Positions 1 through 64,000 of a DNA stretch of 64,000 nucleotides are shown here, piece by piece. The number at the start of each line of letters is the position of its first letter. The first letter of the stretch is position 1. Under the pieces are notes generated by a model. The model was not told the origin of the DNA. It ran no database searches and worked only from the letters and a program-made list of their open reading frames with translations. Made by a program: the position numbers and the translations under genes. Source of the stretch: Pseudomonas sp. N3-W (GTDB lineage: Bacteria; Pseudomonadota; Gammaproteobacteria; Pseudomonadales; Pseudomonadaceae); NCBI RefSeq assembly GCF_024970185.1, contig NZ_CP103965.1:368001-432000 (forward strand). Reading direction: 5' to 3'.

Positions 1-1162
1 CGCTGTCTTGCTCGTTGGTGATCTTGGCCTTGCGCACTTCGATGTCCGGCACAATGCCCTGGGCCTGGATCGAGCGGCCGTTCGGCGTGAAGTACAGCGC
101 GGTGGTGATCTTCAGGGCGCGGTCGTTGTTCAGCGGCAGCACGGTCTGAACCGAGCCTTTACCGAAACTGGTGGTGCCCATCAGCACAGCGCGCTTGTGG
201 TCCTGCAAGGCGCCGGCAACAATCTCGGAGGCCGAGGCGCTGCCGCCGTTGATCAGCACGACCATCGGCACGGCTTCGCTTTCGTCCTTGCCGGTGGCGG
301 AGAAACGCAGCTCGGAGTTGGCGATGCGGCCCTTGGTGTAGACGATCAGGCCTTTGGTGATGAAGTGGTCGACCACTTCCACCGCTGCCTGCAGCACGCC
401 GCCGGGGTTGTTACGCAGGTCGAGAACGATGCCGTTGAGCTTCTTGCCGTTGTCCTTGCGCAGCTTGGCCAGGGCCTTGGAGACTTCTTCGCCGGTCTTG
501 ACCTGGAACTGCGTGATGCGGATGTAGCCGTAGCCCGATTCCAGCAACTGGCTCTTCACGCTCTTCACCTGGATGATGGCGCGGGCCAGGGTCACGTCGA
601 ACGGCGTACCGCCGTCGCGCACCAGGGTCAGGGTGATTTTCTGGCCGATCTTGCCGCGCATCTTGTCCACGGCTTCAGTCATGGTCTGGCCACGGGTTGG
701 CGCGCCGTTGATCTTGACGATGAAGTCGCCCGCCTGGATGCCAGCCTTGGACGCCGGTGTGTCATCGATTGGCGAAACAACCTTGATGAAGCCGTCCTCG
801 GCGCCGACTTCGATGCCCAGGCCGCCGAATTCGCCGCTGGTGCTTTCCTGCAGCTCGGTGAAGTCTTCAGGGCCAAGGTAGGCGGAGTGTGGATCGAGGT
901 TGCTGAGCATGCCTTTGATGGCGTTTTCCAGCAGGGTCTTGTCGTCAACCGGTTCGACATAGGCAGCCTTGATCCGGTCCATGACCTCGGCAAAGGTGCG
1001 CAACTCTTCCAGAGGCAGCGGCGCCTTGGTGGTCGCAGCGGTGCCCGCAGGTGCAACGGCTGGCGCGGCCGCCGGGGCAGGTTGAGCGGCAAACGCCAGA
1101 GGCGCGCCGATCACCAGGGCGATCGTCAGGGCCAGCGAGGTAAGGCGGGACAAATGCAGCAT
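1..1162 (-). CDS. ctpA: S41 family carboxy-terminal processing protease (CtpA/Prc type), C-terminus cut by window edge
   Basis: A periplasmic serine protease that trims the C-terminal ends of exported proteins. The ATG at 1162 begins a signal peptide (about residues 1-25, ending near AFA) followed by an Ala/Pro-rich linker, the S41 N-terminal helices, a PDZ domain (about 85-175) and the protease core. Catalytic Ser lies at about residue 310 in GGSASASE, and the partner Lys about 25 residues later in FGKGS, so both catalytic residues are present. The last codons are missing because the gene runs off the window. It lies 31 bp downstream of the EnvC-family gene in the same orientation, so it is probably co-transcribed with gpmI and envC. 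Family assignment is firm; which Ctp paralogue it is, is inferred from size and context. Confidence 0.93.
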   Translation of the reverse strand, partial: MLHLSRLTSLALTIALVIGAPLAFAAQPAPAAAPAVAPAGTAATTKAPLPLEELRTFAEVMDRIKAAYVEPVDDKTLLENAIKGMLSNLDPHSAYLGPEDFTELQESTSGEFGGLGIEVGAEDGFIKVVSPIDDTPASKAGIQAGDFIVKINGAPTRGQTMTEAVDKMRGKIGQKITLTLVRDGGTPFDVTLARAIIQVKSVKSQLLESGYGYIRITQFQVKTGEEVSKALAKLRKDNGKKLNGIVLDLRNNPGGVLQAAVEVVDHFITKGLIVYTKGRIANSELRFSATGKDESEAVPMVVLINGGSASASEIVAGALQDHKRAVLMGTTSFGKGSVQTVLPLNNDRALKITTALYFTPNGRSIQAQGIVPDIEVRKAKITNEQDS

Positions 1163-1193
1163 GTCGAACGAACTCCTGAATTAGGTGCAGTGC

Positions 1194-2480
1194 TTATCCT
1201 TGCGCACGGCACCATTGCGCTGGATCACTCGGGTGACCCTGCTGACGAATTGCGAAATACAGCGCTGGTGTGTCCTGCCCGCCACTGCTACCGACAGTGG
1301 AGATGGACTCACCGGCTTTTACTACGTCACCGGCAGACTTGAGCAACGTCTGGTTGTGACCATAAAGACTCAAGAAACCGTTGCCATGGTCGAGAATCAC
1401 CAGCAGCCCGGCGCCTCGCAACCAGTCGGCGAACACCACACGCCCGCCATGCACGGCGTGCACCTGGCTGCCGGCGGCGGCGCTGATCATCACGCCGTCC
1501 CACTTGGTCCGGGCGTCGTCGCCACGGCTTTCACCGAAGCGTGCAAGCAGTCGACCATCAACCGGCCATGGAAGTTTTCCCCGAGCCGAAGCAAATGCAC
1601 CGCCAAACGTCTCGCCTGAACTTGAGACCAGGGCGCCGGGCGTTGATTTTGCGGGTTTGCGTGGGGCGTCGGTGTTTTCAGCCTGAGCCTCACGTAAACG
1701 CTTTTTTTCGGCTTCCTGCTGGGCGATCAGCGCTTTCTGGCGCGCTTCTTCTGCCTCTCGGGCCTGACGGGCCAAGGTTTCTTCGATGGTTTTAAGGACT
1801 TTAGACAGGTCTGCCTGATCTTGCTCGCGGGCGGCGAGTTTCTGATCGCGGGCCTTCACGTCGTTATTGAGCTTGGCCAGCACTTGCTGGCGCTCCTTGC
1901 GGACCTTGTCGAGTTCGTCGCGCTGGCTGTCGAGGCTGCTTTTCTGCACCAGTAGCTGGGCCTGCTGCATGGAGATGTCTTTTTCGACGTTGGCCAATTG
2001 ACGCAGTGTTTCGTTGAAATTCTTCAACTGCTCCAGGCGGGCCTGGCTCAGGTAGTCGTAATAGGTGAGGGTGCGGGCGAATTTTTCCGGGTTCTGCTGG
2101 TTGAGCAGCAACTTGAGGTACTCCTGACGGCCGTTCTGATAGGCCGCACGGGCCTGAATGGCGATCAGTCGTTGCTGTTCAATGCGCGCGCTCTGGAGTT
2201 TTTTTTTCTCACCATCGAGACGCTGCAGCTCGGATTCGCTTTTCTTCAGCTCTTTTTGCAGGGCATCAACCTGCTTCTCGAGCTTGCCCATCTCGGTCTC
2301 GGTGCCCTTGAGGTCTTTCTGCACACCGGATTTTTCTTCCTGGAGCTTGCCCAGCAGCTTCTTCAGCTCGGCAATGTCCTGACGCGTGGCGTCCAACTGT
2401 TGTTGGGTTTGCGCGCGCTCGTCAGCGAAGGCCGGTTGGAGCAGGCAAGTCAGAGCAAGGGCGATCAGGACGCGAAGCAT
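1194..2480 (-). CDS. envC: EnvC-family murein hydrolase activator (coiled coil plus degenerate LytM/M23 domain)
   Basis: Predicted periplasmic activator of cell-division amidases, 428 aa. A signal peptide (about 1-20) is followed by a long Gln/Lys/Glu-rich coiled coil (about 22-270) and a C-terminal LytM domain (about 300-428). The LytM metal-binding positions are degenerate: the usual HxGxD is WDGVM and the HxH motif reads ALYFAI, so it should activate an amidase rather than cut peptidoglycan itself, as is known for EnvC. I chose the ATG at 2480 because it begins the signal peptide; the frame stays open upstream to 2663 but that extension translates REP sequence. It lies between gpmI and ctpA on the minus strand, like E. 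coli gpmI-envC. Confidence 0.92.
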   Translation of the reverse strand: MLRVLIALALTCLLQPAFADERAQTQQQLDATRQDIAELKKLLGKLQEEKSGVQKDLKGTETEMGKLEKQVDALQKELKKSESELQRLDGEKKKLQSARIEQQRLIAIQARAAYQNGRQEYLKLLLNQQNPEKFARTLTYYDYLSQARLEQLKNFNETLRQLANVEKDISMQQAQLLVQKSSLDSQRDELDKVRKERQQVLAKLNNDVKARDQKLAAREQDQADLSKVLKTIEETLARQAREAEEARQKALIAQQEAEKKRLREAQAENTDAPRKPAKSTPGALVSSSGETFGGAFASARGKLPWPVDGRLLARFGESRGDDARTKWDGVMISAAAGSQVHAVHGGRVVFADWLRGAGLLVILDHGNGFLSLYGHNQTLLKSAGDVVKAGESISTVGSSGGQDTPALYFAIRQQGHPSDPAQWCRAQG

Positions 2481-2624
2481 AGAGGCGGGCGACACCAGGG
2501 AAAGGGACGGCCTAGTATGCCCGCCAAGCGCCGCAAAAAAAATGCCCATTTGGGGCTGTGTGATAACTGGAGTGGGAGCTGAAGGTTTCAAGGCAGGTTT
2601 AATCTCTGAAAAACACCAAAAACC

Positions 2625-2717
2625 ACTGTGGGAGCGAGCCTGCTCGCGAAGGCCGCCTGACATTCAACATAGTTGTTGGCTGTCAGATTGCTATCGCGAG
2701 CAGGCTCGCTCCCACAG
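2625..2717. repeat. REP pair (inverted)
   Basis: Two inverted copies of the GTGGGAGCGAGCCTGCTCGCG type REP flank a short spacer, between gpmI and envC. It can fold into a long hairpin and may stabilise or attenuate the upstream gpmI message. Confidence 0.9.
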
Positions 2718-2742
2718 GGTTTAACGGTGTTTGAAAGACCGA

Positions 2743-4272
2743 TTACACCAGAATCGAAGTCCCGGTCATCTCCTTCGGCTTTTCCAGCCCCATCAACATC
2801 AGCATGGTCGGCGCCACATCAGCCAGCACGCCGCCTTTGCGCACCTTGAAGTCGCGCTTGCCGACATAAATGAACGGCACCGGTTCGGTGGTGTGGGCGG
2901 TGTGGGCCTGGTGGGTGACTTCGTCGGACATTTTCTCGACGTTGCCGTGGTCAGCGGTGATCAGTGCTTCGCCGCCGACCTTTTCCAGCGCCTCGACAAT
3001 ACGGCCCACGCACAGGTCCAGGCATTCCACGGCTTTGACCGCCGCGTCGAACACGCCGCTATGGCCGACCATGTCGCCGTTGGCGTAGTTGACCACGATC
3101 ACGTCATAACGCTGGTTTTCAATGGCGTCGACGATGCGGTCAGTGACTTGCGGCGCACTCATTTCCGGCTGCAAGTCGTAGGTGGCGACTTTCGGCGATG
3201 GAATAAGGATGCGTTCTTCACCCGGAAACGGTTCTTCACGGCCGCCGGAGAAAAAGAAGGTCACGTGGGCATATTTTTCGGTTTCGGCGATGCGCAGTTG
3301 GGTCTTGCCGTTTTTCGCCAGGTAATCGCCCAGCACGTTTTCCAGGCTGCCGGCGGCGAAGGCCGAAGGTGCAGGAATGCTGGCGGCGTATTGGGTCAGC
3401 ATCACGAAACCGGCCAGTTTTGGCTGGCGCGCGCGTTCGAATTCCTTGAACCCGTCTTCGACGAACACGCGGGTCAGCTCACGGGCGCGGTCGGCGCGGA
3501 AGTTCATGAACACCACGGCGTCGCCGTCCTCGACCTTCACCGGCTCGCCGATGCTGGTGGCTTTGACGAATTCGTCGCTCTCGCCACGGGCGTAGGCCGC
3601 TTCCAGGCCTTCCTGGGCGGTGGCGGCGTTGAATTGGCCGTTGCCGTCGACAATCAGGTTGTAGGCCTGGGCCACGCGGTCCCAACGGTTGTCGCGATCC
3701 ATGGCGAAATAACGGCCAACGAGGCTGGCGATCCGGCCTTTGCCGAGGGTCTTGAAGGTTTCATCCAGCAGTTCGATGGAAGACTGCGCGCTTTTCGGCG
3801 GCGTGTCGCGGCCATCGAGGAAGGCGTGCAGGTAGATTTTTTCAGCGCCGCGCTTGTAGGCCAGTTCGGCCATGGCGACCAAGTGATCCTGGTGGCTGTG
3901 CACGCCGCCATCGGACAGCAGGCCCATGAAATGCACGGCTTTGCCGGCAGCCACGGCTTTATCGACAGCGGCGCAGATGGTCGGGTTCTCGAAGAACTCG
4001 CCATCGCGGATCGATTTGGTCACGCGGGTGAAGTCCTGATACACCACGCGACCGGCGCCGAGGTTCATGTGGCCGACTTCGGAGTTGCCCATCTGGCCGT
4101 CCGGCAAGCCGACGTCCATGCCGCTGCCCGAGATCAGACCGTTGGGCACAGTGGCCGTCAGGCGGTCCAGCACAGGCTTTTTCGCCGAGTACACGGCGTT
4201 GGCTTCGTGGCTTTCACTGTGACCGAAGCCATCGAGAATGATCAGTACCAAAGGTTTAGGCGTGGTAGTCAT
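2743..4272 (-). CDS. gpmI: 2,3-bisphosphoglycerate-independent phosphoglycerate mutase
   Basis: Interconverts 3-phosphoglycerate and 2-phosphoglycerate in glycolysis and gluconeogenesis, with a phosphoserine intermediate and two metal ions; cytoplasmic. The 509-aa length is typical of the family. Visible motifs are the N-terminal metal-site segment LIILDGFG, the catalytic-serine segment [14 protein letters not shown] and the late metal-site segment TADHGN. The start is placed at ATG 4272 ([10 protein letters not shown]), not at the upstream in-frame ATG at 4341, because homologues begin just before the LVLIILDG strand. First gene of a probable gpmI-envC-ctpA transcript, divergent from the rhodanese-grxC-secB operon. 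Confidence 0.97.
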
Positions 4273-4364
4273 GGATTCCGCTCGTGGCTGAGTTAAAAGA
4301 GGGCAATGGAAAAGGGAGTGGCAGTTTAAAGCCAAGTTCAATCCGCGTCACCGCCGGACGGGGT

Positions 4365-4392
4365 TTGGTGCACCATATGGGCTGTGTATACT
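4365..4392 (+). promoter_or_regulatory. candidate sigma-70 promoter for the rhodanese-grxC-secB operon
   Basis: A TTGGTG -35-like box (4365-4370) and a good TATACT -10 box (4387-4392) are separated by 16 bases, and the -10 box lies 32 bases upstream of the rhodanese ATG. The -35 match is poor, so this rests mainly on the -10 box and its position. Confidence 0.45.
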
Positions 4393-4424
4393 GGCCCACT
4401 TTTAACGCCCTGGAACCACCTTAA

Positions 4425-4838
4425 ATGCTTGATCACCTGATTGCATTTGCCACCACCCACTATCTGCTGGCCGGTATTTTCGTTGTTCTGCTGGCTCTGC
4501 TGATCGCCCATGAGATGAAAGGCGGCGGTCGCAGCCTGAGCACCGGCGAGCTGACCGGGCTGGTCAACAAGGACGCAGGCGTGGTGATCGACATTCGTCC
4601 GAGCAAGGATTTCGCCGCTGGCCACATCGTTGGCGCGCTGAATATTCCTCAGGACAAACTCACCGCCCGCATCGGCGAGCTGGAAAAGCACAAGGCCAAG
4701 ACCATCATTCTGGTCGACGCCATGGGCCAGACCGCTGGCACCCATGCCCGCGAACTGATGAAATCCGGCTTCACCGCCGCCAAGCTCTCCGGTGGCATTG
4801 CCAGCTGGAAGGGCGACAACCTGCCATTGGTGAAGTGA
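4425..4838 (+). CDS. membrane-anchored rhodanese-like protein (YibN type)
   Basis: 137 aa. One N-terminal transmembrane helix (about residues 10-27) is followed by a single rhodanese fold (about 40-135; IDIRPSKDFAAGHIVGALNIP is the typical first half). The active-site loop reads VDAMGQTAG where a catalytic rhodanese has a cysteine, so sulfurtransferase activity is unlikely; as I recall it, E. coli YibN also lacks this cysteine. The stop lies one base before the grxC start, and secB follows, matching E. coli yibN-grxC-secB. The operon suggests a role near protein export or thiol chemistry at the inner membrane, but the substrate is unknown. Confidence 0.9.
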   Translation: MLDHLIAFATTHYLLAGIFVVLLALLIAHEMKGGGRSLSTGELTGLVNKDAGVVIDIRPSKDFAAGHIVGALNIPQDKLTARIGELEKHKAKTIILVDAMGQTAGTHARELMKSGFTAAKLSGGIASWKGDNLPLVK

Positions 4839-4839
4839 G

Positions 4840-5094
4840 ATGAACAACGTCGTCGTCTATTCCAGCGATTACTGCCCTTATTGCTCGCGAGCCAAGTACC
4901 TGCTCGAGAACAAAGGCGTGGCCTTCGAAGAGATCAAGGTCGATGGCAAGCCACAGGTGCGCGCCGAGATGTCCAAAAAGGCCGGACGCACGTCCGTGCC
5001 GCAGATCTGGATTGGCGGCACTCACGTTGGCGGTTGTGATGATTTGTTTGCCCTGGAGCGCGCCGGCAAGCTCGACGCGCTGCTCAAGGCCTGA
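4840..5094 (+). CDS. grxC: glutaredoxin 3
   Basis: Glutathione-dependent dithiol oxidoreductase of 84 aa, the family's standard size. The dithiol CPYC active site is at about residues 12-15, followed by the [10 protein letters not shown] cis-proline segment and the glutathione-binding GGCDD turn near residue 63. It begins one base after the rhodanese stop and precedes secB by 41 bases, so the three are almost certainly one operon. Confidence 0.97.
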
Positions 5095-5135
5095 ATGCTT
5101 TCTTTATAAGACCCCAAGATCAGAAAGGATCTGAG

Positions 5136-5621
5136 ATGACTGACCAACAGAACACTGCAGCCAGCGAAGAAGAAACCGCACCGCAATTCTCCTTGCAGCG
5201 CATCTACGTACGTGACTTGTCCTTCGAAGCCCCAAAAAGCCCGGCAATCTTTCGCCAGCAGTGGGAGCCGAGCGTCGGTCTGGATCTGAACACCCGTCAA
5301 AAGTCCCTGGAAGGCGACTTCCACGAAGTCGTGCTGACATTGTCCGTGACTGTTAAAAACGGTGACGAAGTGGCGTTCATCGCTGAAGTGCAACAGGCCG
5401 GGATCTTCCTGATCAAGAACCTGGACGAGGCTTCGATGAGCCACACGCTGGGCGCGTTCTGCCCGAACATCCTGTTCCCGTATGCTCGCGAGACCCTGGA
5501 CAGCCTGGTGACCCGTGGTTCGTTCCCGGCCCTGATGCTGGCTCCGGTGAACTTCGATGCGCTGTACGCACAAGAACTGCAACGCATGCAGGGCGCGGGC
5601 GAGACTCCGACGGTTCAATAA
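5136..5621 (+). CDS. secB: protein-export chaperone SecB
   Basis: Homotetrameric cytoplasmic chaperone that keeps preproteins unfolded and hands them to SecA. 161 aa with the conserved [16 protein letters not shown] opening, the [15 protein letters not shown] segment and a short acidic/polar tail. A GAAAGGATC ribosome-binding site precedes the ATG. Third gene of the rhodanese-grxC-secB operon. A REP pair follows its stop. Confidence 0.98.
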
Positions 5622-5630
5622 GCGGTCCAA

Positions 5631-5720
5631 TGTGGGAGCGAGCTTGCTCGCGATGGGGTCATCAGCTTCAACATTAATGTTGACTGACACACCGCCATCG
5701 CGAGCAAGCTCGCTCCCACA
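5631..5720. repeat. REP pair (inverted)
   Basis: Inverted copies of GTGGGAGCGAGCTTGCTCGCGATGG between the convergent secB and trmL ends; a long hairpin on either strand that can act as a 3' stabiliser or terminator for both. Confidence 0.9.
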
Positions 5721-5732
5721 TTTTTTTGCGTG

Positions 5733-6188
5733 TTATTTAAAGCCCAGCTGACGCCAGCCTTCGTACACGGCCACCGCCACGGTGTTGGACAGGTTCAAGC
5801 TGCGGCAGCCTTCGCGCATGGGCAGGCGCAGGCGTTGTTCGCCGGGCAGCGCATCCAGCACTTCGGCGGGCAGGCCACGGCTTTCCGGGCCGAACAGGAA
5901 GGCGTCGCCCTCGGCGAAGCTGGCATCGTGGAACGGCCGAGAACCCTTGGTGGTGAAGGCGAACAGCCGTGGATGGCCAAGGCTCTCCAGGCAGCTGGCG
6001 AGGTCGGCGTGGCGCTGCAGGGTGGCGTACTCGTGGTAGTCGAGGCCGGCCCGGCGCAGGCGCTTGTCGTCCATCTCGAAGCCCAGCGGCTCGATCAAAT
6101 GCAGGTGGCAGCCACTGTTGGCGCACAGCCTGATAACGTTGCCGGTATTCGGCGGAATTTCTGGTTGGAAAAGGATGACGTGAAACAT
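5733..6188 (-). CDS. trmL: tRNA (cytidine/uridine-34 2'-O)-methyltransferase
   Basis: SPOUT-class methyltransferase that 2'-O-methylates the wobble base of tRNA-Leu isoacceptors using S-adenosylmethionine. 151 aa. The sequence has the canonical opening MFHVILFQPEIPPNTGN, the knot-region LFGPESRGLP and the C-terminal SLNLSNTVAVAVYE. The start at 6188 is fixed by the conserved opening; the frame remains open upstream to 6695 but that region is the neighbour's coding sequence. The start codon shares CATG with the start of the divergent gene at 6187. Confidence 0.96.
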   Translation of the reverse strand: MFHVILFQPEIPPNTGNVIRLCANSGCHLHLIEPLGFEMDDKRLRRAGLDYHEYATLQRHADLASCLESLGHPRLFAFTTKGSRPFHDASFAEGDAFLFGPESRGLPAEVLDALPGEQRLRLPMREGCRSLNLSNTVAVAVYEGWRQLGFK

Positions 6189-6627
6189 GCACGGCTCCGA
6201 AGGTAAAGATGACGCGCATTCTACGCCGCAAGCGGATCCGCGTTCGAAACTATTCCCGCGGGTGATGGGTTCTTTGGCGATTGTCGGGCTGATGGTCGGA
6301 CTGATGATCGGTCGCCTGACCACACCAGACCCCAGCGTGCTGCAGCAGGTCGAGGTCACCCGCGATGGCCTGGTGGTGTGGTTCAACAACGAACCCAAGA
6401 CCCACGGCGAAATTATCGATGGCAGTGTTGCACTGCTGTTCGAGGCCGAAGGCAAGGCGCAGAAAGGCCAACTCAAGCTCAACGACAAAGGCGTCAACTG
6501 GCGGGTGCGTTTGAGTGATGGGGGATTGTTGCTGTCGCTGGTGGCGGCGCGGCCGCTGCAAGGCGAGTGGGCCGGCAGCAAGGTCGATGGCCGCTGGCGG
6601 CTGGAGATCCATCTCCGGGAGCAATAA
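6187..6627 (+). CDS. hypothetical single-pass membrane protein
   Basis: 146 aa, not recognised. A polar, charged N-terminus (about 1-25) is followed by one hydrophobic segment (about 27-46, GSLAIVGLMVGLMIG) and a mostly beta-type soluble domain with alternating hydrophobic residues, likely periplasmic. If ATG 6187 is used, its start codon overlaps that of the divergent trmL. A downstream in-frame ATG at 6265 begins directly before the membrane segment and would leave 76 bases between the genes; neither start has a strong ribosome-binding site. It is followed immediately by a three-copy repeat array and, about 290 bases on, by a strong terminator. Confidence 0.75.
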   Translation: MHGSEGKDDAHSTPQADPRSKLFPRVMGSLAIVGLMVGLMIGRLTTPDPSVLQQVEVTRDGLVVWFNNEPKTHGEIIDGSVALLFEAEGKAQKGQLKLNDKGVNWRVRLSDGGLLLSLVAARPLQGEWAGSKVDGRWRLEIHLREQ

Positions 6628-6835
6628 AAGAGGGAATCCCCGGCCTGCCTGTACCAAGGTTCCCAAAACGGCAGGGCTTGCGCATTGCATCGCAAGCCCG
6701 GTGTAAAGAAGGAACCCCTGACCTGCCTGTATCAAGGGCCCCAAAACGGGGTGGGCTCGTCGCGGTGGCGGTGTGAGCCCGATGTAAAGAGGGGAATCCC
6801 CGGCCTGCCTGTACCAAGGTCCCCGAAACCGGGTA
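6628..6835. repeat. three-copy non-REP repeat with internal hairpins
   Basis: The segment GGAATCCCCGGCCTGCC and its continuation (TGTACCAAGG, CCCAAAACGGGG) recurs at 6633, 6711 and 6793, at 78 and 82 base spacing. Units are linked by hairpins: GGGCTTGCG/CGCAAGCCC (6674-6682 with 6691-6699) and GGGCTC/GAGCCC (6753-6758 with 6775-6780). Each unit is preceded by a TAAAGA-type box. It does not match the REP family used elsewhere in the window. Confidence 0.8.
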
Positions 6836-6916
6836 GTGAACTGAATCACTGAATGGACTATTGCAGGGGGCGTGCCAGGTTTTAACAAATTGGTACAGAA
6901 AAATGCCTTTAAACGT
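6836..6916. other. non-coding stretch between repeat array and terminator
   Basis: AT-richer than its surroundings, no coding frame worth calling. It ends directly in a strong intrinsic terminator, so it could be a 3' UTR or the body of a small RNA. No convincing promoter is visible. Confidence 0.35.
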
Positions 6917-6951
6917 CGAAAGCCCCGTATTACGGGGCTTTCGTGTTTTTT
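6917..6951 (+). terminator. strong intrinsic terminator
   Basis: A 12-bp perfect stem CGAAAGCCCCGT/ACGGGGCTTTCG is followed by TGTTTTTT. It lies about 290 bases past the stop of the 146-aa membrane protein and upstream of the convergent ntrC end. Confidence 0.85.
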
Positions 6952-7051
6952 CGATCATCATTCGATTGCGAAAGCAGGCAGGGTTCTGGATCAATGTTTG
7001 TGCGCGATTGCGGTTCATGGTGCCTTCTGGCGGTGCATGGGGGCCAAAAAG

Positions 7052-7146
7052 CATCGCGAGCAAGCTCGCTCCCACATTGGATTTTCGGTGTTTTCATTAT
7101 CGAATGAACACCATCGAACCCTGTGGGAGCGAGCTTGCTCGCGATT
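7052..7146. repeat. REP pair (inverted)
   Basis: CGCGAGCAAGCTCGCTCCCAC and its inverted partner GTGGGAGCGAGCTTGCTCGCG flank about 50 bases, downstream of ntrC. Confidence 0.9.
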
Positions 7147-7206
7147 GGCCTAATGGTCAGTGAAGAACCAAAGGCTGCTTATTTGATCGTCCCCGCGCGG
7201 AAGGGC

Positions 7207-8643
7207 TTAGCCCTCTTCCCCCTCATCATCATCCCCACCATCCACCTTCATCCCCAATTCCTTGATCTTGCGGGTCAGGGTATTGCGCCCCCAACCCAGC
7301 AACACCGCGGCATCGCGGCGGCGGCCAGCGGTGTGTTTGAGGGCGGTCTCGATCATGATCCGCTCGAAGGCCGGCACGGCGCTGTCCAGCAGGCTCGACT
7401 GCCCGCGAGCCAGGGCCTGATCGGCCCATTGGCGCAGCGCCTGTTCCCAGTTGGTCACCGGCGCCGAATCCTGCGGCAGGTTCAGCAGCTCTGGCGGCAG
7501 ATCGCTGATGTGCACTTCGCGACCGGAGGCCATCACCGTGATCCAGCGGCAGGTGTTCTCCAGCTGACGCACGTTGCCGCCCCACGGCAGGTTTTTCAGG
7601 TATTCCTCTGTTTCGCTTTTCAGCAGCTTCGGCTCCACCGCCAGTTCTTGCGCGGCGCGGCTGAGGAAGTGCTTGGCCAGGGTCGGAATGTCTTCGCGAC
7701 GGTCTGACAGCCGTGGAATGTGGATGCGAATCACGTTGAGACGGTGGAACAGGTCTTCGCGGAATTTCCCGGCGTGGACCAGTGTTTCCAGGTTCTGGTG
7801 CGTCGCGGCAATGATGCGCACGTCAACCTTCACCGGCACATGGCCGCCGACGCGATAGAACTCGCCATCGGCCAGGACCCGCAGCAGCCGGGTCTGGGTG
7901 TCTGCCGGCATGTCGCCGATTTCGTCGAGGAACAGCGTGCCGCCATCGGCTTGTTCAAAGCGCCCGCGCCGCAGGTTGGCCGCGCCGGTGAATGCGCCTT
8001 TCTCATGGCCGAACAGCTCGGATTCCATCAGGTCCTTGGGGATCGCCGCCATGTTCAGCGCGATGAATGGCGAGCTGGCCCGAGGGCTGTGGCGGTGCAG
8101 GGCGTGGGCCACCAATTCTTTACCGGTGCCGGATTCGCCATTGATCAGCACGGTGATGTTGGAGTGGCTCAAGCGCCCGATGGCGCGAAACACTTCCTGC
8201 ATCGCTGGCGCTTCGCCGATGATTTCTGGTGTGCGGGTCAGGGCAACCGGCACTTCCAGGCCTTGCTGTTCCTGGGCGTGCTGGTTGGCGCGCTTGACCA
8301 GGGAAACCGCTTCATCGACATCAAACGGCTTGGGCAGGTATTCGAAGGCGCCACCCTGATAGGAGGCGACAGCGCTGTCCAGGTCGGAGTGAGCGGTCAT
8401 GATGATGACCGGCAGCCGTGGGTGCTGTTCGCGAATCCGCGCCAGAAGGTCCAGGCCGCTGGCGCCGGGCATGCGGATGTCGGAGATGATCACATCCGGC
8501 TGCTGGCGCGCCAGGCGGCTCATCACGCCGTCGGCGCTGTCGAAGCTTTGCGTGGTCATGCCTTCCTGCTGCAAGGCTTTTTCAAGGACCCAACGGATAG
8601 AACGGTCGTCATCGACGATCCACACGGTTTCACTACGGCTCAT
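7207..8643 (-). CDS. ntrC: nitrogen regulation response regulator NtrC (GlnG)
   Basis: Sigma-54 activator that turns on nitrogen-assimilation promoters when phosphorylated by NtrB. 478 aa: receiver domain (about 1-120) with phospho-acceptor Asp55 in [10 protein letters not shown]+ domain (about 145-380) with Walker A GESGTGKE, the sigma-54 contact loop GAFTGA and the Walker B segment [11 protein letters not shown], then a Fis-type helix-turn-helix ending near [15 protein letters not shown] and an acidic tail. Start ATG 8643 overlaps the ntrB stop by four bases. It should bind the sites noted at 9924-9940 and upstream of glnA. Confidence 0.98.
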
Positions 8644-9725
8644 GTCGATGTGGCTCCTTGTTCCAGTGGCAGGAAGATCGAGAAAGTGGTGTGGCCTGGG
8701 TGGCTGTCACACTCGATCAAGCCCTGGTGCTGACTGATGATGTTCTGGGTAATGGCCAGGCCCAGCCCGGTACCGTCGGGACGACCGCTGACCATGGGAA
8801 AGAAAATGGTTTCCTGAAGTTCGGCAGGAATGCCCGGACCGTTGTCGATGATCTCGATCTTGGTCACCAGGCGATGGCGCACGTGGCCGATGGTGAACTG
8901 GCGCATGGCGCGGGTGCGCAGGCTGATGCGGCCAAGGCGCAGTTCGTTCTGGCTGCTGATGGCCTGCATTGCGTTGCGCACAATGTTGAGCACCGCCTGA
9001 ATCATCTGTTCGCGGTCGATCAACACGTCGGGAATGCTTGGGTCGTAGTCACGCACCAAGGTGATGCAGCCCTGGCTTTCGGCTTCCACCAGATGACAGA
9101 CGCGTTCCAGCACTTCGTGGACGTTGCACATGGCCAGCGATGGCAGCTTGTTGGAGCCGAGCATGCGGTCCACCAGGTTTCGCAGGCGGTCGGCTTCTTC
9201 GATGATCACGTTGGTATAGTCGCGCAGGCTTTCTTCGGGCAGCTCGCGGGCCAGCAACTGCGCCGCGCCGCGAATCCCGCCCAGCGGATTCTTGATCTCG
9301 TGAGCCAGGCCGCGCACCAGCATCTTGCTGGTTTCCTGTTTCGACAACTGCGCTTCTTCCTTGGTGATCCGCAGCAGGCGGTCACGGGGATGGACTTCCA
9401 GCAGCAGCAGCGTGTCACCGTTGCTCAGGATCGGTGTTACCGCGTAATCGACCGTCAGGGTCTGGCCGGTGAGGGCGGTGAGCATGGCTTCGCGCTTGGT
9501 GAACGGGTGCGCCTGCTCCACCGCCTGGCGCAGGGAATTCAGCGCTTCGGTGGATTCGGTGAACAGCTCGCTGATGAACTGCCCGTGGCTGCGCTGGCCG
9601 CTGATGGCCAGCAGCATCTCTGCCGCCGGGTTCATGTACTCAAGGCGCAGTTCGGCATCAAGCAGGATGGTGGCAGTGGTCAGGTTGTCGAGAAGCAATC
9701 GATGCAGTGCGTCGCTAATGGTCAT
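8640..9725 (-). CDS. ntrB: nitrogen regulation sensor histidine kinase NtrB (GlnL)
   Basis: Cytoplasmic two-component kinase/phosphatase controlled by PII proteins; phosphorylates NtrC under nitrogen limitation. 361 aa: PAS domain (about 10-115), HisKA with His142 in LAHEIKNPLGG, and an HATPase domain with N box (NIVRNAMQA), DNGPGIP (G1) and GTGLGLAI (G2). No membrane segment. The stop overlaps the ntrC start (ATGA), which indicates translational coupling. Its 230-bp upstream region carries candidate control elements described separately. Confidence 0.98.
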   Translation of the reverse strand: MTISDALHRLLLDNLTTATILLDAELRLEYMNPAAEMLLAISGQRSHGQFISELFTESTEALNSLRQAVEQAHPFTKREAMLTALTGQTLTVDYAVTPILSNGDTLLLLEVHPRDRLLRITKEEAQLSKQETSKMLVRGLAHEIKNPLGGIRGAAQLLARELPEESLRDYTNVIIEEADRLRNLVDRMLGSNKLPSLAMCNVHEVLERVCHLVEAESQGCITLVRDYDPSIPDVLIDREQMIQAVLNIVRNAMQAISSQNELRLGRISLRTRAMRQFTIGHVRHRLVTKIEIIDNGPGIPAELQETIFFPMVSGRPDGTGLGLAITQNIISQHQGLIECDSHPGHTTFSIFLPLEQGATST

Positions 9726-9782
9726 CAGGACCTCTTTTGGAGCAGGGCGCGGGCAAAGACTCAGCGCAGATGTGAGGAAAAT

Positions 9783-9797
9783 GCAAAAACCAAACCA
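9783..9797 (-). promoter_or_regulatory. candidate sigma-54 promoter for ntrBC
   Basis: Read on the minus strand: TGGTTTGGTTTTTGC, with GG and GC exactly ten bases apart and a perfect TTGC -12 element. The -24 element matches only TGG of TGGCAC. Transcription would begin about 45 bases before the ntrB ATG. Confidence 0.45.
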
Positions 9798-9812
9798 AAG
9801 CTCCGAAAAGAA

Positions 9813-9843
9813 GCGTTTAACGCCTGAAACGGGCGTTTAACGC
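9813..9843. promoter_or_regulatory. two perfect 11-bp palindromes, candidate operator
   Basis: GCGTTTAACGC occurs at 9813-9823 and again at 9833-9843, exactly 20 bases apart (about two helical turns), just upstream of the candidate ntrB promoter. Each is a perfect odd-length palindrome. I do not recognise the regulator. Confidence 0.5.
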
Positions 9844-9923
9844 TCGATCACGTGGCGTTCTGCCAGCTTTCGCGGGTATTTTCGAACCAAAATGGTTTGA
9901 GAGGTGGGTAGGGTGCAACTATT

Positions 9924-9940
9924 CGCACCAATATAGTGCG
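9924..9940. promoter_or_regulatory. candidate NtrC binding site upstream of ntrBC
   Basis: CGCACCAATATAGTGCG matches the NtrC consensus (TGCACCA, three bases, TGGTGCA) at nearly all core positions. It is centred about 160 bases upstream of the inferred ntrB transcription start and 16 bases past the stop of the preceding DUF4124 gene, fitting autogenous control. Confidence 0.6.
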
Positions 9941-9955
9941 CAAAGCTGAACGAGG

Positions 9956-10576
9956 TTAGAAGAACCTCAGGAAGGGATTTTTTTCTTCCTCGGGCTTGTC
10001 CTTGAGCGGGCATTCCGGCCGCTGGCCGTAGTCCGCCAAAGTGCAGGGATTGACCTGGCGTTTCTGCGCGAGGGAGATGCGTAGCATGTGGAAGGGCTGA
10101 TTGGCGGTGCGTTCGACGGTGCGGCCCAGCTCGTCGATGATTTCCACTGACAGGTTATGACTGCCCCGGTCGATGTTGGTCAACGGGAACACCGGGCTCA
10201 GCCCAGGCTCTGCGGTGGGCTGGCCGTCCAGTAGCAAGCGGTAGCGATGGCCCTTTTGCAGGCCCGGCTCGCTGGTGACGCTGACGATCAGCTCGCCGGC
10301 GCTGCTGCGAATCGTGGCGTCCGGTTCCGGTACCAGTACGCGGAGCATGTCGTAGTGGAACAGCGGCGTTTCTTCAGTTTTTTTCGCGGCGATCACCGGG
10401 GTCGCGCCGGTCGGGTTGGCCGACATGCGATTGCTCGTCGCAATCGGTACGCGCTTGGCGCTGCCGGAGCCCGGCTGGTCGGTGTAGACACGGTTGCCCT
10501 GGGCATCGACGTAGGTGAAGACCTCAGCCGTCGCGGGCAGGGTCAGCAGGCACAGGATCAGCCACCAGGCCTTCAA
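9956..10576 (-). CDS. DUF4124 domain-containing exported protein (second of pair)
   Basis: 206 aa. A signal peptide (about 1-17, ending TAEV) leads into a DUF4124 motif (VFTYVDAQGNRVYTDQPG). The middle region has a beta-sandwich-like stretch (RYRLLLDGQPTAEPGLSPVFPLTNIDRGSHNLSVEI) shared with the neighbour. The start is a TTG at 10576 that overlaps the stop of the preceding gene as TTGA; it falls exactly before the signal peptide and no ATG is available. Sits between glnA and ntrBC. The molecular function is unknown; it may bind cell-wall or surface ligands in the periplasm, but nothing here proves that. Confidence 0.85.
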   Translation of the reverse strand: MKAWWLILCLLTLPATAEVFTYVDAQGNRVYTDQPGSGSAKRVPIATSNRMSANPTGATPVIAAKKTEETPLFHYDMLRVLVPEPDATIRSSAGELIVSVTSEPGLQKGHRYRLLLDGQPTAEPGLSPVFPLTNIDRGSHNLSVEIIDELGRTVERTANQPFHMLRISLAQKRQVNPCTLADYGQRPECPLKDKPEEEKNPFLRFF

Positions 10577-11082
10577 GGCTTGTGCACCCGTTGCACGGTG
10601 AACGTCACGGTCGGGCTCTGGCGGATCACGTTCTCGCCATTGATCACCTGCACCGCCAGACGATGTTCGCCGCGATCGATGTTGACCAATTGCAGGATCG
10701 GCACGTTGCTCGGCTGGCCGTAGGGCTGGTCGTCCAGCAGCAACCTCAATTGATGAGGCGCTTGCAGGCGCGGCTTGATCAGCACGCTCACGGTGAAGGT
10801 GCCGTTGTTGGCGCGCAGCGCTTCTTCGGTGGGCAGGCCAGTCAGTTCCAGCGCTTCATACAGGGTGCCGGGTTGTGCCTGGGGCGCCGGGGGCGATGGC
10901 GGGTCGACTGGCGCCTGGCGCTCGACGCTGTTGAGTGGTGGCAGCTCCACGGCTTGAGCCTTGACCCCGTCGGGAGGTTGATTGCTGTAGGCGGTGTTGC
11001 CGGCGGCGTCCGTGTATTTGTAGATCTGCGCGGCGGCGGGCAGGGCGATCAGCAGCAGGATAAGGAGAAAACCACGACCCAT
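10573..11082 (-). CDS. DUF4124 domain-containing exported protein (first of pair)
   Basis: 169 aa. Signal peptide (about 1-18, ending AAAQ) and DUF4124 motif (IYKYTDAAGNTAYSNQPPDG), a Pro-rich linker, then a beta-rich half resembling the second gene (LRLLLDDQPYGQPSNVPILQLVNIDRGEHRLAVQVI). The two probably arose by duplication: same layout, same orientation, four-base overlap. Function unknown; the location between glnA and ntrBC is suggestive but not evidence for a nitrogen role. Confidence 0.88.
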   Translation of the reverse strand: MGRGFLLILLLIALPAAAQIYKYTDAAGNTAYSNQPPDGVKAQAVELPPLNSVERQAPVDPPSPPAPQAQPGTLYEALELTGLPTEEALRANNGTFTVSVLIKPRLQAPHQLRLLLDDQPYGQPSNVPILQLVNIDRGEHRLAVQVINGENVIRQSPTVTFTVQRVHKP

Positions 11083-11235
11083 AAAATCGACCGCCAGCGA
11101 AAGTGATGGGTTGCAGCATAGGTCAAGGGTGAGGGTTGGCCCAAGCCGTTAACATTTGGGTATGATTTGCCGAACGCTTCCAAACACCACAAACCCGCTC
11201 CCACAGGGGGATATGTGTCAGCCGTTAAATCGTGG

Positions 11236-11276
11236 GTATAAAAAAGGCCTCCCGAAGGAGGCCTCTTTTTTGTCAC
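11236..11276. terminator. bidirectional intrinsic terminator downstream of glnA
   Basis: The stem GGCCTCC/GGAGGCC with a CGAA loop (11246-11263) is flanked by A-rich sequence on the left and CTTTTTT on the right, so both strands carry a T tract. On the minus strand it ends the glnA transcript 25 bases or more after the stop. Confidence 0.85.
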
Positions 11277-11300
11277 GCCGCTTGCGCAGGCGCTACCGGA

Positions 11301-12707
11301 TCAGCAGCTGTAGTACAGCTCATATTCCAGTGGGTGTACGAAGGTGCGGACCTTGATTTCTTCTTCGCTTTTCAGAGCGATGTAAGCGTCGATGAAGTCG
11401 TCGGAGAACACGCCGCCTTTGGTCAGGAACGCGCGACCCTTGTCCAGCTCTTCCAGGGCTTCTTTCAGGCTGCCGCAAACTTGTGGGATCTCTTTCGCCT
11501 CTTCAGGCGGCAGGTCGTACAGGTTTTTGTCAGCAGCGTCGCCTGGGTGGATCTTGTTCTGGATGCCGTCCAGGCCAGCCATCAACAGTGCAGCGAAGCC
11601 CAGGTATGGGTTGGCTGCCGGATCCGGGAAGCGCGCTTCGATACGGCGAGCGCGAGGGCTGGACACGTAAGGAATACGGATCGAGGCGGAACGGTTGCGG
11701 GCCGAGTAGGCCAGCATGACCGGTGCTTCGAAGCCTGGGACCAGACGCTTGTAGGAGTTGGTCGACGGGTTGGTGAAGCCGTTCAGCGCCTTACCGTGCT
11801 TGATGATGCCGCCGATGAAGTACAGGGCGGTGTCGGACAGGCCGGCATAGCCTTCGCCAGCGAAGGTGTTCTTGCCGTCTTTGGCGATGGACAGGTGGAC
11901 GTGCATGCCCGAACCGTTGTCGCCGTACAGAGGCTTGGGCATGAAGGTCGCAGTGCGGCCGTATGCATCAGCAACGTTGTGTACGCAGTATTTCAGGGTC
12001 TGAACTTCGTCAGCCTTGGCTACCAGGGTGTTGAACTTCACACCGATTTCGTTCTGGCCGGCAGTCGCCACTTCGTGGTGGTGAACTTCGATGACCAGGC
12101 CCATTTCTTCCATGGCGTTGCACATGGAGGTACGGATTTCGTGGTCGTGGTCGAACGGCGGAACCGGGAAGTAGCCGCCCTTGATGCCTGGACGGTGACC
12201 TTTGTTACCGCCTTCGATGTCCTGGTCGGACATCCACGAACCTTGCTCGGAGTAGATCTTGAACATCGAGCCGGAGATATCGGACTTGAATTTCACCGAG
12301 TCGAAGATGAAGAACTCAGGCTCCGGGCCTACGAATACGGTGTCGCCGATACCGGTCGACTTCAGGTATTCCTCGGCACGCTTGGCGATTGCACGTGGGT
12401 CACGGTCGTAGCCTTGCATGGTCGAAGGCTCGATCACGTCGCAGACGATGATCAGCGTTGGGTCTTCGGTGAACGGGTCGAGGACGGCAGTGCTGTCGTC
12501 CGGCATCAGGATCATGTCGGAGGCTTCGATGCCTTTCCAGCCAGCAATGGAGGAGCCGTCGAACATTTTGCCTTCTTCGAAGAAGGCGTCATCCAGCGCG
12601 TCGCGAGCCGGCATGGTCACGTGGTGCTGAGTGCCTTTGGTGTCCGTGAAGCGCAGATCAATCCACTTGACGTCATGATCTTTGATGAGTTGAACCGACT
12701 TCGACAT
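11301..12707 (-). CDS. glnA: type I glutamine synthetase (GS-I)
   Basis: Makes glutamine from glutamate, ammonia and ATP; cytoplasmic dodecamer. 468 aa, the standard GSI-beta length. Visible are the substrate-site DGSSI segment, [10 protein letters not shown], the ATP-site [11 protein letters not shown], the [10 protein letters not shown] segment and the adenylylation-site region [12 protein letters not shown] 12707 is preceded by GGAGGA; the frame extends upstream but the conserved N-terminus ([20 protein letters not shown]) begins here. The upstream region carries a good sigma-54 promoter and NtrC-like sites, and a terminator follows, so it is a single-gene unit in the nitrogen block. Confidence 0.98.
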
Positions 12708-12806
12708 AGTGTCCTCCGGGTGGCTTCGGGCTTGGTAGTGGATGCCCTTAGAATGTGGGTGATGCCGGCGCGAATACTCTGCCATGGCAACCTGCCTCAC
12801 AAGGGA

Positions 12807-12821
12807 GCAAATTGCATGCCA
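12807..12821 (-). promoter_or_regulatory. sigma-54 promoter of glnA
   Basis: On the minus strand: TGGCATGCAATTTGC, matching TGGCAC-N5-TTGC with one mismatch and exact ten-base GG-GC spacing. Transcription would begin near 12795, about 88 bases before the glnA ATG. Confidence 0.75.
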
Positions 12822-12853
12822 GTGCCCCACCATGGGTTTTTTGCCCCAATTTC

Positions 12854-12870
12854 ACGCTTGTTGCGGTGCA
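12854..12870. promoter_or_regulatory. candidate NtrC half-site, promoter-proximal
   Basis: ACGCTTGTTGCGGTGCA keeps the GGTGCA half of the NtrC consensus; the other half is poor. Centre about 67 bases upstream of the inferred glnA start. Confidence 0.35.
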
Positions 12871-12924
12871 GGGCGCCATAAAGCTGAAAATCTCGCCCTG
12901 TAATGTAGCGTCTTATTCGATAAA

Positions 12925-12941
12925 TGACCTGTTTTGGTGCG
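12925..12941. promoter_or_regulatory. candidate NtrC site, promoter-distal
   Basis: TGACCTGTTTTGGTGCG aligns to the 17-base NtrC site with a strong TGGTGC half and a weak left half. Centre about 138 bases upstream of the inferred glnA start and about 71 bases from the proximal site. Confidence 0.4.
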
Positions 12942-12989
12942 CGCAAAACCTTCTGCATATTAACTGGTTAAACCTTGAGCAATTTCCGC

Positions 12990-12995
12990 TATAAT
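12990..12995 (+). promoter_or_regulatory. -10 box of candidate thiI promoter
   Basis: A perfect TATAAT lies 42 bases before the thiI ATG. The only good -35-like hexamer (TTGAGC, 12975) is too close at nine bases; the correctly spaced hexamer around 12967 is weak, so this may need an activator or be a weak promoter. Confidence 0.4.
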
Positions 12996-13037
12996 CCGCG
13001 CCCCCCTTTTTCGGCAGGCCCTGCGCGCGCTGTTTCC

Positions 13038-14492
13038 ATGAAATTAATCGTAAAAGTCTTCCCCGAGATCACCATCAAGAGCCGCCCGGTACGGATGCGT
13101 TTCATCCGCCAGTTGGCCAAAAACATCCGTGCCGTGCTCCGCGATCTGGACCCGGCTGTGGTGGTGAACGGTGTGTGGGACAACCTCGAGCTGGAAACCC
13201 GTGTCACCGAGCCCAAAGCCTTGAAGGAGATGACCGAGCGCCTGAGCTGCATGCCGGGTATCGCGCATTTCCTGCAGGTCGACGAGTACCCGTATGTCGA
13301 CTTCGATGACGTCGTCGCCAAGTGCAGGCAGCACTACGGTGATGCGCTGGCCGGGAAGATCTTTTCGGTGCGTTGCAAACGTGCGGGCAAGCATGAATTC
13401 AGCTCGATGGACGTCGAGAAATACGTCGGCAGCCAACTGCGTCGTCAGTGCGGCGCCGCCGGAATTTCCCTGAAAGAGCCGGAAATCGAAGTTCGCATCG
13501 AAATTCGCGACAAACGGTTGTTCGTGATCCACAACCAGCACAACAGCATCGGCGGCTACCCGCTGGGGGCGCTGGAGCAGACACTGGTGCTGATGTCCGG
13601 CGGCTTTGACTCGACAGTCGCCGCCTACCAGATCATGCGCCGGGGCCTGATGGCGCACTTCTGCTTCTTCAACCTGGGCGGACGTGCCCATGAACTGGGC
13701 GTGATGGAAGTCGCGCACTTCATCTGGAAGAAGTACGGCAGCTCGCAACGCGTGTTATTTGTCAGTGTGCCGTTCGAGGAAGTCCTGGGAGAAATTCTCG
13801 GGAAAGTCGATAACAGTCATATGGGCGTAGTTTTGAAGCGTATGATGTTGCGCGCTGCTTCCCGTATTGCCGATCGGCTTGAGATCGAGGCGCTGGTCAC
13901 CGGTGAAGCGATTTCCCAGGTGTCGAGCCAGACGCTGCCGAACCTGAACGTGATCGACTGCGTGACCGAGAAGCTGGTGCTGCGCCCGCTGATCGCCAGT
14001 CACAAGCAGGACATCATCGACCTGGCCAACGAAATCGGTACCGCCGACTTCGCCAAGCACATGCCGGAATACTGCGGGGTCATCTCGGTGAACCCCAAGA
14101 CCCACGCCAAGCGACCGCGCGTGGAGCATGAAGAGAAAGAATTCGACATGGCGGTCCTTGAGCGTGCGCTCGAGAACGCCAAACTGGTGCCGATCGATCG
14201 CGTGATCGACGAATTGGGCCAGGATTTGCAAATCGAAGAGGTCAGCGAAGCGCTGGCGGGGCAAATCGTCATCGACATCCGTCACCCGGATGCCGCTGAA
14301 GACGAACCGCTGGGCCTTGCTGGCATTGAGGTACAGACGATGCCGTTTTATGCACTGAACGCTCGTTTCAAGGAACTGGACCCTACTCGCCAGTACCTGC
14401 TGTATTGCGACAAAGGCGTGATGAGTCGCCTGCATGCCCACCATTTGCTCAGTGAGGGGCATGCCAATGTGCGCGTTTATCGACCGAGCTAA
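13038..14492 (+). CDS. thiI: tRNA 4-thiouridine synthase / thiazole sulfur transfer protein ThiI
   Basis: Adds sulfur to U8 of tRNA and supplies sulfur for thiamine thiazole synthesis. 484 aa: N-terminal ferredoxin-like and THUMP domains (about 1-165), PP-loop domain with SGGFDST near residue 190, and a C-terminal rhodanese domain with the persulfide cysteine at residue 457 ([10 protein letters not shown]). The presence of the rhodanese domain means it can serve both pathways, as in enterics. The start at 13038 ([15 protein letters not shown]) is preferred over an upstream in-frame ATG at 12975, which precedes the conserved N-terminus and overlaps the promoter. typA follows in the same direction. 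Confidence 0.97.
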
Positions 14493-14631
14493 GTGCCCGG
14501 GGCTGTTTGCCTGTGGCCTGCGTCACCGGCCCCCCGACGCCGCCGTCAAGCTGTAACGGCTTTGACGGACTCTACTGTAAATCGCTGCCAAGACTTGTCA
14601 GCACACCGAATCCTCTGATCGAGATACACAA

Positions 14632-16452
14632 GTGATCGAAAATCTACGCAACATCGCCATCATTGCTCACGTTGACCATGGTAAAACCACCCTGGTAGAC
14701 AAACTCTTGCGTCAATCCGGCACCCTGGAGCGCAACGAGCTCAACGACGAGCGCGTGATGGACTCCAACGACCAGGAGAAAGAGCGCGGTATTACCATTC
14801 TGGCGAAAAACACCGCCATCAACTGGAACGGCTACCACATCAACATCGTGGACACCCCGGGCCACGCCGACTTCGGCGGCGAAGTTGAACGTGTAATGTC
14901 GATGGTTGACTCCGTTCTGCTGCTGGTTGACGCTCAAGACGGCCCTATGCCGCAAACCCGTTTCGTGACCAAGAAGGCTTTCGAAGCCGGCCTGCGTCCG
15001 ATCGTGGTGATCAACAAGGTTGACCGTCCAGGCGCGCGTCCGGACTGGGTTCTGGACCAGATCTTCGACCTGTTCGACAACCTGGGTGCTACCGAAGAAC
15101 AGCTGGACTTCAAAGTCGTCTACGCCTCGGCCCTGAACGGCATTGCCGGTCTGGAACACACCGACATGGCTGAAGACATGACCCCGCTGTACCAGTCGAT
15201 CGTCGACAACGTACCTGCGCCGAAAGTTGACCGTGACGGTCCGTTCCAGATGCAGATCTCCGCTCTGGACTACAACAGCTTCCTGGGTGTTATCGGCGTT
15301 GGCCGTATCGCTCGTGGTCGCATCAAGCCGAACACTCCGGTTGTCGCTATCGACGCCGACGGCAAGAAGCGTACCGGTCGTATCCTGAAGCTGATGGGTC
15401 ACCACGGCCTGCACCGTATCGACGTTGAAGAAGCAGCTGCCGGCGACATCGTCTGCATCAGCGGCTTCGACCAGCTGTTCATCTCCGACACTCTGTGCGA
15501 CCCACTGAACGTCGAAGCGATGAAGCCGCTGACCGTTGACGAACCGACCGTTTCCATGACCTTCCAGGTAAACGACTCGCCTTTCTGCGGTAAAGAAGGC
15601 AAGTTCGTGACTTCCCGGAACATCAAGGAACGTCTGGACAAAGAGCTGCTCTACAACGTTGCCCTGCGCGTTGAAGAAGGCGACACCGCCGACAAGTTCA
15701 AAGTCTCCGGCCGTGGTGAGCTGCACCTCTCGGTACTGATCGAAACCATGCGTCGCGAAGGCTTCGAAATGGGTGTTGGTCGTCCTGAAGTGATCATCCG
15801 CATGGTTGACGGCGTCAAGCACGAACCGTACGAAAACGTGACCATCGACCTGCCGGAAGAATCGCAAGGTTCGATCATGGAACAGATCGGTATCCGTAAA
15901 GGCGACCTGACCAACATGGTTCCGGATGGCAAGGGCCGTGTGCGCCTTGAGTACAACATCCCGGCACGTGGCCTGATCGGTTTCCGTAACGAGTTCCTGA
16001 CCCTGACCTCCGGTGCAGGCATCCTGACCTCGATCTTCGACCGTTACGACGTGATGAAGTCCGGCGACATGTCCGGCCGTCAGAACGGCGTGCTGGTGTC
16101 GGTGGCTACCGGTAAGGCTCTGACTTACTCGCTGGAAACCCTGCAAGCTCGCGGCAAACTGTTCCTGGGTCACGGTGAAGACGTGTACGAAGGTCAAATC
16201 GTCGGCATCAACAGCCGCGACAACGACCTGGGCGTCAACCCAACCAAAGGCAAGAAGCTCGACAACATGCGTGCTTCGGGTAAAGACGAAACCATCGCTC
16301 TGGTTCCGCCTATCCGTTTCACCCTGGAACAAGCTCTGGAATTCGTTCAAGAAGACGAATTGTGCGAAGTCACTCCTAAGTCCATCCGTCTTCGCAAGAA
16401 GATCCTGGGCGAAAGCGAGCGTACCCGCGCTGCCAAGAAGTCCGGTAACTGA
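14632..16452 (+). CDS. typA: ribosome-associated translational GTPase TypA/BipA
   Basis: Elongation-factor-like GTPase acting in ribosome assembly and stress growth. 606 aa, GTG start ([20 protein letters not shown]). G1 AHVDHGKT, G2 region ERGITI, G3 DTPGH and G4 NKVD are all present in the first 130 residues, followed by the domain II barrel, two EF-G-like domains and the BipA-specific C-terminal domain. Strong codon bias suggests high expression. A bidirectional terminator follows the stop by about 25 bases. Confidence 0.98.
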
Positions 16453-16470
16453 GTCATTTAGTTAGCTGAC

Positions 16471-16511
16471 AAAAAAACGCCCCCGACCGCAAGGTCGGGG
16501 GCGTTTTTGTT
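16471..16511. terminator. bidirectional intrinsic terminator after typA
   Basis: Stem ACGCCCCCGACC/GGTCGGGGGCGT with a GCAA loop (16477-16505), flanked by AAAAAA on the left and TTTTTG on the right. Confidence 0.9.
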
Positions 16512-16541
16512 TGTCTGGGGTTTGTGTGGCGGCTGATCTGG

Positions 16542-16570
16542 CCCCTTCGCGAGCCTGCTCGCGAAAGGGC
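16542..16570. repeat. single REP-like element
   Basis: CCCTTCGCGAGCCTGCTCGCGAAAGGG forms a hairpin; a solitary, shortened REP between typA and the convergent YkgJ-type gene. Confidence 0.7.
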
Positions 16571-16594
16571 CCTGCCAGGCCCCGAGATTTCAGA

Positions 16595-17038
16595 TCAGAA
16601 TTTTTCGAGGGTCCGACGGCTACTGCTGGTCTCACGCGCCACTTCCTTCGGCTTGTAAGCGCAATACCCCGGCCGTGGCCCGATCTTGGGGTGATTACGG
16701 CAAGTGTCCGGGCGCTTCTCATAGATCGTGCACAGACGGCTCTTGCGATCCAGATACAGGCAATCGTTGTTGCTCATGCGCTGGAGGGTGAAGATCTCGG
16801 TCTTCTGGCTGTAACGCTCGACGATCCCTTCCTTCTGCAGGCGCTTGGCGATGTTCTTCGCCGGCTCACCGCGCTCGAACTCGTCGACGATGCCAATGCG
16901 GATCAGATCCTTGATCTTGACCTCGACCGGCAGCGTGCAGCAGCTCGATATGCAGGAGCCGCACATCGGGGCCGAGTATTTGGCCCAGGTATCGAGGCGA
17001 TCGATCTCTGCGGCGGCGATCAGGTTGGGCTTCATCAT
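16595..17038 (-). CDS. YkgJ-family cysteine cluster protein
   Basis: 147 aa, probable zinc or iron-sulfur binding cytoplasmic protein. The cysteine pattern is MCGSCISSCC near residues 25-34, then NNDCLYLD, RLCTIYE, DTCRNHP and GYCAYK, which is the CxxCxxxCC / C / C / C arrangement of the YkgJ (Fe-S/Zn cluster) family. Two adjacent ATGs (17038 and 17035) are both possible starts. Stands alone, convergent with typA. The biochemical role is unknown. Confidence 0.9.
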   Translation of the reverse strand: MMKPNLIAAAEIDRLDTWAKYSAPMCGSCISSCCTLPVEVKIKDLIRIGIVDEFERGEPAKNIAKRLQKEGIVERYSQKTEIFTLQRMSNNDCLYLDRKSRLCTIYEKRPDTCRNHPKIGPRPGYCAYKPKEVARETSSSRRTLEKF

Positions 17039-17296
17039 CGGTTGTTACCAGCGTGTGCATCAGGGCGCGCGATCATACCGGGACTGGTGGATTTTTGAAC
17101 AACCTTTCGCCAGATTTTTTTTGCGCCACCGCAAAATATCCCCGGGTTTCGGCACGGCCCCTGCATTCAATCCGGCAGGCGACAAGCAAATGCCAGCCGA
17201 TCTCGCACTATCAGGAAAAACTGCCGAACCAGAGCCGCCACCGTCGGTCAGACCGTCTAGGCTCAGACAATTCCCCGCTCGCTCGAGGTCCTATCG

Positions 17297-19747
17297 ATGA
17301 CTCAAGAACCACTAGTTCGCGAAGCAGAGGTGGCCGCATTTCGCGATGCCGTCCTGACCAAACTCACCTACGCGGTGGGCAAAGACCCTGATCACGCCTT
17401 CGACCACGACTGGTTCGAAGCCATCGCCCTGGCGGCGCGTGATCACATGGTTGAACACTGGATGGACCACACCCGGCAGATCTACCGCAAAGGTCAGAAG
17501 CGGGTCTATTACCTCTCGCTGGAATTTCTCATCGGCCGCTTGCTCTACGACAGCCTGAGCAACCTCGGCCTGCTGGACGTGGCCCGTGAAGCACTGACCG
17601 AGCTCGGCGTCGATCTGGAGCGCATTCGTCTGCTGGAGCCCGACGCAGCGCTGGGCAACGGTGGCCTCGGGCGCCTGGCGGCGTGCTTCATGGAAAGCAT
17701 GTCGACCCTCGGCATCGCTGGCCACGGCTACGGCATTCGTTACGAACACGGTCTGTTCCGCCAGGCCATCGTCGACGGCTGGCAGCAGGAGCAGACCGAG
17801 CACTGGCTGGATTTCGGCAACCCGTGGGAGTTCGAGCGCGCCGAAGTGGTTTACCCGATCGGCTTCGGCGGCAGCGTTGAAACGATCACCGATGAAACCG
17901 GCAAGACCCGCCAGGTCTGGACGCCCGTGGAAACTGTGCGCGCCATCGCCTACGACACGCCAGTGGTCGGCTGGCGCGGGGCCAGCGTCAACACCTTGCG
18001 CCTGTGGCGTGCCCGCGCCATGGAAGACCTGCACCTGGAACGCTTCAACGCCGGCGACCACCTGGGCGCCGTGGCGGAAGTGGCACGCGCCGAAAGCATC
18101 TCCCGGGTGCTTTACCCGGCGGACAGCACCGAAGCTGGCCAGGAACTGCGCCTTCGTCAGGAATACTTTTTCGTCGCCGCGTCGCTGCAGGATTTGTTGC
18201 GCCGCCACCGCAACATGCACACCTCGGTGCTGACCCTGGGTGATCACGCGGCGATCCAGCTCAACGACACTCACCCCTCGATTGCCGTGGCCGAACTGAT
18301 GCGCCAACTGGTCGACGTCTATGACGTGGCGTGGGATGCGGCGTGGCAAGTCACGGTTGATACGCTGTCCTACACCAACCACACGCTGCTGCCTGAAGCG
18401 CTGGAAACCTGGCCGGTCGGTTTGATGGAACGCATGCTGCCCCGGCACATGCAGATCATTTACCTGATCAACGCCCAGCACATCGATTCGCTGCGGGCCA
18501 AGGGCATCCACGATTTCGACGTGCTGCGCTCGGTGTCGCTGATCGAAGAAGACAACGGCCGCCGCGTGCGCATGGGCAACCTCGCGTTCCTCGGTTCCCA
18601 CAGCGTCAACGGCGTGTCCGGGCTGCACACGCAACTGATGCGCGAGACGGTGTTCTCTGAACTGCACAAGCTTTACCCGGAACGTATCAACAACAAGACC
18701 AACGGCATCACCTTCCGCCGTTGGCTGTACCAGGCCAACTCCGAACTGACGTCGATGCTGGTTAATGCCCTCGGCCCGGATTTGCTGGATAACGCCGAAG
18801 AGCGTTTGCTCGACCTTGAGCCGTTCGCCGAGAAGGCCGCGTTCCGCAAGGCCTTCGCCGAGCAGCGCCTGCACAGCAAGAAAGCCCTGGCGTACCTGAT
18901 TCATGAACGGCTGGGGGTGGCGGTCAACCCGGCGGCAATGTTCGATGTGCAGGTCAAGCGGATCCACGAGTACAAGCGCCAATTGCTCAACCTGTTGCAC
19001 ACCGTGGCGCTCTATCAGGCGATTCGTGCCGAGCCGGAAATCGACTGGGTGCCGCGGGTGAAGATCTTCGCCGGCAAGGCAGCGGCCAGTTATCACCAGG
19101 CCAAGTTGATCATCAAGCTGACCAACGACATTGCTCGGGTCGTGAACAACGACCCGACCGTGCGCGGTCTGCTCAAAGTGGTGTTCCTGCCCAACTACAA
19201 CGTCAGCCTGGCGGAAAGCATCATTCCGGCGGCGGACTTGTCGGAGCAGATTTCCACGGCGGGCTTCGAAGCGTCCGGCACCAGCAACATGAAATTCGGC
19301 CTCAACGGCGCGTTGACCATCGGCACCCTGGACGGCGCCAACGTGGAGATGTGCGAGCGCATCGGCGCCGAGCACATGTTCATCTTCGGCCTCAGCGCCC
19401 AGCAGGTGGAAGCGCGCAAACAGAACCATGAGTTCAGTGCGGCGCCGGACATTGCCGCGTCTCATCGCCTGAACGACGTGCTGCAAGCGATTCGCAGTGG
19501 GGTGTTCTCGCCGGATGATCCGTCGCGTTACACCGGGCTGATCGATTCGCTGATCGACTACGACCGCTTTCTGGTCTGCGCCGATTTCGACTCGTACTGG
19601 AATGCACAGATGCGCGTCGAAGCGCATTGGCACGATTCGAACGAGTGGTGGCGCTCGGCGGTGCTGAACACGGCGCGGATGGGCTGGTTCTCCTCTGACC
19701 GGACGATTCGCGAGTACGCCACCGAGATCTGGAAGGCGTTGGAGTAA
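17297..19747 (+). CDS. glgP: glycogen/starch/alpha-glucan phosphorylase
   Basis: Pyridoxal-phosphate enzyme releasing glucose-1-phosphate from alpha-1,4-glucan ends; GT35 family. 816 aa, normal length. Visible features: EFLIGRLLYDSL near the N-terminus, the LGNGGLGRLAACFMES substrate segment, and the PLP lysine at residue 666 in EASGTSNMKFGLNGALTIGTLDGANVE (given in part). Stands alone; the other glycogen genes are not in this window. Confidence 0.97.
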   Translation: MTQEPLVREAEVAAFRDAVLTKLTYAVGKDPDHAFDHDWFEAIALAARDHMVEHWMDHTRQIYRKGQKRVYYLSLEFLIGRLLYDSLSNLGLLDVAREALTELGVDLERIRLLEPDAALGNGGLGRLAACFMESMSTLGIAGHGYGIRYEHGLFRQAIVDGWQQEQTEHWLDFGNPWEFERAEVVYPIGFGGSVETITDETGKTRQVWTPVETVRAIAYDTPVVGWRGASVNTLRLWRARAMEDLHLERFNAGDHLGAVAEVARAESISRVLYPADSTEAGQELRLRQEYFFVAASLQDLLRRHRNMHTSVLTLGDHAAIQLNDTHPSIAVAELMRQLVDVYDVAWDAAWQVTVDTLSYTNHTLLPEALETWPVGLMERMLPRHMQIIYLINAQHIDSLRAKGIHDFDVLRSVSLIEEDNGRRVRMGNLAFLGSHSVNGVSGLHTQLMRETVFSELHKLYPERINNKTNGITFRRWLYQANSELTSMLVNALGPDLLDNAEERLLDLEPFAEKAAFRKAFAEQRLHSKKALAYLIHERLGVAVNPAAMFDVQVKRIHEYKRQLLNLLHTVALYQAIRAEPEIDWVPRVKIFAGKAAASYHQAKLIIKLTNDIARVVNNDPTVRGLLKVVFLPNYNVSLAESIIPAADLSEQISTAGFEASGTSNMKFGLNGALTIGTLDGANVEMCERIGAEHMFIFGLSAQQVEARKQNHEFSAAPDIAASHRLNDVLQAIRSGVFSPDDPSRYTGLIDSLIDYDRFLVCADFDSYWNAQMRVEAHWHDSNEWWRSAVLNTARMGWFSSDRTIREYATEIWKALE

Positions 19748-19843
19748 CTTTTAGTAATAATTGCGAGCAAGGCCCAACGGTTGTTGGGCCTGACCGATAT
19801 ACTAAGCACCAGTTCTACCGGGTTACAGGCGCTGGCGATTCAT

Positions 19844-19933
19844 TGTGGGAGCGAACCTGCTCGCGAAAGCGGTCTGGCAGTCAGCATTAATGTTGAATGT
19901 CATGGCCCCTTCGCGAGCAGGCTCGCTCCCACA
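19844..19933. repeat. REP pair (inverted)
   Basis: GTGGGAGCGAACCTGCTCGCGAAAG and its inverted partner, between glgP and the DUF2339 gene. Confidence 0.88.
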
Positions 19934-20018
19934 GGTTTGTGTGGTTTCACACTAGACTTGGCCAGACGCTGTACCGCCCGGATTCGCCTCGTCGTGGGGC
20001 CGCTTAGGGATATCGACC

Positions 20019-23000
20019 ATGCAATGGATCTTCATGCTGATTGGCCTGCTGCTGGGCTGGCTGCTCGACGAGTCGTTCAGCAGTGCGTTACTGGGCGCGT
20101 TGCTCGGCCTGGGGCTTGGCCAGACGTTGCGTATTGCCGGTTTGGGCAAGAAAGCCGCCGAGCAGCATCTTCTGTTGGAGCAGACACAGGTCGCGCTGAA
20201 TACGGTGCAGCAACGCCTGGCAGTGCTGGAAGCGTCGGGCGTCAAAGGGCCCGAGCCCGTCGAGCCCGTCGTCAGCGAGTCCGCTACAACCCCTGAGTTC
20301 ACTCTTGACGAAGTGGCCGCCGAAGCCCCGGCGCTGGTCTGGGAATTGCCCGCCGAACTCGAACCGATCACCGCAGCCGCTGCCGAAACCAGCCATCCGC
20401 TGCCCGCTGATGTCTGGTCCCCGGAACCGGTCGCCCGTGAACCTCGTCAACCCGCCGCCCCTCGCGAGCCGAATCTGTTCGACCGTGCCATCACCGGTGC
20501 GCGCAATTGGCTGTTCGGCGGCAACACCGTGCTGCGGGTCGGCGTGGTGCTGTTGTTTCTCGGTCTGGCGTTTTTGCTGCGCTACGCCACCGAAGGCATG
20601 GTGGTGCCGATTGAAATGCGTTACGCCGGGGTCGCTGCCAGCGCCTTGGGCTTGCTCGGATTGGGCTGGTGGCTGCGCCATCGCAACAGCCATTACGCCT
20701 TGATGTTGCAAGGCACCGGCATCGCCGTGTTGTACCTGACGGTATTCGCCGCCATGCGTCTGCACCCGTTACTCGATCCGACGGCAGCCCTGGGCTTGTT
20801 GGTGGCGGTGACGGTGTTCTCCGCCATTCTGGCGATCACCCAGGACTCCCTGGCCCTGGCCTGCGCCGCGGCACTGGGCGGTTTCGCCGCGCCGATCCTG
20901 ACCTCAACCGGCGCCGGCAGCCATGTTGCGCTGTTCAGCTATTTCGCCTTGCTCAATGCCGGCATCCTCGCCATCGCCTGGTTCAAGGCCTGGCGCTTGC
21001 TCAACCTGATCGGTTTTGTCGGCACCTTCGGCATCGGCTTCGCCTGGGGTGCGCGCTCCTATACGCCGGAACTGCTGTGGAGCACCGAGCCGTTCCTGAT
21101 TCTGTTCTTCCTGATGTACCTGGCCATCGGCCTGTTGTTCACCCGGCGCAAACTGTTGGAGATGACCGACGCCCCCGAAGACGACAGCCGTCAGGCACTG
21201 CTGCGCTGGTCGGCGCGCAAGGGCGATTACGTCGACGGCACCCTGCTGTTCGGGCCGCCGCTGGTGGGCTTCGGTTTGCAGTTCGCGCTGGTGCAGCACC
21301 TGGAGTTCGCCACCGCGTTCAGCGCCTTGGCGCTGGGCATGATCTACATGGGCCTGGCACGGCTGCTGATGGGCGCACGGGCGCTGTTGCTGGCGGAAAC
21401 CTGCCTGGCGCTGGGGGTGATCTTCGCCAGCCTGGCGATTCCGCTGGGCCTTGATGCGCGCTGGACGTCTGCGGCATGGGCGGTTGAAGGTGCTGGGATT
21501 TTCTGGCTTGGCCTGCGTCAACAGCGACCGCTGGCTCGTGCCTTTGCCTTGCTATTGCAACTGGGCTCGGCGCTGGCGTTTCTCAGCGAACTGCGCGGCG
21601 GCGAAAGCAGTCTCCTGGCCGGCGCACCGCTGGGGGCGTTGATGCTGGGCGTGGCGTTGCTGTTCAGTTTCTATCAGCTGCGCAAAGCCTTGCCCGAGCA
21701 GACGTCGGCCTGGGAGCGCCAGGGCCTGCCGGTGCTGGCCAGCCTTGGCCTGACGTTCCTCTATCTGCTGGCGCCGCTGTTCTTCTTTACGCACGGCACG
21801 GCGATCAGTTGGGCGCTGGCGGGTCTGGCAACGTTGTTTGTCGGTTTGCGTCTGCAATCGCGCACGTTCCTGTTCACCGCGTTCGCCGTGCAGTTACTCG
21901 GCGGGGCGTTGTTCCTGCTGCGGTTGCAAGGGGCGGGCGGTGAATCGGCGGCAGTGTTCAGCGCCGGTTGGAGCGGCTTGCTCAGTGCCTCGCTGATTGG
22001 CCTGGCGTTGATTGCCGGCATGCTATTGGCGGCGCGTGACGAGATGGTGCGCAACGATGTGCGGCTGCTGCGCGGTTTGTCGGTGGTGCTGTTGGCCGGT
22101 CTGGTGCTGATCAATCTCGCGGTGCTGTTTGTATTGCCGTGGCAGACCGCGAGTGCGGTGTGGGCGGCCAGTGGCTTGTTCATCATCTGGCTCAGCCTGT
22201 ATCTCAAGCAGCGAGCGAGTTTCGTTTTTGGTCTGATGTTGCAGGTGATTGGTGGCGCGGCGTTCCTGTTTGCCGGGCCGGACCTGCTAGGGCCACTGAC
22301 CAGCGAAGGTCTGAAACCGTTGGCGCACAGCGGCTTCTGGACGCCTTTGGTGCTGGGCCTGGCGGCGCTGGTCGGCGCCTGGCGTTTGCAACTGGGCAAC
22401 CATGGTTCGGCGTTCGACAGATTGAGCCTGCAACGTTTGTCCGAAGTGCTGCTGGTGTGGGGCGCGGCCTGGTGGGCGCTGGCCTGGATCAGCGAAGTGC
22501 TGCGCTTTGCCCCGCCGAACCTGCAAGCGACCCTGCTGCTGACCGCCGCGGCACTGAGCGTGGCGTTGTGGGCGATCCTGGCGCTGCGATTGAAGTGGTC
22601 GGCGCTGGGTTTGCTCTGCACCTTGCTGATTCCGGCTGCCGGCCTGGTTTTGCTCGCGGCCTGGTACTCGCGTTATCACCCGGCGGCCAATTTCGGCTGG
22701 CTGGCCTGGGCAGTCGTATTCGCGGTGCATTTCGTCTCTCTGCGGCGCCTGGCGCCGATGCTGCCGGCGCGCGCACTCAGCACCGCCCACGTACTCGGCT
22801 GCTGGTTGCTGATCGGCGTGCTGGCGCTGGAACTGCGCTACGGGTTGCTGTTGTTGTCCGAGCAATACAACGCCTGGCGCTGGCTGGGCTGGGCGATTCT
22901 GCCAAGTCTGTATCTGGTGCTGGCTGCCGCGCCACGCAACTGGCCGTGGCCGGTGTCGGTGTATGCGCGTGAATACCGTGTCTACGCGGCAGCACCGTTG

Positions 23001-23606
23001 GCGTTGCTGATGCTCGGCTGGTTCTGGCTGGCGAACGGCATCAGCGACGGCACCGCCGAACCGCTGCCGTACGTGCCGCTGATCAACCCGCTGGAGCTGG
23101 GCCTGCTGTTTGCGCTGTTCGGGGTTTACGTGTGGTCGCGCAGCGCCGTGGCACAACTGGCGATCCGTAAGGAGCATGCCGAATATGCCGCGCAATTGAT
23201 CGCGGGCGTCTCGCTGTTCGCGTTCTGCACGGCGCTGGTGACGCGCACGGCTCACCACTGGGGCGGCGTGCCGTTCGAGCTGGACCTGCTGCTCGAATCG
23301 ATGCAGGTGCAGGCGGGACTGTCCATCGTCTGGACCCTGATGGCGCTGGGTCTGATGATCGGCGGCCATCTGCGTCACCGTCGCGAAGTCTGGCTGATCG
23401 GCGCGGCGCTGATCGCCCTGGTGGTCGCCAAACTGTTCTTCGTCGAATTGAGTAACCGTGGCGGGCTGGCGCGGATCGTGTCGTTTATCGGCGTTGGTGT
23501 GTTGCTGCTGGTGGTGGGCTATTTCGCCCCGTTGCCGCCCAAGCGCGCCGAAGTCGAGCCGGGTGCGGATGCACCGGTTCCTGAAACAGAAGGAGTGAAG
23601 TCTTGA
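20019..23606 (+). CDS. DUF2339 giant polytopic membrane protein
   Basis: 1195 aa. A short hydrophobic N-terminus (MQWIFMLIGLLLGWLLDE) is followed by a coiled, Glu-rich cytoplasmic-type linker (about 45-150) and then a very long run of well over twenty hydrophobic helices to the C-terminus. This is the DUF2339 family layout. No catalytic motif is visible; it could be a transporter, a scaffold or an envelope-polymer protein. The stop overlaps the start of the DUF3999 gene as TTGA, so the two are translationally coupled and likely work together in the inner membrane/periplasm. Confidence 0.9.
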   Translation: MQWIFMLIGLLLGWLLDESFSSALLGALLGLGLGQTLRIAGLGKKAAEQHLLLEQTQVALNTVQQRLAVLEASGVKGPEPVEPVVSESATTPEFTLDEVAAEAPALVWELPAELEPITAAAAETSHPLPADVWSPEPVAREPRQPAAPREPNLFDRAITGARNWLFGGNTVLRVGVVLLFLGLAFLLRYATEGMVVPIEMRYAGVAASALGLLGLGWWLRHRNSHYALMLQGTGIAVLYLTVFAAMRLHPLLDPTAALGLLVAVTVFSAILAITQDSLALACAAALGGFAAPILTSTGAGSHVALFSYFALLNAGILAIAWFKAWRLLNLIGFVGTFGIGFAWGARSYTPELLWSTEPFLILFFLMYLAIGLLFTRRKLLEMTDAPEDDSRQALLRWSARKGDYVDGTLLFGPPLVGFGLQFALVQHLEFATAFSALALGMIYMGLARLLMGARALLLAETCLALGVIFASLAIPLGLDARWTSAAWAVEGAGIFWLGLRQQRPLARAFALLLQLGSALAFLSELRGGESSLLAGAPLGALMLGVALLFSFYQLRKALPEQTSAWERQGLPVLASLGLTFLYLLAPLFFFTHGTAISWALAGLATLFVGLRLQSRTFLFTAFAVQLLGGALFLLRLQGAGGESAAVFSAGWSGLLSASLIGLALIAGMLLAARDEMVRNDVRLLRGLSVVLLAGLVLINLAVLFVLPWQTASAVWAASGLFIIWLSLYLKQRASFVFGLMLQVIGGAAFLFAGPDLLGPLTSEGLKPLAHSGFWTPLVLGLAALVGAWRLQLGNHGSAFDRLSLQRLSEVLLVWGAAWWALAWISEVLRFAPPNLQATLLLTAAALSVALWAILALRLKWSALGLLCTLLIPAAGLVLLAAWYSRYHPAANFGWLAWAVVFAVHFVSLRRLAPMLPARALSTAHVLGCWLLIGVLALELRYGLLLLSEQYNAWRWLGWAILPSLYLVLAAAPRNWPWPVSVYAREYRVYAAAPLALLMLGWFWLANGISDGTAEPLPYVPLINPLELGLLFALFGVYVWSRSAVAQLAIRKEHAEYAAQLIAGVSLFAFCTALVTRTAHHWGGVPFELDLLLESMQVQAGLSIVWTLMALGLMIGGHLRHRREVWLIGAALIALVVAKLFFVELSNRGGLARIVSFIGVGVLLLVVGYFAPLPPKRAEVEPGADAPVPETEGVKS

Positions 23607-24979
23607 GTCAGAAGCTGGGTTGGTTGGGCGCCGTGGCGCTGGGCGTCGCATTGTCGGCGGTCGCTCAGGAGAAACCGGCGGATTTCGCCACGCAGGTGCC
23701 ATTGTCCGTCAGTGGCGAAGGCCCTTGGTATCGCCTTGAGCTGCCGCTGAACGTGCAACTGAATGCACGGCAAACCGACCTGAGTGACGTACGTGTGTTC
23801 AACGCCGCCGGCGAGCCGCAGGCGTATGCCCTGGCCCGGGAGTCGGTGCAGACCAGCGAAAGCCGTACGCAGACCGACGTGAAGTGGTTCCCGCTCTACA
23901 GCTCGGCCGATGCGACTGAGCGGGCCCCCAGCGTGCGGGTTCAATCAAGTGCAAACGGCACGCTGGTGCAAGTGCAGCCGTCCACTGAGTTGGAGGCGGG
24001 AGAAGAGGTGCTGCGCGGTTGGTTGCTCGACGCCAGTGGCATCAAGGCACCGCTGCAGCAGTTGATTCTCGACTGGACCAGCGAGCGCGACGGCTTCCAG
24101 CGTTTCAGCATCGAAGCCAGCGACGACTTGCAGCATTGGCAGTCGTGGGGCGATGGTCAGGTGGCGCGGCTGTCGTTTGCCGACGAGCGGGTCGAGCAGC
24201 ATGAAGTCGGCCTGCCGGGGCAATCGGCGCGCTATATCCGTCTGTTGTGGAGTTCGCCGCAAACGGCGCCGACGCTGACCTCCGCGCAACTCGAAAGCGC
24301 CAGCAGCCATAGCCTGCCGCTGCCATTGGTGTGGTCGCCGCCACTGGCCGGCAGCACCGTGAAGGCCGGGGAATACACCTGGCAATTGCCGATGGGGCTG
24401 AATGTCGAACGGTTGCAGGTTGAGCTGATACAGCCCAACAGCCTGGCGCCTGTGACCTTGTCCGGTCGTCGCGACAGCAGTCTGCCATGGCAACCGATCA
24501 GCGGCGGCTTGCTCTATCGCCTGACCCAGAACGGCCAGGACGTGGTGCAGGACCAATTGCAGTTGCCGGGGCAAACCGTGCAGCAGCTCAAGCTGACGGT
24601 AGATGAGCGCGGTGGCGGTCTGGGCGTCGAGGCGCCGACCGTGAAATTTGCCGTGCGCGCCACACAACTGGTGTTCCTGGCGCGCGGTGCCGGGCCTTAT
24701 ACGCTGGCACTGGGCAGCGGCACGGTGAGGGCGGCGAATTTGCCGTTGTCGACGCTGATTCCGGATTACAGCGCGGCCAAGTATGCGGCGCTGGGCAAGG
24801 CGACCGTTGACGGTGGTGCGGTGGTGACACCGGTGACACCGGTGGCGCCTGCGAGCGTTGCGGCCGCCGCTCATACCGACTGGAAAAAAATCGGCTTGTG
24901 GGCGGTGTTGCTGCTGAGTGTGCTGTTTCTGGCGGTGATGGCGTTCAGTCTGTTGCGCAAGCCTGCTGCCAAACCCTGA
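23603..24979 (+). CDS. DUF3999 exported protein with C-terminal membrane anchor
   Basis: 458 aa. TTG start with a strong AGAAGGAG ribosome-binding site eight bases upstream, overlapping the DUF2339 stop. Signal peptide about 1-20 (LGAVALGVALSAVAQE), a large beta-rich periplasmic region containing a discoidin-like stretch (FQRFSIEASDDLQHWQSWG), and one transmembrane helix near the C-terminus (about 432-452). Carbohydrate- or polymer-binding is possible from the discoidin-like pattern, but this is inference. Partner of the preceding DUF2339 protein. Confidence 0.9.
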   Translation: MSQKLGWLGAVALGVALSAVAQEKPADFATQVPLSVSGEGPWYRLELPLNVQLNARQTDLSDVRVFNAAGEPQAYALARESVQTSESRTQTDVKWFPLYSSADATERAPSVRVQSSANGTLVQVQPSTELEAGEEVLRGWLLDASGIKAPLQQLILDWTSERDGFQRFSIEASDDLQHWQSWGDGQVARLSFADERVEQHEVGLPGQSARYIRLLWSSPQTAPTLTSAQLESASSHSLPLPLVWSPPLAGSTVKAGEYTWQLPMGLNVERLQVELIQPNSLAPVTLSGRRDSSLPWQPISGGLLYRLTQNGQDVVQDQLQLPGQTVQQLKLTVDERGGGLGVEAPTVKFAVRATQLVFLARGAGPYTLALGSGTVRAANLPLSTLIPDYSAAKYAALGKATVDGGAVVTPVTPVAPASVAAAAHTDWKKIGLWAVLLLSVLFLAVMAFSLLRKPAAKP

Positions 24980-24998
24980 AGTGGGTGCTTCGCACCCA

Positions 24999-25064
24999 AT
25001 CGCGAGCAAGCTCGCTCCCACATTGGAATGCATATCCCTGTGGGACCGAGCTTGCTCGGGATGG
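24999..25064. repeat. REP pair (inverted, one arm variant)
   Basis: Inverted REP arms; the right arm is mutated (GTGGGACCGAGCTTGCTCGGG), with the two changes compensating within its own stem (C at one side, G at the other), so the hairpin is kept. Confidence 0.8.
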
Positions 25065-25238
25065 CGGTATGTCTGCCATCAAAAATCCTGAAACTGCCCA
25101 CAACTCCAGCCCTGTTTCGAACTACGCTCAACCCCGCACATGAACTCTATTAGCGGTATCACGTCTGATAGGAGGAAATGCGCCCCGACTCGCGTTAAAC
25201 TGCGCGGGTTTTTAGCCCCCCATTCTCCGGAGCCGTCC

Positions 25239-26249
25239 ATGTCCCGCGTTACCCTGAGTCGCTATTTGATCGAGCAGACCCGTAGCAACAACACCCCTGC
25301 CGATCTGCGTTTCCTGATCGAAGTGGTGGCGCGCGCCTGCAAGGAAATCAGCCACGCCGTCTCCAAAGGCGCCCTGGGTGGTGTTCTGGGCAGCATGGGC
25401 ACTGAGAACGTTCAGGGCGAAGTGCAGAAGAAACTCGACGTGATCTCCAACGAGATCCTGCTCGAAGCCAACGAATGGGGCGGTCACCTGGCCGGCATGG
25501 CGTCCGAAGAAATGGACAACGCCTACCAGATCCCGGGCAAATACCCGAAAGGCGCGTACCTGCTGGTATTCGACCCACTGGACGGCTCGTCGAACATCGA
25601 TATCAACGCACCGGTCGGTACGATCTTCTCCGTACTGCGTTGCCCGAACGAATACCTGAGCCAGAACGAAGCCCTGAACGAAAAGGCCTTCCTGCAGCCA
25701 GGCACCGAGCAGGTCGCCGCCGGTTATGCCATCTACGGCCCGCAGACCATGCTGGTGCTGACCCTGGGCGACGGCGTCAAAGGCTTTACCCTGGACCGTG
25801 AAATGGGCAGTTTCGTGCTGACCCATGAAGACATCCAGATCCCGACCTCCACCCAGGAATTCGCGATCAACATGTCCAACCAGCGTCACTGGGAGGCGCC
25901 GGTACAACGCTACGTCAATGAATTGCTGGCTGGCGAAGAAGGCCCGCTGAAAAAGAACTACAACATGCGCTGGGTTGCCGCGATGGTCGCGGACGTACAC
26001 CGCATCCTGACCCGTGGTGGCTTGTTCATGTACCCACGCGACAGCCGCGAGCCGTCCAAGCCAGGCAAACTGCGCCTGATGTACGAAGCCAACCCGATGT
26101 CGTTCCTGGTTGAGCAGGCAGGCGGCGCGTCCACTGACGGTCACCAGCGCATTCTCGACATCAAGCCGGACGGCCTGCACCAGCGTGTAGCGGTGTTCCT
26201 CGGCTCGAAAGAAGAAGTCGAACGCGCCACGGCGTATCACAAGGAATAA
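25239..26249 (+). CDS. fbp: class I fructose-1,6-bisphosphatase
   Basis: Gluconeogenic enzyme removing the 1-phosphate of fructose-1,6-bisphosphate; Mg-dependent. 336 aa, standard. The class I metal-site motif [11 protein letters not shown] and the C-terminal sugar-site region [17 protein letters not shown] are present. Start at 25239 ([15 protein letters not shown]) agrees with homologues; an upstream in-frame ATG at 25140 would add a non-conserved extension. The DUF924 gene follows by 3 bases. Confidence 0.97.
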
Positions 26250-26252
26250 ACC

Positions 26253-26855
26253 ATGACTGCGCCCTGGCAGCCGTTGCTCGAATGGTGGTTCGGAACTTGC
26301 GAATCAGCGAACGAAGTGGCGGCTGACAAGGGCAAGTTATGGTTCGGCAAGCGCGACAGCCAGGACCTCGAAGCGCGCACGCGTTTCGGGGACCTTGTCG
26401 AGCAGGCACTGGCCGGCGGATTGACCGAGTGGACGCAACGTCCCGACGGTTGGCTGGCAGTGGTGCTGTTACTGGATCAACTGCCGCGAATGATCTTTCG
26501 CGACACCCCCAAATCTTTCTCTGGCGATCTCCGGGCTCAGGCTTTGGTGGCGCAAGGCATTGCCGCGGATTTTGATCGGCAGTTGCGACCGATCCAGCGG
26601 GTCTTCATCTACCTGGTGTTTGAGCATTGCGAGAATCTGGCGGTGCAGAACGAGGCGGTTTCGCGGTTTATCGATTTGGTTGCCGAGCAGCCGGAAGCGG
26701 ATCGGGCGGTGTTCGCCGATAACCTGGATTACGCCGAGCGGCATCAGAAGGTGATTGCCCGGTTTGGACGGTTTCCCCATCGCAATGCGGTGTTGGGAAG
26801 GGAATCGACGGCTGAGGAAGTTGAGTTTCTTTCGGGGCCGGGATCAAGGTTCTAG
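26253..26855 (+). CDS. DUF924 family protein
   Basis: 200 aa, all-helical cytoplasmic protein. The family signature is visible in LWFGKRDSQD, the WLAVVLLLDQLPRMIFRDTPKSF segment and the HCENLAVQNEAV / YAERHQKVIARFGRFPHRNAVLGR blocks. TPR-like fold is known for this family; the function is not established. Three bases downstream of fbp, so probably co-transcribed. Confidence 0.93.
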   Translation: MTAPWQPLLEWWFGTCESANEVAADKGKLWFGKRDSQDLEARTRFGDLVEQALAGGLTEWTQRPDGWLAVVLLLDQLPRMIFRDTPKSFSGDLRAQALVAQGIAADFDRQLRPIQRVFIYLVFEHCENLAVQNEAVSRFIDLVAEQPEADRAVFADNLDYAERHQKVIARFGRFPHRNAVLGRESTAEEVEFLSGPGSRF

Positions 26856-26878
26856 ATCTTCTTTGCGCCTCAAGCCGT

Positions 26879-26973
26879 CATCGCGAGCAAGCTCGCTCCC
26901 ACATGGGGTTTCTGCCGTACACAAACCATGTGTTCGGCGCAGATCCCCTGTGGGAGCGAGCTTGCTCGCGATG
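26879..26973. repeat. REP pair (inverted)
   Basis: Inverted REP arms between the convergent DUF924 and chemoreceptor genes; can serve as terminator for both. Confidence 0.9.
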
Positions 26974-26990
26974 AGGCCTTCAAAAGCGCT

Positions 26991-28883
26991 TTAGATCCTG
27001 AAGCTGCCTACCAACTGCTTAAGCCGCGCCGCTTGCTGCTCAAGATCTGAGCACGCCCGCAAGGTCGATTGCAGGTTTTCCACGCCTTCCTGGTTCAGCG
27101 TGTTGATCTCGGTGATGTCGACGTTGATCGACTCCACTACCGCCGTCTGCTCCTCGGTCGCGGTGGCCACCGACTGGTTCATCCCGTCGATTTCGCCAAT
27201 GCGCTGAGTCACGCTGCTCAAGCGTTCACCGGCCTGGTTGGCAATGCCGACGCTGCTTTCGCTCTGGCGCTGGCTATCGGTCATGGTGCTGACCGCTTCA
27301 CGGGCGCCGACTTGCAGCTCTTCGATCATCTTCTGCACTTGCTGCGCCGAGTCCTGGGTGCGGTGGGCGAGGTTGCGCACCTCGTCCGCCACCACGGCAA
27401 AACCGCGTCCGGCTTCACCGGCACGGGCCGCTTCGATGGCCGCGTTCAGGGCCAGCAAGTTGGTTTGCTGGGAGATGCTGGTGATCACTTCCAGAATCTG
27501 CCCGATGTTGACCGTGTTGGCGTTCAGCGTTTCGATGTTGCCGCAGGAGTCGCTGATTTTCGCCGACAGTTGCTGCATCGCGGCGATGGTTTTATCCACC
27601 ACTTGCTGGCCTTCTTCGGCCAGGCTGCGGGCGTCGCTGGAGTGTTGGGAGGCGAGTGCGGCATTCTGGGCAATTTCCTGGGCGGCGGCGCCCAGTTCGT
27701 TGATCGCCGCGGCCACACTGCTGGTGCGCGAGGCTTGCTGGTCGGAGTTGAACATCGACGAGTTCGACGCGGCCACTACGCGCAATGCCACTTCGTTGAC
27801 CTGGCCAGTGGCTGAAGATACTTCGCGGATCGAGGTGTGGATACGCTCCACAAAACGGTTGAACGAGGTGCCCAGTGCGCCGAATTCGTCGTGACCATGG
27901 ATGGTCAGGCGTTTGGTCAGGTCCCCTTCGCCTTCGGCGATGTCGTGCATGGCGCGGCCCATGGTCAGCAACGGCTGCATCAGGAAGCTGATCAGCATGC
28001 CCAGCAACGCAATGATGATCACCACCGCAATGACCATGGCGATGATGGCCGAGGTGCGGAATTCGCTGAGCATCGAAAAGGCAGTTTCCTGGTCGAGTAC
28101 CAGCGCCACATACCAGTCCGCCGACGGCACGCCGTTGACGTGGGTGAAGGAGATGAACTGGCGCTTGCCGTCCACATCGACTTCCTTCAGGCCGGGGCTG
28201 ACTCTCGGTGCACCGTTGGGGTAGGCATCGGCCAGACCCTTGAGCACCAGTTTGCTGTCCGGGTGGATCAGGATCTTGCCATCGGCGCTGACGATGAACG
28301 CATGGCCATGGCCGCCGAAGTTCAGCGAGTTGATGATCGCGCTGACGCTGGACAGGTCAATGTCCGCACCGGCCACGCCAATCATCTGGTTCTCATGCTG
28401 AACCGGCGTCGCCACGGTAATCACCAGTTTGCCCGAAGAGGCGGCGATGTACGGTTCGGTGACAACTGTCTGCCGGGCGCTGTCGGCGGCCTTGTACCAG
28501 CCACGGGCGCGTGGGTCGTAGTCGGCGGCGCGGTTGCCTGCCGGTACCGAGAACATCACGCCATCGCTACCGCCAAAATAGCTGAGCTGGAAATTGCTGG
28601 TGTACGCCGGCAGGTCGATGGCGCGTTTCAGGCTGGCCGGTGCGTTGCCGTCCACGGCGATCTGCTGGGACAGCGATTGCAGCAATTGAATACGGCTTTC
28701 CAGCCAGGTCTGGATGTTGCTGGTGGTCAGGCTGCCGAGTTCCTGCATCGAGGATTCGGTACTGCTGCGCAGAGTCTGGCGCTGTCGGTAGTCGTTGAAC
28801 AGGATGAAACAGGCAAAGGCAACGGCCACCACGAGGGCGGCAGCCAACAAGATCTTGTGGCTGAACTTCATGTTTCTGGTCAT
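26991..28883 (-). CDS. methyl-accepting chemotaxis protein, dCache_1 sensor (amino-acid type)
   Basis: 630 aa inner-membrane chemoreceptor. TM1 about 10-30, a periplasmic double-Cache domain (about 35-275), TM2 about 280-302, HAMP, and the cytoplasmic signalling hairpin with the conserved tip [26 protein letters not shown]. The sensor contains YDPRARGWY and a later VAGADID, which fits the dCache_1 amino-acid binding pattern (Y-x4-R-x-WY...D) of the PctA type, so amino acids are the likely attractants. I chose ATG 28883 ([10 protein letters not shown]) by similarity to the N-terminus of that family; ATG 28871 is also possible, and neither has a clear ribosome-binding site. Confidence 0.93.
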
Positions 28884-29167
28884 TAAGTGAACTACCGCAA
28901 AAGGGCTGGTCAACGAGGGGGCGTCAATTTGCCACAGTAGAGGGCTTTGCGCTGCCTCTATTTCGACTGGCCGGCGCCAAAGATTAGGCGGCTTTTTGCG
29001 AAACCCGACGAAATACCCGATAGCGCGAAAAAGTGGCTGATTTTCCGATAAAAGCCGGACGGGCGGCCGGATAAATAGCCGACGGGTCGGGGAACCAGAC
29101 AGGGGTTTTCTCTTCTAAGCTTCTGCTTGGCAGCCATGCCAATCCCCTTCGCTCCAGGAGTTACACC

Positions 29168-29422
29168 ATGTCGCTGCGATCTCTCGCCTTGCTCTCGTTC
29201 TGCGTGTTGTTGGCCGCATGCAGCAAGGTCAATCAGGAAAATTATTCCAAGCTGTCGGCGGGCATGCCCAAGGCCGAGGTAGAAAACCTGCTGGGTAAAG
29301 CCACCGATTGCTCGGGTGCGCTGGGCATGTCCAGTTGCACCTGGGGCGACAAGAACAGCTTTATCAGCGTGCAGTACGCCGGTGACAAAGTGTTGATGTT
29401 TTCCGGCCAAGGCCTGAAATAA
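29168..29422 (+). CDS. small lipoprotein with SmpA/OmlA-like domain
   Basis: 84 aa. Lipoprotein signal peptide with lipobox LLAAC (Cys18), then YSKLSAGMPKAEVENLLGKATDC, the pattern of the small BamE/SmpA-like fold. Two later cysteines (CSGALGMSSCTWG) may form a disulfide. The family function is not fixed. Followed after 31 bases by a second lipoprotein gene (lipocalin). Confidence 0.87.
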   Translation: MSLRSLALLSFCVLLAACSKVNQENYSKLSAGMPKAEVENLLGKATDCSGALGMSSCTWGDKNSFISVQYAGDKVLMFSGQGLK

Positions 29423-29453
29423 ACCGGGGCTGTGAGCCCACGGGAGAAGAACA

Positions 29454-30017
29454 ATGAAGCGGTTATTGATAGTCCTTTTTGCCGGTCTGGTATTGGCCGG
29501 CTGCGCCTCTTCTGGCGTGGATCCGTTGGCGCCCAAGACCGCCAGCAACGTGAATCTGAAAAAGTACCAGGGCACCTGGTACGAGCTGGCTCGCCTGCCG
29601 ATGTATTTCCAGCGCAACTGCGAGCAATCGGAGGCTCATTACAGCCTCAAGCCGGACGGCAACATGGCCGTGTTGAACCGCTGCCTGACGGAGCAGTGGC
29701 AATGGGAGGAGGCCAAGGGCACGGCTTATCCACAGGTGCCGGGCAAGACCGACAAGTTGTGGGTCGAGTTCGACACCTGGTTTTCGTGGCTGATACCGGC
29801 GAAGGGGCAATACTGGGTGTTGTACGTCGGTGATGACTACAAGACCGCCATCGTGGGCGACCCGAGCCGCCGTTACATGTGGCTATTGTCGCGGACCCCG
29901 ACCGTCAACAATGACGTGCGCGAAGAGCTGCTGAGCAAGGCGCGACAGCAGGGTTATGACACCACGCGGCTGGTCTGGCGGGCGTCGGACAAACAGATGG
30001 CCAAGACGTCGCACTAA
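29454..30017 (+). CDS. blc: outer-membrane lipoprotein lipocalin
   Basis: 187 aa bacterial lipocalin. Lipobox LAGC (Cys17), then the lipocalin first conserved region YQGTWYELARLPMYFQRNC, and the third region near YMWLLSRTPTV. Blc proteins bind lipids or fatty acids in the outer membrane. Co-oriented with the preceding small lipoprotein. Confidence 0.93.
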   Translation: MKRLLIVLFAGLVLAGCASSGVDPLAPKTASNVNLKKYQGTWYELARLPMYFQRNCEQSEAHYSLKPDGNMAVLNRCLTEQWQWEEAKGTAYPQVPGKTDKLWVEFDTWFSWLIPAKGQYWVLYVGDDYKTAIVGDPSRRYMWLLSRTPTVNNDVREELLSKARQQGYDTTRLVWRASDKQMAKTSH

Positions 30018-30035
30018 CCGGCACCACAGAACCAA

Positions 30036-30068
30036 TGTGTGAGCGAGCCTGCTCGCTCACACATTTTG
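30036..30068. terminator. REP-derived perfect hairpin between blc and hutF
   Basis: TGTGTGAGCGAGC and GCTCGCTCACACA are perfectly complementary with a two-base centre, followed by TTTTG. It is a REP variant (TGTGTGAGC in place of TGTGGGAGC) whose two arms match each other. It lies between convergent genes and could end both. Confidence 0.7.
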
Positions 30069-30073
30069 TTGTG

Positions 30074-31438
30074 TCAGCCCAGAAGTTCGCGCAATACCTG
30101 GGTAAACGCCCGGCTGCTTTCTTCTTCGCCGGCATGGCGCCCGTCACGAACGACCCACTGGCCATTGACCAGCACATCCCGCACCTGACGATCCCCGCCG
30201 GCAAACAACCAGCGGTTCAGAATCCCGTCACCACTGGCCGTCGCCAGATACGGATCGTTGCCATCAAGCACCAGCCAGTCCGCCCGCTTGCCCACTTCCA
30301 GCGCACCAATCGGCTGCCCCAGCGCCTGAGCGCCGCCGTCGAGCGCGGCGTCATACAGCGTGCGGCCAACCATTGGCTGCTCCGCGCCATACAACCGGTT
30401 ACGCCGCTGATCGCGCAGACGCTGGCCGTATTCCAGCCAGCGCAATTCTTCCACCACGCTCAATGACACATGGCTGTCGGAACCGATACCCATGCGTCCA
30501 CCCTGAGCGAGAAAGTCCACCGCCGGGAAAATCCCGTCGCCGAGGTTGGCTTCGGTGGTCAGACACAAGCCGGCTACCGCCCGGCTCTTGGCCATTAACG
30601 TGACTTCTTCGGCGTTGGCATGGGTCGCATGAACCAGGCACCAGCGTTGATCGACGTCGGTGTTTTCATATAGCCATTGCAGCGGACGACGACCGCTCCA
30701 GCTCAGGCAGTCATCGACTTCCTTCTGCTGTTCGGCGATGTGGATATGCACCGGGCATTGCTTGTCGCTGGCCGCCAGCACTTCGCTGATTTGCTGTGGC
30801 GTGACTGCGCGCAACGAGTGGAAACACAAACCCAGCGACTGCGCCGGTTGCTGCGCCAGGATCGGCTGCAAGCGTGACTGAAGTTTCAGGTAATTTTCGG
30901 TGCTGTTGATAAAACGGCGCTGGCCTTCGTTCGGCGTCTGGCCGCCAAAACCGGAATGGCTGTAGAGCACCGGCAACAGCGTCAGGCCGATACCGGCAGC
31001 GCTGGCCGCCTGGCTGATACGCAGCGCCAGTTCAGCCGGATCGGCATAGGGCTGACCGTTGACGTCGTGATGGACGTAATGAAATTCAGCGACCGAGGTG
31101 TAGCCGGCCTTGAGCATTTCGATGTACAGCTGACGGGCGATGACGCCGAGCTGGTCCGGGCTGATTTTTCCGACGAGACGATACATCAGGTCGCGCCAGG
31201 TCCAGAAACTGTCGTTCGGATTGCCCGCCACTTCGGCCAACCCGGCCATCGCCCGCTGGAACGCGTGGGAGTGCAGATTCGGCATGCCCGGCAACAGCGG
31301 GCCGCTCAGCCGTTCGGCGCCCTCTGCGTGGGAATCGGCCTGGATACGGGTCAAAACGCCGTCGGTGTTGACCTCAAGACGTACATTGTTGGCCCATCCA
31401 CTAGGCAGCAGCGCGCGTTCGGCAAAGAAGGCGGACAT
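30074..31438 (-). CDS. hutF: formimidoylglutamate deiminase
   Basis: Converts N-formimidoyl-glutamate to N-formyl-glutamate in the five-step Pseudomonas histidine pathway; HutG then completes it. 454 aa, amidohydrolase superfamily. The metal-site HSHAFQR near residue 56, a later HIAEQ, HATHAN and GSDSHVS (catalytic Asp) are visible. Divergent from hutC, sharing a control region with a HutC-type operator 27-36 bases upstream of its ATG. Confidence 0.96.
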   Translation of the reverse strand: MSAFFAERALLPSGWANNVRLEVNTDGVLTRIQADSHAEGAERLSGPLLPGMPNLHSHAFQRAMAGLAEVAGNPNDSFWTWRDLMYRLVGKISPDQLGVIARQLYIEMLKAGYTSVAEFHYVHHDVNGQPYADPAELALRISQAASAAGIGLTLLPVLYSHSGFGGQTPNEGQRRFINSTENYLKLQSRLQPILAQQPAQSLGLCFHSLRAVTPQQISEVLAASDKQCPVHIHIAEQQKEVDDCLSWSGRRPLQWLYENTDVDQRWCLVHATHANAEEVTLMAKSRAVAGLCLTTEANLGDGIFPAVDFLAQGGRMGIGSDSHVSLSVVEELRWLEYGQRLRDQRRNRLYGAEQPMVGRTLYDAALDGGAQALGQPIGALEVGKRADWLVLDGNDPYLATASGDGILNRWLFAGGDRQVRDVLVNGQWVVRDGRHAGEEESSRAFTQVLRELLG

Positions 31439-31464
31439 GGTTCAGCACCCCATCGTGTGTTATT

Positions 31465-31490
31465 TGTATATACATATACAGACGTTTGCC
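31465..31490 (+). promoter_or_regulatory. HutC-type operator in the hutF-hutC control region
   Basis: TGTATATACA (31465-31474), a perfect palindrome, is followed after five bases by AGACGTTTGC. The same arrangement occurs upstream of hutU at 33198. Located between divergent hutF and hutC, so it can control both. Confidence 0.7.
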
Positions 31491-31545
31491 TGCTCGGTAA
31501 ACTCCGGCAAGCTAGCAACCTTCTCCAGATGAACAAGGATTAACC

Positions 31546-32307
31546 GTGCCGACTCCGCCTGCCACATTGCCGCCCAATGCCAATCTGAGCGCCAATCTGG
31601 GCGACAGTCCGGCGCCCTTGTATGCGCGCGTCAAACAGATGATCACCCAGCAGATCGACAGTGGAAACTGGCCGCCGCACTACCGTGTCCCGTCGGAAAG
31701 CGAGCTGGTCAACCAGCTGGGTTTCAGTCGCATGACCATCAACCGCGCGCTGCGCGAGATGACCGCCGACGGCCTGCTGGTGCGCATGCAGGGCGTCGGC
31801 ACGTTCGTCGCCGAGCCGAAAAGCCAGTCCGCGCTGTTTGAAGTGCACAACATCGCCGACGAGATTTCCTCCCGCGGCCATCGCCACACCTGCAAGGTCA
31901 TCACCCTCGAAGAGGAGGCCGCCGGTTCCGAGCGCGCCCTGGCCCTGGACATGCGCGAAGGGCAGAAGGTGTTCCACTCGCTGATCGTGCATTTCGAAAA
32001 CGATATCCCGGTGCAAATCGAAGACCGTTTCGTCAACGCGCTGGTGGCACCGGACTACCTCAAGCAAGACTTCACCCTGCAAACGCCTTACGCCTATCTG
32101 AACCAGGTCGCACCGCTGACTGAAGGCGAACATGTGGTCGAGGCGATTCTGGCCGAAGCCAGCGAGTGCAAATTGTTGCAGATTGAAAAAGGCGAGCCGT
32201 GCCTGCTGATCCGTCGCCGTACCTGGTCTGGCCGTCAGCCGGTGACCGCCGCCCGTTTGATCCACCCCGGTTCCCGCCATCGTCTGGAAGGGCGGTTTCA
32301 TAAATAA
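31546..32307 (+). CDS. hutC: histidine utilization repressor (GntR/HutC family)
   Basis: Transcriptional repressor of hut genes, relieved by urocanate. 253 aa, GTG start. N-terminal winged helix (about 20-90; YRVPSESELVNQLGFSRMTI is the recognition region) and a C-terminal UTRA effector domain (about 105-245). Divergent from hutF and followed by hutD with 8 bases between. Confidence 0.96.
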   Translation: MPTPPATLPPNANLSANLGDSPAPLYARVKQMITQQIDSGNWPPHYRVPSESELVNQLGFSRMTINRALREMTADGLLVRMQGVGTFVAEPKSQSALFEVHNIADEISSRGHRHTCKVITLEEEAAGSERALALDMREGQKVFHSLIVHFENDIPVQIEDRFVNALVAPDYLKQDFTLQTPYAYLNQVAPLTEGEHVVEAILAEASECKLLQIEKGEPCLLIRRRTWSGRQPVTAARLIHPGSRHRLEGRFHK

Positions 32308-32315
32308 AACAAGAG

Positions 32316-32891
32316 ATGCACATGGCTCAGTTGAAGGTTTTACGCGCGGCTGATTATCCGCGCATGCCGTGGAAAAACGGCGGCGGCAGCACCGAAGAAA
32401 TCACCCGTGATGCTGGCACCGGCCTTGAGGGCTTCGGCTGGCGGCTGTCGATTGCCGATATCGGCGAGTCGGGCGGGTTTTCCACGTTCGCCGGTTATCA
32501 GCGGGTGATTACCGTGCTGCAAGGCGCGGGCATGACCTTGCGCGTTGACGGCCAGGACACGCGGCCACTGCTGCCGCTGGACCCGTTTGCCTTCAGCGGT
32601 GAAAGCCAGGTGTCGTGTGCACTGCTCGGTGGGCCAATTCGCGACTTCAATCTGATTTATGCACCGCAGCGTTATAGCGCGCGGTTGCAGTGGCTGGCGG
32701 GCGAGCAACATCTGTTCACCTCGGCCACGACGGTGCTGGTGTTCAGTGTCAGCGAGCAGCTTGAAGTGATGCTCGGTGACAGCACTCGGCAACTGGGTCG
32801 CCATGATTGCCTGCAACTGGACGCTAATGCCGGGTTACTGGATATCGCCATCAACGGCGCGTGCTGTGTGATTGAGCTGATCGCACACTGA
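32316..32891 (+). CDS. hutD: HutD family protein
   Basis: 191 aa cupin-fold protein. The family opening (LRAADYPRMPWKNGGGSTEEI) and FGWRLSIADIGESGGFSTFAGYQR are clear. In P. fluorescens HutD is reported to limit the upper level of hut expression; the mechanism is not established. ATG 32316 and ATG 32322 (MAQLKVLRA) are both possible starts; the second has the better spaced ribosome-binding site. Cotranscribed with hutC. Confidence 0.93.
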   Translation: MHMAQLKVLRAADYPRMPWKNGGGSTEEITRDAGTGLEGFGWRLSIADIGESGGFSTFAGYQRVITVLQGAGMTLRVDGQDTRPLLPLDPFAFSGESQVSCALLGGPIRDFNLIYAPQRYSARLQWLAGEQHLFTSATTVLVFSVSEQLEVMLGDSTRQLGRHDCLQLDANAGLLDIAINGACCVIELIAH

Positions 32892-32910
32892 TCCAGCACC
32901 GAGTTGCCTC

Positions 32911-32976
32911 CATCGCGGGCAAGCCCGCTCCCACAGGAATGTCATTGCACTTGTGGGAGCGAGCTTGCCCGCGATG
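32911..32976. repeat. REP pair (inverted, GCGGGC subtype)
   Basis: CATCGCGGGCAAGCCCGCTC and an inverted partner, between hutD and the hutU promoter. The loop sequence differs from most REPs in this window. Confidence 0.88.
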
Positions 32977-33197
32977 CTTTTCAGGGCGGCAAACACGTTT
33001 CCCACTGCGCACCAACTTGTTACCGAATGCCCCAGCGTGGCGCAAAACCACGCTGAAGTAACAGCCATCCCTCCCGCGCAAAAATTCCCAAAAAAAATTT
33101 CAGCACCATCAAGACCCCTGATCTACAGGCTTTCCAGCCCTCCAAAAACTTTTCTTGAAGACACCCTCATCAAGTTGGCCGCCCGATTGCATATGCT

Positions 33198-33222
33198 TGT
33201 ATGTACAAGTAAAGACGTATGC
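33198..33222 (+). promoter_or_regulatory. HutC operator upstream of hutU
   Basis: CTTGTATGTACAAG (33196-33209) is a near-perfect palindrome whose core TGTATGTACA is followed, after five bases, by AGACGTATGC, the same layout as in the hutF-hutC region. Confidence 0.75.
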
Positions 33223-33289
33223 GTATGAGTCGATCGAGACTCCTCGCAGCGTCCACTGATTCGCTTGGGGCGCAACGACGCGCACAGGC

Positions 33290-33304
33290 TGGCTTGCCCA
33301 CTGC
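33290..33304 (+). promoter_or_regulatory. candidate sigma-54 promoter of hutU
   Basis: TGGCTTGCCCACTGC has GG and GC ten bases apart (TGGC and TGC conserved, AC and T of the consensus not). The start would be near 33316, 27 bases before the hutU GTG. Sigma-54 dependence of hutU is known in P. fluorescens, which supports it. Confidence 0.5.
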
Positions 33305-33342
33305 CAGGGTTGGTTTGGATTGATTGCTGAGGAGTCTTTTTC

Positions 33343-35031
33343 GTGACTGACAATACCCAGAAACCTACAAAGTATCGTGACGTTGAAATCCGCGCTGCCC
33401 GCGGTAACAAGTTGACCGCCAAGAGCTGGATGACTGAAGCGCCGCTGCGCATGCTGATGAACAACCTCGACCCGGAAGTCGCCGAGAACCCTAAAGAACT
33501 GGTGGTTTATGGTGGCATCGGTCGTGCGGCACGTAACTGGGAGTGCTACGACAAGATCGTCGAAAGCCTGACCAACCTGAACGACGACGAGACCCTGCTG
33601 GTGCAATCCGGCAAGCCGGTCGGCGTGTTCAAGACCCACAGCAACGCCCCGCGTGTACTGATCGCCAACTCCAACCTGGTACCGCACTGGGCAAGCTGGG
33701 AGCACTTCAACGAACTCGACGCCAAAGGCCTGGCCATGTACGGCCAGATGACCGCCGGCAGCTGGATCTACATCGGCAGCCAGGGCATCGTTCAAGGTAC
33801 CTACGAAACCTTCGTTGAAGCCGGTCGCCAGCACTACAACGACAACCTGAAAGGCCGTTGGGTGCTGACCGCAGGCCTGGGCGGCATGGGCGGCGCTCAG
33901 CCGCTGGCCGCGACCCTGGCGGGTGCTTGCTCGCTGAACATCGAATGCCAGCAGATCAGTATCGATTTCCGTTTGAAAAGCCGTTACGTCGACGAACAAG
34001 CCACCGACCTCGACGACGCGCTGGCCCGCATCGCCAAATACACCCAGGAAGGCAAGGCGATTTCCATTGCCCTGCTGGGCAACGCGGCTGAAATCCTGCC
34101 GGAACTGGTCAAGCGCGGCGTGCGCCCGGACATGGTCACCGACCAGACCAGCGCCCACGACCCACTGAACGGCTACCTGCCTGCCGGCTGGACCTGGGAC
34201 CAATACCGCGCCCGTGCCAAGACCGAACCGGCTGCTGTGATCAAAGCCGCCAAGCAGTCGATGGCGGTACACGTCAAAGCCATGCTCGACTTCCAGAAGA
34301 TGGGCATTCCGACCTTCGACTACGGCAACAACATCCGTCAGATGGCGCAAGAAGAAGGCGTGGAAAACGCCTTCGACTTCCCGGGCTTCGTACCGGCCTA
34401 CATCCGTCCACTGTTCTGCCGTGGCATCGGCCCGTTCCGCTGGGCTGCGCTGTCGGGCGACCCGCAAGACATCTACAAGACCGACGCCAAAGTCAAAGAG
34501 CTGATCCCGGACGACGCCCACCTGCACAACTGGCTGGACATGGCCCGCGAGCGCATCAGCTTCCAGGGTCTGCCGGCACGTATCTGCTGGGTTGGCCTGG
34601 GCCTGCGCGCCAAGCTGGGCCTGGCGTTCAACGAAATGGTGCGCAGCGGTGAGTTGTCCGCGCCGATCGTGATCGGCCGCGACCACCTGGACTCCGGTTC
34701 CGTGGCCAGCCCGAACCGCGAAACCGAATCCATGCAGGACGGCTCCGACGCTGTGTCCGACTGGCCACTGCTCAACGCTTTGCTCAACACCGCGAGCGGC
34801 GCGACCTGGGTTTCGCTGCACCACGGCGGCGGCGTCGGCATGGGCTTCTCCCAGCACTCGGGCATGGTGATTGTCTGCGACGGTACTGACGAGGCGGCCG
34901 AGCGTATCGCCCGCGTGCTGCACAACGACCCGGCGACCGGCGTCATGCGTCACGCCGATGCGGGTTACCAGATCGCTATCGATTGCGCCAAGGAACAGGG
35001 GCTGAATCTGCCGATGATTACCGGCAAGTAA
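33343..35031 (+). CDS. hutU: urocanate hydratase
   Basis: Second step of histidine degradation: urocanate to imidazolonepropionate, with tightly bound NAD+. 562 aa, standard. GTG start preceded by GAGGAG. Visible are the NAD-site [17 protein letters not shown], the conserved [12 protein letters not shown] region and the [17 protein letters not shown] region. It begins the long plus-strand hut segment and is directly preceded by a HutC operator and a sigma-54-like promoter. Confidence 0.98.
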
Positions 35032-35059
35032 CGCAAGACCTGCAGGTTCAAAAGCTTTA

Positions 35060-35150
35060 TGTGGGAGCGAGCCTGCTCGCGAATGCGGTGGGGTCAACCA
35101 ACATCAATGTTGGATGTGCCGGCCTCTTCGCGAGCAGGCTCGCTCCCACA
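35060..35150. repeat. REP pair (inverted)
   Basis: Inverted REP arms inside the hut gene string, between hutU and the permease gene; it may lower expression of the genes beyond or protect the hutU message. Confidence 0.9.
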
Positions 35151-35210
35151 CAAAAGCAAACCTGCAAAGACACTCAGTGAACCCTTAGAACAATCCACAG
35201 AGGTTGAACC

Positions 35211-36683
35211 ATGGCTGTTAATGACGATCGTGCAAGCAGTAAGCCGTTGATCGAAAGGCGTTCGATCGACTACATCCCGGAAGCGGAAAGACACGGTCGT
35301 CTGTTAAGCCAGTTCACCCTGTGGCTGGGTGCCAACCTGCAAATCACCGCGATTGTCACCGGGGCCCTGGCCGTGGTGCTGGGCGGTGATGTGTTCTGGT
35401 CGTTGATCGGTCTGTTGATCGGTCAATTGCTGGGCGGTGGCGTCATGGCGCTGCATGCGGCCCAAGGCCCGCAACTGGGCTTGCCGCAGATGATCTCCAG
35501 CCGCGTGCAGTTTGGCGTGTATGGCGCGGTGATTCCGCTGGTGTTGGTGTGCCTGATGTACATCGGCTTCTCGGCCAGCGGTTCGTTGCTGGCGGGGCAG
35601 GCGGTGGCGCAGTTGTTGAATGTCCAGGACTGGGTCGGCATCGTGCTGTTCGCCGGCTCCATCATGGTCTTCACCATCTTCGGCTACCGGGTGATCCACG
35701 GCATCGGCCGGATCGCCAGCGTGCTGGGCGTGGTTGCGTTCGTTTACCTGTTCTACAAACTGTTGGCCGGCAACGACATCATGGCGTTGCTCGGCAACAA
35801 GCATTTCTCGCTGGCGAGTTTCCTGTTGGCGGTGTCGTTGTCGGCGTCCTGGCAGATCGCGTTCGGCCCGTATGTGGCGGACTACTCGCGTTACTTGCCG
35901 CGCAGCACCTCGGCATCGAAAACCTTCTGGGCCGTGGGTCTGGGCTCGGTGATCGGCGCGCAGGCGTCCATGGTGTTCGGTGTGTTCGCCGCCGCCCTGG
36001 CCGGTTCGCAATTCGCCCATCACGAAGTGTCGTTCATCGTCAGCCTCGGCGGCACCGGCATCGTCGCCGCTCTGCTGTACTTCGCAGTAGCGTTCGGCAA
36101 GGTCACGGTGACCACGCTCAACGCCTACGGCAGTTTCATGTCGATTGCGACGATCATCAGCGGCTTCCGTGGCAGCCGCCACATCTCCAGCGGCGTGCGT
36201 CTGCTGTACATCTTCATCATGGTCTCGCTGGCCGCCGCGCTGGCGTTGCTGGGCAAGGACTCGTTCCTCAAGGATTTCTCCGCGTTCATCCTGTTCCTGC
36301 TGGCGTTCTTCACCCCCTGGAGCGCGATCAACCTGGTGGATTTCTACTGCATCACCAAAGAGCGTTATGACATTCCAGCGTTGTCGAACCCCAATGGTCG
36401 TTACGGACGCTGGAACCTCATGGGCATCTCGATTTACGTGTTTGGCGTGTTGATTCAAATGCCGTTCATCTCCACCCACTTCTACACGGGGCCTCTGGTC
36501 GCGAGCCTCGGTGATACCGACATCTCGTGGATCATCGGCCTGGTGGTGCCGGCCGTGATGTATTACTTCGCGGCGAAGAAGTGGCATGGCGCAGTACCCG
36601 ATCGATTGATCCTGCCGGTAGAGCAGGACAACGTTGCCGCTCCTCAAACAAGCGGGGCCGGTCGCGCTGCGGCGCAGGCCTGA
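35211..36683 (+). CDS. NCS1-family permease, probable urocanate transporter
   Basis: 490 aa, about 12 transmembrane helices, cytosine/purine/thiamine permease type (GGVMALHAAQGPQLGLPQMISSRVQFG is the family's early signature). In the P. fluorescens hut locus the equivalent gene, hutTu, has been assigned to urocanate uptake. Position between hutU and hutXWV agrees. Substrate is inferred from context, not from a residue in the sequence. Confidence 0.88.
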   Translation: MAVNDDRASSKPLIERRSIDYIPEAERHGRLLSQFTLWLGANLQITAIVTGALAVVLGGDVFWSLIGLLIGQLLGGGVMALHAAQGPQLGLPQMISSRVQFGVYGAVIPLVLVCLMYIGFSASGSLLAGQAVAQLLNVQDWVGIVLFAGSIMVFTIFGYRVIHGIGRIASVLGVVAFVYLFYKLLAGNDIMALLGNKHFSLASFLLAVSLSASWQIAFGPYVADYSRYLPRSTSASKTFWAVGLGSVIGAQASMVFGVFAAALAGSQFAHHEVSFIVSLGGTGIVAALLYFAVAFGKVTVTTLNAYGSFMSIATIISGFRGSRHISSGVRLLYIFIMVSLAAALALLGKDSFLKDFSAFILFLLAFFTPWSAINLVDFYCITKERYDIPALSNPNGRYGRWNLMGISIYVFGVLIQMPFISTHFYTGPLVASLGDTDISWIIGLVVPAVMYYFAAKKWHGAVPDRLILPVEQDNVAAPQTSGAGRAAAQA

Positions 36684-36751
36684 TTGGACGTGGACAGGGC
36701 TGGATGCCTCTTGACTGCCGTAAGCCAATTCATGATTAGGAGCGTCACTCA

Positions 36752-37720
36752 ATGAAGTCGAACAAGACCCTGTTGACCACAGTGCTTTCCATGGGCCTGC
36801 TGGCCAGCGCCGGCGCCACTCAGGCAGCCGGTTGGTGCGAGTCGGGCAAACCGGTGAAATTTGCCGGCCTGAACTGGGAAAGCGCAATGCTGCTGACCGA
36901 CGTGCTGCAAGTCGTGTTGGAGAAAGGCTACGACTGCAAGACTGACAGCCTGCCGGGCAATTCCATCACCATGGAAAACGCCCTGAGCAGCAACGACATC
37001 CAGGTGTTCGCCGAAGAGTGGGTAGGCCGCAGCGAGGTCTGGAACAAGGCCGAGAAGGCCGGCAAGGTCGTCGGTGTCGGCGCCCCGGTGGTCGGTGCCG
37101 TCGAAGGCTGGTACGTGCCGCGCTACGTGATCGAAGGCGACGCCAAACGCAAGCTGGAGCCGAAAGCCCCGGACCTGAAAAACATCGCCGACCTGGCCAA
37201 ATACGCGGCCGTGTTCAAGGATCAGGAAGAGCCGTCCAAGGGCCGCTTCTACAACTGCCCGGCCGGCTGGACCTGTGAGCTGGACAACAGCGAAATGCTC
37301 AAGAGCTATGGCCTGGAAAGCAGCTACACCAACTTCCGCCCAGGCACCGGCCCGGCGCTGGATGCGGCGGTGCTGTCAAGCTATAAGCGTGGCGAGCCGA
37401 TCCTGTTCTACTACTGGTCGCCAACCCCGCTGATGGGCCAGGTGGATCTGGTCAAGCTCGAAGAAAAACCCGGTGTGGACAAGCACGTGACCATCAAGGT
37501 CGGCCTGTCCAAGACCTTTCACGACGAAGCCCCGGAACTGGTGGCCGTGCTGGAGAAGGTCAACCTGCCGATCGACATCCTCAATCAAAATCTGGGACGC
37601 ATGACCAAGGAGCGGATCGAGTCGCCAAAACTGGCGAAAATCTTCCTCAAGGAACATCCTGAGGTCTGGCACGCATGGGTGAGCGACGACGCAGCCAAAA
37701 AGATCGACGCGGCCTTGTAG
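36752..37720 (+). CDS. hutX: HutX: histidine-type ABC transporter substrate-binding protein (ProX/OpuAC fold)
   Basis: 322 aa periplasmic binding protein of the betaine-binding (OpuAC) class, signal peptide about 1-25 (ATQAAG). The mature part begins with WCESGKPVKFAGLNWESAMLLTDVLQ, like betaine/choline binding proteins. With hutW and hutV it forms a quaternary-amine-type importer; in hut loci this system is assigned to histidine uptake. Has its own good ribosome-binding site (TTAGGAGCG) 8 bases before the ATG. Confidence 0.92.
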   Translation: MKSNKTLLTTVLSMGLLASAGATQAAGWCESGKPVKFAGLNWESAMLLTDVLQVVLEKGYDCKTDSLPGNSITMENALSSNDIQVFAEEWVGRSEVWNKAEKAGKVVGVGAPVVGAVEGWYVPRYVIEGDAKRKLEPKAPDLKNIADLAKYAAVFKDQEEPSKGRFYNCPAGWTCELDNSEMLKSYGLESSYTNFRPGTGPALDAAVLSSYKRGEPILFYYWSPTPLMGQVDLVKLEEKPGVDKHVTIKVGLSKTFHDEAPELVAVLEKVNLPIDILNQNLGRMTKERIESPKLAKIFLKEHPEVWHAWVSDDAAKKIDAAL

Positions 37721-37790
37721 GTCGAGCTTCTCCGGCTGCCGCCAACGGCAGTCGGACGCTTGATCGCAACCCCTTGATTGAGAGTCTCTT

Positions 37791-38642
37791 ATGTTTCCCG
37801 AAAGCTTTACCTTTTCCATCGCCGACTGGGTCAACGGTTGGGTCGATTCGCTGGTCACCAACTACGGCGACGTGTTCCGGCACATCTCCGACACGCTGCT
37901 GTGGGCCATCGTCAACCTCGAAAGCCTGCTGCGTGCAGCGCCGTGGTGGCTGATGCTGGCCATCGTTGCCGGCATCGCCTGGCACGCCACCCGCAAGGTC
38001 GTGACGACCGTGGTGATCGTCGGTTTGCTGTTCCTGGTCGGCGCCGTCGGCCTCTGGGACAAACTCATGCAGACCCTGGCGCTGATGATGGTCGCCACGG
38101 TCATTTCGGTGCTGATCGGCATTCCGCTGGGCATTCTCTCGGCGCGCAGCAATCGCCTGCGTTCGGTGCTGATGCCGTTGCTGGACATCATGCAGACCAT
38201 GCCCAGCTTCGTGTACCTGATCCCGGTGCTGATGCTGTTCGGCCTGGGCAAGGTCCCGGCGATTTTTGCCACGGTGATCTACGCCGCGCCGCCGCTGATC
38301 CGCCTCACCGACCTGGGTATCCGCCAGGTTGACGGTGAAGTGATGGAGGCGATCAACGCCTTCGGTGCCAACCGCTGGCAGCAACTGTTCGGTGTGCAAC
38401 TGCCGCTGGCCCTGCCGAGCATCATGGCGGGGATCAACCAGACCACCATGATGGCACTGTCGATGGTGGTCATCGCCTCGATGATCGGTGCCCGTGGCCT
38501 GGGCGAAGATGTGCTGGTGGGGATTCAGACGCTCAACGTCGGGCGGGGCCTTGAGGCCGGTCTGGCGATCGTGATTCTGGCCGTGGTCATTGACCGCATT
38601 ACTCAGGCGTATGGTCGTCCGCGCCACGAGGTGAGCAAATGA
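37791..38642 (+). CDS. hutW: HutW: ABC transporter permease (ProW type)
   Basis: 283 aa with about five to six membrane helices. The EAA-type loop is seen as GEVMEAINAFGANRWQQLFGVQLPLALP. The stop overlaps the hutV start by four bases (ATGA). Inner-membrane channel of the HutXWV importer. Confidence 0.94.
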   Translation: MFPESFTFSIADWVNGWVDSLVTNYGDVFRHISDTLLWAIVNLESLLRAAPWWLMLAIVAGIAWHATRKVVTTVVIVGLLFLVGAVGLWDKLMQTLALMMVATVISVLIGIPLGILSARSNRLRSVLMPLLDIMQTMPSFVYLIPVLMLFGLGKVPAIFATVIYAAPPLIRLTDLGIRQVDGEVMEAINAFGANRWQQLFGVQLPLALPSIMAGINQTTMMALSMVVIASMIGARGLGEDVLVGIQTLNVGRGLEAGLAIVILAVVIDRITQAYGRPRHEVSK

Positions 38643-39469
38643 GCAACGCAGCCATCAGCAAGATCGAAGTCAAAAACGTCTTCAAGATTTTCGGCAACCG
38701 CTCCAAGGATGCGCTGGCGATGATCGGTCAGGGCAAAACCAAGGATCAGGTGCTGGCCGAAACTGGCTGCGTGGTGGGTGTGAACGACTTGTCGTTGAGC
38801 ATCGCCACCGGCGAGATTTTCGTGATCATGGGCCTGTCCGGCTCCGGCAAATCGACACTGGTGCGCCATTTCAACCGCCTGATCGACCCCACCAGCGGCG
38901 CGATCCTGGTTGACGGCGTGGACATCCTGCAATACGACATGCCGGCGCTGCGCGAATTTCGCCGGCACAAGATCAGCATGGTGTTCCAGAGCTTCGGCCT
39001 GCTGCCGCACAAGAGCGTGGTCGACAACGTCGCCTACGGCCTGAAAGTGCGCGGCGAGAGCAAGCAGATGTGCGCCGAACGTGCGCTGCACTGGATCAAC
39101 ACCGTGGGCCTGAAGGGCTACGAAAACAAATACCCGCATCAGCTCTCGGGTGGCATGCGTCAGCGCGTGGGCCTGGCCCGTGCGCTGGCGGCGGACACCG
39201 ACATCATCCTGATGGACGAAGCGTTCAGTGCCCTCGATCCACTGATCCGCGCCGAGATGCAGGACCAGTTGCTGGAACTGCAGAAGACCCTGCACAAGAC
39301 CATCGTTTTCATCACTCACGACCTCGATGAGGCAGTGCGCATTGGCAACCGCATTGCGATTCTCAAGGACGGGCGCTTGATCCAGGTGGGCACGCCGAGG
39401 GAGATCCTGCATTCGCCGGCCGATGAATATGTTGACCGGTTCGTGCAGCGGCGGGCTGCGGTGGTCTGA
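38639..39469 (+). CDS. hutV: HutV: ABC transporter ATP-binding protein (ProV type)
   Basis: 276 aa ATPase. Walker A GLSGSGKST, signature LSGGMRQRVGLARAL and Walker B DIILMDEAFSALD, then the H-loop FITHDLDEA. It ends about 20 residues after the ATPase core and lacks the CBS domains of full-length ProV, so it should not sense ionic strength. Start overlaps hutW. Confidence 0.95.
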   Translation: MSNAAISKIEVKNVFKIFGNRSKDALAMIGQGKTKDQVLAETGCVVGVNDLSLSIATGEIFVIMGLSGSGKSTLVRHFNRLIDPTSGAILVDGVDILQYDMPALREFRRHKISMVFQSFGLLPHKSVVDNVAYGLKVRGESKQMCAERALHWINTVGLKGYENKYPHQLSGGMRQRVGLARALAADTDIILMDEAFSALDPLIRAEMQDQLLELQKTLHKTIVFITHDLDEAVRIGNRIAILKDGRLIQVGTPREILHSPADEYVDRFVQRRAAVV

Positions 39470-39489
39470 GGGAGTTGTGGTGGCTGGGC

Positions 39490-39830
39490 CGGCCCCTTCG
39501 CGAGCAGGTGTGTGGACACCGGAGATCCCCTGTGGGAGCGGGCTTGCCCGCGAAGGGGCCAGTGAAGTTGTATCAATATTCAAGCTGTACGCCTGACTTC
39601 ATCGCAGGCAAGCCAGCTCCCATAGGTGTGTGGACACCGGAGATCCCTTGTGGGAGCGGGCTTGCCCGCGAAGGGGCCAGTGAAGTTGCATCAATATTCA
39701 AGCTGTACGCCTGACTTCATCGCAGGCAAGCCAGCTCCCACAGGTATGTGGACACCGGAGATCCCCTGTGGGAGCGGGCTTGCCCGCGAAGGGGCCGGCA
39801 AAGCTGCATCAATATTCAGGATTTACGGTT
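39490..39830. repeat. 118-bp tandem repeat carrying REP sequence
   Basis: A 118-base unit with REP-type sequence (GTGGGAGCGGGCTTGCCCGCGAAGGGGCC), an inverted partial REP (GCAGGCAAGCCAGCTCCCA) and the spacer GTGTGGACACCGGAGATCCC recurs: the spacer begins at 39512, 39630 and 39748. About 2.6 copies are present, nearly identical. It fills the 371-base gap between hutV and hutH2. No promoter is obvious. Confidence 0.9.
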
Positions 39831-39840
39831 GAGGTCAAAG

Positions 39841-41364
39841 ATGTCCCAGGCTGAAAAAATCGTTATCGCCGACGTCAAACTGCGTTGGCAGGATGTGGTC
39901 GCCGTCGCCCGTCACGGCGCGCAACTTGAGCTGTCGCAGCAGACCTGGGCACGGATCGACAATGCCCAGGCCATCGTCCAGCGCATCGTCGCCAGCGGTG
40001 AGCGCGCCTATGGCGTCAACACCGGCCTCGGCGCCTTGTGCAACGTCTCGCTCAAGGACGAACAACTCAGCCAGTTGTCACGCAACACGCTGCTCAGCCA
40101 CGCGTGTGGCGTTGGCGCAGCGCTGAGTAACGAGCAGACCCGCGCCATCATCTGCGCGGCCATCGTCAACTACAGCCATGGTAATTCCGGCATTCATCGT
40201 CAGGTCGTCGAAGCGTTGCTGGCGCTGCTCAATCGCGGCATCACCCCGCAAGTGCCGTCGCAAGGCTCGGTCGGTTATCTGACCCACATGGCCCATATCG
40301 GCATCGCGCTGTTGGGTGTCGGCAATGTCAGCTATCGCGGGCAGATCGTGTCCGCGCAGCAGGCGTTGGCCGAAGAAGACCTGCAACCGGTTCAACTCGG
40401 CGCCAAGGACGGTCTGTGCCTGGTCAACGGCACGCCATGCATGACCGGCCTCAGCTGTCTGGCCCTGGCTGACGCGACGCGGCTGGTGCAATGGGCCGAT
40501 GTGATTGGCGCCATGAGTTTCGAGGCCCAGCGCGGGCAGATCGCCGCGTTTGATGCCCAGATCATCGCGCTCAAGCCGCACCCGGGCATGCAGCAAGTCG
40601 GCAGCAATCTGCGGGCGTTGCTTGATGGCAGCGAAGTGATCGCCGCCAGCCTGGGCATCCGCACCCAGGATGCGTTGAGCATCCGCTCGATTCCGCAGGT
40701 GCACGGCGCCGCTCGCGATCAACTGGAACACGCGAAACAGCAGATCGAAATCGAGCTCAATTCCGTCACCGACAACCCGATGCTGCTGGGCACGCCGGAC
40801 AACTATCGCGTCATGTCCCAGGCCAACCCACACGGTCAATCCGTGGCATTGGCGGCGGACTTGCTGGCGATTGCCATGGCCGAGATCGGCTCCATCGCCG
40901 AGCGGCGTCTGGACCGGTTGATCAACCCGCACGTCAGCGGTCTGCCGGCATTCCTGGTGGCCAATCCGGGGGTGAACTCCGGGATGATGATCGTGCAGTA
41001 CGTCGCCGCTTCGCTGTGTGCGGAAAATCGCCAGTTGGCACAACCGGCGGTGCTCGACAACTACGTCACCTCGGGTTTGCAGGAAGACCATCTGAGCCTG
41101 GGCACCAGTGCCGCATTGAAGCTGCATCGCGCCCTGGAGAACTGCACACAGATTCTCGCCATCGAGTATCTGCTGGCGGCGCAAGCGTTTGAATTCCTCA
41201 AGGAGCAGCGCTTCGGCGCTGGCACCGACACCGCCTGGCGACTGCTGCGTGAGCGCGTTCCGGCTTACGACCAGGATCGCTGGCTGGCGCCGGACATCGC
41301 CGCCGCCGCGAGTGTCTTGAAAGACCCGAATTTGCTGCACAAGGCTTTACCGAACATCAACTGA
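39841..41364 (+). CDS. hutH2: HAL/PAL/TAL-family protein lacking the MIO triad (HutH2)
   Basis: 507 aa aromatic amino acid ammonia-lyase fold, second hutH copy of the locus. Compared with the neighbouring Hut[16 protein letters not shown] is replaced by [12 protein letters not shown] (residues 142-153): the three residues that form the MIO electrophile are absent. Tyr57 (YGVNTGLG), His87 (SHACGVG), the VNGTP Asn and the QED Glu remain, but the essential Tyr after the QD pair is Leu (QDALSIR). Start ATG 39841. A normal MIO lyase reaction is therefore not expected; a pseudoenzyme, a regulator or a subunit paired with HutH are options. No frameshift is visible: the difference is exactly three codons. 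It may be conserved in other pseudomonads; I cannot verify that. Confidence 0.88.
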
Positions 41365-41479
41365 CATCAACAAAAAAACCAGCGTGCCAAGGCGCGGCTC
41401 CCCAACGGGCAGACGCGACGGACAACGGGCATCTCCGGAGCGTCTGGTGAGTAAACAACACTCTCAAAAGGAGAACAAA

Positions 41480-43012
41480 ATGACTGCACTTAACCTCATT
41501 CCCGGCCAACTGAGCCTTGCCCAACTGCGTGATATCTATCAGCACCCGGTCAAACTCACCCTCGACGACAGTGCCTCGGCCCAGATCGAAGCCAGCGTCG
41601 CCTGCGTCGAGCAGATCCTCGCCGAGAACCGCACTGCCTATGGCATCAACACCGGTTTCGGCCTGCTGGCCTCGACCCGCATCGCCAGCGAAGACCTGGA
41701 AAACCTGCAACGCTCGCTCGTGCTGTCCCACGCAGCCGGTGTCGGCGAGCCGATCAGCGACGCGTTGGTGCGCCTGGTCATGGTGCTCAAGGTCAACAGC
41801 CTGAGCCGTGGTTTCTCCGGCATTCGCCGCGTGGTGATCGACGCGCTGATCGCCCTGATCAACGCCGAGGTGTATCCGCACATTCCATTGAAAGGCTCGG
41901 TCGGCGCGTCCGGCGACCTGGCGCCTTTGGCCCATATGTCGCTGGTGCTGCTGGGTGAAGGCAAGGCTCGTTACAAGGGCGAATGGCTGCCGGCCACCGA
42001 AGCGCTGAAAGTCGCCGGCCTGGCGCCGCTGACCCTGGCCGCGAAAGAAGGCCTGGCGCTGCTCAACGGTACTCAGGTTTCCACCGCTTATGCCTTGCGC
42101 GGTCTGTTCGAAGGCGAAGATCTGTTCGCCGGGGCTCTGGCTATCGGCGGCATCACCGTCGAAGCCGTGCTGGGCTCGCGCTCGCCGTTTGACGCACGCA
42201 TCCATGCCGCTCGTGGCCAGAAAGGCCAGATTGACGCCGCTGCCGCCTACCGCGACCTGCTGGGCGAGCGCAGCGAAGTGTCCGATTCGCACCAGAACTG
42301 CGAAAAGGTTCAGGATCCGTACTCCCTGCGTTGCCAGCCGCAAGTCATGGGCGCCTGCCTGACCCAGTTCCGTCAGGCTGCCGAAGTGCTGGCCATCGAA
42401 GCCAACGCCGTGTCCGATAACCCGCTGGTATTCGCTGCCGAAGGCGATGTGATTTCCGGTGGCAACTTCCACGCCGAACCGGTGGCCATGGCGGCTGACA
42501 ACATGGCGTTGGCCATCGCCGAAATCGGCTCGCTGAGCGAACGCCGCATCTCGCTGATGATGGACAAGCACATGTCGCAACTGCCGCCGTTCCTGGTGGC
42601 CAATGGCGGCGTGAACTCCGGCTTCATGATTGCCCAAGTAACGGCGGCGGCACTGGCCAGCGAGAACAAGGCGCTGTCCCATCCGCATTCGGTGGACAGC
42701 CTGCCGACGTCGGCGAACCAGGAAGACCACGTGTCCATGGCTCCGGCCGCTGGCAAGCGTCTGTGGGAAATGGCCGAAAACACTCGCGGTGTGCTGGCGG
42801 TGGAATGGCTGGCGGCGTGCCAGGGGCTGGATCTGCGTGATGGCCTGAAGACGTCGACCAAGCTGGAAAAAGCGCGTGCCATCCTGCGTGCAGAAGTGCC
42901 GTTCTATGAGAAGGACCGTTTCTTCGCCCCGGACATCAATGCGGCTAGCGAGCTTCTGGCGACGCGTTGCCTGAACGAGCTGGTGGTGGCGAAGTTGCTG
43001 CCTAGTCTGTAA
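41480..43012 (+). CDS. hutH: histidine ammonia-lyase
   Basis: First step of histidine degradation: histidine to urocanate and ammonia via the self-made MIO cofactor. 510 aa, the length of the characterised P. putida enzyme. The MIO triad ASG is in [11 protein letters not shown] (about residues 142-144), with Tyr53-region [15 protein letters not shown], the LNGTQ Asn, [11 protein letters not shown] and NQEDHVSM all intact. ATG 41480 has an AAAGGAG ribosome-binding site; the upstream in-frame ATG at 41384 is not conserved. Confidence 0.98.
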
Positions 43013-43015
43013 TGG

Positions 43016-43086
43016 CCTCTTCGTGAGCAGGCTCGCTCCCACATTTGGAATGCGTTTCCCCTGTGGGAGCGAGCCTGCTCGCGAAG
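43016..43086. repeat. REP pair (inverted)
   Basis: Inverted REP arms (left arm has one mismatch, TCGTGAGC) between hutH and the AAT permease, inside the hut gene string. Confidence 0.87.
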
Positions 43087-43122
43087 CGATTTGCGTCGAA
43101 TAAAAATAATTAAGGACGAGAA

Positions 43123-44532
43123 ATGCAAACGCCAGCAAAAGGTTTGAAACGCGGGCTCTCTGCCCGACATATTCGCTTCATGGCGTTGGGGTCGGCGATC
43201 GGCACCGGGCTGTTCTATGGTTCTGCCTCGGCCATTCAAATGGCCGGGCCTGCGGTACTGCTCGCTTACCTGATCGGTGGCGCGGCGGTGTTCATGGTCA
43301 TGCGCGCCCTCGGTGAGATGGCGGTGCACAACCCGGTGGCGGGCTCTTTCGGCCAGTACGCCGGCACTTACCTGGGGCCGATGGCGGGCTTCATTCTCGG
43401 TTGGACCTACGCGTTTGAAATGGTCATCGTCGGCATGGCTGACGTCACCGCCTTCGGCATTTACATGGGCTTCTGGTTCCCGGAAGTGGCCCGCTGGATT
43501 TGGGTATTGGGCATCGTTTCCGTGGTCGGCGGCTTGAACCTGTGCAACGTCAAAGTCTTCGGTGAAATGGAGTTCTGGTTGTCGCTGCTCAAGGTCGCGG
43601 CCATCGTCGCTATGATCCTGGGTGGCTTCGGCATCATGTTGTTTGGCATCAGCACAGCGCCCGGTGCCCAGGCGACTGATATCTCTAATCTGTGGAGCCA
43701 CGGTGGCTTCATGCCCAATGGTGTGGGCGGCTTGATTGCATCGTTTGCCGTGGTGATGTTTGCGTTCGGCGGCATTGAAATAATCGGCGTGACAGCAGGT
43801 GAAGCCAAGGACCCACAGCATGTGCTGCCCCGTGCGATCAATGCCGTACCGTTGCGTATCCTGCTGTTCTACGTGTTGACGATGTTTGTGCTGATGTCGA
43901 TCTTTCCGTGGCAGCAGATTGGTAGCCAAGGCAGTCCCTTTGTGCAGATTTTCGACAATCTGGGCATCAGCTCGGCGGCCACCATTCTCAATATCGTGGT
44001 GATTTCGGCGGCGATTTCGGCGATCAACAGTGACATTTTCGGCGCTGGCCGCATGATGTACGGGCTGGCTCAGCAAGGGCACGCACCCAAAGGCTTTGCA
44101 CGCTTGTCGGGCAATGGCGTGCCATGGATGACGGTCGTGGTGATGAGTGTCGCGCTGCTGCTGGGTGTGCTACTGAACTACCTGATCCCGGAGAACGTGT
44201 TTCTGTTGATCGCCTCCATTGCGACCTTTGCCACGGTGTGGGTCTGGTTGATGATTTTGTTCACCCAAGTGGCGATGCGCCGTTCCATGAGCGCCGAGCA
44301 GGTTGCACAGCTTAAATTTCCGGTGCCGTTCTGGCCCTATGCACCGATGGCCGCGATCGCTTTCATGCTGTTTATTTTCGGCGTGTTGGGCTACTTCCCG
44401 GACACCCAGGCTGCGTTGATTGTGGGCGTGGTCTGGATCGCGTTGCTGGTGCTGGCTTACCTCACCTGGGTCAAACCGGCCGCAGGCCAGGCCGCGTCAG
44501 TGACGCGAGACCCTACTTTTTCTCATCGATAA
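43123..44532 (+). CDS. AAT-family amino acid permease, probable histidine transporter
   Basis: 469 aa with about 12 transmembrane helices. The family opening ([38 protein letters not shown], in part) is unmistakable for the ProY/HisP-like AAT group. Position between hutH and hutI matches hutTh of P. fluorescens, assigned to histidine uptake. AAGGA ribosome-binding site. Substrate is inferred from context. Confidence 0.91.
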
Positions 44533-44547
44533 CCAAGGGAGGCCAGG

Positions 44548-45753
44548 ATGAAAACGCTCTGGCAACACTGTCACGTCGCAACGATGGCGCAAGGCGTCTA
44601 CTCGATCATCGAGGATGCGGCCATCGTGACGTCCGGTGCGCACATTGAGTGGGTCGGCCCACGCAGTGAATTGCCGGCGGGTGAGTACCCGGCGGTCAAT
44701 GATTTGAACGGGGCCTGGGTCACGCCGGGCCTGATCGACTGCCATACCCATACGGTGTTCGGCGGTAACCGCAGCGGTGAATTCGAACAGCGGCTGCAAG
44801 GTGTCAGTTATGCGGACATCGCGGCTGCTGGCGGCGGCATCGCCAGCACTGTGCGCGCCACTCGTGCTGCCAGCGAAGATGAATTGTTTGCCAGCGCCGC
44901 CAGGCGATTGAAGAGCCTGATGCGCGACGGCGTGACCACCGTCGAGATGAAGTCCGGCTACGGCCTGGACCTGGCCAGCGAACGCAAGATCCTGCGAGTT
45001 ATCCGTCGCCTCGGCGCCGAATTGCCGGTCAGCGTACGCAGCACGTGCCTGGCCGCTCACGCCTTGCCGCCCGAGTACACGGACCGTGCCGACGACTACA
45101 TTGAGCACATCTGCGCCGAGATGCTCCCGGCCCTCGCCGCCGAAGGGCTGGTGGATGCCGTGGATGCGTTCTGCGAGTACCTGGCGTTTTCCCCGGCTCA
45201 GGTCGAGCGGGTGTTCATCACCGCCCAGGAACTCGGCCTGCCGGTGAAGCTGCACGCCGAGCAATTGTCTTCGCTGCACGGCTCGAGTCTGGCGGCGCGT
45301 TACCACGCGTTGTCGGCGGATCATCTGGAATTCATGACCGAAGAAGACGCCATCGCCATGGCCGCGTCCGGTACAGTCGCAGTGCTGCTGCCGGGGGCTT
45401 TCTACTTCCTGCGTGAAACCCAGTTGCCGCCGATGGATGCCTTGCGCAAACACGGGGTGAAAATCGCCATCGCCAGCGACCTCAATCCCGGCACCTCGCC
45501 GGCATTGTCGTTGCGCCTGATGCTGAACATGGCCTGCACCTGTTTCCGTATGACCCCGGAAGAAGCGCTGGCTGGCGCAACAATTCATGCCGCCACTGCG
45601 TTGGGCATGGCCGATACCCACGGTTCGCTGGAAGCCGGCAAGGTGGCGGATTTCGTCGCCTGGCAAATCGATCGTCCTGCCGACCTGTCGTACTGGCTGG
45701 GTGGCGATCTGGAAAAACGCGTCGTGCGTCACGGCGTCGAAACGAGCATTTAG
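44548..45753 (+). CDS. hutI: imidazolonepropionase
   Basis: Third step of the pathway: hydrolysis of imidazolone-5-propionate to formimidoyl-glutamate. 401 aa metal-dependent amidohydrolase: [15 protein letters not shown] (metal His pair), KLHAEQ, SADHLE and ASDLNPGTS (catalytic Asp) are present. Ribosome-binding site AGGGAGG. The hutG GTG start lies 10 bases past its stop. Confidence 0.97.
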
Positions 45754-45763
45754 GAGAGTCGTT

Positions 45764-46567
45764 GTGGATAAGGTTCTGAGTTTCAAAAAAGGCCGTGTAC
45801 CGCTGCTGATCAGCATTCCTCACGCTGGCTCGACATTGACACCGGCGGTCGAGGCTGGATTGGCTCCCGGCGCACGCAATCTGCAGGACACCGACTGGCA
45901 CATTCCGCAGCTTTACGACTTTGCCGCCGAGCTGGGTGCCAGCATCCTGTCCGCCGAGTATTCGCGTTTTGTCATTGATCTGAACCGTCCGTCTGACGAC
46001 AAGCCGTTGTATGCCGGCGCGACCACCGGTCTGTTCCCGGCAACGCTGTTTGACGGCAGTCCGTTATTTCAAGAGGGCATGGAGCCGTCGGCGGCGGAGC
46101 GGGCGACCTATCTGGAACAGGTCTGGACGCCTTATCACAGCACCTTGCACAACGAGCTGGCGCGACTGAAGGCCGAGTTCGGCTACGCCCTGTTGTTCGA
46201 CGCGCATTCGATCCGCTCGGTGGTCCCGTACCTGTTCGACGGCAAGCTGCCGGACTTCAACCTCGGCACTTTCAACGGCGCCAGTTGCGATCCGCAGCTG
46301 GAGGCTCAGTTGGCAGCGATTTGTACCAGACACCCGGCCTACAGCCATGTAGTGAATGGGCGTTTCAAGGGCGGCCACATTACCCGGCATTACGGTAATC
46401 CGGCTGAGAGCATCCATGCAGTGCAGTTGGAAATGGGTCAGTGCACCTACATGGAAGAGTTCGAGCCGTTCCGCTATCGGCCGGACCTGGCGGCACCGAC
46501 GCAGGTGGTACTCAAGGAGTTGCTGCAAGGGGTGTTGGCCTGGGGCCAAAAGCACTACGCCCGCTAG
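45764..46567 (+). CDS. hutG: N-formylglutamate deformylase
   Basis: Last step: formylglutamate to glutamate and formate, the counterpart of HutF. 267 aa. Family features are the opening RVPLLISIPHAGSTLT, ADTDWHIP-like DTDWHIPQLYDFA, and LLFDAHSIRSVVP. GTG start at 45764 after the TAGGAGAG site. Last gene of the plus-strand hut string; a REP pair follows. Confidence 0.96.
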   Translation: MDKVLSFKKGRVPLLISIPHAGSTLTPAVEAGLAPGARNLQDTDWHIPQLYDFAAELGASILSAEYSRFVIDLNRPSDDKPLYAGATTGLFPATLFDGSPLFQEGMEPSAAERATYLEQVWTPYHSTLHNELARLKAEFGYALLFDAHSIRSVVPYLFDGKLPDFNLGTFNGASCDPQLEAQLAAICTRHPAYSHVVNGRFKGGHITRHYGNPAESIHAVQLEMGQCTYMEEFEPFRYRPDLAAPTQVVLKELLQGVLAWGQKHYAR

Positions 46568-46583
46568 TCCATGAGGTAAAACC

Positions 46584-46675
46584 CTGTGGGAGCGAGCCTG
46601 CTCGCGAAAGCGGTGTATCCGTCAACATCAAATTTGAATGACCCACCGCCTTCGCGAGCAGGCTCGCTGCCACAG
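46584..46675. repeat. REP pair (inverted)
   Basis: Inverted REP arms directly after hutG, likely the 3' end structure of the hut transcript. Confidence 0.88.
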
Positions 46676-46842
46676 TGTCTGTTCACTGGACCTTTGCCAG
46701 GCAAACGATTAGTGGCGTACATGACTGACAAACTCTGCCTGCTCAAGTGCATGCTCATTGACGTAAATCGGGTTTATGATGCCAGACGGCACAATAATAG
46801 AAGTCCCCCCAGGGATGACCTCGACCCCTTACGGAGCGCGCA

Positions 46843-47814
46843 ATGCAGACTTTGTACCCGCAGATCAAACCTCACGCCCGGCACGATCTGGCCGTCGATG
46901 AAACCCACACGCTGTACGTCGACGAAAGCGGTTCACCGGAAGGTTTGCCGGTGGTGTTCATCCATGGTGGCCCCGGCGCCGGGTGCGATGCGCAAAGCCG
47001 TCGCTACTTCGACCCCAATCTGTATCGCATTGTTACTTTCGATCAGCGCGGCTGTGGTCGCTCGACACCGCATGCCAGCCTCGAAAACAACACCACCTGG
47101 GATCTGGTCGCCGACCTTGAGCGGATTCGCAAACACCTGGGCATCGAGAAATGGGTGCTGTTCGGTGGCTCCTGGGGGTCGACCCTGGCGCTGGCCTACG
47201 CGCAAACCCACCCGGAGCGTGTCCACGGTCTGATTCTGCGCGGGATCTTTCTGTGCCGTGCGCAGGAAATCGAGTGGTTCTACCAGGCCGGTGCCAGCCG
47301 TCTGTTTCCCGACTACTGGCAGGACTACATTGCGCCGATCCCGCAGGACGAGCGCGGTGACTTGCTCGCTGCGTTCCACAAACGCCTGACCGGTAACGAT
47401 CAGATTGCCCAGATGCATGCGGCCAAGGCCTGGTCCACCTGGGAAGGTCGCACGGCAACCCTGCGCCCGAACCCGTTGGTCGTCGACCGTTTCTCCGAGC
47501 CGCAACGCGCCTTGTCGATTGCCCGCATCGAGTGTCACTACTTCACCAACAATGCCTTCCTTGAGCCGAACCAGCTGATCCGCGACATGGGCAAGATCGC
47601 CCATTTGCCAGGCGTGATCGTCCACGGTCGTTACGATGTCATCTGCCCGCTGGACAATGCCTGGGAACTGCATCAGGCCTGGCCGAACAGTGAGCTGCAG
47701 GTCATTCGCGATGCCGGTCATGCCGCGTCCGAGCCGGGTATTACCGACGCCCTGGTGCGCGCCGCCGATCAGATGGCACGGCGCATGCTTGATCTACCGC
47801 CAGAAGAAGCATGA
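46843..47814 (+). CDS. pip: proline iminopeptidase
   Basis: Cytoplasmic S33 alpha/beta-hydrolase removing N-terminal proline from peptides. 323 aa. HGGPGAGC oxyanion segment, catalytic Ser in [10 protein letters not shown], Asp in HGRYDVICP and His in AGHAASEP are all present. The stop overlaps the dtd start by four bases. Confidence 0.97.

Positions 47815-64000: not shown

What the first reader, a model, noticed from the sequence alone, without database searches (positions are those of the whole stretch)
39841..41364. HutH2: an ammonia-lyase paralogue without the MIO-forming triad
Seen: aligned with the adjacent intact HutH, the [10 protein letters not shown] region reads GSVG-YLT; the Ala-Ser-Gly triad is missing by exactly three codons, and the essential Tyr of QDPYSLR is Leu. 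Known: HAL/PAL/TAL enzymes need MIO from that triad for ammonia elimination. Inference: the rest of the active-site shell (Tyr57, His87, Asn, Glu) is kept and the open frame is intact under good codon usage, so this looks like a retained protein with a changed role (regulatory subunit of HutH, ligand sensor or a MIO-independent reaction), not decay.
Basis: partly seen in the sequence, partly recalled or inferred. Interest (0 to 1): 0.8.

Follow-up and report, generated by a model that had tools for sequence, protein, structure and literature searches.

The report
Probable MIO-free histidine-betaine lyase, hut operon
A gene that databases call histidine ammonia-lyase has lost the built-in cofactor that such enzymes need, keeps this loss across many bacteria, and usually sits beside an importer, mostly of betaine type, so it probably releases trimethylamine from histidine betaine and feeds the ordinary histidine-breakdown pathway.

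Summary
The 507-aa protein at 39841-41364 lacks the Ala-Ser-Gly that forms MIO and has Leu for the catalytic Tyr. This is no local deletion: 26 of 26 Pseudomonas orthologues, 354 of 354 listed homologues and 80 of 80 named loci lack the triad, under purifying selection (median dN/dS 0.13), in a clade apart from true HutH (100/100). By position it is hutH1 of P. [quoted passage not shown]

A transporter gene lies directly upstream in 76 of 80 loci: 55 glycine-betaine-type ABC, 7 BCCT, 14 polar-amino-acid ABC; 0 of 22 MIO-bearing HAL loci had such a binding protein or BCCT within 6 kb. In Paenibacillus eucommiae it stands between such a transporter and urocanase, and no other HutH was found. Ergothionase, of the same fold, also lacks MIO and releases trimethylamine.

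Best explanation (0.62): a MIO-independent trimethylamine-lyase turning hercynine (histidine betaine) into urocanate. No activity is shown. The partner hydratase scores as urocanase, not thiourocanate hydratase, which disfavours ergothioneine.

The parts
39841..41364 (+). HutH2 (hutH1 in SBW25 naming, by position): MIO-less HAL-family protein, 507 aa; proposed hercynine trimethylamine-lyase
40264..40278 (+). codons of Gly142-Ser-Val-Gly145-Tyr146, where HAL has GSVG-Ala-Ser-Gly-Asp
   Evidence: coordinates computed from residue numbers
40675..40677 (+). codon of Leu279 (Tyr280 of P. putida HAL numbering; Leu277 in ergothionase)
40828..40830 (+). codon of Pro330 (Phe329 of HAL)
36752..37720 (+). 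substrate-binding protein, OpuAC (glycine-betaine type), hutX-like
37791..38642 (+). ABC permease, choline/glycine-betaine type, hutW-like; found in the same 26 of 57 genomes as HutH2
38639..39469 (+). ABC ATPase, betaine/proline/choline type, hutV-like
39536..39840 (.). three REP-like copies (starts 39536, 39654, 39772) in the gap between the ATPase gene and HutH2
33343..35031 (+). hutU, urocanate hydratase (1020 bits to TIGR01228; 689 bits to the thiourocanate hydratase model, cut-off 930)
35211..36683 (+). NCS1-family permease (position of hutTu, reported urocanate transporter of SBW25)
   Evidence: function from PMC8871633 passages
41480..43012 (+). HutH, canonical histidine ammonia-lyase with ASG and QDPYSLR
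   Evidence: (scanned as 41384-43012)
44548..45753 (+). hutI, imidazolonepropionase
45587..46567 (+). ORF with hutG (N-formylglutamate deformylase) from its residue 63 on; true start probably later
31546..32307 (+). hutC, histidine utilisation repressor

Best explanation
HutH2 is a MIO-independent lyase of the aromatic amino acid lyase fold. It most probably takes hercynine (N-alpha-trimethyl-L-histidine, histidine betaine), imported by the HutXWV-type betaine transporter, and eliminates trimethylamine to give urocanate, which HutU, HutI, HutF and HutG turn into glutamate. The trimethylammonium group is already a good leaving group, so the electrophile that HAL needs to make ammonia leave can be dispensed with. 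The shortened loop, with Tyr146 and His149, would leave room for and help hold the bulky quaternary nitrogen, while the kept Tyr57, Glu415 and Arg282 would serve acid/base catalysis and carboxylate binding. Shown: loss of MIO residues, conservation, clade, gene linkage, urocanase partner. Inferred: substrate, reaction, residue roles.
For: Fixed absence of ASG: 26/26 orthologues, 354/354 listed homologues, 80/80 loci. Purifying selection: median dN/dS 0.128, range 0.047-0.235, 325 pairs. Own clade, 24 rows, 100/100, apart from 13 HAL rows, 96/96; 17 positions nearly fixed one way in 119 sampled HutH2 rows and another way in 55 HAL rows, among them Tyr146, His149, Leu279. Transporter gene directly upstream in 76 of 80 loci: 55 OpuAC-type ABC, 14 SBP_bac_3 ABC, 7 BCCT; 0 of 22 MIO-bearing HAL control loci had an OpuAC or SBP_bac_3 binding protein or a BCCT match within 6 kb. 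Permease orthologue in exactly the same 26 of 57 genomes as HutH2. A unit of SBP, permease, ATPase and HutH2, with a divergent LysR gene and none of the hut queries matching within the 19.5-kb stretch (L035). hutU-BCCT-HutH2-hutI order in L104 and L105. Of 8 PDB sequence matches of the window's SBP, 7 are named glycine betaine, betaine, proline or choline binding or transport proteins and 1 only ABC transporter permease subunit; the best PDB matches of the L104 BCCT are a trimethylamine transporter (203 bits) and BetP (198). Precedent: ergothionase (6s7j) lacks MIO (stated in PMC13405746, passages), lacks ASG and has Leu at the Tyr280 position. Paenibacillus eucommiae: OpuAC-ABC, HutH2 and hutU in a row, no other HAL-family match in 10.3 Mb, while 14 of 15 relatives whose gene was read have an ASG-bearing HAL. 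Partner hydratase in window, L104, L105 and L195 scores 986-1020 bits as urocanate hydratase and 682-712 as thiourocanate hydratase, under that model's cut-off of 930. hutH1 of SBW25 not needed for growth on histidine (PMC8871633, passages).
Against: No activity, ligand or growth result exists for hercynine here. HutXWV of SBW25 is described as taking part in histidine uptake (PMC8871633, passages). 14 of 80 loci have an SBP_bac_3 transporter, not a betaine-type one, and 4 of 80 (L185, L196, L197, L198) have no detected transporter directly upstream; L103 and L116 also show none among the neighbours scanned. The 80 loci are mostly Pseudomonas and not independent. HutH2 is not inside the ergothionase clade, has Tyr387 where ergothionase has a Lys (383 by my count; a catalytic Lys384 is recalled), and lacks the Phe329 that ergothionase keeps. 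The TIGR01225 hutH equivalog cut-off is met (543.9 against 539.15; 586 for the Paenibacillus protein), so by that model it is a histidase. PMC12772324 gives the name hutG to PA5093 and reports growth defects on histidine and urocanate for its hut deletion strains, that one included; in P. aeruginosa PA7 the gene directly before hutI is HutH2, so if PA5093 is the orthologue (PAO1 order recalled) this speaks against a dispensable side branch, unless the label is wrong.
Confidence: 0.62

Rival explanations
1. It is a second kind of ergothionase: the substrate is ergothioneine and the product thiourocanate plus trimethylamine.
For: Same fold, no MIO triad, Leu at the Tyr280 position as in 6s7j; ergothioneine is itself a histidine betaine.
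Against: HutH2 lies outside the supported clade that holds ergothionase (100/100), though a common MIO-less clade is not rejected (p 0.36-0.37). The linked hydratase scores as urocanate hydratase, and stays under the thiourocanate hydratase cut-off, in 4 of 4 scanned.
Confidence: 0.12
2. It is a MIO-independent enzyme on another imported histidine-like compound (partly N-methylated histidine, imidazole lactate or a derivative), not on a full betaine.
For: 14 of 80 loci pair it with an SBP_bac_3 amino-acid ABC transporter; L107 and L110 have a DAO-type flavin oxidoreductase directly after it.
Against: 62 of 80 loci have OpuAC or BCCT transporters. Poorer leaving groups would seem to need MIO (inference).
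Confidence: 0.13
3. It is a catalytically dead regulatory partner: an inhibitory or stabilising subunit of HutH, or a ligand sensor tied to the transporter.
For: Catalytic Tyr280, Phe329 and MIO are all gone; HAL active sites are built from several chains (recalled); HutH is adjacent in 21 of 26 genomes and lies within the fetched locus in 49 of 80.
Against: HutH is not adjacent in 5 of 26 genomes, and the P. eucommiae genome gave no HutH. Tyr57, His87, Asn196, Arg282 and Glu415 stay invariant over the 25 HutH2 and 3 HAL rows of A2, and the linked urocanase implies a product.
Confidence: 0.09
4. It still works as a histidase without MIO or with another electrophile, as its database name says.
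For: TIGR01225 cut-off is met; sources that give a name call it histidine ammonia-lyase or HAL/PAL/TAL family ammonia-lyase.
Against: Triad and Tyr280 missing; [quoted passage not shown]
Confidence: 0.03
5. A decaying duplicate of hutH.
For: A three-codon loss next to an intact paralogue looks like decay when one genome is read alone.
Against: 26/26 orthologues intact and alike, dN/dS about 0.13, conservation from Pseudomonas to Rhizobiaceae and one Paenibacillus.
Confidence: 0.01

Closest known systems
Ergothionase of Treponema denticola (PDB 6s7j/6s7q)
   Different: 28% identity; different loop (E-G-D against Y); Phe and a Lys there, Pro330 and Tyr387 here; separate clade; substrate ergothioneine, product thiourocanate.
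Histidine ammonia-lyase HutH (P. putida 1b8f; neighbour in the window)
   Same: 39% identity to the neighbour, same fold, Tyr53, His83, Asn195, Gln277, Arg283, Glu414 positions kept.
   Different: No ASG triad, no Tyr280, no Phe329; 17 switched positions; linked to a transporter.
hutH1 with hutXWV and hutTu of P. fluorescens SBW25
   Same: Same module inserted between hutU and hutH: NCS1 permease, ABC transporter, second histidase (window order; review passage). The window gene is most likely its orthologue; the SBW25 sequence itself was not compared.
   [quoted passage not shown] the passages read do not mention the missing triad or a betaine substrate.
Other MIO-less relatives found here: L049/L050/L105b/L221 and L056/L120 types
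   Same: No ASG; L049, L105b and L221 also lie beside OpuAC-type binding proteins, L056 and L120 beside SBP_bac_3 ABC genes.
   Different: Separate clades where tested (L221 was not in the tree); substrates unknown.

Membership tests
MIO-dependent histidine ammonia-lyase (HutH) | Ala-Ser-Gly triad forming MIO | tested here: not met
   [11 protein letters not shown] in place of [14 protein letters not shown]
MIO-dependent histidine ammonia-lyase (HutH) | catalytic Tyr280 in QDPYSLR | tested here: not met
   QDALSIR; Leu in 353 and Met in 1 of 354 homologues
MIO-dependent histidine ammonia-lyase (HutH) | lies in the HAL clade | tested here: not met
   24 HutH2 rows form their own clade 100/100; 13 HAL rows 96/96
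MIO-dependent histidine ammonia-lyase (HutH) | NCBIfam TIGR01225 cut-off | tested here: met
   543.9 bits against 539.15: a narrow pass
MIO-dependent histidine ammonia-lyase (HutH) | deaminates L-histidine | not testable with these tools
Aromatic amino acid lyase fold (PF00221) | profile and fold | tested here: met
   555 bits; model pLDDT 89.7, nearest PDB chains are HAL
Ergothionase | no MIO triad | tested here: met
Ergothionase | clade with 6s7j | tested here: not met
   6s7j groups with L092, L105b, L049, L050 at 100/100 without HutH2; a wider common MIO-less clade is not rejected
Ergothionase | Lys at the position recalled as 384 (catalytic role recalled, from no call) | tested here: not met
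   Tyr387 is aligned with Lys383 (my count) of 6s7j; Tyr at 387 in all 119 sampled HutH2 rows
Ergothionase | releases trimethylamine from ergothioneine | not testable with these tools
   linked hydratase is of urocanate type, which speaks against it
Betaine lyase in the working sense (elimination of trimethylamine) | linkage to a quaternary-ammonium transporter | tested here: met
   62 of 80 loci OpuAC-ABC or BCCT directly upstream; 14 SBP_bac_3 ABC, 4 without
Betaine lyase in the working sense (elimination of trimethylamine) | trimethylamine release from hercynine | not testable with these tools

The most novel reading that the evidence does not exclude
A whole branch of the histidine-utilisation pathway has been hidden under the name histidine ammonia-lyase: a MIO-free hercynine trimethylamine-lyase with its own importer, recruited with three unrelated transporter types and carried from Pseudomonas and enterobacteria to rhizobia and one Paenibacillus. 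More widely, the MIO-less members of the HAL fold (HutH2, ergothionase, L049/L105b/L221, L056/L120 types) may be betaine lyases as a rule, each with its own transporter and its own aromatic betaine.
Probability: 0.42. Interest if true: 0.78.

Novelty: new variant of a known kind. Interest (0 to 1): 0.66.

Why it matters
It would explain a second histidase that is kept though histidine growth does not need it, give a function to the HutXWV-HutH1 module, correct the name of a widespread family, and add a bacterial route from histidine betaine to trimethylamine and glutamate. It also makes a clean case for how an enzyme can drop a built-in electrophile once the substrate brings a good leaving group, testable with one purified protein and one deletion mutant.

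Tried and rejected
Local deletion or decay: rejected by conservation and dN/dS. HutH subunit: weakened by genomes without adjacent HutH and by P. eucommiae. Plain ergothionase: weakened by tree and hydratase type. Pfam scans of chosen neighbours showed no clear trimethylamine-handling gene beside HutH2; not every neighbour was scanned. A DAO flavoprotein follows HutH2 in L107 and L110, of unknown role. A class-wide search (229 genomes) gave no match above 45% outside the window's genome; the phylum-wide one (397 genomes) gave divergent orthologues at 46-94% in 26 other genomes, of which 18 were fetched (L101-L118) and all 18 lack the triad. The fold search ranks HAL above ergothionase, so fold does not tell the two apart. 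The pocket could not be measured, since no coordinates were available, and residues 407-421, with Glu415, are under pLDDT 50. Literature: searches are all ten searches; hercynine with urocanate and trimethylamine gave 0 papers, and no paper held the terms hercynine lyase or hercynine degradation. The library misses most subscription papers, so the reaction may be in print elsewhere. Papers: PMC13405746, PMC8871633, PMC12772324, PMC12977541, PMC7653990, PMC9002059, PMC11089744 and PMC8069873 were seen as passages only; others as search listings. Recalled, from no call: P. putida HAL residue numbers and roles, Lys384 of ergothionase, the PAO1 gene order around PA5093, and that a Sinorhizobium HutXWV takes up histidine and betaines.

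Full report
What is there. The frame 39841-41364 codes for 507 residues without a stop. It matches the neighbouring HutH at 39% over 477 columns and belongs to PF00221 with 555 bits. NCBIfam's hutH equivalog model passes it narrowly, 543.9 bits against a cut-off of 539.15, while the true HutH scores 727.9, which may explain the database name. [14 protein letters not shown] of HutH is [11 protein letters not shown] here, and QDPYSLR is QDALSIR. The catalytic shell at Tyr57, His87, Asn196, Gln276, Arg282 and Glu415 is kept, but Phe329 is Pro330.

It is fixed, not local. Of 57 relatives searched, 26 have an orthologue at 79-100% identity (the window's own included), all in the window's genus; all 26 lack the triad (25, L021). 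Three homologue searches, each showing its best 120 rows only, gave 354 different proteins besides the window's; none has GASGD, all have GSVGY or GSAGY, and the Tyr280 position is Leu in 353 and Met in 1. Of 80 named loci fetched (capped at 80 of 587 confirmed stretches), 80 lack the triad. dN/dS over 325 pairs has a median of 0.128 (0.047-0.235; synonymous sites are near saturation in distant pairs, the eight closest pairs give 0.048-0.096). In a 50-row tree the 24 HutH2 rows form a clade at 100/100, the 13 HAL rows at 96/96, ergothionase with four other MIO-less rows at 100/100, and L056 with L120 at 100/100. One common MIO-less clade fits only 2.35 log units worse and is not rejected (p 0.369; HutH2 with ergothionase's clade 0.364), so one or several losses of MIO cannot be told apart. 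Seventeen positions are at least 95% one residue in 119 sampled HutH2 rows (about a third of the 354 proteins) and at least 85% another in 55 HAL rows, including Tyr146, His149, Leu279, Gln327, Ala328 and Tyr387; the rhizobial group L107 differs at some of them.

The company it keeps. In the window the gene follows a substrate-binding protein, a permease and an ATPase of the glycine-betaine type. The permease orthologue (86% or more) occurs in exactly the same 26 of 57 genomes as HutH2, with the next best permease at 68%. HutH is adjacent to HutH2 in 21 of those 26 genomes and elsewhere in 5. In those 5 (L031-L035) the gene lies with hutU, hutI or hutG in four, and in L035 the three transporter genes and HutH2 stand with a divergent LysR gene and no match to the hut queries in the stretch. 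Six loci with HutH but no HutH2 (L042-L047) show no such binding protein or permease. Among the 80 named loci the gene directly upstream is the ATPase of an OpuAC-type ABC transporter in 55, of an SBP_bac_3 ABC transporter in 14, a BCCT transporter in 7, a hutC-like regulator in 1 and none of the queried genes in 3; of 22 MIO-bearing HAL loci, searched 6 kb either side, none matched an OpuAC or SBP_bac_3 binding protein or BCCT (one, L073, had a 24% ATPase match), while 15 had hutU. The control used the same queries only, so other transporters there would be missed, and the 80 loci are mostly Pseudomonas. The BCCT gene stands between hutU and HutH2 in L104 and L105.

The Paenibacillus case. 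In P. eucommiae (L195) permease genes, an OpuAC protein, an ATPase, HutH2 and hutU follow one another, with a hutI match after them. Searching that 10.3-Mb genome with HutH and with its own HutH2 gave one match each time, HutH2 itself. In 98 genomes searched around it, 22 have a match, P. eucommiae included; of 15 relatives whose gene was read, 14 carry ASG and QDAY, and one (L221) is another MIO-less type that lies beside an OpuAC-type ABC transporter. In the 9 ASG-bearing loci fetched with flanks no OpuAC protein or matching permease was found; 6 of the 9 have hutU.

What the product is. The hydratase next to HutH2 in the window's operon, L104, L105 and L195 scores 986-1020 bits as urocanate hydratase and only 682-712 bits in NCBI's thiourocanate hydratase model, whose cut-off is 930. 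So the pathway downstream is that of urocanate.

Mechanism. HAL needs MIO to make the amino group of histidine leave (established knowledge). Ergothionase, of the same fold, lacks MIO (PMC13405746, passages) and has lost both ASG and Tyr280 in the same sense; it expels trimethylamine from a histidine betaine. Joined with betaine-type transporters and urocanase, the simplest reading is hercynine in, urocanate and trimethylamine out. The substrate and the role of Tyr146 and His149 are inferences; no assay exists. The predicted model is good (pLDDT 89.7, pTM 0.91) except chiefly residues 407-421, and its nearest solved structures are HAL and, at rank 15, ergothionase with TM 0.89/0.91.

Against the reading. 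HutXWV of SBW25 is said to take part in histidine uptake (PMC8871633, passages), 14 loci have an amino-acid-type transporter, four have none detected, and the gene is not in the ergothionase clade. PMC12772324 calls PA5093 hutG and finds its hut deletion mutants, that one included, poor on histidine or urocanate (passages); in strain PA7 the gene just before hutI is HutH2, so either the label is mistaken or the HutH2 orthologue was deleted, which would count against a side branch. I could not settle this.

Known or new. The review places this module in SBW25 and P. aeruginosa and calls hutH1 a histidase not required on histidine. None of the ten paper searches listed a hercynine lyase, but the library lacks most subscription journals. 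I file it as a new variant of a known kind: it probably works like ergothionase in being MIO-free, but is not a member of that clade.

Noticed in passing
39536-39840: Three REP-like copies 118 bases apart fill the gap between the ATPase gene and HutH2, where L033, L035 and L036 have roughly a dozen bases.
   Followed up: partly
L049 (7402-8877), L050, L051: MIO-less HAL-family proteins with GSLGESDLAPLAH; in L049 an OpuAC binding protein and a TonB receptor gene lie upstream.
   Followed up: partly
L105 5510-7045 (-): Ergothionase-like MIO-less protein (268 bits to 6s7j) near hutG, with an OpuAC binding protein and ABC genes beside it, in the same locus as HutH2.
   Followed up: partly
L056 8674-10215 (-), L120 8955-10502 (-): Another MIO-less type (GSVGYLA/GSVGYLG) that keeps Tyr280 and Phe329 and lies beside SBP_bac_3 ABC genes.
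   Followed up: partly
L221 8523-10028 (-): A MIO-less type (GSIGAADLGPL) in a Paenibacillus relative, beside an OpuAC-type ABC transporter.
   Followed up: partly
L107 10729-11889, L110 10524-11690: DAO-type FAD oxidoreductase directly after HutH2; possibly an N-methyl amino acid oxidase.
   Followed up: no
G034 C1:1367745-1369165: The canonical HutH of this genome appears in two frames next to an intact HutH2; sequencing error or real break.
   Followed up: no
L164 (P. aeruginosa PA7): HutH2 lies directly before hutI; a 2025 paper names PA5093 of PAO1 hutG, which may be the HutH2 orthologue.
   Followed up: partly
G000 C1:502369-503730 (L052): A third family member of the window's genome, with ASG ([14 protein letters not shown]); 30 of the 36 same-genus genomes have a similar-scoring match, of which only L052 and L063 were read.
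   Followed up: no
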